From the NCBI GenBank assembly GCA_903906315.1, contig CAIVJW010000076.1, positions 1 to 46,286 of the forward strand: a stretch of 46,286 nucleotides of DNA. Direction: 5' to 3'. The notes below the pieces were generated by a model. That model worked only from the letters and a program-made list of their open reading frames with translations, was not told the origin of the DNA and did not search any database. A program made the translations under genes and the position numbers. The DNA comes from an uncultured delta proteobacterium. Its GTDB lineage: Bacteria > Myxococcota_A > Polyangia > Polyangiales > Polyangiaceae. This document shows, piece after piece, positions 1 through 46,286 of the stretch; the first letter of the stretch is position 1, and each line of letters starts with the position of its first letter.

Positions 1-209
1 CCCTCACGCGGCTGGGGCCTGCTACCCGGTGCTCCGACGCTTGCCGGGGCGGGACTCTCACCCGCTGGAGAGGCGCAGCGTGAAGCCGAACGCGCGTCCG
101 CTTGCGCGGCCGCGTGCTCGGCTTCGTCACGACGCACCATGCGGGGAGTGTAGCGCGGGCCCGGGCGAGGGCGTTCGCGTTCACGGGCGCCGCGGTGCGG
201 ACCGGGAGG

Positions 210-245
210 GCGCCAAGAGCGCCAAGGACGCCAAGGACGCCAAGC
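210..245. repeat. 9-bp tandem repeat, four copies
   Basis: Four adjacent 9-mers of the form (G/A)CGCCAAG(A/G/C) lie head to tail: GCGCCAAGA, GCGCCAAGG, ACGCCAAGG and ACGCCAAGC. The array is intergenic. It could be a slippage product. No gene reads through it in a convincing frame. Confidence 0.75.
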
Positions 246-303
246 GAGAAGCAGGGTGAGGCGGGAGCAGGCGACCTCCGGCTGTCGTGCAGGGCAGCCT
301 GGG

Positions 304-371
304 TGCACGGGTATGAATGCCTGTGCAGGGCCGCGAAGAGGCCCGGCGCGCAGCGGGGCTCGGATCGGTCC
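304..371 (+). repeat. Structured dispersed repeat, copy 1
   Basis: This 68-bp block matches 33699-33764 in the same orientation. It opens with a hairpin (arms TGCACGGG and CCTGTGCA, 8-nt loop). A shared GGGCnGCnAAGAnGC block follows, then a second hairpin (one mismatch), and it closes with GGGCTCGGATCG(G/A)TCC. Arm changes between the copies keep the first stem paired. It could be a mobile repeat or a structured RNA. The function is unknown. Confidence 0.6.
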
Positions 372-442
372 GCGATCGGCTGCCGTCCGAGACGTCGACG
401 CAAGCAAGCTCGCGATCGCCCAGGGGACCGAGCTCCGATTCG

Positions 443-484
443 CGCCCTGCACCGGCCCTCAGGCCGGTGTACCCAGACAGGGCG
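443..484. other. Nested hairpin, possible structured RNA or terminator
   Basis: The outer arms CGCCCTG (443-449) and CAGGGCG (478-484) are perfectly complementary. They enclose an inner perfect stem, CACCGGCC (450-457) and GGCCGGTG (462-469), with a CTCA tetraloop and an 8-nt bulge on the 3' side. There is no T-run, so an ordinary intrinsic terminator is not obvious. It lies about 200 bp beyond the stop of the minus-strand gene ending at 682. Confidence 0.45.
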
Positions 485-681
485 GCGAGATCGAACCAAC
501 GGCCAGGGGCTGTCCGGCGGGAGGCCGCTGGCGGCACTTCGACGCAAACCCTCTCACCCCCCCCCGCGAGAATCGGGGCGGGGCCGCGTCCGCGGGCCCC
601 CCGAGAACAGCAAAGCTCACGTCCGATTCGCGCCTCGAGGACCGGCCGACGACGGTCGATCCGGCGCCGCGATCCCACGCC

Positions 682-1257
682 TCAGGAGATCGGCCGCAGG
701 TAGTCGAACTTCGGCTGCGCGAGGTCCTCCTGCGTCAGCGCGAAGCGCCCGTCGTAGGGGATCACGTAGGCGACGTCCGACCGGACGCCGGCGAAGTCGA
801 TCGTCGGCACCGCGCTGATCAGGCGCGCGAACGTCCCGCGCTGCCAGAGCGCGGGCTGCGGCACGTCGCAGACCTGAGCCATCATGCGGTCGGTCGACGT
901 GCCGCGCGCGAGCAGGAACGCCATCGTGAACGTCATGTAGAACGGCCCCGGGGAGCTGCGGTACGGGTCGCCGTTCGACGGGGAGGTGCGCGCGCCTTCC
1001 TCGGTGACCATGCCCGTGACCCACATGTCGTAGTCACGGCGCGCGCGCGCGTCGTCGTCGAAGTAGTCCCAGCAGCCCCTCTCCGCGTACGGCAGCGCGG
1101 GCACGATCAGGTCGCACGCGGCGCGGTAGAGCGCCCACTTCTGCTGGCGCGTGGCGCGCGGCGGGTGCGTGCGGACCAGCTCGCCGAGCCGCGTGGCGAG
1201 ATCGGGGCCGTGCGCGAGCCGGATGCAGACCTCGAGCGCGAAGATCGAGTGGAGCAC
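682..1257 (-). CDS. Hypothetical protein, third gene of the 2OG-oxygenase operon
   Basis: I do not recognise this family. It is a soluble-looking 191-residue protein with no signal peptide or membrane segment, and aromatic-rich patches (CWDYFDDDARARRDYDMW in the middle, PKFDYLRPIS at the end). The start is GTG at 1257, three bases after the stop of the upstream gene, so the two are almost certainly co-transcribed and probably translationally coupled. GC-rich third positions run the full length, which supports a real gene. Its place directly after the membrane-anchored unknown suggests that the two products act together, but this is inference from position only. Confidence 0.7.
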   Translation of the reverse strand: MLHSIFALEVCIRLAHGPDLATRLGELVRTHPPRATRQQKWALYRAACDLIVPALPYAERGCWDYFDDDARARRDYDMWVTGMVTEEGARTSPSNGDPYRSSPGPFYMTFTMAFLLARGTSTDRMMAQVCDVPQPALWQRGTFARLISAVPTIDFAGVRSDVAYVIPYDGRFALTQEDLAQPKFDYLRPIS

Positions 1258-1260
1258 CGA

Positions 1261-2634
1261 TCAGCCCCCGGACGACCCGCCCGACGACCGGTTCCACGAG
1301 CCGCTGCGGCTGATCTTGGCGCCGAGGATGGCGCCGGTGGCGACCGCGACCACGACGCCTATCTGGCCGAAGCCCGGCGGTCGCGCGGCCCCCGAGAACG
1401 CGGTCGCGCGGCGGCGCGGCACGTACGAGTAGCCGGCCGACACCGCGAGCGGGGCGTCCTGCACGGGCGCGATCGTCGGGCCCCAGCCGTACGCCCTCCA
1501 GAACGAGTAGTGCCGGGCCGCGGCGCCGCCGTAAAACGACATCGGGCCCTCGGGCTCCGACGCCGGCGGAGGCGTCGACCCGGGCCGCGTGGGCGAGGCC
1601 GGCAAGGTCGCGCCGGTCGGGTCCGGGGCGAAGTCCGACAGCGCGGCCATCTTCACCTCGAGGCCCGCGCTCGCCCAGCCGACGAACGCCTCGTTCAGGT
1701 CGTCGAGCTCGGTCGTGTCGGCGGGCGTCGGCGCGACGTAGAGCACGCGCTTGACACCGTGCGGGGCGAGCTTCGCCGCGGGCGGGAGCTTCGCGACGTG
1801 GCGGTTGTCGAACTGCGTGGAGTCGTCGGTGTACGAGGCGAGCCGCGCCCGATCGAGGACGAACGCGAGCGGCGCGCCCTGGCCTCGCTCGGTCGCGCGG
1901 CGGCGGAAGAGCGGCTGGTAGTACGCGGCCGCCGCGAGCGTGCGGTGCGCGGGCACGACGCCGCGCGGGTGGGGCCAGTTGTCGAAGCCGAAGCACGGGT
2001 CGAAGCGCCGCGCGAGGCCGGCTGCGAACGCGACGGCGACGGGGCCCGGCAGGTCGACGACCACGGCGATCGCGGGCGAGGAGACGCCGGCGAGGAGCGC
2101 GGCCACGCCGCGGCCGGCCTGGTAGGCCGCGTCCATCTCGGGCGTCGAGATCGGCCGCAGCGCCGACCGGAGCGATTGCACCGCCGCCGCGTCGCCCTCG
2201 GGGACCTTGCGCGGCGTGGCGGGGGGCGCCTCGAAGAGCGTCGTGGTCGCGAACGGCCGGTGCGCGGCCTCCGAGGGCGCGAGATCCTGCACCATGCGGT
2301 CGAGGTCGGTCACGTCGAACGGCTTCCTCGACTCGCCGTCGAAGGTGAGCGCCTCGGTCGCCGCGCCGAAGCTCCAGCCGTACTCGCGCTGCATCTCGAG
2401 CGCGTCGCGCGTCAGGTTCGTCGTCGCGACCCCGTCGTCGCCCGCCGCCGCCGCCGCGACCACGCCGGTCAGCGCGATCGCCGCGCCGACCCCGAGCAGG
2501 GCGAAGATGGCCTGGCGCCGGGCGATCGGGTCGACCGCGCTCATGCTCTCCTGCCACCACTTCGCGCCCACGATGGACGGCTTGTCCACCACCTCGGTGC
2601 GCTCGAACGTCGGCTGCTTCGGGTCGTCGCTCAT
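1261..2634 (-). CDS. Membrane-anchored protein of unknown function
   Basis: The protein is 457 residues. The ATG at 2634 overlaps the stop of the oxygenase-like gene by four bases (ATGA). The open frame extends further upstream, but that part lies over the neighbouring gene in another frame. A short polar N-terminus is followed by one hydrophobic segment (about residues 37-60), then a long extracytoplasmic-type region with a PHPRGVVPAH motif. Near the C-terminus is a second hydrophobic stretch (GVVVAVATGAILGA), followed by a Ser/Gly tail (SGGSSGG). No catalytic motif is evident. DUF350/GspS-like neighbourhoods elsewhere often include membrane or secreted proteins of unknown function with low-complexity ends, so a partner role in that system is plausible but unproven. 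Confidence 0.8.
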   Translation of the reverse strand: MSDDPKQPTFERTEVVDKPSIVGAKWWQESMSAVDPIARRQAIFALLGVGAAIALTGVVAAAAAGDDGVATTNLTRDALEMQREYGWSFGAATEALTFDGESRKPFDVTDLDRMVQDLAPSEAAHRPFATTTLFEAPPATPRKVPEGDAAAVQSLRSALRPISTPEMDAAYQAGRGVAALLAGVSSPAIAVVVDLPGPVAVAFAAGLARRFDPCFGFDNWPHPRGVVPAHRTLAAAAYYQPLFRRRATERGQGAPLAFVLDRARLASYTDDSTQFDNRHVAKLPPAAKLAPHGVKRVLYVAPTPADTTELDDLNEAFVGWASAGLEVKMAALSDFAPDPTGATLPASPTRPGSTPPPASEPEGPMSFYGGAAARHYSFWRAYGWGPTIAPVQDAPLAVSAGYSYVPRRRATAFSGAARPPGFGQIGVVVAVATGAILGAKISRSGSWNRSSGGSSGG

Positions 2635-3449
2635 GCTCTCCTGCTGGCCGCGGCATGGTCGCGCAACTCCGCGAGGAAGTCTGCCCGGAACACGCCGTCG
2701 ACCCGGATCGAATAGCGGAAGAACGGGTCGGCTTCGACGCCGTGGTAGTCCGCGTCGTTGAACCACACGGCGCGCCCGTCGACGGGCGTGCGCTCGCGGC
2801 GGTCGTCGTCCCACAGAAACAGGCGCTTGCCGGTGACGGGCGCGATCGTGATGAAGTGCGGGGGCACCGGCTGGTCCTCGGGCTCGGCGTCCTTGTGCAC
2901 CGTGCCGGCGTCGTTCGCGCGCAGGCCCATGACGTTCGCGCGGCCGATGCCGACGAACGGCAGCGACTCGAGGAACGCGACCGTCTTCGGGAAGAACGTG
3001 CGCGCCTCCCGGGTGAAGGCCTTGCCCTCGAGGTCGCTCTTCTCGGTCCAGAAGCGGTTCGGGACCAGCTCGTAGTAGACCTTCCACGGGAAGTAGACGC
3101 GGTGGCGGTACTCGAGCCACAGCATCTGGCGGCGCGAGAGCGGCACCTCGCGCTCCTCGCCGACGTCGCGATCGCCCGGGTCGACCGCGCCGGGGTCGTC
3201 GCCGAGCGAGTGAAAGACGGCGAGCTCGCCGGGCGACAGCGCGCCGAGGACCTCGCCGTAATCGCCCCACGCCTCGCGGGCGAACATCTCCGGGACGATG
3301 CCCATCGATCGGTGGCTGCCGCCCGTGTAGCCGGGGGCGACGCGGGTGAGCCCGAGGCAGACCTCCTCGTGGACGGCGGCGAGCGCGCCGAGGTCGAGCA
3401 GGTCGTCGAGCCGGAGATACGGGTGACCCCAGATGCCGACGAGCGCCAT
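2631..3449 (-). CDS. Putative 2-oxoglutarate/Fe(II)-dependent oxygenase (paralogue A)
   Basis: This 272-residue protein is clearly paralogous to 31549-32373. Shared blocks include GIWG at the start, YTGGS, RRQMLWL, VYFPWKV and a C-terminal block WFNDxDYHGVE. It shows H185-x-D187, H236 and R245-Y-S247. In the 2OG oxygenase fold, HxD plus a distal His bind Fe(II), and an RxS nine or ten residues later binds the 2OG carboxylate. Isopenicillin N synthase has H214, D216, H270, R279 and S281, with the same nine-residue H-to-R spacing. All these residues are also present in the second copy. The substrate is unknown. It is first in a three-gene minus-strand operon and divergent from a DUF350/ATP-grasp pair. 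The oxygenase call is inference from motifs. Confidence 0.7.
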   Translation of the reverse strand: MALVGIWGHPYLRLDDLLDLGALAAVHEEVCLGLTRVAPGYTGGSHRSMGIVPEMFAREAWGDYGEVLGALSPGELAVFHSLGDDPGAVDPGDRDVGEEREVPLSRRQMLWLEYRHRVYFPWKVYYELVPNRFWTEKSDLEGKAFTREARTFFPKTVAFLESLPFVGIGRANVMGLRANDAGTVHKDAEPEDQPVPPHFITIAPVTGKRLFLWDDDRRERTPVDGRAVWFNDADYHGVEADPFFRYSIRVDGVFRADFLAELRDHAAASRRA

Positions 3450-3556
3450 AGGCCTCGAGGAGTACTCCGTCGGCGGCGAGCCGGGAACCCGGGACGTGGT
3501 GCGGCGCCCCGCTCGCGGCTTGTCCGTCGCCGCCCGACGCCGTACCGTGGCCCGAA

Positions 3557-4417
3557 ATGGACCTATCGCCGGCCTATACGCTCGGTTTCGGCGCCGCGAC
3601 GACCTGTGGGCTGCTCGGCCTGCTCGTCGCCGGGCAGCGCGTGCTGTCGCCGGGCAGGACCGTCGCCGCCGACAACAAGCGCGAGAACCTCGGGCGCGCG
3701 CTCCTGCACGTGGGGCAGGTGCTCGGCGTCTTCTTCGTCGCGACGGCCGTGACGGCGAGCTCGGTCAAGGGCGCGAGCCCCGCGAGCGACGCGCTGTGGG
3801 TCGCGGTGTACGGGGTGGCGGGGCTCCTGGTCGTGGCCGTCTCGGGCCACCTCGGCACGAAGGTGCTGCTCGAGTCGGCGCTCGCCCCGGAGATCGACCG
3901 CGGCAACGCGGCGGCCGGGCTCGCCGCCGGCGCGCACTACGCGGCGACTGGCCTGCTCACGGCGAAGGCCCTGGCCGGCAGCACCGACCTGCGCGGGCTC
4001 GGCCTGTCGCTCGTGTTCTACCTGATCGCGCAGGCCACGATGCACCTCCTGGTCATCGGCTTCCGCGCCCTCACCTCGTACGACGACGCCGCGCAGATCC
4101 GGTCGGAGAACCTCGCCGCCGCGGTGAGCTACGCCGGCATCACGATCGGCGTCGGCATCCTCGTCGGCCACGCGGTCGACGGCGATTTCGAGGGCTGGAC
4201 GGTCTCGCTCTTCGCCTACGGCAAGGCGCTGCTCGGCGGCCTCGCGTTCTGGCCGGTCCGGCAGATCCTGGTGCAGGGCCTGCTGCTCGGCCTCGGCTTC
4301 CGCCCGATCCGCGGCGGGCTCGACACCGCGATCGGCGAGCGCCGCAACGTCGGCGCCGCAGCCCTCGAGGCCGTCTGCTACGTGGCCACCGCGCTCGCCG
4401 TCGTGCGCCTCGCGTGA
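3557..4417 (+). CDS. DUF350 family integral membrane protein
   Basis: This 286-residue, very hydrophobic protein has about eight predicted membrane helices. They fall into repeated two-helix units typical of DUF350 (E. coli YjfL family), with Gly-rich helices and short polar loops such as DNKRENLGRALLHVG and QIRSENLAAAVSYAG. These two loops resemble each other and mark the internal duplication. Proteins of this family recur beside glutathionylspermidine-synthase-like ATP-grasp enzymes. Here the next gene is exactly that, with a GTG start inside this gene's stop (GTGA). The molecular function is unknown; a membrane partner or anchor for the ligase product is a common guess. No clear Shine-Dalgarno sequence precedes the ATG. 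Confidence 0.88.
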   Translation: MDLSPAYTLGFGAATTCGLLGLLVAGQRVLSPGRTVAADNKRENLGRALLHVGQVLGVFFVATAVTASSVKGASPASDALWVAVYGVAGLLVVAVSGHLGTKVLLESALAPEIDRGNAAAGLAAGAHYAATGLLTAKALAGSTDLRGLGLSLVFYLIAQATMHLLVIGFRALTSYDDAAQIRSENLAAAVSYAGITIGVGILVGHAVDGDFEGWTVSLFAYGKALLGGLAFWPVRQILVQGLLLGLGFRPIRGGLDTAIGERRNVGAAALEAVCYVATALAVVRLA

Positions 4418-5667
4418 GATCGCCCGACGGATCCGCCTACGACGCCTTCGCCGCGAGGGTGGTCGAGTCCGGCATCGTGACCGACCCGTGGCTCGACGGC
4501 GCCCCGCGGCTGCGCGCCGATCCCGTCGTCGTGACGCGCGCCCTCGGGCGCAGCCTGTACCGCACGGCCGAGCGCGTCGCCGAGGTCTACGACGAGGCGT
4601 GCCGCATCGTGGCCGCCTCGCCGGATCTCTGCGACTCGTTCTTCGCGATCTCGCCCTACCAGAAGGCCATGTGGCTCGCGTCCGAGCCGCTGTGGCACGG
4701 GATCGCGCGCGCCGACGTCTTCGTGACCGACGAGGGGCTCGCCATCACCGAGCTCAACTGCGACACGCCGACCGGCGAGGCCGAGGCCGTGGTGCTGAAC
4801 GCGATCGCGGCCGAGGGGCGCGACGACGTCGTCGACCCGACCGCGGGGCTCGAGGCCCGCTTCGTCGCGATGGTCGACGCGGTCGCGACGCGCACCCTCG
4901 GCCCCGGCGCGCCGCGCGTGGCCGGCCTGGTCTACCCGACCGAGCTGACCGAGGACCTCGCGCTCGTCCGCCTGTATCGCCGCTGGCTCGAGGCGGCCGG
5001 CTGGGAGGTCGTGCTCGGATCGCCCTACAACCTGAGCTCCGGCCCCGGCGGCTCGGCCCTGCTCTTCGACACGCCCATTTCCGTGATGGTGCGCCACTAC
5101 AAGACCGACTGGTGGGGCGAGCGCGTGTCGGTCTGGACCGACGAGGCCATCCCCGATCCGCAGCCGCTCGCCGGCGAGCTGACGACCGTGCTCTCCGCGA
5201 TGATGGAGAGGCGCCTCGCGGTGGTGAACCCGATCGGGGCCGTCCTGCCGCAGAACAAGCGGATGATGGCCTTCATGTGGGAGCACCTCCACCGCTTCTC
5301 GCCCGGATCGCAGGAGACGATCCGGCGACACGTGCCCATCACGTCGAGGCTCGAGGTGCTGCACGTCGAGCAGCTCCTCGCCGAGAAGGACGAGTGGGTG
5401 CTCAAGTCCGATTACGGCGCGGAGGGCGACGAGGTCGTGATCGGCCGCCTCACCGGCGCCGAGGACTGGCGGCGATCGATCGGGCTGGCGCGCGAGGGCC
5501 GCTGGATCGCGCAGCGCTACTTCGCGGCGGAGCAGACCGCCGAGGGGCACACCGTCAACTACGGCGTCTACCTCGTCGGCGGCGAGGCGGCCGGGATCTA
5601 CGCGCGCGTCCAGCTCGGGCCCACCGACGACCGCGCCATCAGCGCGCCGATGCTCGTCGCCCGCTGA
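4414..5667 (+). CDS. Glutathionylspermidine-synthase-like ATP-grasp ligase
   Basis: This 417-residue protein starts at GTG 4414, overlapping the DUF350 stop. The family motif SPYQKAMWLASEPLW leads to ITELNCDTPTGEAEA, the conserved acidic/Asn patch of the GspS synthetase pre-ATP-grasp region. The C-terminal half has the ATP-grasp lysine and flexible loop (LKSDYGAEGDEVVIG), a second strand lysine-equivalent region (RWIAQRYF) and a metal-site end (GIYARVQLG). It lacks the N-terminal amidase of E. coli Gss, so it is ligase-only, like YjfC/YgiC. Members probably form an amide between a peptide or glutamate carboxylate and an amine, but the true substrates of the stand-alone group are not established. 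It is coupled to DUF350. Confidence 0.85.
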   Translation: MRSPDGSAYDAFAARVVESGIVTDPWLDGAPRLRADPVVVTRALGRSLYRTAERVAEVYDEACRIVAASPDLCDSFFAISPYQKAMWLASEPLWHGIARADVFVTDEGLAITELNCDTPTGEAEAVVLNAIAAEGRDDVVDPTAGLEARFVAMVDAVATRTLGPGAPRVAGLVYPTELTEDLALVRLYRRWLEAAGWEVVLGSPYNLSSGPGGSALLFDTPISVMVRHYKTDWWGERVSVWTDEAIPDPQPLAGELTTVLSAMMERRLAVVNPIGAVLPQNKRMMAFMWEHLHRFSPGSQETIRRHVPITSRLEVLHVEQLLAEKDEWVLKSDYGAEGDEVVIGRLTGAEDWRRSIGLAREGRWIAQRYFAAEQTAEGHTVNYGVYLVGGEAAGIYARVQLGPTDDRAISAPMLVAR

Positions 5668-5713
5668 AAGGCCCGTCGCGGAAGCGCGGCCCCGCCGTCG
5701 CGCGGGCGTCCGA

Positions 5714-5736
5714 CACGCGCGGTCGCTCCGCGCGTG
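5714..5736. terminator. GC-rich hairpin between convergent genes
   Basis: A perfect 9-bp stem (CACGCGCGG and CCGCGCGTG) with a TCGCT loop sits between the ligase stop (5667) and the stop of the minus-strand kinase (5798). There is no T-tract on either side, so it would be a non-canonical or bidirectional terminator. The placement is the main support. Confidence 0.5.
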
Positions 5737-5797
5737 CGGGCGCCGCGCGCGGCCCACGCCGTCGAGGCGCACCGGCACCTCGACGGAGCGATCGCGA

Positions 5798-7021
5798 TCA
5801 TGCCTGGACGGGATCGCCCAGGTTCGCCTGCGCCCCGCCGGCCCTGGCCAGCGAGCAGCGGAGCCGCAGCTCCCCGGGACCCGGCGCGTCGATCGCGACC
5901 CGCCCGCCCATCGCCTCGATGTTGCGCGCGGCGAGCGGGATGGCGAGGCCCATGTCCTCGACGAACGTGGCCGTCCGCTCGCTGGAGAACGTCGCGAAGA
6001 AGCTCGCGTGCGCCGCTTCCGGCAGCGTCACCTCCGAGGACTCGATGCTCACGGTGAACCAGGGGCCCTCGTTGCCACCGGTCACCGTCACGCTCGCGCC
6101 GGGCCTCTTGAGCCGGACCATCGCTCGCACCAGCGTCCGCAACGCGAGCGAGGTCAGCACCTCGTCGCCGATGACCCGAGGCGGTCGCCCCGAGGCGCTC
6201 GGCGGGCCCTCATCGCCAACGATCACCCCGGGGAAGGCGGCCGCGACGAGGCGGATGAGACTCCCCATCTCGAAGGATTGAACGTCCAGCGACGCGTCGC
6301 CGGTCTGGAGGTCGGCCAGCCGCATGGCCCCGTCGAGCGTCTCCTGGAGCCGTACGCGACTTCGCTCGAAGAGCCCGCTCAGCTTCTCGCGCATCGCCGG
6401 ATTGCCGACCTCGTCGATGGCCAGCTGACCGACGCCGAGGACGCCATTGGCGGGGGTGCGCAGCTCGTGCGACACCGCGCGCAGGTAGTCGCTCTTCGTC
6501 CGATCGCGCCACAGCAGCCGCTGATGCGCCTCCGCGAGCGCGCGCGTCCGGGCGCGCACGACCTCCTCGAGGTGCTCGTTGTGCTGCCGGAGCTCGCGCT
6601 GGGCGGATTGAAGCGTCATGTGGGTGCGCACCCGCTGGGCGACGAGCTGCGGATTGAAGGGCTTGGTCACGTAGTCGACCGCCCCGAGCGCGAGCCCGCG
6701 AAACTCGTCGCCGTCGTCGCACAGCGCCGAGACGAAGATCACGGGGATGTGCCGAGTGGCCGGGTTCGCCTTCAGGCGTCGGCACGTCTCATAGCCATCC
6801 ATCTCGGGCATCAGGATGTCGAGCAGGATCACGTCGGGAGGACTGCCATCCTCGATGAGCGCCAGCGCGTCGGCGCCGGACATCGCCACTTGAACCCGGT
6901 ATTCTCGACTCAGGATCTTCCCGAGGATCTCGACGTTCTCCGAGACGTCGTCCACCACGAGGACCGTGCCTCGCCCACCCAGCGGTTCCGCGGATACGTC
7001 GGTAACCCGGTGCATGATCAT
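5798..7021 (-). CDS. Receiver-histidine kinase with degenerate ATP domain
   Basis: The protein is 407 residues from ATG 7021 (ATG 7015 is also possible). A receiver domain spans about residues 18-135 with phospho-acceptor D68 (VILLDILMPEMDG) and K120. A coiled-coil linker follows, then a HisKA dimerisation helix with H185 in SHELRTP. The C-terminal region lies where the HATPase should be, but the N-box is unrecognisable (LALRTLVRAMVRLKRPG), no DxGxG box is visible, and the G2 loop is reduced to EDMGLAIPLAARN. ATP binding is therefore doubtful. It may be a phosphatase, a scaffold, or a receiver whose His is phosphorylated by a partner. It is divergent from the large hybrid kinase at 7435, a likely partner by position. 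Confidence 0.85.
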   Translation of the reverse strand: MIMHRVTDVSAEPLGGRGTVLVVDDVSENVEILGKILSREYRVQVAMSGADALALIEDGSPPDVILLDILMPEMDGYETCRRLKANPATRHIPVIFVSALCDDGDEFRGLALGAVDYVTKPFNPQLVAQRVRTHMTLQSAQRELRQHNEHLEEVVRARTRALAEAHQRLLWRDRTKSDYLRAVSHELRTPANGVLGVGQLAIDEVGNPAMREKLSGLFERSRVRLQETLDGAMRLADLQTGDASLDVQSFEMGSLIRLVAAAFPGVIVGDEGPPSASGRPPRVIGDEVLTSLALRTLVRAMVRLKRPGASVTVTGGNEGPWFTVSIESSEVTLPEAAHASFFATFSSERTATFVEDMGLAIPLAARNIEAMGGRVAIDAPGPGELRLRCSLARAGGAQANLGDPVQA

Positions 7022-7434
7022 TGTCCAGATATCTGGCCACTCTCCGACGCCCGTGTCAAGACGTCGAGCCGCAGAACGTCGAGCGGACGAGCCTTTTTCT
7101 CGCGATCCATCCCTCACGCCCGCGTGTACGACAACCATTGCGCACCCCGATTCCGTCTCGGGCGGCCACCGCTCATCGGTCCTTGTGGTCCGACGTACAG
7201 GCCCCCTGTGCGCGCGACGTAAATGACTATCGCGCCGGCGCCGGCGGTTGACCGACCGCCCGGTAGCGCGTAGCCAAAGACTGGGCGCAGCCTCAACTCG
7301 CGGACGACCTCGACGGGATCAACGGGCGTATCGATGACGACCTCAATCACTCTCTTTCCGCCCAGGTCGCCTTCAGGCGCTCGGGGGCCCGGCGACCGTC
7401 CGGCCCTCCCCCGCGCCGTCGCCGGGGTGGGCGC
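7022..7434. other. Divergent intergenic region between two kinase genes
   Basis: About 410 bp separate the start of the receiver-kinase (minus) from the hybrid kinase (plus). It must hold both promoters. I see a perfect 12-bp palindrome at 7025-7036 and a TTGACC near 7248 that could be a -35 box, without a convincing -10. One minus-strand frame here reads as a plausible peptide, but its third-position GC is well below that of real genes in the window. Confidence 0.5.
7025..7036. promoter_or_regulatory. 12-bp palindrome directly upstream of the receiver-kinase start
   Basis: CCAGATATCTGG is a perfect palindrome that ends four bases from the proposed ATG at 7021. It is AT-rich for this genome. 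It could be an operator or a site overlapping the ribosome binding region. No other copy was noticed in the window. Confidence 0.35.
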
Positions 7435-11379
<3,945 letters not shown>

Positions 11380-11398
11380 CCCGCCTCCCCTGCCCTCC

Positions 11399-14257
11399 CT
11401 ACCTCGCGGCGCGCGCGAGCGACGCCGCTTGCGCCACGGCGCCGAGCTGCGACGGGTCCAGCACGAGCGCCACCCGGCCGTCGCCCAGAATCGCGGCTCC
11501 CTGAAACAGGCGGAGCCGGTCCAGGCCCTCGGCCAGCGGCTTGACGATCACGTCGATCTCGGCGACCAGGCGGTCGACGATCACGGCCACGTCGCCGAGC
11601 CGGGTGCGCACGATGGCGGCTGTCCGGCCCTCGCCTCCCGCGTCGCGATCCTCCAGGCCGAGGAGCCCGGCGAGCGAGGTGACGGCGACAATCGACCCGC
11701 GAATATGGGCGAAGCGGTGCTGGCCGATCCGGTGAATCTCCGACCGGTCGAGCTTCACCAGCTCTCGAATGCTGTCGATGGGAAAGAGATACTGGTCGTC
11801 GGAGGCCTCCACGACAATCGCCTTCGACACCATCAGGCTCGCCGGCAGCTTCACCCGGAAGGTGGACCCCTTGCCGGCCTCGCTCTCGACCGTGACCGTC
11901 CCGTGGAGCTGTCGGACGTTGTTCCGGACGACGTCCAGCCCAACCCCGCGCCCCGAGATGCTCGTGACGGCCTCCGCGGTCGAGAAGCCCGGGAGGAAGA
12001 CCAGCTCGTAGGTCGCCTCGCGCGAGAGCGCGTCCGCGGCGGCCCGCGTGAGGAGGCCCTTCTCGACCGCCTTGTCGCGCAGCTTCTCGACCCGCAGCCC
12101 CCGGCCGTCGTCCGCGATCTCGATGACGACGAAGCTGCCCTCCCGGGTCACCTTGAGGTCGACGACGGCCTGCTCGCGCTTGCCGGCGGACCTGCGCTCG
12201 TCGGGCGTCTCGACGCCGTGGTCGACGGCGTTCCGGACGAGGTGGACCAGCGGGTCGGAGAGCTGCTCGATCACCGCCTTGTCGAGCTCGGTGTCGTCGC
12301 CGAAGACCACGAGCTGGACCTGCTTGTCCTCGGATCGCGCGAGATCGCGCACCAGCCGCGGCAGGCGCTGGAACATCACGCGAATGGGCATCATCCGGAT
12401 CGCCATGACCGCACTCTGAAGGTCGTCGGCGATGCGCGAGATTCGCTCGCCCACGTCCTTGACGTCGCGCGCGATCGCGCTCCGCTCCCCCTCGAGGCGC
12501 TTGGCGAACGTGGGCAGTGAGTTTCGCGCGACGAGCAGCTCGCCGACCGCGCGCAGGAGCTGGTCGAGCTTGTGCTGGTCGACGCGCAGGCTCCGGCTCG
12601 CGACCCCGTCGGCCGCCGCCGCCGCCGGGGCCCGATCGGTGGCCCGGGCCGGCTTGGGCGGGCGCAGCGAGGTCGCGCGCGCCTGCGGGCGATCGGAGGC
12701 CGCCTCGGGGGTCGGGGGAGGCGAGACGGCGGGAGGCGAGACTCCCTCGGCCGCGCGCCGAATGGCGTCCTCGACCCCGCGATAGTGCAGGACGAGGCGC
12801 TCTCCGGCCGCGCTTCGGTCGTCGCTCGACGGGTAATCGCGGCAGGCCGAGATCAGCACCTCCGCCTTCTGATGGACGACCGTGCGCCCCTCGAACGCCG
12901 CGGCGCGGGCCAGCGTCTGGAGCGCGCGCTGCATCGACTTCAGCTCGATCGGGGTGAGATCTTCCGTGCGCTCGCCGGGGCGCAGCGTCGATCCCACGAC
13001 GATCTGGCACTGATCGGCCACGGACGCGAACACGGACCTCGCCACCGGCGCGGCCGCGGCGGCCTCGTGCGGCCCTCCGATCCGCGCGATCCGATCGAGG
13101 AGCGCCCGCGCCTCGCCGCCGGCAGCGCGCGCCTCGAGGAAGCTCGCCAACAGCGTCTCGAGGAGGTCGACCGCCTGAAGCAGGATCTGCGCTCCTTCGG
13201 CACCTATCGACGGCCGCTCCTCGCCGCGGTGCCGCTCGGCGAGCCCCTCGGCCGAATGGCAGAGATCGCGAAGCGCGAACAGGGGGTGATCGGGCGGCGG
13301 CGGGAGGCGTACGTCGCTGAGCAGCAGCCCGGCCTGGCCCTTCAGGTTGTGCAGCGCGCGGAAGATCCCGTCCATTCGCCCGCCCTCGCGCGGGGGGTCC
13401 TCGAGCGCGACCACCTCGGCCTCGAGCTCCTCGAGGTTCTCGCGCGCCTCCCCGACGAAGCCGTCGATCGTCTCTTGATCGAAGTACGCCGTCGGCCCGA
13501 GCACCCACGCCTTCGTGGCGGGGACCGCGGAGATCGCGACCTCCGCCTCGGCCTCCACGAGGGCGAACACGCTCCGCAGCGTTTCCAGCGGGCTGCGGGT
13601 CGCGAGCTGCGCCTCGAACGAGAGAAAGCACAGCTCGGGGTCGAGATCGAGGAGCGGCGGAACGTCCCCGGTGCGCGCGGCCACGACCATGACCCCCAGG
13701 CCCTCGAGCTCGCGCAGCAGGTGGAGCGGGTCCTTGCCGGATCGAAAGCCCGAACGGGCGGGGACGAACCGAACCGAGTACACGCCGACGTCGCCCTCGG
13801 GCCCGCCCGGCGGAGCGGGCGCGGCGCCGAGGAAACCGGACGGCCGGGCCCCCGCGGCGACCCTCGGGGCGTGCTCCGCGAGGGCCCGAACGGCGGCGTG
13901 CCCTTCCTCGATCAGCGCCGAATCCCCGCCTTCGCCTTGCAGGATCCGGCGCACGACGTCCGTCGTCCGGAGGACTAGGTCGACGATGGCGCCCGTGACC
14001 ACGACGCGCCCCTCGCGGGCCTCGCCGAGCGTGTCCTCGACCCCGTGAAGCACGGACGAGACGTCCAGAAAGCCCGCGGTGGCGCCGGACCCCTTGAGCG
14101 TGTGGATCGCGCGAAACGCCCGGTGGATGAGGGCTTCGTCGTCGGGTGCGGCCTCGAGCTGCAAGAGCGTCGTGTCGAGCTCGGCGAGCAGCTCGTCGGC
14201 CTCCTGGCGGAACGCGGCGCGCGTGAGCTCGAGGAGGTCAGGAGGAGTGAATGCCAC
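11399..14257 (-). CDS. cheA: Chemotaxis histidine kinase CheA with two HPt domains
   Basis: The protein is 952 residues. HPt1 has H52 ([13 protein letters not shown]). Next is a P2-like module (about 155-250; [15 protein letters not shown] and [10 protein letters not shown]). A second HPt carries H303 ([10 protein letters not shown]). After a Pro/Ala linker come the dimerisation helices, an HATPase with N-box ([18 protein letters not shown]), DDGRGL and [13 protein letters not shown], and a C-terminal CheW-like domain. It phosphorylates CheY/CheB in response to receptor arrays. A Shine-Dalgarno-like AAAGGA lies about 14 nt upstream of ATG 14257. A 264-bp gap separates it from the STAS gene, so it may also have its own promoter. 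Two HPt domains are more than the textbook arrangement. Confidence 0.96.
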
Positions 14258-14521
14258 AGGGAACGTCCTTTCGAGGCGCTCGGGACCGCGGGGACCGAGC
14301 GCGCGGCGCGGGATCGAGCTTCGCCATTCGCGCGTTCGTGCGGCGACCGCCGTCGCGAGGCCCCCCCCTGCCCCAATTTGCGGGCGATCGGTCGCGTCGA
14401 CCGCGATCGGCCAAGCGGAAGGTCTCGAAGGAGCGACGACCGACTCGCGCGGATCGCCGCGGAGGCGCCGGCCCGGAGGGGCGTCGATCGGCCGCGGTCC
14501 CGCGTCCTGCGCGCCCGGCCG

Positions 14522-14860
14522 TCAAGCACGGCGCCGAGCCACCTCCGACGTCGGGAGACGGGCGGCGCCCCCCGGCGGAGCCTCGACAGGCTTGTCGAGG
14601 CCGACCAGCTGGAGCGCCTGCGTCAGCTCGGGCGACGACTCGGTGACGTCGAACGTCCTGACGTACCGCGCCACGGCGTGCAGCAGCTGCAGGACGGCCG
14701 CGTCCACGCGCCGGAGGTGCGAGGCGTTCAGCAGCACCTTGCTCTCGGGGGTCAGGTGCGCCACGAGCGAGGCGTGCAGCTCCTTCACGCCCGAGACCGA
14801 CGGTTCGCCGTTCAGGGTCAGGATGACCTGGCCGCCCGAATGGTCGATCTGGAGGGTCAC
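14522..14860 (-). CDS. STAS-domain protein of the chemosensory operon
   Basis: This 112-residue single STAS domain has the fold pattern of anti-sigma-factor antagonists: LQIDHSGGQVILTLNGEPS, VLLNASHLRRVDAAVLQLL, then helices. The start is GTG 14860, overlapping the cheY stop (GTGA). Where anti-sigma antagonists carry a phosphorylatable Ser or Thr after the conserved Asp, this protein has D53-A-A, so regulation by phosphorylation at that site is unlikely. STAS proteins with VDxxxLQLL motifs occur in other chemotaxis operons. The role is not settled, but a scaffold or adaptor role in signalling fits better than sigma-factor control. Confidence 0.85.
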   Translation of the reverse strand: MTLQIDHSGGQVILTLNGEPSVSGVKELHASLVAHLTPESKVLLNASHLRRVDAAVLQLLHAVARYVRTFDVTESSPELTQALQLVGLDKPVEAPPGGAARLPTSEVARRRA

Positions 14861-15225
14861 GGACCCCCGAGCATCATGTGAAGGTGGTCGACGAGCGACT
14901 TCGGCTCGCACGGCTTCACGAGGTAGAGGTTCGCTCCCATCGTGATCGCCTTGAGCTTGTCGGCCTCGCTCGCGGCCGTCGAGATGACGACGATCGGGAC
15001 CTCGTCGAACTCGGCGTTCTCGCGGACGCGGCGGACGAGCTCGTAGCCGTCCATGCCCTTCATGTTGATGTCGGTGAAGATGAGGTCGCAGCGGTCCGAG
15101 AGCAGCTTCTCGAGCCCGTCGGCGCCGTCGACGGCGGTCGTCACGCGGTATCCCGCCGAGGCGACGATGGCCGAGTGGTAGCTGCGCGTCGTCCGTGAGT
15201 CGTCCACGATGAGAATTGTCTTCAC
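14857..15225 (-). CDS. cheY: Single-domain response regulator CheY
   Basis: This 122-residue receiver has the acidic pair VDD near the start, acceptor D52 (LIFTDINMKGMDG), a switch Thr/Ser region (VVISTAAS) and the conserved Lys in LVKPCEP. It lacks an output domain. The gene starts three bases after the cheR stop and overlaps the STAS start, inside the chemosensory operon. It is the expected phosphoryl acceptor of the CheA encoded downstream. The output may be flagellar, gliding or regulatory; no flagellar or pilus gene is nearby. Confidence 0.95.
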   Translation of the reverse strand: MKTILIVDDSRTTRSYHSAIVASAGYRVTTAVDGADGLEKLLSDRCDLIFTDINMKGMDGYELVRRVRENAEFDEVPIVVISTAASEADKLKAITMGANLYLVKPCEPKSLVDHLHMMLGGP

Positions 15226-15228
15226 CCT

Positions 15229-16062
15229 CTACTCCTTGCAATAGACGAGGTGTTTTCCGAGCCGCTTCAGCTTGAAGGAGGTCGAGATCCGACCGACGGA
15301 CTCGGAGTGCCCGAGGAAGAGGAATCCGCCCTTTGCGAGCGTATGGTAGAACTGGTCGACGACCGTCTTGCGGGAGGCGTCGTCGAAGTAGATGAGGACG
15401 TTGCGACAGAAGATGAAGTCGACGCCGCGCACGTTGCGCATCGCGGTGCGGTCGCCGAGGTTCAGGTGTCGAATCTCGACCAGGCGCCGGGTCGCTTCGC
15501 ACACCTGGTACTCTCCGTCGCGGACCTCGGTCATGTGCTTTGCCATGTACTCGTCGGGGACCTCCTTCACCGACCGGGCGCCGTAGGTGGCCAGTCGGGC
15601 CATGTCGAGGCGGACCTCGTCTAGGTCGGTGGCCAGGATCTCCACCTGCCAGTCGTCGACGTCGTGCATGATCTCGCGCAGGATGATCGCGAGCGTGTAG
15701 GGTTCCTCGCCCGAGGAGCAGCCGGCCGACCAGATGCGCAGCGTCCGGTCATTGCTGCGCTCCTTGGCCTCGAGGACCTCGGGCAGGCAGTGGTCGGCAA
15801 AGCCCTGGAGCTGGTCGAACTCTCGGAACATGTACGTTTCGTTGGTGGTAACCAGGTTTGCGAGCGCCTGCATCTCTGCGCCTCGAGGGTCGAGGAAGCG
15901 AAGGTGAAAGACGTAGTCCTCGACCTGCGTCATGCCGAGCGCGGCCATGCGCTTGTCGACGCGCTTCTCGAGGAAGTCGGCCTTGGTCTCCTCGAAGTGG
16001 AGCCCGAGCGCCTGGTAGATCAGGTCGCGCAGCATCTCGAAGTGGCGCGAGCTGAGCCTCAT
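15229..16062 (-). CDS. cheR: Chemoreceptor methyltransferase CheR
   Basis: This 277-residue protein transfers methyl groups from S-adenosylmethionine to receptor glutamates. The N-terminal helical domain (RLSSRHFEMLRDLIYQALG) is followed by the SAM-binding domain with IWSAGCSSGEEPYTLAI, a TNETYMFRE catalytic-region motif and FIFCRNVLIYFDD. There is no TPR extension, unlike FrzF-type enzymes. ATG 16062 overlaps the stop of the HEAT gene (ATGA). Longer in-frame translation upstream belongs to the HEAT gene in another frame. Its receptor substrate is probably the MCP at the head of the operon. Confidence 0.96.
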   Translation of the reverse strand: MRLSSRHFEMLRDLIYQALGLHFEETKADFLEKRVDKRMAALGMTQVEDYVFHLRFLDPRGAEMQALANLVTTNETYMFREFDQLQGFADHCLPEVLEAKERSNDRTLRIWSAGCSSGEEPYTLAIILREIMHDVDDWQVEILATDLDEVRLDMARLATYGARSVKEVPDEYMAKHMTEVRDGEYQVCEATRRLVEIRHLNLGDRTAMRNVRGVDFIFCRNVLIYFDDASRKTVVDQFYHTLAKGGFLFLGHSESVGRISTSFKLKRLGKHLVYCKE

Positions 16063-17135
16063 CGGTCGCCGCCAGACTGCCGCTTGCCGAGGAGGCGCGA
16101 TCCGAGGACCCCTCCTGCCGGCCGCGCCTCCGCGGCGCCGCCTGGGGCCGGCGCGGCGGCGATCTCCCAGCCCGGCGGGGCGAGCCGCTCGAGCGCGGCG
16201 CGCGCCCCCGAGGCGACGGCCGCGTCGCTGCTGCCGAGCCGCGCGACCAGGAACGGGGCGATCGCGTCGACCTCGGTCAGGGAGCCGAGCAGCTCCAGGG
16301 CCTGGAACTTGTGTATGGCGGCCGCGTCGCCGACCACCACCGACTTCAGCAGGTCGACGAGCGGCGCGGGCACCGTGCGCAGCTCGAAGCGGTCGCGGAG
16401 CACGCGCATGGCCTCGATCACGTCCTCGACACTCGCGTCCTTGGCCACGCCGGAGATCGTCTCGATGGCCGTCGGCGGCCCCCACTGCGCCAGCGCCCGG
16501 AGCCAGCTCCCCCGGTGGAAGTCCGGCACGTCGCCGAACGTCGGGAAGCGCTCCTGGATCACGACCCAGGACTGGTCCGCGCCGATGGAGCTGAGCGCGG
16601 CGAAGAGCGTCGAGAGCAACATCGGGCTCGAGGTGTCCGCGAAGAGGACCTCGAGGCGGGCTCGAAACCGCGCGTTCCGGTGGTCTCCCACGTACTCGAC
16701 GGCCGCGATCTGGACGTTCATGTCGGGGTCCTTCAACGCGGCTTCGTAGAGCGGGTCGGCCTTCGGCGTCTCGACCGCGCTCAGGATGTCGAGGCCGAGC
16801 TTGCGCAGGTCGACGTTGGGCGAGGCCAGGGCGCGCTTCACCTCGGGGAGCGCCGCGACGCCCTTGGTCTGCAGGATGCCGACGGCCGCGTTGCGGAGGA
16901 AGGCGTCCTCGTGGGTGAGCAGCCGGGCCGTCTGCTCCGGCACGCGCGGGTCGGTGAGGCGCTCGAGCGCGACCACGATGGCCTCGCGCACCGACCGGCT
17001 CGTCTCGACGCCGAGGCGGCGAATCAGAGACGGGAGAGCGGCGCCGAAGTCGGCGATGCCGATGTCTTCGGCGGCATACGCTCGGTCGGCCTCCGCCTCG
17101 GCACCGAGCTGCGCAACCAGCACTATGAACGACAT
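16059..17135 (-). CDS. HEAT-repeat protein of the chemosensory operon
   Basis: This 358-residue alpha-helical repeat protein has HEAT-type units throughout, for example VREAIVVALERLTDPRVPEQ, LRNAAVGILQTKGVAALPEV and VQIAAVEYVGDHRNARFRA, then a Pro/Gly/Ala-rich tail. It has no signal peptide, so it is cytoplasmic. A good ribosome site (AAGGAGC) precedes ATG 17135, 15 bp after the cheB stop, and its stop overlaps cheR. HEAT proteins are protein-binding scaffolds. The embedded position between cheB and cheR implies a dedicated adaptor or regulator of the adaptation enzymes or receptor, which is inference. It is not part of the core chemotaxis set. Confidence 0.88.
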   Translation of the reverse strand: MSFIVLVAQLGAEAEADRAYAAEDIGIADFGAALPSLIRRLGVETSRSVREAIVVALERLTDPRVPEQTARLLTHEDAFLRNAAVGILQTKGVAALPEVKRALASPNVDLRKLGLDILSAVETPKADPLYEAALKDPDMNVQIAAVEYVGDHRNARFRARLEVLFADTSSPMLLSTLFAALSSIGADQSWVVIQERFPTFGDVPDFHRGSWLRALAQWGPPTAIETISGVAKDASVEDVIEAMRVLRDRFELRTVPAPLVDLLKSVVVGDAAAIHKFQALELLGSLTEVDAIAPFLVARLGSSDAAVASGARAALERLAPPGWEIAAAPAPGGAAEARPAGGVLGSRLLGKRQSGGDR

Positions 17136-17150
17136 GGGCCCAGAGCTCCT

Positions 17151-18245
17151 TCAGAATCGACGCAGGATCGCCTTGGCGATGTCCCAGCTCGGAAGTACGG
17201 CGTGCGCGCCGCCGCGCGCGATGGCCTCGCGCGGCATGCCGAAGACGACGGCGGTCTCTTCACTCTCGGCGATGGTGTAGCCGCCGGCTTGCTTGATCTT
17301 CACCATCATGTCGGCGCCGTCGTCGCCGATGCCGGTCATCAGCACGCCGATCGTGCGCTCGCCCCCGAAGGCCGCGAGCACCGACTCCATCATCACGTCG
17401 ACGGAGGGCTTGAACAGCGTGTCGGGCTTGGTCGAGGTGCGGATGAGCCTTCGCCCCAGGGTCGATCGGTGCACGGTGAGGTGGTAGTCGCCTCGCCCGA
17501 CGTAACAGTGGCCGGGGCGCACCTCGGTGCCCGCGGCGGCCTCCTCGACCCGCAGCTGGCACGTATCGTCGAGGCGCTGCGCGAAGGAGGCCGTGAAGGT
17601 GCCCGGCATGTGCTGCACGAGGAACACGGCCGCGTTCAGGTCGCGCGGCAGGAGGGGCAGGACCTCGCCGATCGTCGCGGGGCCTCCCGTCGAGATCCCG
17701 ATGGCGATGGCCATCAGGTCCGCAGAGGCAGGGGGCGAGTCGGCCTCGTCGCGGGGGCCGCGCCTGTCCGCGGCGCGCTCGCGCGCGAGGGCCTCCATCC
17801 CGCGCGCGCGCCTGCGCCCCAGCCGCGTGAAGCTGTGCGACGCCACCGCCGCCTTGAGCTTCGAGCAGAGCTCGCGGCCGACGGTGCCGAGGTCGGACGA
17901 GACGGTGCCGCTCGGCTTCGCGACGAAGTCGAACGCCCCGAGCTCCATCGACTCGAAGGTGGCGACCGCGCCGCGCTGCGTGAGGCTCGAGAGCATCACC
18001 ACCGGGCAGATCGCCTCGTGGACGATGAGCTGCAGCGCCGAGATGCCGTCGAGCTTCGGCATGTTGATGTCCATCGACACCACGTCGGGCCGGAGCGTGC
18101 GCGCCTTCACCACGGCGTCCTCGCCGTCGCGGGCCGTGTCGAGGACCTCGAGATCGGGGTCGGCCTCGATGAGGCGCCGGAGGGTCCGACGCATCAGCGC
18201 GGAGTCGTCCGCGACGAGGACGCGAATCTTGGGCTTCGTGCGCAT
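17151..18245 (-). CDS. cheB: Chemoreceptor methylesterase CheB
   Basis: The protein is 364 residues. An N-terminal receiver (D59 in VVSMDINMPKLDG) is joined by an Arg-rich linker (about 140-170) to the methylesterase domain. The catalytic triad is visible as S185 (GISTGGP), H212 (VQHMPG) and D309 (TGIGDDGA). It removes receptor methyl esters and is activated by CheA phosphorylation. It lies between triple CheW and the HEAT protein. The C-terminus (IAKAILRRF) is normal. Confidence 0.96.
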   Translation of the reverse strand: MRTKPKIRVLVADDSALMRRTLRRLIEADPDLEVLDTARDGEDAVVKARTLRPDVVSMDINMPKLDGISALQLIVHEAICPVVMLSSLTQRGAVATFESMELGAFDFVAKPSGTVSSDLGTVGRELCSKLKAAVASHSFTRLGRRRARGMEALARERAADRRGPRDEADSPPASADLMAIAIGISTGGPATIGEVLPLLPRDLNAAVFLVQHMPGTFTASFAQRLDDTCQLRVEEAAAGTEVRPGHCYVGRGDYHLTVHRSTLGRRLIRTSTKPDTLFKPSVDVMMESVLAAFGGERTIGVLMTGIGDDGADMMVKIKQAGGYTIAESEETAVVFGMPREAIARGGAHAVLPSWDIAKAILRRF

Positions 18246-18438
18246 CTCGTGCCTGGCGACCGAGGATTCCTGGCCTCACGTGGGGAGACGGGCCCTCGGC
18301 GTACGCCGCCGGACCCCGTCGACGGATCAGGGCTCGTGCGGCGACGAAGAGGCGAGCCGCGGAGCCGGGAAGAACAGGGAGAACATCAGCATCTCGACAC
18401 GACCCGATCGGCCTCCGTGGGGACCTCTCCGCGCCTCT

Positions 18439-20307
18439 TCAGTCCTCGAGGACCTTGGCGACCTCGAGCAGGACAATCATCCTCTTGCCGTTGTCGGCCT
18501 TGGCGATGCCCGAGATGTACTGCTTGTCGACGCCGCCCGAGACAATCGAGGCGGGCGGCTGCGCGATGTCCCGCTGCGCCTGGTTCAGGACCTCGCGCAC
18601 CGAGTCGACGAGCAGGCCGGTCTTGGCGCCGTCGAGGTCCAGAATCAGGACGCGCGTCTGCTCGTCGACCTCCTTGAACGGGAGCCCGAAGCGCTTGCGC
18701 GCGTTGACGACCGGGATGATCTCGCCCCGAAGATTGGTGATCCCGTCGACGTACTCGGCCGACCGCGGGATCTTGGTCAGCTTCGCGGTGCGGTCGATTT
18801 CCTGGATCTGCTCGATCGGGATCCCGTATTCGCCCTCGCCGAGGCGGAACGTGACGAACTTCCGATCACTCGGCGCCGCCGGATCACCTTCGCCCGTGCG
18901 TCGATCCATGGTCTTGCCTTCCCGCGCCGCGCGAGCGTGTTCGTCGAAGCCACCGCTTGGATCGAGCGACGCGATCGCGTCCCGCCGGACGAGCTCGTCC
19001 GCGTCGAGGATCATGATCAGGCGCTTGCCCTCGTCGAGCCGGGCGATCCCCGCGACCTCGCTCGTGCCGGCCTTGGAGCGAGCCGGCGGCGGGGTGATGA
19101 GGCGCTGGGGTACCTTCAGGACCTCGCGGACGCGATCGACCAGCAGCGCGAGCTGCGTGCCGTGCGACTCGACGACGACGAGGCGTTGGTCCTCCGAGAT
19201 GCAGGCGGCAACGCGACTCTCGAAGTCGATCATCGCGCGCTGCAGATCGGCCGCGAAGGGGACGACCCCGCTCGCGAAGATCTCACTCGCCCCGTTCGTG
19301 GCCGCGTACACCTGCTGCAGGCCGCGATCGACGTGGTCGCCGGCGGCGCGCACCTGGGTGACGAGGCTCATCAGCACCGGGCTCGAGGTCGAGAAGCCCG
19401 CGTGCCAGGCCCGGACCCCTGCCATCCCGATCGCGCCGGGGCTCGTGGCCGTGTGGTCGTGCACGAGGGCGGTGACGGCGTCGAACCAGGCGCGGAAGCC
19501 GGTCCGCACGCGAGCCGCGTCGGCGATGACCTCGGCGCCGAGCGTGCGCAGCCCGAGGAGGGTGCGCAGGTCGACGACGGGCAGGATGCTGCCGCGCACG
19601 GTGACGATTCCGATCACGTAGTCGGGCGTGTCGGGCAGCTCGCTCGGGCGCTCGACGCGCAGGATCTCGCGCACCTGGGCCATCGAGAAGGCGAACTCGT
19701 CGTCGCCGAGTCGGAACGAGACGAGCTGGACGACGGAGGGGTCGGCCGCGTCGGAGGAGCGGAGTCGATCGACCGTGCGGAGGCGATCGGCGACCGCGAT
19801 CTCTGCGCCGATCGCGTCGGCGACGGCGACGCCCTCGACGGCGCAGATCGCCCGGGGGTCGAGCGCCATGACGATGCGCTTGCCGCCGTCGAGCTTGGCC
19901 ACGCTGCGGAGGTAGTCCGAGGTGACGCCGCCGCGAAGGACGGCGGGGGGCGCCTCCAGCTCGCTCGGGTGGAGGCGGACGACCTGGCGCACACGGTCGA
20001 CGCGAAGTCCCGTCTTGTGGCCGTCGACGTCGACCACGAGGACGCGGGTGCCGTCCGTGTCGGCCTCGCGCTTCATGCCGAAGCGCGTGCGGGTGTCGAG
20101 GATGGGGAGCACCGTGCCGCGGAGGTTGGCGATGCCCTCGACGTAGTCGGGGGCCATCGGGATCCGGCACAGCGAAGGCTGCCGGATGATCTCGTGCACG
20201 GACCGGAGGTCGAAGCCGAACTCCTCGTCGCCGAGGAAGAACGTCACGACCTGGTGCTCTTGCGCGGGCCCGCCGAGCGCTGGTGTGCTTGTTTGCCGGT
20301 CTGCCAT
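18439..20307 (-). CDS. CheW-like coupling protein with three CheW domains
   Basis: The protein is 622 residues. CheW1 is at about 16-160. CheW2 is split into 192-254 and 373-445 by a helical insertion of about 118 residues. CheW3 is at about 483-622. Each has the hallmark xGIxxxRGxxxPVxxxR block (ANLRGTVLPILDTR, VTVRGSILPVVDLR and TNLRGEIIPVVNAR). The insert is helical, with histidines H283, H285, H302 and H325. It faintly recalls zinc-binding CZB domains but lacks the Cys ligand. An internal Met at 467 could start CheW3 separately, but the frame is unbroken. It links receptors to CheA, and three domains could bridge several partners. It starts 20 bp after the receptor gene. Confidence 0.9.
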   Translation of the reverse strand: MADRQTSTPALGGPAQEHQVVTFFLGDEEFGFDLRSVHEIIRQPSLCRIPMAPDYVEGIANLRGTVLPILDTRTRFGMKREADTDGTRVLVVDVDGHKTGLRVDRVRQVVRLHPSELEAPPAVLRGGVTSDYLRSVAKLDGGKRIVMALDPRAICAVEGVAVADAIGAEIAVADRLRTVDRLRSSDAADPSVVQLVSFRLGDDEFAFSMAQVREILRVERPSELPDTPDYVIGIVTVRGSILPVVDLRTLLGLRTLGAEVIADAARVRTGFRAWFDAVTALVHDHTATSPGAIGMAGVRAWHAGFSTSSPVLMSLVTQVRAAGDHVDRGLQQVYAATNGASEIFASGVVPFAADLQRAMIDFESRVAACISEDQRLVVVESHGTQLALLVDRVREVLKVPQRLITPPPARSKAGTSEVAGIARLDEGKRLIMILDADELVRRDAIASLDPSGGFDEHARAAREGKTMDRRTGEGDPAAPSDRKFVTFRLGEGEYGIPIEQIQEIDRTAKLTKIPRSAEYVDGITNLRGEIIPVVNARKRFGLPFKEVDEQTRVLILDLDGAKTGLLVDSVREVLNQAQRDIAQPPASIVSGGVDKQYISGIAKADNGKRMIVLLEVAKVLED

Positions 20308-20327
20308 GGTCGCCTCTCGATCGGAGG

Positions 20328-22310
20328 TCAACCGTGCTGCAGATCGTCGGCCTGCGAGGCGATTTCCTCGATGGCCTGGGCGATCGTCTGCGCGGCCTTG
20401 GCGGCCTGCTCGCCGGCGGCCGCGGCCTCCTCGGTCGCGCGGGCGGTCTCCTGCGCCGCGGAGGTGATCATGTCGGCGGCCTTGCCGGCCTGCTCGAGGG
20501 CCTTGGAGGATTCGAACGCGCCGGTGCCGATCTCGGTGAGCGCGCGCTGGGCGCGGTCGACGTCGACCGCGATGCGCTCGAGGGTCGTGGTCACGGCCCT
20601 GGCCTTGGTGGCCTCGGCGGCGGCGGTCCTGCCGGCGAGCTCGATGTCCGCGCCTACGCGCTGGATCTGGGTCTGCACCTGGCGCACGAGGTCCTTGATG
20701 CGGTCGGCGTTGTCGCCGCTCTCGTTCGACAGCGACCGGATGTCGCCCGCGACGACCGAGAAGCCGCGGCCGAACTCCCCGGCGCGCGCGGCCTCGACGT
20801 TGCCGTTGACCGCGAGCATGTTGGTCTGGACGGTGACCATCACGATCGCGTCGACGATCTTGTCGATGCGGCGCGTGCGCTCCTCGAGCTCCATGACGTT
20901 CCTCGCCGAGGCCAGCGACGCCTGCGCGGCGGCCCCGACGTTCGCGACGAGCGCGTCGACGTTGCCCTTGTTGGTCGCGATCAGGCTCTTGATGACGTCG
21001 GCCTTTTCGGTGGCCGCCTTCGACCGCCCCGACATCGCGTTCGACGCCGCCGCGAGCTGCGTGCCGAGGTCCTTCGACAGCTCCGCGGCCTTGGCCTGGA
21101 TCCCCGCCGCCCTCTGGATCTGGTCGATGGCCGTCGCGATCTGCGCGCCCGCCGCCTTGATCTCCTCGGCGTTGGCCGAGAGCTCCTCGGCCGAGGCCGC
21201 GAGCTCCTCCGCGGACTTCTGCGCGTTGGTGGAGGTCTTCAGGTCGTCGGCGAGGTCGGCCATCGCGCCGGCGGCGTCCGACATCTCGTTGTAGGCCTTG
21301 GCCTGCTCCTGCACGGCGCGGAGGCTCTCCTCGCAGGCGGAGGACGCCTCCTCGGCGGCCGACGCGATCTGGTCGGATCCCGCGAGGTACTGCTTCGCGC
21401 CGGCGAGCGCCTGCGTCGCGTTCGAGGCGATGACCTCGCAGGCCTCGCGGATGACGCCCATGTCGGCGCCGATCGTGACGAGGTCGCGCGTGATGACCTT
21501 GGCCTTGCCGACCTCCTCGACCGCCTTGTTGCCGGCCTTCGCGGTGTCGGCGGCGACGACCTTGACCTGACCCTGGATCTCGTTGACGACGTCCTGGATG
21601 CCGCGGGCGCTCCGCTCGCTGCGCTCGGCCAGGTTCCTCACCTCGTCGGCGACCACGGCGAAGCCCCTGCCGTGCTCGCCGGCGCGCGCGGCCTCGATGG
21701 CGGCGTTGAGCGCGAGGAGGTTGGTCTGGTCGGCGATGCGCGCCACCGCGTGGACGATCTTGCCAATCTCGTCGGAGAGCCGCTCGAGGTCGCCGATCTT
21801 GCGGGCGGACTCGAGGTTGGCCCGGGCGGACTCGGTGACTCCGTCGATGAGCGTGTCGATGTCGGTCGTGGCCGCGCCGATCATCTGCTGGAGCGCCATG
21901 ATCTGGCTCATGGTGGCGCCGGCGTTCCGGTTCGCCTGCTGCGCGGCCTTCTCGATCTCGTTGATCGCCGACCGGGATTCGTCCGCGGCCGCGGACGCTT
22001 CGCGCGTGCCGGCTGCGATCTGCTGGACGGTCTTCTCCAGCTCGTGGATCGCGCTCGACGCCTCCTGGATCGACGAGGAGACCTCCGTGGTGGCGGCCGA
22101 GAGCTTCTCGGCGACGGCCTGGGCGCGCGCGAGGGTGCGGGCGCGGGCCTTCTGCTCGGCGAGCTTGCGGACCGTGGCGCGATCCTGGTCGAGCTCGGCG
22201 GTGGAGCCGGCGGACGGCGAGGTCGAGGATCCCGCCGGCGTGTTGGGGGCCGCCAGAGCGCGGTCGCCCGCGCGGCGGCGCGATTGGCCTTCGGAGCCGG
22301 GAGTTGCCAT
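20328..22310 (-). CDS. Soluble methyl-accepting chemoreceptor with two signalling tips
   Basis: This 660-residue protein has no transmembrane segment and is Ala/Glu-rich coiled coil almost throughout. A strong AAGGAGG lies nine bases before ATG 22310, fixing the start. Two separate hairpin-tip sequences are present: [18 protein letters not shown] (about residue 193) and [18 protein letters not shown] (about 494). Each is followed by GRGFxVVAxxxR. Ordinary receptors have one. It has no ligand domain, no HAMP and no C-terminal CheR-tethering peptide. It is a cytoplasmic receptor in the spirit of FrzCD and is first in the operon. It probably forms a cytoplasmic cluster with the triple CheW protein and CheA. 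Confidence 0.92.
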
Positions 22311-22593
22311 CGGAACTGACCTCCTTGAAGTGAGCCGCTTGCGCGAGCCCTGCGGCCTCGAAACCGAGGCTGTCGTTGCACCCCCGACCGCATTCGGTCG
22401 GATCTCGGCCAAGCGGACGAGCCGGCGTACCCTCACCGTGACCGGTACAGCCATCCATTCGTTCGGCGCCACGTGGCCTGACGGCACAGGCGACGTCGTC
22501 TCGGCGGCGGGATTTCGGGAAGCGCTCGGCTCGATCGCGACGGGGGCCGCCGTGCGCGCCTGCCGCCTCGACGCCGCGCACGTTCGCTCGAAA

Positions 22594-22608
22594 TGCGTCT
22601 TGGACGCA
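22594..22608. promoter_or_regulatory. Candidate operator, short inverted repeat
   Basis: TGCGTC, TTG, GACGCA: a perfect 6-bp inverted repeat with a 3-bp spacer in the AT-richer part of the region, about 285 bp upstream of the receptor start. Such sites suit a dimeric regulator. Chance occurrence is not excluded. Confidence 0.3.
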
Positions 22609-22765
22609 ATGGAAATTGTCGTCGGCTCATGGGTTTCTGGTGGAATTCGTGGGCAAACGACGGTGTTTGGCCCGGCGCGTGGATGTGCGCGGAGACGCGC
22701 AATGGGTGTTGGCGTGATGGGCGCCACAACTAGATGGGGCGGCCGGGCGGCGACCTTGTGCGCGT

Positions 22766-22787
22766 CAATACGCGGTGACGAGTATTG
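22766..22787. promoter_or_regulatory. Candidate operator, CAATAC/GTATTG inverted repeat
   Basis: CAATAC (22766-22771) and GTATTG (22782-22787) form a perfect 6-bp inverted repeat with half-site starts 16 bp apart, about 115 bp upstream of the J-domain gene. AT-rich sites of this kind are rare in this genome, which makes it noticeable. Confidence 0.3.
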
Positions 22788-22901
22788 GAGCTCTCTCGCC
22801 GACTACTCCGTACCGGGCCCCTCGCGCCGCCCGCCTCGCGCCCGCGGCCCGAGCTCGCGGGAAAGTGGTCCCCCCGCGCTCCCGCTCGGTACCGTGCCGG
22901 G

Positions 22902-23621
22902 ATGGATTTTTCCGAGAGCGAGCTCACGACGGCGTGCGCGCTCCTGTTCGGGGCGTCCTGGGTCGCGGCCGGGGGTCGCCCGGGCGACGTCGGCGCCGAG
23001 GAGCTGAAGCTCGCGTTTCGCCGACGGGCCTTCGCAGCCCACCCGGACCGCGCCGGCCGGCTCGGACGCGCCGAGGAGGACCTGGCCGCCGAGTTCCGGG
23101 CGGTGGGCGCGGCCCACGCGCTGATCGTGAGCTACCGGGACGCGCGGCAGCGCGGAGAGGCGACGCTGGTCGGCGCCCGTGACGCGCCGCGCGAGGCCGT
23201 GGACGAGTCCGCCTCGCCCACGCGGCTCTACCGCGGGGCGGTCCCCGAACGGCCGCTCCCGTTCGGGGAGTTCCTCTACTACTGCGCGTGGATCTCGAGG
23301 GACGAGCTCCGCGACGCGCTCGCCTGGCAGCGCGAGACGCGGCCGAAGTTCGGCGAGATCGCCCTCGAGCTGCGCGTCTTGAGGAGGCGGCAGCTCGAGG
23401 CGATCCTCGAGGAGCCAAGCGGCCGCGAGCCGGTCGGCGAGGCCGCGGTCGCGAGCGGCTTGATGGAACGATCGGAGCGCGACCGGGTGCTGCGCGTGCA
23501 GCGCGAGCTGCAATCGCCGGTCGGGCGCTACTTCGTCCAGGCCGGCCTGATGTCGTCCGCCGAGGTCCGACGCCTCCTCCGCCGCCAGCGCGACCACAAC
23601 CGCCGGGCCGAGGCCGCGTAG
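22902..23621 (+). CDS. J-domain protein with C-terminal helical repeat region
   Basis: The protein is 239 residues. Residues 8-75 form a J-domain with the invariant H47-P48-D49 after the basic helix (LKLAFRRRAFAAHPDR), so it should stimulate a DnaK ATPase. After a linker, residues 100-230 carry repeated units such as FGEFLYYCAWISRDELRDALAWQ and VGRYFVQAGLMSSAEVRRLLRRQ. These resemble the N-terminal (MshEN-like) modules of type II secretion or pilus ATPases, which in some proteins bind c-di-GMP. It lacks the Gly/Phe and zinc regions of DnaJ. It is a lone gene, divergent from the chemosensory operon. Confidence 0.8.
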   Translation: MDFSESELTTACALLFGASWVAAGGRPGDVGAEELKLAFRRRAFAAHPDRAGRLGRAEEDLAAEFRAVGAAHALIVSYRDARQRGEATLVGARDAPREAVDESASPTRLYRGAVPERPLPFGEFLYYCAWISRDELRDALAWQRETRPKFGEIALELRVLRRRQLEAILEEPSGREPVGEAAVASGLMERSERDRVLRVQRELQSPVGRYFVQAGLMSSAEVRRLLRRQRDHNRRAEAA

Positions 23622-23678
23622 CTCGACCCTAGCCGAGATGCGCCGCCGCCGTGGCGACCTTCCACGAGCCGTGATTTC

Positions 23679-23746
23679 CACCACGGAGGCACGGAGGCAC
23701 GGAGGCGCAGAGCTCAGATTGGATCTTCCTCCGTGCCTCCGTGGTG
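23679..23746. repeat. 19-bp perfect inverted repeat, intergenic
   Basis: The 19-base arms CACCACGGAGGCACGGAGG (23679-23697) and their exact complement (23728-23746) are separated by 30 bp. The left arm continues into more GGAGGCAC-type repeats. Sequences of this 'ccacggaggcacggagg' type are familiar intergenic repeats in several high-GC bacteria. It lies between the J-domain gene stop and the stop of the convergent gene at 23849, so it may also act as a terminator. Confidence 0.85.
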
Positions 23747-23848
23747 AGTTTCCGCTCCGGGTAGCCCACGAGTCTCGCGCGAGGTTGCTGCAAGTTCCTT
23801 TCGGCGAGGGGCTGGCTCCGCGGCGATGGCGCCGGCTCGCGGGAGGGG

Positions 23849-25600
23849 TCAGCGCGCCTCGCGGTCGAGGCGGGCGCGGCGGACGCGGTCGATCAGGTCG
23901 GCGAGGCGCGGGTGGCCGGGCCAGAGGGCGGCGGCGACCGCGAGGTGGCGGTCGGCCTCGTCGAGGCGGCCTAGCGTGACGAGCGGAGCGGCCAGGTTCG
24001 CGTGGGCGCGAAAGGACGCGGGGTTGCGGCGGATCGCGCGCTCGTAGGCCTCGATGGCGCGTTCGGGATCGCCGGCGAGCGCGTGCGCGCTACCGATCGC
24101 GACGTCGGTGCCGACGTTCGCGAGCAGCGGGCGGGACCGGGCAAGCTCGGCGAGCGCGAGGTCGAGGCGGCCGAGGTCCAGGGCGACGAGGCCGCGATCC
24201 AGGGCGATTTCGCCGTTCGTCGGGTCGAGGCGCGCGGCCGCGGCGAGCGCGGCGAGGCGGTCCTCGGGCGGCTGGTCGCGGGACGCCTCCGCGCGACGGT
24301 CGGCCACGTACGCGGCGACGGCGAACGCGAGGAGCAGGGCCGAGGCGGAGGTCGTCACGAGGTCGATCGCACGCCGCGGCAGGATCCTCGCGCGCGCGCC
24401 GCCGCACGCGGGCAGCACGACGGCGAGGATCAGCGCGATGGCCGGCTGCCGGATCGGGCTGTCGCCTGTCGCGCACACCGCGAGCGCCCCGAGGGACGCG
24501 GCGCCGGCGGCGAAGCCGGTGCGGACCGCGGCGACCGCGGCGAGGGCGATCGCCCCGAAAAGCAGGGCGGGCGCGATCGGGCCGGAGTCGACGGCAAGCT
24601 CGATCCAGTCGTCGTGCGCGGTGGTCGCGTTGACGAACCGACGCGACGCGATCTTCGGGGCGATCGGCGCGAGGCGCGCGCCCTGGGCATCGAGGTATGC
24701 GTGGGCGAAGCCGCCGAGGCCGACGCCGAACGGGAGCGCCGCGCGGGCCGCGTCGATCGACGACCGCGCGATCCACAGGCGGCCTTCCCACGCGATCGGG
24801 ACGGCGACGTCCTCGCCGTGAAGGGGATCGCCCGGGCGAGGATCGGGCGCGGGGACCGTCGTCGCGCGCAGGACCAGGGCGGCGACGATCGCGACGCCGA
24901 CGGCCGCGACGCCGGCGGCGCCGAGGCGACCTCGGGCCTCGCGCGCGAGGTGGGCCGCGATCGGGATCGAGGTCACAGCGGCCGCGATCCAGGCGACGCG
25001 CGAGTGCGAGATCGCGAGGCCGACGACCTCGATCGCGACCGCGACGGCCGCGAGGCCGCGGGTCGATCGGGAGGTCGGGCCGGCGGCGGGGTCGCGGCGA
25101 CCGGCGACGAGGGCGATCGTCGGCGGCAGCGCGACCGCGAGGAGCAGGCCGAGCCAGTTCGCGTTGCCCTGGCCGCCGTGGACGAAGGCCCCGCGCGCGC
25201 CTGCGATCCGCTCGGCGATCGCCGCGATCGACGCGCCCGCGCCGACGAGGGCCGAGGCGCGAAGGGCGAGGTTGCGCGTCCTGGCGCGCGGCCATCGGTC
25301 GAGGGCTACCGCGAGGGCGGCCGCCGCGACCCACGTGGCGAGGTCGCGCGCGCCGGCCGGCACGCCGTACGCGAGGGTCGCGCCCGACCACGCGACGAAG
25401 GCCGCGAACGCGACCACGGGGCGGGAGACGCCGGGATCGAGGCGGTCGGCCGGCACGCGGCCGGCGACGCTCGCCGCGCCGGCGATCGTCGCGAGGATCA
25501 GGCCGATCGCGCGCTTCGGGTCGGCCGCGGGGGCGCCGGGGTCGTAGGCGAGCGCCGCGATCGCGATCGCCGCGGCGCCGACGCCCGCGGCGCGCTTCAC
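23849..25600 (-). CDS. O-antigen ligase/polymerase-type membrane protein with TPR tail
   Basis: This 583-residue protein starts at GTG 25600, overlapping the upstream stop. About 400 residues of hydrophobic helices are followed by a soluble C-terminal tail. The Wzy_C/WaaL-like features are GQGNANWLGLLLA in a periplasmic-loop region, a GVGLGGFAHAY block and TAHDDWIELAVDSGPI, the site of the conserved His/Asp pair of ligases. The tail (about 455-583) has TPR units (AIEAYERAIRRNPASFRAHANL and LDEADRHLAVAAALWPGHPRL). Such proteins join or polymerise glycans at the outer face of the inner membrane. No other glycan genes are adjacent, so the glycan is unknown. Confidence 0.8.
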   Translation of the reverse strand: MKRAAGVGAAAIAIAALAYDPGAPAADPKRAIGLILATIAGAASVAGRVPADRLDPGVSRPVVAFAAFVAWSGATLAYGVPAGARDLATWVAAAALAVALDRWPRARTRNLALRASALVGAGASIAAIAERIAGARGAFVHGGQGNANWLGLLLAVALPPTIALVAGRRDPAAGPTSRSTRGLAAVAVAIEVVGLAISHSRVAWIAAAVTSIPIAAHLAREARGRLGAAGVAAVGVAIVAALVLRATTVPAPDPRPGDPLHGEDVAVPIAWEGRLWIARSSIDAARAALPFGVGLGGFAHAYLDAQGARLAPIAPKIASRRFVNATTAHDDWIELAVDSGPIAPALLFGAIALAAVAAVRTGFAAGAASLGALAVCATGDSPIRQPAIALILAVVLPACGGARARILPRRAIDLVTTSASALLLAFAVAAYVADRRAEASRDQPPEDRLAALAAAARLDPTNGEIALDRGLVALDLGRLDLALAELARSRPLLANVGTDVAIGSAHALAGDPERAIEAYERAIRRNPASFRAHANLAAPLVTLGRLDEADRHLAVAAALWPGHPRLADLIDRVRRARLDREAR

Positions 25601-27720
25601 GGCTCGTCGTGGCGCTTGTCGATCACGCCGCGGAGGCGGTCGCGCACGTCGGGGCGCGCCTCGCGGGCGAGCGCGCGCCGCACGAGCGAGGTGATCCGCG
25701 GGTCCTTGGCGCGCACGAGGTAGCGCTCGGCGAGCTCGCGCTCCTCGACGCTCGGCGAGGCGATCGCGTCGAGGAAGCGGAAGACCGCGGCCTCCGGATC
25801 CCACCGCAGCAGGATCGACCCCGCCGCGAGGGCGATCGCGGGGTCGCTGCCGCGCGTCCGGCGAAGGAGCTCCGGGGCGAGGCGCGCGCGCACGTCCTTC
25901 TCGGCGATGCGCGCGAGGACCGCCGCGACGTTCGGCAGCCAGTCGGCCGCGACCTGGTCGATCGTGCCGATCAGGATCGCGTCCGCGGCGCGATCGCCGA
26001 GCCGGCAGATCGCGGTCTTCGCGTGCAGGTCGCTCCAGAACGCGCGGCCGGGGGCCTTCGCGGCGGCCGCCTCGAGGCGCGCGCGCGCGGGCGCGTCGCC
26101 GAGGTCGCCGACGAGGTCGAAGGCGTCGACGACGTCCGCGCCCCTGCCCGCCACGGCCGCGTCCATCGCGCTCGTCACGACCGGCAGCGCGCCCGGCGGG
26201 CGCAGGTCCGACACGAAGCCGGTGAGATCGCCGCGGCCGCGCGCCCACGCGAGCAGGATGCGCCCGCCCACCGACGGATCCTTGTCGGCATGCACGTAGG
26301 TGTCGACCGCGTCGGGGCTGCACCGGCCGGTCTCGAGGCAGGCGAGGAGGTAGTCGCGCACGCGCACGTCGCCGTGCTCGCCGAGCGCGAGGGCCGCGCG
26401 GCGCCGCTCCGGCTCGCGCGGCGACCCGAAGAGCTCGCCGTGGACGAGGTCGGCGCGCCGGTCGCCAGAGATGCGGTAGATCGCGTAGATCGCCTCTTCC
26501 TTGAGCGACCCGTGCGCGCTGCCGACGAGCCGCTCGAGCGCGGGCACGGCCTTCGGATCGCCGACCTTGCCGATCGCGACCGCGGCGCTCGTCTTCACGA
26601 GGTCGCTCGGATCGGAGAGCGCCTTCTCGAGCAGCGGCAGCCCCTCGGGGCGGCGGACGTCGCCGAGGACGAACGCCGCGTTCAGCCGGATCACGGCCTG
26701 CTTGTGCTCGATGACCTGCCGGATCGACGCGTAGAACGCGGCGCGATCGAGGCGCTCGAGGGCGAAGGCGAGGTTGTTGAGCATGCGGCCGTCGCGCACG
26801 CTCGGCAGCTTGTCGAGCAGGGCCTTCGTCGCGGTCACGTCGCCGATGAGGCCGAGCGCGTAGACGGCCTTGTTTCGCAGGTTCGCGTTCGCGTGGTCGA
26901 GCAGCGGCACGAGCGCCTTCGTGAGCTTGGGCGCGCGGAGCTCGGCGGCGGCGATCACGCCCTCGATCACGAGGCCCGGGTGGTCGCTCCCGAGCGCGCC
27001 GAGGACGTCGTTCGTGAGCGTCTCGCGCGACATCACGTGCCGGCTGCGCCACACGGCGCGGAACGCCTCGGCCCGGAGGTCGTCGCCCTTGTCGTCGTCG
27101 CCCTTGTCGGGCTTGCGCAGCTGCTTGCGCAGGAGGTCGACGGCCCGCCGGTGGCCGATCGCGCCGAGGGCCTCGATCACCGCCACCCGGTTGCCGTGGT
27201 CCTCGTCCTTGCGCGCAAAGAGCTTCGCCAGCGGGTCGATCGATCGCTCGTCGGGCATGCGCGCGATCGCCGCCACGACCTGCCCTCGCACCGACGGCTC
27301 CCAGTCGTCGAGCGCCGTGTGGAGGGCCGGCAGCGCGCCGCGATCGCCGATGCGGCCGAGGAAGAGCGCGCACGCGGCGCGGATGCCCGCGTCGGCGTTG
27401 TCCGCGAGGCCGCGCTCGAGCGCCTTCGTCCCGCGCCGGCCGAGCGCGAGGAGGTCCGGGCTGGCGGGCAGCTCGCGGTGGGTGACGTTGATGAGCGCCG
27501 TCGCGTCGTGGTCCATCGCGGCCAGCACGCGGCGCCGCGCCTTGGCGGGGCTCTCCTTCTCGGCCTCGGCCCTCGCCGGGGCGTCCTCGCCGGCGTCGCT
27601 GCCGTCGTCGGCGAACGCGCGCGCGGCGACGGAAAGCGCGGGCGCGAGGGCGACCGCGAGGACGATCGGCAGGGCAAATCGGGGCCGCGGGGCGCGGGGC
27701 CTGGTCTCGGGGTCGATCAC
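25597..27720 (-). CDS. Exported HEAT-repeat protein
   Basis: This 707-residue protein begins at GTG 27720 inside the preceding stop. It has a signal peptide (basic start, then FALPIVLAVALAPALSVAARAFA) and then a charged linker rich in Glu/Lys/Asp. HEAT units then run nearly to the end, for example GIRAACALFLGRIGDRGALP, VRGQVVAAIARMPDERSIDP and VKTSAAVAIGKVGDPKAVPAL. It is probably periplasmic, a protein-binding scaffold with no catalytic residues visible. Its stop overlaps the O-antigen-ligase-like gene, so the two products are made together and may act in the same envelope process. Confidence 0.88.
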   Translation of the reverse strand: MIDPETRPRAPRPRFALPIVLAVALAPALSVAARAFADDGSDAGEDAPARAEAEKESPAKARRRVLAAMDHDATALINVTHRELPASPDLLALGRRGTKALERGLADNADAGIRAACALFLGRIGDRGALPALHTALDDWEPSVRGQVVAAIARMPDERSIDPLAKLFARKDEDHGNRVAVIEALGAIGHRRAVDLLRKQLRKPDKGDDDKGDDLRAEAFRAVWRSRHVMSRETLTNDVLGALGSDHPGLVIEGVIAAAELRAPKLTKALVPLLDHANANLRNKAVYALGLIGDVTATKALLDKLPSVRDGRMLNNLAFALERLDRAAFYASIRQVIEHKQAVIRLNAAFVLGDVRRPEGLPLLEKALSDPSDLVKTSAAVAIGKVGDPKAVPALERLVGSAHGSLKEEAIYAIYRISGDRRADLVHGELFGSPREPERRRAALALGEHGDVRVRDYLLACLETGRCSPDAVDTYVHADKDPSVGGRILLAWARGRGDLTGFVSDLRPPGALPVVTSAMDAAVAGRGADVVDAFDLVGDLGDAPARARLEAAAAKAPGRAFWSDLHAKTAICRLGDRAADAILIGTIDQVAADWLPNVAAVLARIAEKDVRARLAPELLRRTRGSDPAIALAAGSILLRWDPEAAVFRFLDAIASPSVEERELAERYLVRAKDPRITSLVRRALAREARPDVRDRLRGVIDKRHDEP

Positions 27721-28073
27721 GGGGTCCTTGCCGGGGGGGCGGCCGCGGGCGTGGCCCGCTTCGAGGCGCGCGCCGCGGCGGCCAGCACGGCGTCGCGGGT
27801 CGTGCGCGCGGAGAGGTAGCGGACGACGACGACGCGCCCGTCGCAGCGGTCGCGCGGCGGCTCCCAGGTCACGAGGTCGACCGCGCGATCGCGGTAAAGG
27901 GCGAGATCGAAGGCCTCCTCGCAGTCGCGCGCGCGGTCGAGATCGACCGAGAGGCGCAGCTCGGCGCGGGGCTCGCCGGCCGGCACGGGCGCGTCCGGGG
28001 GCGGCAGCGAGGCGGGCGCGCACGCGCAGGCGATCACGATCGCCGGCAGGAGCAGGGCCGTTCGATCGCGCAT
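27717..28073 (-). CDS. Small putative lipoprotein
   Basis: This 118-residue protein has a short hydrophobic leader with a possible lipobox (AIVIAC, Cys about 16), then a Pro-rich stretch. A small soluble domain contains two further cysteines (RARDCEEAFDLALY and RDRCDGRVVVVRYLS) that could pair. It ends in an Ala/Pro-rich tail. I do not recognise the family. It is the first gene of a three-gene operon whose members all overlap by four bases. Confidence 0.7.
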   Translation of the reverse strand: MRDRTALLLPAIVIACACAPASLPPPDAPVPAGEPRAELRLSVDLDRARDCEEAFDLALYRDRAVDLVTWEPPRDRCDGRVVVVRYLSARTTRDAVLAAAARASKRATPAAAPPARTP

Positions 28074-28171
28074 CGAGGCGAGGTGTACGCCGAAACGCCG
28101 CCGCGGGCGAAATCCTCGGGCGCCGCTGGCGGCGAGCGGTACGCGGCCCGCGCTGGCGCGCGCCGGGCGCC

Positions 28172-28258
28172 GGCCTCTTCACGCCGCCGACGCGCGAGGT
28201 CGGCCTGCCCATCGGCAACCTCGCGAGCCAGCACTTCGCCAACCGCTACCTCTCGCCC
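28172..28258 (+). pseudogene. Reverse-transcriptase fragment, DGR-type motif
   Basis: The plus strand encodes about 29 residues: GLFTPPTREV, then GLPIGNLASQHFANRYLSP. The block LPIGNxxSQxFANxYL is the conserved region before the catalytic YxDD motif of bacterial reverse transcriptases. IGNxxSQ, rather than QGxxxSP, is typical of diversity-generating retroelement RTs and their closest relatives. Nothing recognisable as RT lies before or after, and the catalytic motif is missing, so it is a relic. It sits between two minus-strand operons and runs directly into an inverted repeat. The identification rests on a short but very characteristic motif. Confidence 0.7.
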
Positions 28259-28299
28259 GGTGCGCGCTCACGAAAGCCGGTGATCGAAAGGCGCGCACC
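28259..28299. repeat. Inverted repeat after the RT relic
   Basis: The perfect arms GGTGCGCGC (28259-28267) and GCGCGCACC (28291-28299) enclose an inner TCAC/GTGA stem. The interior contains CGGTGATCGAAAGG (28278-28291), which recurs exactly at 33816-33829. It lies just beyond the stop of the spermidine-synthase-like gene (28318, minus), so it could also serve as that operon's terminator. Confidence 0.6.
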
Positions 28300-28317
28300 G
28301 CGCCGCACCGCGGCGGA

Positions 28318-31300
28318 TCAGCGGGCCGGGCCTCGCAGCTGCGCGCGCAGCGCCGCGCCGAACGGGGCAGTCTCGCCGGCCTCGAAGGTCGCGACGTCCT
28401 CGACGGCGCGCGCCAGCAGCGGGCTGTCGGCGGCGTCGTAGCAGCGAGCCCGCTGCGCGAGGAAGTCGCCGTGCCACAGGACGTGGGGCTCGAAGGCCGC
28501 GAACGCCTCGACGCACACGCCGCCGCGCGCGTCGATGAAGCGGGCGAGCTCGAGCCGGGTCTGCTGGCGCACGAGGCGCAACACCTCGGCGGCGAACGGC
28601 GTCGCGAGCCTTTCGAAGATCCGCCGCCCGGCCGCGCGATCCGTCGCGGCGAGGCGCGGCGCGAGGGCGAGCGTGCGCACCATGGTGTGCTGTACGGCCC
28701 ACGGGGATCGCTGGTAGCCCGCGATCGTGGCCTCCAGCGCGACCGTGGCTTCGGCCGTGCGCCCCTGGGCGAAGCGGAGCCGGGCTACCAGCGCGTCGGC
28801 GTCGGTCGGCTCGAAGGCGCGCACCCGGTCGATCAGCGCCTGCGCCGCCTCGTCGCCTCGATCGGCGAGCGCCTCGGCGAGCGCGGTGGTCTCGATGGCC
28901 GTCCGCGGATCCCCCGGCTGCGACCGGAATTTGCGCAGCGACCCCTCGAGATCCCCCGTCACCCACGCCCCGAGGGCCTGCACGCGCGCGAGCGAGTCGG
29001 GCGCGCGTGTGGCCTCGTCGAGCGTGCGGTCGGGCGGCGCGCCGTACAGCGTCGGCAGCTCGGCGCGCCAGTCGTCGATGAGCCCCTGGTCGACCTGCCC
29101 GTTCACGAGGTCGGGTCGGCCCTCGCCGCGGGCGGCGGCGAGCCGCGCGAGGTCGCGCACGTCGAAGAGCGCGCGCCCGACGGACCGCGCGAGCGCGAAC
29201 TCGAGCAGGTTGCGGTCGTCCAGGTTGCGCCCCTCCGGGCCGACGGTGGCGGCCACGGCGCGCGCGAGCGACGCGCGGCCGAGGTGGTGGGCGAGGAAGC
29301 CCTCGAGGCCGTCCACGCGCCACGCGGCGAGCATCGCCGACCGGTAGGGCTCCTCCTTGGCGCGCGCGCGCAGCGCCGCCACGTCGTGCACCAGCGGATC
29401 GGCTGCGGCGACGAGGAGCAGGTCGCGCGACTTCGCGCGCCAGGTCTCGACGTGGGGGAAGACGGAGGCGAGCGTCGCGTACACGCTGGCGACGCTGGTC
29501 GCGTCGATCTCGTAGGCCTGGAGCCACTGCACGAAGACGCCGCCGGGGCCGAGGCGCTGGCGGACGGCGTCGTAGAACTCGGCGGTGAAGAGGCTCGAAA
29601 TGCCTGCGCGGTAGGGGTTCGACGGCTCCGAGAAGATGACGTCGTAGCGGCGCGGCGTCGTGAGCAGCACCTCGCGCGCGTCGCCGATCGTGAGGTGGAT
29701 CTTGGGGTCGTCGAGGGCTTCGTGGTTGACGGCGTGGCACGCCTTGGCGACGTGGACGATCGCCGGCTCCAGCTCGACGACGTCGACGGACTTCACGCTC
29801 GGCACGGCGGCGAGCCAGCCCGCCGTGCTGCCCGTGCCGAGGCCGATCACGAGGGCGCTCTGCGGGTCGCGGTGGAGCATCGCGCCGACGAGGCCGCCCA
29901 TCACCTGCGTGGGCGCGTCCCCCCAGGCGGACCCGTCGCTCTTGCCGTTGACGACGAAGTTGAAGCTGTTGCTCGCCTCGAGGGCCAGCCCGGCCTCGAC
30001 GCCGTCCGCCTCCCACACGACGTCCCGCCGCTGGTCGCGCAGCCACCCCTCGATCTCGATGGGCGTGGCGGCCGCGAACCACGCGTCGACGCGACCGGCG
30101 CCGATCGGGCTGTGGCGCCAGACCGCCGTCGGCCCCTCGGTCGCCGCGAGCGCGAGGGCCACGACGCACGCGATCGCGGGCGCGACGAGCGATCCGCGCG
30201 CGGCCCCGCGGCGGTCGACGAAGAGCGCCCCGGCGGCGATCACGACGAGCGCGACCACCGAGAGGCGCCACGCGCCCTGCGCCGTGAGCAGCGGCAGGAG
30301 CAGGAAGCCGCCCGCCAGCGAGCCGGCGATGGCCCCGGCGGTGTTCCACGCGTACGCGAGCCCGACGTGGCGCGCGACGTCGGTGCGACCGCGCCCGAGC
30401 AGCGCGACGAGCAGCGGGAACTGCACCCCCGAGAGGAACGCGGCGGGGAGCACGGCGATCGCGGCGATGACGGACCAGCCCGCCACGTAGCCGGCGAAGC
30501 CGAAGATGCGCAGGCTCCGCAGGGCGATCGCGACGAGCGCGAGCCGGTCGCCGAGGGCGAACGGCAGCGCGAGAAGCAGGGCCTCGAGGGCGCAGGTGAG
30601 CGCGAGCCCGCGCGCCGTCGCGGGGCGATCGGCGCCGAGGAGGGCGTAGGCCGCGCCGCCGAGCCCGATGCCGAGCAGCGCGATCGCGAGGATCAGGCCG
30701 AACGTGTACGAGGATCCGCCGAGGAGCGGCGCGAGCATCCGGTACCAGACGAGCTCCATGAGCAGGAACACGAAGCCGACGAGCGCGGAGGCCGCGTACG
30801 CGAGCCTCGCCGGGGTCGCCGGCCGGTCGGGCGGCGCGGTCGCGTGGGCGGCCGGCACGACGGGGGCGGATCCCACGCCCCTCCGCACGAGCCACGCGGC
30901 CAGCAGGGCCACGCCCGCGTTGAACGCGCAGGCGACCCACAGCGTGCGGCGCGTGCCGATCGTCTCGAGGAGCCAGAAGCTCGCGACCGTGGCGCCGACG
31001 ACCGCGCCGAGCGTGTTCGCGCCGTAGAGCAGCGCGCGCCGCCGCCTGCGCACGTCGTCGCCGGTCTCGACCGCGCGCGCGGCCGCCGGGAGCGTGCCTC
31101 CCATGAGAAACGTCGGCACGCCGAGCACGACGACCGAGATCAGCAGCCGCGCGACCGTGCCCAGCGCGGGCCCGAGGACGGTCGTTCCGCCGAGCGCCGC
31201 GTACGCGCGCCGCGCGATCAGCACGGCGAGCGGCGTGGCCGCGGCCGAGATCGCGACGAGGATCTCGAGGCGCGCGTAGAGGGCGAGCGGTCGAGGTGAA

Positions 31301-31491
31301 CGCTCCGCGCGCCGCCCGAGGACGGCGCTGCCGAGGCCGAGCCCGCCCATGAAGATGGCGAGCACCGCGGCCGACGCCGGCGTGGACGCGCCGAAGATGA
31401 GGCGCAGCTCGCGCAGCCAAGCGACCTGGTACGCGAGCGCGCAGGCGCCCGAACCGAAGAGCAAGAGCGCGATGGGCGCGGTGCGGCGCAT
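28318..31491 (-). CDS. Membrane-fused spermidine-synthase-like protein
   Basis: The protein is 1057 residues. The N-terminal half (to about 520) is a polytopic membrane region starting FGSGACALAYQVAWLRELRL, typical of 'fused' spermidine synthases. A SAM-type Rossmann domain has LVIGLGTGSTAGWLA near residue 549, acidic VVELEP, IGDAREVL, then FSEPSNPYRAGISSLFTAEFY. Classical spermidine synthases have Asp in the DSSDP catalytic loop; here the loop reads SEPSNP, so aminopropyl transfer is uncertain. The last 300 or more residues are helical, TPR-like. It is third gene of the Rieske / 2OG-oxygenase operon, 57 bp after its neighbour. It may act on an amine or a membrane substrate. Confidence 0.85.
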   Translation of the reverse strand: MRRTAPIALLLFGSGACALAYQVAWLRELRLIFGASTPASAAVLAIFMGGLGLGSAVLGRRAERSPRPLALYARLEILVAISAAATPLAVLIARRAYAALGGTTVLGPALGTVARLLISVVVLGVPTFLMGGTLPAAARAVETGDDVRRRRRALLYGANTLGAVVGATVASFWLLETIGTRRTLWVACAFNAGVALLAAWLVRRGVGSAPVVPAAHATAPPDRPATPARLAYAASALVGFVFLLMELVWYRMLAPLLGGSSYTFGLILAIALLGIGLGGAAYALLGADRPATARGLALTCALEALLLALPFALGDRLALVAIALRSLRIFGFAGYVAGWSVIAAIAVLPAAFLSGVQFPLLVALLGRGRTDVARHVGLAYAWNTAGAIAGSLAGGFLLLPLLTAQGAWRLSVVALVVIAAGALFVDRRGAARGSLVAPAIACVVALALAATEGPTAVWRHSPIGAGRVDAWFAAATPIEIEGWLRDQRRDVVWEADGVEAGLALEASNSFNFVVNGKSDGSAWGDAPTQVMGGLVGAMLHRDPQSALVIGLGTGSTAGWLAAVPSVKSVDVVELEPAIVHVAKACHAVNHEALDDPKIHLTIGDAREVLLTTPRRYDVIFSEPSNPYRAGISSLFTAEFYDAVRQRLGPGGVFVQWLQAYEIDATSVASVYATLASVFPHVETWRAKSRDLLLVAAADPLVHDVAALRARAKEEPYRSAMLAAWRVDGLEGFLAHHLGRASLARAVAATVGPEGRNLDDRNLLEFALARSVGRALFDVRDLARLAAARGEGRPDLVNGQVDQGLIDDWRAELPTLYGAPPDRTLDEATRAPDSLARVQALGAWVTGDLEGSLRKFRSQPGDPRTAIETTALAEALADRGDEAAQALIDRVRAFEPTDADALVARLRFAQGRTAEATVALEATIAGYQRSPWAVQHTMVRTLALAPRLAATDRAAGRRIFERLATPFAAEVLRLVRQQTRLELARFIDARGGVCVEAFAAFEPHVLWHGDFLAQRARCYDAADSPLLARAVEDVATFEAGETAPFGAALRAQLRGPAR

Positions 31492-31548
31492 GGCCGCGGA
31501 GGATAGCCCGCCCGCGCGGCGCGCCGCGGGGGAAACCGGGCGCGTTCG

Positions 31549-32373
31549 TCAGCGACGGCGACGCGTCCGCGCCCGCAGCGCGTCGAGCCAGCGCGGATCG
31601 AACACGCCGTCGACGCGGATCGAGTAGCGGAAGAACGGGTCGGGCTCGACGCCGTGGTAGTCCATGTCGTTGAACCAGTAGACCTTCGATCGCACCTCGA
31701 CGCGCTCGCCGCCCTCGGCGTCGCACAGGACGAAGCGCTTGCCGCCGCGTGGGTCGAAGTTGATCGTGTGCGGGATCGTGAGCGTCTTGCCGGGCTCGCT
31801 GTCGCGGTGCACGGGCGCGTGGTCATTGGCCTCGATGCCGAAGAGCACGCAGCGCCCGATCTCGGTGAATGGCAGTCTCTTCACGAACGCGACCGTCCTC
31901 GGCAGGAGCCTCTCGGCGCCCTCGGAGAAGGCCTTTCCGGCGCCAGAGTGCTTGTCTTCCCAGGTGCCGTTCTCGAGGAGGTGGTAGCAGACCTTCCAGG
32001 GGAAGTAGACGCCGTGGCGCATCTTCAGCCACAGCATCTGGCGGCGCGTGAGCGGGTGATCCGTCTCGTCGCCGAAGGTGAAGTCGGCGCGTCGCTCCAC
32101 GTCGAAGACCGACGGGTCGTCCGCGAGCGACACGAGGTCCAGCCACTCCTCGCGCGGGAGGCGCAAGATGACCTCGCCGAGGTCCGCGTAGCCGTCGTCG
32201 TGGACGAAGGGCGCGACGACGCCCATCCACTTCAGGCTGCCGCCCGTGTAGCTCGCCTCGAGATCGGTGAGGGCGAGGCAAATCTCGCGGTCGATCGCCG
32301 GAAGCTCGGACGTGTCGATCACCGGATCGAGGTCGATGAACGGCTCGCCCCAGATGCCGCAGAGCCTGCTCAC
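31549..32373 (-). CDS. Putative 2-oxoglutarate/Fe(II)-dependent oxygenase (paralogue B)
   Basis: This 274-residue protein starts at GTG 32373, overlapping the Rieske gene stop (GTGA). It is a paralogue of 2631-3449 along its whole length, with strong blocks RRQMLWL, VYFPWKV, PRTVAFVKRLPF and WFNDMDYHGVE. The candidate metal and cosubstrate residues are conserved as H189-x-D191, H240 and R249-Y-S251. It lacks one or two short segments and has a basic tail (RARTRRRR). The partner Rieske oxygenase suggests two successive oxidations of one substrate. The substrate itself is unknown. The call is from motifs, not from a recognised named family. Confidence 0.7.
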   Translation of the reverse strand: MSRLCGIWGEPFIDLDPVIDTSELPAIDREICLALTDLEASYTGGSLKWMGVVAPFVHDDGYADLGEVILRLPREEWLDLVSLADDPSVFDVERRADFTFGDETDHPLTRRQMLWLKMRHGVYFPWKVCYHLLENGTWEDKHSGAGKAFSEGAERLLPRTVAFVKRLPFTEIGRCVLFGIEANDHAPVHRDSEPGKTLTIPHTINFDPRGGKRFVLCDAEGGERVEVRSKVYWFNDMDYHGVEPDPFFRYSIRVDGVFDPRWLDALRARTRRRR

Positions 32374-33557
32374 GACGCGCCCTTTCCCGCCCCCTCGGCG
32401 GCCTCGATCAGCGCGCGCGCGACCCGCTGCTCGAAGGCGTGCACGCCGTCCTCGACCGCCGAGTACGCGCGCGGCACGAACGCCCCCGACGCCACCCCGA
32501 GCTGCTGCCGCTCGACGATCGCGCGGTCCTCGGCGTTCGCGCGGTCCCAAAAATCGGCGATCGCCGCAGGGCAAGGCTCGCCCGGGCGGAGCGCGGCGGG
32601 GTGCAGCGCGAGGTCGGCCACGACGCGCGTGCGGGCGACGTCGACGGGGTCGAGGCGGTAGGTGAGCAGGTAGTCGGGCTGCACGCTGATCAGCAGCCCG
32701 GGAAACAGCAGCGCGTCGAAGATCGTGCGCCGGTCCTCGTCGCTCGTGCCCACGAGCCGCGGGCGGCCGTCGAGGCGCGCGGTGGTCGACACGGTCTCGG
32801 CGCCGTCCTCGAGCTCCATCGTGCCGCCGAGCCACGCGCCGTCGCCGAGGCACGAGCTCGCGCGCGAGGTCGGCGTGATCGCCTCGAGCGCGGGGTGCAC
32901 GCCCGGGAAGTGACACGACTCCTGAAAGTTCGCGACGACGAGCTTCCAGTTCGCGGCGACGACGTACTCCACGCGGCGCGCCAGGCGCGTGTGGCGCGGG
33001 CTCGTGCGCACGATCCGCGCGGGCACGCCGGCGATCGCGGCCTCGATCGGCGGGGCGTCCGCCGACAGGCACGCGAACAGCAGGCCGTGCGCGGCCTCGA
33101 CCCGCACGGGGGCGAGCGCGAAGTCGGCGCGGCTCCGGCCCGCGCAGAGCGGCGCCGCGCCCTCGCCGCGCAGCCGCCCCGCGAGGTCGAACTGCCAGCC
33201 GTGGTACGGGCAGCGCAGCGAGGTCGCGCGCCCGGCGTCGCCGACCGCGAGGGGCGCGCCGCGGTGCGGACAGACGTCGTGGAAGGCGCGGATCGCGAGG
33301 TCCTCGCCGCGCACGACGAGGACGCCGGCCTGGGTCAGCGGCGCGCGCAGCCAGGCGCCCGGCGCGATCACGTCGTCCTCGCGCCCGACGCAGCGCCAGG
33401 ACCGATCCCAGATCCGATCGAGCTCGACCGCGAAGACGCCGGGGTCGACATAGGCGCGCGCCGGCAGCGGCGTCGCGCGATCGAGGGGCAGCAGCACCGC
33501 TTCGAGCGCGGCGCGATCGATCGGGGGCGCGGGGCCGGTCACGGCGGCGAGCATCAC
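32370..33557 (-). CDS. Rieske non-haem iron oxygenase, alpha subunit type
   Basis: The protein is 395 residues. The Rieske centre ligands are C96-x-H98 and C116-x2-H119 (DVCPHRGAPLA and RCPYHGWQFD). The catalytic iron site follows NWKLVVANFQESCH: H216, H221 and probably D344 (ANAEDRAIVERQQLG). E213 stands where naphthalene dioxygenase has the bridging Asp. A Glu there is usual in choline/glycine-betaine-type Rieske oxygenases, which act on quaternary amines. It needs a separate reductase, which is not encoded nearby. It is the first gene of the operon with the 2OG-oxygenase-like and spermidine-synthase-like genes. The start may be ATG 33557 or the next codon. Confidence 0.92.
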   Translation of the reverse strand: MMLAAVTGPAPPIDRAALEAVLLPLDRATPLPARAYVDPGVFAVELDRIWDRSWRCVGREDDVIAPGAWLRAPLTQAGVLVVRGEDLAIRAFHDVCPHRGAPLAVGDAGRATSLRCPYHGWQFDLAGRLRGEGAAPLCAGRSRADFALAPVRVEAAHGLLFACLSADAPPIEAAIAGVPARIVRTSPRHTRLARRVEYVVAANWKLVVANFQESCHFPGVHPALEAITPTSRASSCLGDGAWLGGTMELEDGAETVSTTARLDGRPRLVGTSDEDRRTIFDALLFPGLLISVQPDYLLTYRLDPVDVARTRVVADLALHPAALRPGEPCPAAIADFWDRANAEDRAIVERQQLGVASGAFVPRAYSAVEDGVHAFEQRVARALIEAAEGAGKGAS

Positions 33558-33698
33558 GGCTCGGCGCCGGCCCCGTCAAGTCGCGACGCCGCGCGCCGAG
33601 ATCGGCGACCGCCGCGCCTCGGTGGTCGGCCCCGCGGCGTTGCTAGACCCTCGCCGAGAAGCCCTCCGGAGCTCGAACGAGAGGCCGATCCTCTGAAG

Positions 33699-33764
33699 TG
33701 CACCGGTAGGCATGCCGGTGCAGGGCAGCCAAGAAGCTCTGCATGGCAGGGCTCGGATCGATCC
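33699..33764 (+). repeat. Structured dispersed repeat, copy 2
   Basis: It matches 304-371. Hairpin 1 has arms TGCACCGG and CCGGTGCA with an 8-nt loop. Hairpin 2 has AGCTCTGC and GCAGGGCT with a 3-nt loop and is fully paired, counting G-U. The block ends GGGCTCGGATCGATCC. A third hairpin follows (CCCGGCC and GGTCGGG, about 33768-33784), which is not obviously present in copy 1. It lies between the Rieske gene start and the ABC-F gene stop. No good gene is seen here; small frames in this region were rejected. Confidence 0.6.
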
Positions 33765-33822
33765 TAGCCCGGCCGAAGGTCGGGCATTTGGGCCGCTTTG
33801 TGCCGGCTTTCAAGGCGGTGAT

Positions 33823-33850
33823 CGAAAGGGGCGGCGACCGCACCCTTTCG
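33823..33850. terminator. Hairpin downstream of the ABC-F gene
   Basis: CGAAAGGG + GCGG, loop CGA, CCGC + A bulge + CCCTTTCG gives a 12-bp stem. It begins 13 bases past the ABC-F stop at 33863 (minus strand), the normal place for a terminator, although no T-run follows. Its left side overlaps the 14-mer shared with the RT-relic hairpin. Confidence 0.55.
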
Positions 33851-33862
33851 GCGAGGGTCGTG

Positions 33863-35485
<1,623 letters not shown>

Positions 35486-35622
35486 GGGGCGCGAGCGTGT
35501 AGCAGATGGGGCGCCCGTGAGCCCGCCTCCTCGTCCAAGTCTTGCTCGTGCGATCGGCGCGAACGGTGCGGCAACTCGCTTCGGCACCGCCCGCCCCGGT
35601 GATACGGTGCTGCCGCTTGGTC

Positions 35623-36591
35623 ATGCACGCCCGCTCCCCCCTGTCGGCGGCGATCCTGGTCGCCCTCTCCCTGACGACCGCACCTCGCGCCATCCGGGCC
35701 GCGGAGCCAGCGCGCGCCGATCGCGTGGCGGCGCGCACGCTCGCGGAGGCCGGCTTTCGCGCGCTGCAGGCCGGCGACTACGCGACCGCCGTCGAGAAGC
35801 TCGAGCAGGCCGAGAGCACCTTCCACGCCTCGACCAACCTGTATTTTCTCGCCCGGGCCTTCGAGGGCCAGGGCAAGCTGCTCGGCGCGCGGAGGCTCTA
35901 CCTGAAGCTCGTGGCCGAGCGCTTGCCGGCCGACGCGCCCAAGCCGTTCCGCGAGGCGCAGACCAACGCGAGCGGCGCGCTGCTCGCCCTCGACGCGCGC
36001 CTCGTGCACCTCCGCGTCGTGGTCGCCGGGGCGGCGCCCGGCACCCAGGTCGTCGTCCGCGTCGACGGCGCGCCGACCGAGCTGTCCGACGAGCCGCTTC
36101 ACCTCGAGCCGAGGGATCACGACGTCACGGCGTCGACCTCCGACGGCCGATCCGCGACGGCGCGCGTCCCCGGATCCGAGCCGGGGGACCGCACGATCAC
36201 GCTCGATCTCAAGGCGACTGCCGTGGTGGAATCCTTGGCCGCGCCGCCCCCCGAGTCGCTGTTCGCGGGGGTCCTGCCTGCGTCGATCGCCTTCGGGATC
36301 GGGGCGATCGGGATCGGCGTCGGCATCGGCACCGGCGTGGCCTCGCTGGGCAAGGTGCGCGAGCTGAAGGACGCTTGCCCGCAGAACCCGTGCTCGAGCG
36401 ACCACGCCCCGCTCGCCGACTCCGCGCGCACGCTCGGCACCGTGTCGACGGTGGGGTTCGTCGTCGCGGGCGTCGGCGTCGCTGCCGGCGTCACGCTCCT
36501 CGTGCTGCGCCGCCCGTCGACGAAGGACGCGAAGCCGAGCGCCGCACTCCGCGCCGCCCCCACGTCGCTGTCGCTGGAAGGGTCTTTCTGA
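35623..36591 (+). CDS. Exported TPR protein with C-terminal membrane segments
   Basis: The protein is 322 residues. A signal peptide (MHARSPLSAAILVALSLTTA..IRAA) is followed by a TPR-like helical region (about 30-110; AGFRALQAGDYATAVEKLEQAE, and FLARAFEGQGKLLGARRLYLKL). A beta-rich module (about 125-200; VVVRVDGAPTELSDEPLHLEP) is PEGA-like. Two Gly-rich hydrophobic segments and a short cytoplasmic tail end it. This layout is common in myxobacteria next to Ser/Thr kinases and Cys-rich lipoproteins, as here. Its stop overlaps the start of the next gene by one base (TGATG). Confidence 0.8.
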   Translation: MHARSPLSAAILVALSLTTAPRAIRAAEPARADRVAARTLAEAGFRALQAGDYATAVEKLEQAESTFHASTNLYFLARAFEGQGKLLGARRLYLKLVAERLPADAPKPFREAQTNASGALLALDARLVHLRVVVAGAAPGTQVVVRVDGAPTELSDEPLHLEPRDHDVTASTSDGRSATARVPGSEPGDRTITLDLKATAVVESLAAPPPESLFAGVLPASIAFGIGAIGIGVGIGTGVASLGKVRELKDACPQNPCSSDHAPLADSARTLGTVSTVGFVVAGVGVAAGVTLLVLRRPSTKDAKPSAALRAAPTSLSLEGSF

Positions 36592-37961
36592 TGACCGTCG
36601 TCGCGGATCGAAGGCTCGCCGGCGTGCTGGCGCTGCTGGCGGCCACGGGGTTCGCCGCATGCAACGCCGTCTCCGGCGTGGCCGACGTCGAGTTCGGCGC
36701 CACCGCGAGCGGCGACACCTCGGGCAGCGGCGGGGCGACCGGGGCAGGCGGCGCCGGCACGGGCGGCCACGTGGGCCTCGACGCGGGATCGGGCGGCAGC
36801 GGCGGAGCGACGACCGGCACGGGCGGCAGCGGCGGCTGCACAGCGCCGACCAAGCTCTGCAACGGCCAGTGCGTGTCGCCCGGCATCGTGAACGGCTGCG
36901 GCCCCGCGGACTGCGGGCCGTGCAAGGCCTCGGGCGACAACTACCTGCCCGTCTGCGTCGGCGGTCAGTGCGAGAAGCAGTGCGCGCCGGGCTTCGGCGA
37001 TTGCGACAACCACGACAACAACGGCTGCGAGACGCCCACCGGATCGGACGCGACCAACTGCGGGGCCTGCGGCGTCACGTGCGCCCAGGGCACGCTCTGC
37101 GTCGGCGGCGCGTGCACGGCGCCCTGCGCGCCGCCGACCGGCGAGTGCGACGGCAGCCCGCAGGTGATCTGCGAGACGGACCTGTCCACCGACGCCGCGA
37201 GCTGCGGCGCGTGCGGCCACTCGTGCCAGCTCCCGTTCGCGACCAGCAAGTGCGTGGGCGGCGCGTGCGTCGTCGACGTGTGCGCCCAGGGGCGCGGCGA
37301 CTGCGACGGTGACCCGACCAACGGCTGCGAGGTGAAGACCACCAGCGATCCGCTCCACTGCGGCGCTTGCGCGCGGCCCTGCGGCGCCACGCACGTCGAG
37401 GCCGTCACGTGCTCTTCGGGGCTCTGCAAATCGACCTGCGCGCCCGGCTGGGGCAACTGCAACGTCCCGCTCGCGCCCAGCAACGACGACGGTTGCGAGG
37501 ACGACGTCGCGTCGGTGGCCTCCTGCGGCGGCTGCGGCCTCGCGTGCGCGGCGGGCCTCGCGTGCGGCGCGGCCGGGTGCGGCTGCACCGACGCCCTCTC
37601 GTGCGGCCCGGGTGGCACGTGCGCGGCGGGCGTCTGCACCTGCAACGCAAAGGCGTGCGGCGCCGGCGAGACCTGCGCGGCGAACGGCGCCTGCCAGTGC
37701 GGCGCCGGCCCCAACTGCACCAACGGCAAGCGCTGCTGCGGCCTCTCGTGCGTCTCGCAGAACGACCCGAAGCACTGCGGCGGCTGCGGTCACGCCTGCG
37801 CGTTCGGCCTCGAATGCGTGAGCGGCGCCTGCCAGTGCACCGACGACAACCAGTGCGACGCGGGCGGCGGCGGCGCCTGCGTGGCGGGAAACTGCGTGTG
37901 CGGCGGCGGAGCCGCTTGCGCCGACGGGCTCCGGTGCCTGGCGAACGGGACGTGCGGATGA
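36591..37961 (+). CDS. Cysteine-rich surface lipoprotein
   Basis: The protein is 456 residues. A hydrophobic leader ends in GFAAC (Cys 24, plausible lipobox). A Gly/Ser/Thr-rich spacer (GGATGAGGAGTGG type) follows. More than 350 residues of repeated cysteine modules come next, with NCGACGVTC, SCGACGHSC, HCGACARPC and HCGGCGHAC units alternating with GxCDGDPTNGCE-like segments that resemble calcium-binding or disulfide-knotted surface repeats. Such proteins are typical of the myxobacterial outer surface and are often misannotated. The function is unknown; adhesion or matrix contact is a guess. It is co-transcribed with the TPR protein and followed by a Ser/Thr kinase. Confidence 0.85.
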   Translation: MTVVADRRLAGVLALLAATGFAACNAVSGVADVEFGATASGDTSGSGGATGAGGAGTGGHVGLDAGSGGSGGATTGTGGSGGCTAPTKLCNGQCVSPGIVNGCGPADCGPCKASGDNYLPVCVGGQCEKQCAPGFGDCDNHDNNGCETPTGSDATNCGACGVTCAQGTLCVGGACTAPCAPPTGECDGSPQVICETDLSTDAASCGACGHSCQLPFATSKCVGGACVVDVCAQGRGDCDGDPTNGCEVKTTSDPLHCGACARPCGATHVEAVTCSSGLCKSTCAPGWGNCNVPLAPSNDDGCEDDVASVASCGGCGLACAAGLACGAAGCGCTDALSCGPGGTCAAGVCTCNAKACGAGETCAANGACQCGAGPNCTNGKRCCGLSCVSQNDPKHCGGCGHACAFGLECVSGACQCTDDNQCDAGGGGACVAGNCVCGGGAACADGLRCLANGTCG

Positions 37962-38016
37962 CTCCGGGCGCCGCGATCGTGCGACGATCGGGAGTCCCCG
38001 CCGCGTTCGGGGTCGT

Positions 38017-39828
38017 ATGATCGAGGAGCGCGAAGGCACCGTCATTCGAGGCAAGTACCGGCTCGAGCGCCTGATCGCCCGAGGCGGGATGGGCGCCGTG
38101 TGGGCCGCGCGCGACGAGCAGCTGCGCCGCCCCGTGGCCGTCAAGCTGATGTCCCCGCAGTTCGTCGACGTGCCGCTCGCGCGGTCCCGGTTCGAGCGCG
38201 AGGCCGTGGCCGCGGCCCAGCTCCAGACACCGCACGTCGTGCAGGTCTACGATCACGGCGTCGACGCCGGGTCGCCGTTCATCGTGATGGAGCTGCTCCA
38301 CGGCGAGGACCTGTCCCAGCGGCTCAAGCACGTGCGGCGCTACTCGCTCGGCGAGGCGGCCGACCTGGCGACCCAGATGGCCCGGGGGCTCCGCAAGGCT
38401 CACGAGATCGGGATCGTGCACCGTGATCTGAAGCCGCCGAACGTCTACCTGGCAAAGGCGGATGATGGCGAGGTCGTGAAGATCCTGGACTTCGGCGTCG
38501 CCAAGGCGCTGGTCGACGGCGTCGACGGCGAGTCCACTACGACTGGCATGCTCGTGGGGTCGCCGCACTACATGAGCCCGGAGCAGGCCCGGGGGCTGCG
38601 CGACGTCGACCATCGCAGCGACCTCTGGTCGTTCGCCGTGATCCTCTATCGCGTCCTCAGCGGACACGCGCCCTTCCGCGGAGAGGCGACCGGCGACGTC
38701 ATCGTCCGCATCTGCGCCGACCCGCTCCCTCGCTTGAGCGAGTGCGCCCCCGACTTGCCCGCCGAGCTCGATGCCTTCTTCGATCGGGCGCTCTGCCGCG
38801 ATCCCGCCGGGCGGTTCCAGAGCGCGACCGACCTCGCGACGGCGTTCGCCGAGATCGCTTCGCGGCCGGGCGCGTCGGGACGCCGACAGAGCCTCCCGCC
38901 GCGGCGCCCGTCGAACACTCCGCCTCGCCCAGCGATCACGGCCCCGCCCCGCGTCGCGACCGCCGTGCCCCGCCCCGCCCCGCTGCCGATGCCGATGCCG
39001 CGCGTTGCGCCGACGGGCCATTCGTCACCGCCCGAGGCCGCGACGTTGGCGACCCCGCGGCCCACGCCGGTCGGGTCGGTGGTCACGGCCCGCGCGGCCG
39101 TCCCCGCCCCGGCGGCCGATGCTGCCGTCGAGTCGTCTTCCCCCCCGGCCGAGCCCGAGGCCGACGTCGCGCCGCCGTCTCGCCCCGCTCCGCCGGAGCT
39201 CGCGCAGGACACCGTCACGTTCGCGCTCCGTCCGATGCCGACCGCGGTCGACGCGCCGTCCGCGGACCATCCCGAACCGCCGAGCTCCCCGTCGTGGCCC
39301 ACGCCGGGGCCCGCGTCGACGACCGGGGCCACCGTCCTCGCGGCTTCGCCCCCGAGCGCGGAGCCGGTCTCCGATCCGTTCGCGGTCGACGGATCCGAGG
39401 CGCCTGCCGACGCGATCGACGAATTCGAGGAAACCGACGCGACCGACGCGACCGACGCGACCGACGAGCCGGTGGGGCCGCGGCCTCGGCGTCGCATCCC
39501 CGTGGTCGCGGTCGCCGTGGTCGCGATCGTGATCGGCGGCCTCGCCGCCGTGATGGCCCTCGGTCGCGGCCCCGAGGCGCGCAGCGGCGCCGGCCCTTCC
39601 GCCTCGCCCCCGACGTCGGCAGCCGCGCCCGCGCCGACCGCAGCCCCCGGTCCCGCGCCGACGGTGGCCAGCAGCGCGGCCGGCGCCCTGCCCTCGGCCT
39701 CGGTCCGCGCGGTCGCCCCCGAAGCGTCGGCCTCCGCGGCCCGCGCCTCGACGAGCTCCAAGCCCCGCGTCCCGCCCGCGGCGACGCCGCCTCGCGCCGC
39801 GCCCCGGCAGCCCGACTGGGGGTACTGA
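38017..39828 (+). CDS. Membrane Ser/Thr protein kinase
   Basis: The protein is 603 residues. The Hanks-type kinase domain covers about 13-280: glycine loop ARGGMGAVWAA, K43, HRD 135-137 (VHRDLKPPN), DFG 158-160, and GSPHYMSPEQARG in the activation segment. Catalytic residues look intact. A long Pro/Ala/Ser-rich juxtamembrane region follows, including a TDATDATDATDE tandem (39433-39468, a 9-bp unit). There is one membrane helix (about 494-514) and a Pro/Ala-rich exterior tail without a recognisable sensor domain. It probably phosphorylates cytoplasmic targets in response to an envelope cue. The upstream Cys-rich lipoprotein and TPR protein are possible partners. Confidence 0.94.
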   Translation: MIEEREGTVIRGKYRLERLIARGGMGAVWAARDEQLRRPVAVKLMSPQFVDVPLARSRFEREAVAAAQLQTPHVVQVYDHGVDAGSPFIVMELLHGEDLSQRLKHVRRYSLGEAADLATQMARGLRKAHEIGIVHRDLKPPNVYLAKADDGEVVKILDFGVAKALVDGVDGESTTTGMLVGSPHYMSPEQARGLRDVDHRSDLWSFAVILYRVLSGHAPFRGEATGDVIVRICADPLPRLSECAPDLPAELDAFFDRALCRDPAGRFQSATDLATAFAEIASRPGASGRRQSLPPRRPSNTPPRPAITAPPRVATAVPRPAPLPMPMPRVAPTGHSSPPEAATLATPRPTPVGSVVTARAAVPAPAADAAVESSSPPAEPEADVAPPSRPAPPELAQDTVTFALRPMPTAVDAPSADHPEPPSSPSWPTPGPASTTGATVLAASPPSAEPVSDPFAVDGSEAPADAIDEFEETDATDATDATDEPVGPRPRRRIPVVAVAVVAIVIGGLAAVMALGRGPEARSGAGPSASPPTSAAAPAPTAAPGPAPTVASSAAGALPSASVRAVAPEASASAARASTSSKPRVPPAATPPRAAPRQPDWGY

Positions 39829-39901
39829 CCCGATCGCGCCGCGCGGCCTGTCGCCCGCTTCACGGCTGGCGTTCCAAGGGCGCCCGCACTACGCCCCGCG
39901 G

Positions 39902-41299
<1,398 letters not shown>

Positions 41300-41300
41300 G

Positions 41301-42548
41301 TCAGTAGAGCACGCGGGTGCGGATGCTCGTCTCGAGGGCGCCAATCGCACGGCTGACCTCGGTCGAGACGTCGTGGTGCATGTCCACGATGAGATAGCCA
41401 ATCTGCGCGTCGGTCGCGAGCACCTGACTGTCGATGTTGGCGTTGAGGTCGGACACGATCCGGTTCACGTCGCGGAGCACGCCGGGCACGTTGCGGTGGA
41501 CGTTGAGGATGCGGTGGCCGTCCTTCTGCGGCGGCAGCTCGACCTCGGGGAAGTTCACCGCGCCGGTGGTCGCGCCGGTCGTCACGAACTTCGCGAGCTT
41601 GTAGCCGACCTCGCGGCCGATCGCCTCCTGCGCCTCCTCGGTGGACCCGCCGATGTGCGGGGTGAGCAGCACGTTGGGCAGGCCCGCGAGATCGGTGCGG
41701 AAGCCGTCGGAGTTGCCCTCGGGCTCCTCGGGGTAGACGTCGATCGCGGCGCCGCCGAGGTGCCCCTTGGCGAGCGCGGCGGCCAGCGCCGGGATGGTGA
41801 CGACGGAGCCGCGGGCCGCGTTGAGCAGGTAGCTCCCCGGCCGCATCGCCGCGAGCTCCTCGGCGCCGACGAGGTCGCGCGTCTCGGGCGTCGCGGGCAC
41901 GTGCAGCGAGACGAAGTGCGCCGTCTCGAGCAGCTCGCGCAGCGTCGAGAGCGCGCGGTTGTTGCCCATCGGGAGCTTGGGGACGATGTCGTGGAAGACG
42001 ACGCGCATGCCCATCGCCTCGGCCAGGACGCCGAGCTGCTGGCCGATGTGCCCGTAGCCGACGATGCCGAGCGTCTTGCCGCGCACCTCGAAGCAGCCCC
42101 CGGACACCTTGCGCCACGCCCCCGCGTGCACCTCGCGCGAGCGGTCGCCGAGCTGCCGGGCGAGCACGACCATCTCGCCGATGATGAGCTCGGCCACCGA
42201 TCGGGTGTTGCTGAACGGCGCGTTGAACACCGGGATACCGAGGCGGTTGGCGGCGACGAGGTCGACCTGGTTCGTCCCGATGCAGAAGCAGCCGACCGCG
42301 AGGAGATCCTTCGCGGCGGCGAGCACGCGCTCGGTGACCTGCGTCTTGCTGCGGATGCCGAGCAGGTGCACGCCTTCGAGCGCGCGGACGAGCTCGTCGT
42401 CCTTGAGCGCGCCGCTCTTGCGCTCGATGCGGACGGCTCGGTCCGCGAAGATGTCGTCGGCGCTCGAGTGCACGGCCTCGAGCAGGAGCACGTTGAAGGG
42501 CACCCCGGAGGGCTGGGACGGCATGCGCGCGTGGGTCGGGGTCGTCAT
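41301..42548 (-). CDS. serA: D-3-phosphoglycerate dehydrogenase
   Basis: The protein is 415 residues from ATG 42548, chosen because AAGGTGG lies five bases before it (GTG 42557 is the longer option). It is the first enzyme of serine synthesis and uses NAD. The nucleotide site is GIVGYGHIGQQLG, with catalytic Arg (NAARGSVV), Glu (YPEEP) and His (LTPHIGGSTEEAQ). The C-terminal ACT domain (about 335-415; NVPGVLRDVNRIVSDLNANI) gives serine feedback. The architecture and length match the E. coli type without the ASB domain. That type can reduce 2-oxoglutarate to D-2-hydroxyglutarate, linking it to the adjacent dehydrogenase. Confidence 0.96.
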   Translation of the reverse strand: MTTPTHARMPSQPSGVPFNVLLLEAVHSSADDIFADRAVRIERKSGALKDDELVRALEGVHLLGIRSKTQVTERVLAAAKDLLAVGCFCIGTNQVDLVAANRLGIPVFNAPFSNTRSVAELIIGEMVVLARQLGDRSREVHAGAWRKVSGGCFEVRGKTLGIVGYGHIGQQLGVLAEAMGMRVVFHDIVPKLPMGNNRALSTLRELLETAHFVSLHVPATPETRDLVGAEELAAMRPGSYLLNAARGSVVTIPALAAALAKGHLGGAAIDVYPEEPEGNSDGFRTDLAGLPNVLLTPHIGGSTEEAQEAIGREVGYKLAKFVTTGATTGAVNFPEVELPPQKDGHRILNVHRNVPGVLRDVNRIVSDLNANIDSQVLATDAQIGYLIVDMHHDVSTEVSRAIGALETSIRTRVLY

Positions 42549-42656
42549 CGAGCCCACCTTCTAGCCCGCGCGGGCGCTCGGCTCCACTTCGGAGCCGCGG
42601 AGGGCGTCGATTCGGCCTTGGTGCGGGGCTCGCTCCGCGGCGTACGATGCCGCCCC

Positions 42657-44480
42657 GTGGGTCCCGCCGAACGATCCGCTCCCGCCGACCCGGCCGGCGA
42701 GGCCCGGCGCGACACGATCGTGGACCTCGAGGTCGCGGCGGATGCGCACCTCGATCCGCGGGCCACCCGCGACGCGACGCTCGACGCCTGCGCGGACACG
42801 AACCTCGCTCGCTTCGGCGCGCTCGGCTGGCTCGCCATCTTCACGCACGCCGCCACGGCGCTCGCCTTCCTCTTCGTGCGCGCGGACGGAGGCGGAGCAC
42901 CGCACGACGTCCTGAAGCGATGGCGCCAGGAGATCGTCCTCGCGCACGTCGGCATGGGCCTCGCTGTCGCCGCCCTCGTGCTGGCGACGAACCTCGGGCG
43001 GCGGTGGTTCGCGCGCGGGCGACGCGGCCTGTGGCTCGGCGCCGCGGTGGTCGCCGGCTACGTGGGCTTCGGCGCGGCGCTCACCGTCATCGACCAGAAG
43101 GTGACCCCCGCCGTCACGCCGTTCATCGTCCTCGCGCTCGCGACGGCGTTCATCTTCCGCGTGCCGCCCGCCGTCACGCTGCCCACGTACGCGGTCGCCA
43201 GCGCCGGGCTCCTCGTCGCGCTCGGCCTCACCGGGTCGTCGGCCGCGGTCCGGCTCTCCGAGGTCATCAACGCCGTCGCGATGGGCACCCTCGCGGCCGG
43301 CCTGCAGGTGCTGCTCTACCGCGGGCTCCGCGGCGAGGTCGTCCACCAGCACGCGCTGGCCGCGCAGCGGGATCGCCTGGAGCGCGCGTACGCCCAGGTG
43401 AAGGAGCTCGCGCGTCAGGCCGACGTCGCGAGCCGGGCCAAGAGCGAGTTCCTCGCGAACGTCAGCCACGAGTTTCGCACGCCGATGAACTCGATCATGG
43501 GGCTCTGTGACCTGCTCGCCGCGGAGGTGACGGGCGGGCGCAAGAAGGCGTGGGTGTCGTCGATGAAGGGGTCGGCGGTCGCGCTGCTGGGCGTGCTCGA
43601 GGACGTGCTCGACCTGTCGCGCGTCGAGGCGGGCCGCCTGCGCATCGAGCCGGTCGCGTGCGACCTCGCGCAGCTCGCGCGCGACGTCGCGGTCTCGTTC
43701 GAGCCCCGGATCGCAGCGAAATCGCTGCGTTTTGAGCTGGATCTGGACCCTGCCTTGCCCGAGCGCCTGCGGCTCGACGACGTGCGCGTGCGGCAGATCC
43801 TCGTGAACCTCGTCGGCAATGCGGTGAAGTTCACGGTGCGCGGAACGGTCACCTTGCGCGTGCGCGCCGCGCGCGCCGAGGGCGGGCGGTGGGACGTCGC
43901 GATCGAGGTGGCCGACACGGGGATCGGCGTCCCCGCCGAGGACCACGACCGCATCTTCGAGGCCTTCACGCAGCAGAGCGGCCAGACCAACCGGGCGTTC
44001 GGAGGCGCGGGCCTCGGCCTCAGCATCACGCGCCGCCTGGTCGAGCTGATGGGCGGGTCGATCCGGATCGACAGCGAGCCCGGGCACGGCGCGCGCTTCA
44101 CGGTCACGCTGCCCTCGCAGGACGACGCCGGCCTGCCCGTGATCACGCGCGACGAGGAGGATGCGGCTCGAAACAGCGTCCCTGCGTCGTCCGCAGCCCC
44201 CCTCGCCCTGGCCGAGCCCGTCCGCGCGGGCCTCGCCGCCGAGCTCGCGCCGCTGCGCCACGAGGTCGCCCGGACCGGCAGCATCGACCTCGTGGAGGAG
44301 CTCGCCCGCAGGCTCCGCGACCGCGCCGCCGATCTCGGATCCGACGAGCTGCGCGAGCTGGGCGATCGGCTCGGCGAGGCCGCGGCCGCGTTCGATGTGG
44401 GCGCGATGGACCGGAACCTCGTATCGTTCGATCGGTTGCTCGGAACGGAGGGGGCGCCCCCTCCCGGAGGTCTCTCGTGA
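42657..44480 (+). CDS. Membrane sensor histidine kinase
   Basis: The protein is 607 residues from GTG 42657 (GTG 42621 is in frame too). The N-terminus is polar. About five or six membrane helices (roughly 55-220) form a compact integral sensor domain without a periplasmic ligand fold. A coiled coil follows, then HisKA with SEFLANVSHEFRTPMNSIMG, and HATPase with N-box LVGNAVKFT, ADTGIGVPAED and GGAGLGLSITRR, all intact. The C-terminal 100 residues are a helical bundle after a Ser/Ala linker. The stop overlaps the response regulator start, so they form a two-component pair. It is divergent from serA with about 108 bp between. Confidence 0.93.
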   Translation: MGPAERSAPADPAGEARRDTIVDLEVAADAHLDPRATRDATLDACADTNLARFGALGWLAIFTHAATALAFLFVRADGGGAPHDVLKRWRQEIVLAHVGMGLAVAALVLATNLGRRWFARGRRGLWLGAAVVAGYVGFGAALTVIDQKVTPAVTPFIVLALATAFIFRVPPAVTLPTYAVASAGLLVALGLTGSSAAVRLSEVINAVAMGTLAAGLQVLLYRGLRGEVVHQHALAAQRDRLERAYAQVKELARQADVASRAKSEFLANVSHEFRTPMNSIMGLCDLLAAEVTGGRKKAWVSSMKGSAVALLGVLEDVLDLSRVEAGRLRIEPVACDLAQLARDVAVSFEPRIAAKSLRFELDLDPALPERLRLDDVRVRQILVNLVGNAVKFTVRGTVTLRVRAARAEGGRWDVAIEVADTGIGVPAEDHDRIFEAFTQQSGQTNRAFGGAGLGLSITRRLVELMGGSIRIDSEPGHGARFTVTLPSQDDAGLPVITRDEEDAARNSVPASSAAPLALAEPVRAGLAAELAPLRHEVARTGSIDLVEELARRLRDRAADLGSDELRELGDRLGEAAAAFDVGAMDRNLVSFDRLLGTEGAPPPGGLS

Positions 44481-45037
44481 GCGAAGCCCACCCGGGGAGC
44501 GCCCAGCCGCTGGCGCTGGTCGTCGACGACGAGCCGAAGAACCTGCAGGTCGTCGGCGCGCTGCTCCGCAGCAAGGGCTTCCGCGTCGCCGTCGCGACCT
44601 CCGGGGCGCGCGCCCTCGAGCTCGCGGGCCAGGCCCTGCCCGACGTCATCCTGCTCGACGTCATGATGCCCGCGATGGACGGGTTCGAGACGTGCCGCAG
44701 GCTCAAGGCCGCCCCACGGACGTCGGGGATCCCGGTCCTCTTCCTGACCGCGCGCGCCGGCAGCGAGGACGCCGTCGAGGGCTTCCGCGTCGGCGGCGCC
44801 GACTACATCCGCAAGCCGTTCCAGGCCGAGGAGCTCGTGGCGCGTGTGCAGACCCACGCGCAGCTGCACCGGCTGCGGGGCCTGCTCACGATCTGCTCGG
44901 GGTGCCAGCGCATCCGCAACGAAGAGTCGATCTGGGAGCAGCTCGAGGTGTACGTCGAGAGGCGGGCACAGGTCAGCTTCAGCCACGGCCTGTGCCAGGA
45001 CTGCCTCGACCGGCTCTACCCCGAGGAGGGTGCGTGA
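44477..45037 (+). CDS. Response regulator with C-terminal Cys/His module
   Basis: The protein is 186 residues from GTG 44477, coupled to the kinase by a GTGA overlap. The receiver (about 12-128) has acceptor D61 (VILLDVMMPAMDG) and K113. Instead of a DNA-binding domain it ends in a 50-residue module with C140-x2-C143 (ICSGCQRIRNEES), an aromatic helix (WEQLEVYVERR) and SH170-x2-C173-x2-C176 (FSHGLCQDC). This pattern is seen at the ends of other signalling proteins. It looks like a metal-binding or redox site, but its function is not known. The output is therefore probably protein interaction. Confidence 0.9.
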   Translation: MSEAHPGSAQPLALVVDDEPKNLQVVGALLRSKGFRVAVATSGARALELAGQALPDVILLDVMMPAMDGFETCRRLKAAPRTSGIPVLFLTARAGSEDAVEGFRVGGADYIRKPFQAEELVARVQTHAQLHRLRGLLTICSGCQRIRNEESIWEQLEVYVERRAQVSFSHGLCQDCLDRLYPEEGA

Positions 45038-45213
45038 CGCGCGCGCGGAGCGGCCGGCCGGTGCGGCGCCGCGCGCCCCTCGTGACCACGCGCCCCCCGC
45101 CGGTACGCGCGGCCTTGAACCCCTTGGCCCTCCGGCCCTATGGGCATTCGCATGCCGATCGATCCGGGGCGCCGCGCCGCTGACCCGATCCCCTCGATCG
45201 CGGAGGCGCGCCG

Positions 45214-46286
45214 ATGAAGCCCGCGCTGCGCAACGCCCTCGGCACGGTCGCGGGCCTCGCCGTCGTCGCCGGCCTCGTGATCGGCGGCGCCCGGTGGGCG
45301 CGGTCGCAGCGCGCGCCGGATCTGCGCTTCGAGACCGCCGTCGTCGCGCGCGGTGACGTCGTCGCGAAGGTGACGGCCACCGGCACGCTGTCCGCGCTCG
45401 TCACCGTGCAGGTCGGCACGCAGGTCTCGGGGCGCATCTCGCAGCTCTTCGTCGACTACAACTCGACCGTGAAGAAGGGGCAGGTCCTCGCGAAGCTCGA
45501 CCCGCAGATGCTCCTGGCGAACGTGGCTCAGGCGAGCGCGAACTACCTCGCGGCCAAGGGCAACCTCACGAAGGCCCGCGTGCAGGCGACCGAGGCCGAG
45601 CGCCAGCACGCCCGCACCAAGGCCCTCACGGAGCGCAAGCTCGTCGCCCAGGCCGACCTCGACACAGCGCAGGCGACCATGGACGTCGCGAAGGCGTCGA
45701 TCGAGGCCGCCATCGGGTCGCTCGAGCAGTCGCGCGCGTCGCTCAACCAGGCGCAGATCAACCTCGCGTACACCACGATCGTCTCGCCCATCGACGGCAT
45801 CGTGATCTCGCGGAGCGTCGACGTCGGCCAGACGGTCGCCGCCTCGCTGTCGGCGCCGACGCTCTTCCTCATCGCTCAGGACCTCACCAAGATGCAGGTC
45901 GACACGAGCGTCGCCGAGGCCGACGTGGGCAAGATGAAGGCGGGGATGAGCGCCACGTTCACCGTCGACGCGTACCCGACCGAGCGCTTCAAGGGCGTGA
46001 TCCGGCAGATCCGCAACGCGCCGCAGACCGTGCAGAACGTGGTCACGTACGACGCGGTGATCGACGTCGAGAACCCGGATCAGAAGCTGAAGCCGGGGAT
46101 GACCGCGAACGCGACGGTGGTGTACGCGGAGCGCGACGGCGCGGTCGTCGTCCCGAACGCGGCGCTGCGCTTCAAGCCGCCGGTCGAGCTGACCGACAAG
46201 CTCGACGCGGGCGCGGGCGCCTCCGGCAGCGCGGGGCCGGTCGGCGCGGACGCGGGGCAGGACGTCGCGGCCGGGGCGACCGCCGC
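45214..46286 (+). CDS. macA: MacA-type periplasmic efflux adaptor (cut by window end)
   Basis: At least 357 residues are present, running off the window. One N-terminal membrane helix (LGTVAGLAVVAGLVIGGARWA) anchors it. The lipoyl-like domain is split (VQVGTQVSGRISQLFVDYNSTVKKGQVLAKLDP, then VSPIDGIVISRSVDVGQTV) around a long Ala/Gln-rich helical hairpin (about 90-165). A beta-barrel follows (MKAGMSATFTVDAYP, and KLKPGMTANATVVY). These features are those of MacA adaptors, which link a MacB ABC transporter to an outer membrane channel. macB is expected just beyond the window. A Gly/Ala-rich insert begins near residue 330. Confidence 0.9.
   Translation, partial: MKPALRNALGTVAGLAVVAGLVIGGARWARSQRAPDLRFETAVVARGDVVAKVTATGTLSALVTVQVGTQVSGRISQLFVDYNSTVKKGQVLAKLDPQMLLANVAQASANYLAAKGNLTKARVQATEAERQHARTKALTERKLVAQADLDTAQATMDVAKASIEAAIGSLEQSRASLNQAQINLAYTTIVSPIDGIVISRSVDVGQTVAASLSAPTLFLIAQDLTKMQVDTSVAEADVGKMKAGMSATFTVDAYPTERFKGVIRQIRNAPQTVQNVVTYDAVIDVENPDQKLKPGMTANATVVYAERDGAVVVPNAALRFKPPVELTDKLDAGAGASGSAGPVGADAGQDVAAGATA

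Follow-up and report, generated by a model that had tools for sequence, protein, structure and literature searches.

A conserved C-terminal tail beside a stand-alone glutathionylspermidine synthetase-like ligase in a myxobacterial locus: a possible target of ligation

The window analyzed here is a 46,286-nucleotide stretch of an uncultured Polyangiaceae genome, and it contains five adjoining genes arranged as two divergent sets, C-B-A and D-E (Table 1). The open reading frames at 682–5667 and the size of the C-D gap were as given in an initial annotation of this DNA, and a gene caller based on codon usage, whose training set of window genes included these five, recovered all of them. The stop codon of C overlaps the start of B (ATGA) and that of D overlaps the start of E (GTGA), and we therefore read the gene sets of both strands as operons. 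The C-D gap had been described as a shared promoter region; the divergent arrangement is present, but no sigma-70-like promoter was found in 3300–3700, so that only the geometry speaks for this reading. At E-values up to 0.01, PADLOC models of anti-phage defence matched 0 of the 5 proteins of the locus. The initial annotation was silent on the C-terminal tail of B and on the C2/Rieske gene pair at 31549–33554.

Table 1. Positions of the genes and features discussed in the text.
Feature	Position	Strand	Description
Gene A	682–1257	-	191 aa, GTG start, protein without a Pfam family over its cut-off
Gene B	1261–2634	-	457 aa, membrane-anchored
B C-terminal tail	1264–1311	-	residues 442–457, ...SRSGSWNRSSGGSSGG; proposed substrate of ligase E
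Gene C	2631–3449	-	272 aa, 2-oxoglutarate/Fe(II)-oxygenase-like
C HxD motif, H185-x-D187	2889–2897	-	H236 and R245 further on; invariant in 39/39 sequences
C-D gap	3450–3556		107 bp, separates divergent genes
Gene D	3557–4417	+	286 aa, two DUF350 units
Gene E	4414–5667	+	417 aa, GTG start, predicted stand-alone GspS-like ATP-grasp ligase
Gene C2	31549–32373	-	second C-family copy, 28 kb from C and with about 47% identity to it
Rieske/ring-hydroxylating oxygenase alpha-subunit gene	32370–33554	-	4-bp overlap with C2

The assignments of E to the glutathionylspermidine synthetase (GspS)-like ligases, of D to DUF350 and of C to the 2-oxoglutarate (2OG)-oxygenase-like proteins had been made in the initial annotation and proved correct. 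E matched Pfam PF03738 (GSP_synth; 4.4e-14, 52.9 bits versus a cut-off of 29.3), and D matched PF03994 (DUF350; 9.9e-26) in two stretches. Glutathionylspermidine synthetase joins spermidine to the glycine of glutathione. E keeps the residues aligned with positions R316, D318, E330, N332, E392, K498, K533 and R598 of the bifunctional enzyme GspSA, all of which except E392 we take to be active-site residues, and because these equivalents are kept, E may well carry out peptide-amine ligation. The position of R538 is Ala or Cys in type-1 E proteins, suggesting that peptide recognition differs from that of the known enzymes. No amidase half (CHAP) was found in E, for which Pfam gave GSP_synth and weak ATP-grasp matches only, while the same scan found CHAP in the controls, E. 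coli gss and locus L173. By these matches E is a predicted stand-alone GspS-like ATP-grasp ligase, which shares its ligase family and the aligned positions with GspSA but differs from it in lacking the amidase half and in the replacement of R538.

Protein B has an N-terminal RR motif with a hydrophobic anchor (about residues 39–60) and an alpha/beta core (about residues 165–335), followed by a variable linker and then by a conserved C-terminal tail with the consensus RSGSWNRxSGGxxGG. In 17 aligned B proteins, G445 and R449 were invariant and R443 was present in 94%, and the mean column identity was 0.71 for residues 442–450 versus 0.37 for the linker (336–405); residues 445–457 were predicted to be disordered (pLDDT <50) despite this conservation. 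The tail motif with a Gly/Ser-rich end, a pattern composed after the tails had been seen, was present in 47 of 52 distinct B proteins versus 1 of 535 background proteins, the latter being itself a weak relative of B. The last residue was Gly or Ser in all 52 B proteins, versus 85 of the 535. Because of this conservation, the tail of B is a likely target of the ligase, judged from sequence, and this is the new point relative to the initial annotation.

B could not be placed in a known family. None of the Pfam families was matched over its cut-off, and the 17 family members gave only two weak single-member rows at E-values up to 0.1; DUF1190 was absent at E-values up to 1 for the window protein and up to 0.1 for the 17 members, so that B was ruled out as a DUF1190 protein. 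Its fold was not assigned (best Foldseek E-value 0.027; VIA Z at most 4.0). The best E-values of profile searches of the PDB with A, B and C, 0.16, 0.028 and 0.37, respectively, were taken as chance.

The tail of B lies at the extreme C-terminus, and in many B proteins it is preceded by a hydrophobic stretch (about residues 421–439 in the window protein) that may be a membrane segment or a beta-hairpin, an arrangement that would also suit a GlyGly-CTERM- or MYXO-CTERM-type sorting signal whose link to the ligase is secondary. We consider such a signal very improbable, as the conserved residues come after the hydrophobic stretch and not before it, several B tails lack the stretch, none was seen by eye before the tails of B2 and DUF1190 proteins, and no NCBIfam sorting-signal model matched B. 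The tie to one ligase family, moreover, recurs in other phyla.

Among 144 genomes of the window's order, A, B, C and E were all present in 33, all absent in 107 and partly present in 4, with B counted at 178.9 bits or more and E at 348.3 bits or more, the sets restricted by hand, E2/B2 paralogues excluded and the partial E match of genome G041 (49 bits, at the edge of a contig) left out. This association of four families (D was not included in the comparison) is far above chance. At E-values up to 0.001, 45 of the 144 genomes have a B match and 50 have an E match. A was present in 35 of the 144, and in all 35 genomes having both it lay within 12 kb of B on the same contig. Of the 35 genomes having both E and B, 29 have them no more than 12 kb apart on the same contig, contrary to a scenario, raised in the initial annotation, of minus-strand genes that are scattered and rarely near the ligase. 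With the copy of C nearest B taken in genomes with several copies, 20 of the 37 genomes having any of A, B, C and E carried all four on a single contig, no more than 12 kb from one member of the set, and 13 further genomes carried three in this way. Eight of 12 C-bearing loci held at least four of the five families, the degree of clustering that had been proposed as support for a system, and seven held all five. The five families are thus one system, conserved in myxobacteria, as had been supposed.

We regard it as extremely improbable that the two divergent operons are unrelated neighbours. B and E do lie on different contigs in 6 of the 35 genomes with both, but co-occurrence is nearly perfect even when such genomes are included, with all four families present in G088, G096, G103 and G157, where the genes of C, B and A are on one contig and that of E on another; gene order varies, and membership stays. 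In relatives L049, L062, L072, L128 and L135, B and A directly follow E on one strand, so that the operon described as facing the ligase is divergent in the window but is not independent of it. Across the phylum, B was beside the ligase in 13 of 16 PF03738 loci (the thirteenth, L188, from a separate search), and this usual proximity to a stand-alone GspS-like ligase also points to its tail as the target of E. More distant relatives in the phylum (L175–L177 and L186) have D-E-B without C or A, and B therefore looks core to the system and C an addition. B loci without E nearby account for 14 of 58 B rows, 13 of which are named here. In L178, L180, L182 and L183, the seeming absence reflects gene-caller misses, as a PF03738 match adjoins B; L131 is truncated where its contig ends; and E is on another contig for L006/L119 (G088), L009/L120 (G096), L121 (G157), L123 (G049) and L126 (G103). 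L007 is also among these rows. Its 675-aa open reading frame was considered as a C-B fusion but is read as a frameshift, because C and the beginning of B are in different frames.

Similar Gly/Ser tails, of the form R-G-G-F-G...G-G, are found elsewhere at the C-termini of proteins that neighbour stand-alone GspS-like ligases but belong to families other than B. In E. coli, tailed YgiB lies beside YgiC and tailed YjfM beside YjfC, and both ligases are named peptide-spermidine ligases in RefSeq; YgiC and YjfC are the subject of Pederick et al. 2023 (doi 10.1021/acs.biochem.2c00592), as cited in PMC12568646, PMC12270671 and PMC10948618. No description of the tails of such partners was found in the accessible parts of the literature on these ligases. 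YgiB and YjfM are DUF1190 proteins, and the DUF1190 match of YjfM reaches residue 211 of 212, tail included. In 14 plasmid loci, a tailed neighbour was recognized by eye in nine (five annotated as DUF1190, one from Arthrobacter with no match in Pfam), while three had no tail neighbour and two had only a weak Gly/Ser tail. The B profile detected 0 of 10 tailed partners, including YgiB, YjfM and the five annotated DUF1190 proteins, at E-values up to 10. No tail neighbour was found at either of two bifunctional CHAP + GSP_synth loci, E. coli gss and L173, in which respect these GspSA enzymes are unlike E. Both the recurrence of similar tails on partners with different bodies and their absence beside the two bifunctional enzymes suggest that the tail is what E acts on. 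B2 and most DUF1190 partners have lipobox-like starts, as judged by eye, and thus look exported, so that a cytoplasmic ligase would have to act before export.

The YjfL-YjfM-YjfC and YgiB-YgiC sets resemble the window locus in that a stand-alone GspS-like ligase adjoins an envelope-type protein with a Gly-rich tail (RGGFG...RSMGG and RGGYGRSSSARGHWGG in the E. coli partners), and the yjf operon also has DUF350. Their partner is, however, DUF1190 rather than B, and no oxygenase or A gene is listed in either operon. The yjf operon further differs from the window in its PspA, DUF2170 and DUF2491 genes and in the size of its DUF350 protein, YjfL having 132 aa compared with 286 aa and two DUF350 units in D.

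These comparisons bear on an alternative that we think unlikely, namely that the product of E is a small diffusible amide, either a peptide-polyamine or an amino-acid conjugate, that B, C and A act on or sense this product, and that the tail serves only in docking or localisation. Glutathione, the substrate of the known GspS reaction, is indeed a small peptide; C and the Rieske enzyme are similar to oxygenases of small molecules, and the alpha/beta core of B could bind a ligand. Set against this are the recurrence of similar tails on different bodies and the lack of tail neighbours at both bifunctional loci; docking could account for these observations as well, but a carboxyl end that is free and rich in glycine suits GspS chemistry. 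The amide-linked metabolite favoured by the initial annotation seems less likely than amidation of B's own tail.

In 2OG-Fe(II) oxygenases, HxD...H forms the metal triad and the Arg contacts 2OG, and these residues are invariant in the C family (Table 1). The AlphaFold2 model of C (pLDDT 95) resembled solved Fe/2OG hydroxylases (Foldseek E-value 2.1e-6; VIA Z 11.8, 2.8 Å over 147 residues), and on this model C has the double-stranded beta-helix fold of the 2OG oxygenases, with catalysis predicted. AspH/PHD-type hydroxylases share this fold and the HxD...H...R arrangement, but C reached no Pfam family over its cut-off (a weak Asp_Arg_Hydrox match occurred in 2 of 39 members, best E-value 0.013) and by its sequence forms a separate family. 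Most occurrences are in the window's order, where 35 of 144 genomes carry the family; in a sample of the phylum it was found in 6 of 188, and the window's own family accounts for 5 of these. The Rieske gene beside C2 matched PF00848 (1.2e-38) and PF00355 (3.6e-16). A Rieske gene also adjoins a C-family gene in L045–L047, L052, L060, L064, L117, L129, L130 and L146, and in L066 and L010 the Rieske and C-family (C2) sequences are fused in one uninterrupted reading frame. Relatives carry one to four oxygen-using enzymes, with family F as a further 2OG oxygenase. The tail Asn (SGSWNR) was considered as a target of C and rejected, as by eye its presence does not track that of C. In all 17 members of family A, no Pfam match was found at E-values up to 0.1.

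With its short conserved stretch at the C-terminus and with a ligase and several oxygenases encoded alongside, B might also be a ribosomal peptide precursor, whose tail E, C and the additional oxygenases would modify before it is cleaved and released. This seems improbable to us, since B has a conserved core and an anchor, its tail is one conserved sequence type and not a variable core peptide, and the neighbour families (in which peptidases and exporters were not annotated) comprised F with 11 members and the kinase-like f2 with 6, no other exceeding 3.

We propose instead, at about even confidence, that the locus encodes a protein-tail conjugation system, in which the C-terminal glycine of B is coupled by E to an amine, probably a polyamine, and the oxygenases act further; the co-occurrence of A, B, C and E, even on different contigs, argues for such a system. 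E would use ATP to activate the glycine carboxylate of the B tail and would link it to the amine, for which a polyamine such as spermidine is the likeliest candidate. B would be an envelope protein, anchored or exported via its N-terminal RR-hydrophobic segment, and its tail would be modified either ahead of export or on the cytoplasmic face. D, with its double DUF350, would be the membrane partner and A an accessory protein, while C, and in relatives also the Rieske-C2 pair and F, might oxidise the tail or the attached amine. What the sequences show is which genes are present, that they co-occur, that the tail is conserved and that ligase and oxygenase keep their active-site residues; the ligation itself, the identity of the amine, what the oxygenases act on, the sequence of steps and a part in the envelope are inferred. 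Ligation to the B tail is weakened by the replacement of R538 in type-1 E proteins, by the 5 of 52 B proteins (L137 most clearly) that fail the tail pattern or the Gly/Ser criterion, by the 9 of 52 that end in Ser and not Gly, by the plasmid loci without a tail neighbour or with a weak tail, and by a phmmer search of the PDB with E, which found no GspS structure (one row, E-value 0.043, not GspS).

The question addressed is the natural peptide substrate of stand-alone GspS-like ligases, which occur in several phyla and in E. coli, and a dedicated neighbour bearing a conserved tag at its C-terminus offers a concrete and cheap test in E. coli K-12 and in myxobacteria. If the proposal is true, it would mean C-terminal polyamine modification of bacterial proteins, to which the myxobacterial version adds a layer of oxidation, and would give a first functional frame for DUF350 as well as for A, B and C, families so far without a name. 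A wider form of the proposal, which we hold to be doubtful, is that of a widespread bacterial modification in which stand-alone GspS-like ligases cap the terminal glycine of short RGGFG...GG-type tags on dedicated envelope proteins with a polyamine, and the capped tails in the window's order are oxidised by up to four oxygenases. One of these would be of the Rieske type and the other two or three 2OG-dependent, and the outcome would be a ribosomally made protein whose C-terminus, at the membrane, is heavily decorated and positively charged.

A fused spermidine-synthase-like gene (28318–31491) adjoins C2. A link of this gene to the system was considered and set aside, and the gene was treated as incidental, because no homologue was found in 36 other loci or in a further set, many of whose loci were short. 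In the available part of PMC11237479, two types of phage-shock-linked operon are described, without mention there of B, A, C, the Rieske partner or a C-terminal tail: one combines a spermidine-synthase-like gene with DUF350, and the other a GspS-like ATP-grasp gene with DUF350 and DUF1190.

The five genes lie where the initial annotation had placed them (see table). C and D are 107 bp apart, and four-base overlaps join C to B and D to E. Pfam assigned DUF350 twice to D and GSP_synth to E, and no family above cut-off to A, B or C; NCBIfam gave nothing above cut-off, and no sigma-70-like promoter was found in the region 3300-3700. Directly after E, on the opposite strand, a Response_reg domain (1.2e-25) is fused to a histidine-kinase-like part (HisKA below cut-off).

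Coordinates of features in the window and in other loci (L numbers)
Feature	Location	Positions	Strand	Remark
Gene A	window	682-1257	-	coordinates and gene calling
Gene B	window	1261-2634	-	coordinates and gene calling
Gene C	window	2631-3449	-	coordinates and gene calling
Gene D	window	3557-4417	+	coordinates and gene calling
Gene E	window	4414-5667	+	coordinates and gene calling
Response regulator	window	5798-7021	-	
Spermine_synth protein	window	28318-31491	-	1057 aa
Rieske-C2 pair	window	31549-33554		
E2-B2 pair	L141 (contig C249)	628-2942		window's genome
E2-B2 pair	L140 (contig C354)	2-2194		window's genome; broken second copy
F members	L045	15145-15888		
	L046	13318-14073		
	L051	3816-4604		
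	eight others			
168-aa protein	L219	2763-3269		Arthrobacter plasmid NZ_CP104273.1
C- and A-like fragments	L075	8046-8727		genome G033

A search of genome contigs with C yielded 12 loci, all labelled as myxobacterial or deltaproteobacterial MAGs. The clustering of four or more of the five families, which the initial annotation had put forward as a sign of a system, was found in eight of these: seven carried all five inside their flanks, and L010 held C, D and E along with an incomplete B before the locus ended. L006, L007 and L009 contained C, B and A, and L012 contained C alone. In the order-level sample of 144 genomes, searched with profiles of the A, B, C and E families and with the matches of B and E restricted by hand to strong ones, all four families were present in 33 genomes and all absent from 107, with partial sets in four (AB in G041, ABE in G049, BCE in G144, C in G043). 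Fisher tests on the six pairwise combinations, which take no account of shared ancestry or linkage, gave p values from 1e-32 to 9e-28. A, B, C and E are thus associated far beyond chance, and we take the five families as one system. The DUF350 family occurred in 70 of 188 phylum genomes, so the D family is not specific to the system. On the same contig and within 12 kb, B and A were linked in all 35 genomes having both, E and B in 29/35, B and C in 28/34, and E and C in 23/34; in G088, G096 and G103 (one genus) and in G157, all four were retained although E and the C-B-A group lay on different contigs. Within the family, C was present in 22 of 60 genomes, in G033 as fragments only. The C- and A-like fragments of that genome are shortened and look broken, and the system seems to have decayed there.

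Gene order varied among loci. The divergent C / D E arrangement of the window recurred in L051 and L058, E D / C B A was seen in L045, L053 and L063, a single-strand C D E B A in L049, L062 and L072, and E-B-A without nearby C in L128 and L135. Because distant loci of the phylum keep D-E-B (L175-L177, L186) or D-E-B-A (L184, L185), and E-B-A occurs without C nearby, we take D-E-B to be the core, A the next layer and C a later addition. C-family matches were found in 6 of 188 phylum genomes, five of them from the window's family. B adjoined the ligase at 13 of 16 PF03738 loci drawn from the positive genomes of the phylum (20, less G000, G011, G013 and G054); the others were L173, L174 (a broken fragment) and L179 (B on another contig of the genome).

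The B protein was modeled with an alpha/beta core (pLDDT 75 overall) whose fold neither Foldseek nor VIA could assign. An RR pair immediately precedes a hydrophobic segment in 31/36 of the B proteins listed, which is compatible with a Tat-type signal. The Gly/Ser-rich C-terminal tail (RSGSWNRxSGGxxGG) was disordered in the model despite its conservation: among 17 sequences, mean column identity was 0.71 for tail residues 442-450, 0.64 for the core and 0.37 for the variable linker, and G445 and R449 were invariant. The tail pattern, together with Gly or Ser at half or more of the final twelve positions, was found in 47 of 52 distinct B proteins (identical sequences alone removed), in 1/535 background proteins, itself labelled B, and in 0/218 other proteins of the system. 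The pattern was defined after the tails had been seen. The end residue, a count less exposed to that bias, was Gly in 43/52 and Ser in 9/52 B proteins, versus Gly or Ser in 85/535 of the background.

Similar tails accompany related ligases. In E. coli, YgiB adjoins YgiC and ends in a similar tail, and YjfM adjoins YjfC and ends in RGGYGRSSSARGHWGG; RefSeq names both ligases peptide-spermidine ligases, and both partners are DUF1190 proteins. Plasmid records were matched by E (5) and YjfC (164), and none by B. At 14 plasmid loci chosen for taxon spread (2 of the 5 E matches listed, 12 among the 40 YjfC matches listed), with C-termini judged by eye, nine had a neighbor with a GFG-containing, Gly/Ser-rich end, eight of them alphaproteobacterial (Rhizobium, Sulfitobacter, Asticcacaulis, Azospirillum B510, Roseomonas, Methylobacterium, Paracoccus, Indioceanicola) and one from an actinomycete (Arthrobacter). 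Two (Leptolyngbya, Virgibacillus) had a Gly/Ser end alone, and three (Photobacterium, Sinorhizobium, Azospirillum TSH58) had no tailed neighbor. Gene annotation was present for six of the nine tail-positive records, and in five the tailed protein was annotated as DUF1190. The 168-aa Arthrobacter protein, which ends in TRGGFGGGAKGGGGHGG and adjoins a GspS-like ligase, is annotated as tRNA-dihydrouridine synthase but had zero Pfam matches; it is likely misannotated and a further tail protein. The B profile, at E up to 10, recovered none of ten partners (two from E. coli, eight from plasmids, including the two with a Gly/Ser end alone). The bifunctional enzymes examined, gss of E. coli and a 623-aa protein encoded in L173, each combine CHAP with GSP_synth, and neither had a tailed protein among its neighbors.

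The window's genome and others also carry a separate paralogous pair, E2-B2. B2 was recovered by the B profile (5e-29), has a Gly-rich tail (RGGFG) and, judged by eye, is probably a lipoprotein. In L142 and L143 this pair adjoins a gene with a weak glycosyl hydrolase family 18 match.

In the GspS reaction, the carboxylate of the glutathione glycine is activated and spermidine is attached there. The free C-terminal ...GG of a dedicated neighbor would offer equivalent chemistry on a protein, and for this reason we propose that E joins an amine, probably a polyamine, to the B tail; we give this reading, with B as acceptor and a polyamine as amine, about even odds. Aligned with E. coli GspSA (the bifunctional synthetase/amidase), YgiC and YjfC, E keeps R316, D318, E330, N332, E392, K498, K533, Q568 and R598, whereas type-1 E proteins have Ala or Cys in place of GspSA R538; one E2 row, from L140, is a broken gene and lacks several of these residues. 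From these residues, E should be active as a ligase with altered peptide recognition. The activity of YgiC and YjfC was reportedly published by Pederick in 2023. In vitro joining of spermidine to ubiquitin-like proteins (PMC12270671) shows that spermidine can be borne by a C-terminal glycine, although the enzymes there are different ones. Operons of DUF350, GspS-like ATP-grasp and DUF1190 genes are described in PMC11237479; such operons and the YgiC/YjfC activity are already known. The literature searched, whose coverage excluded key papers, held no description of A, B, C or the tails.

C was modeled with pLDDT 95 (AlphaFold2, 39 sequences). Its best Foldseek match among solved structures was the non-haem hydroxylase 7v4f (E 2.1e-6), and VIA gave Z 11.8 against 7v4m (2.8 A over 147 residues) and about 11 against PHD2. 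H185, D187, H236, R245 and S247 were invariant in the 39 sequences, two of which had a weak Asp_Arg_Hydrox match; the HxD...H...R pattern, with R nine residues on, is the 2OG oxygenase arrangement. These model-based matches and the invariant pattern favor the initial description of C as 2OG-oxygenase-like. Gene overlap and co-occurrence support a role in which C and partner oxygenases would carry out oxidation. In the window, C2, the second C-family gene, adjoins the gene of a protein whose N-terminal half is hydrophobic and which carries Spermine_synth at residues 535-682 (6e-17); no homologue of this protein was found among the other loci compared. A Rieske oxygenase is adjacent to C2 at about ten loci, and the two are fused in L066 and L010, where the proteins are 671 aa and 644 aa long, respectively. 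A further 2OG oxygenase family, F, with a weak 2OG-FeII_Oxy_3 match (E 3e-4, below cut-off), had no member in the window and often adjoins A or C2. We take Rieske plus C2, and F, to be further additions to the system.
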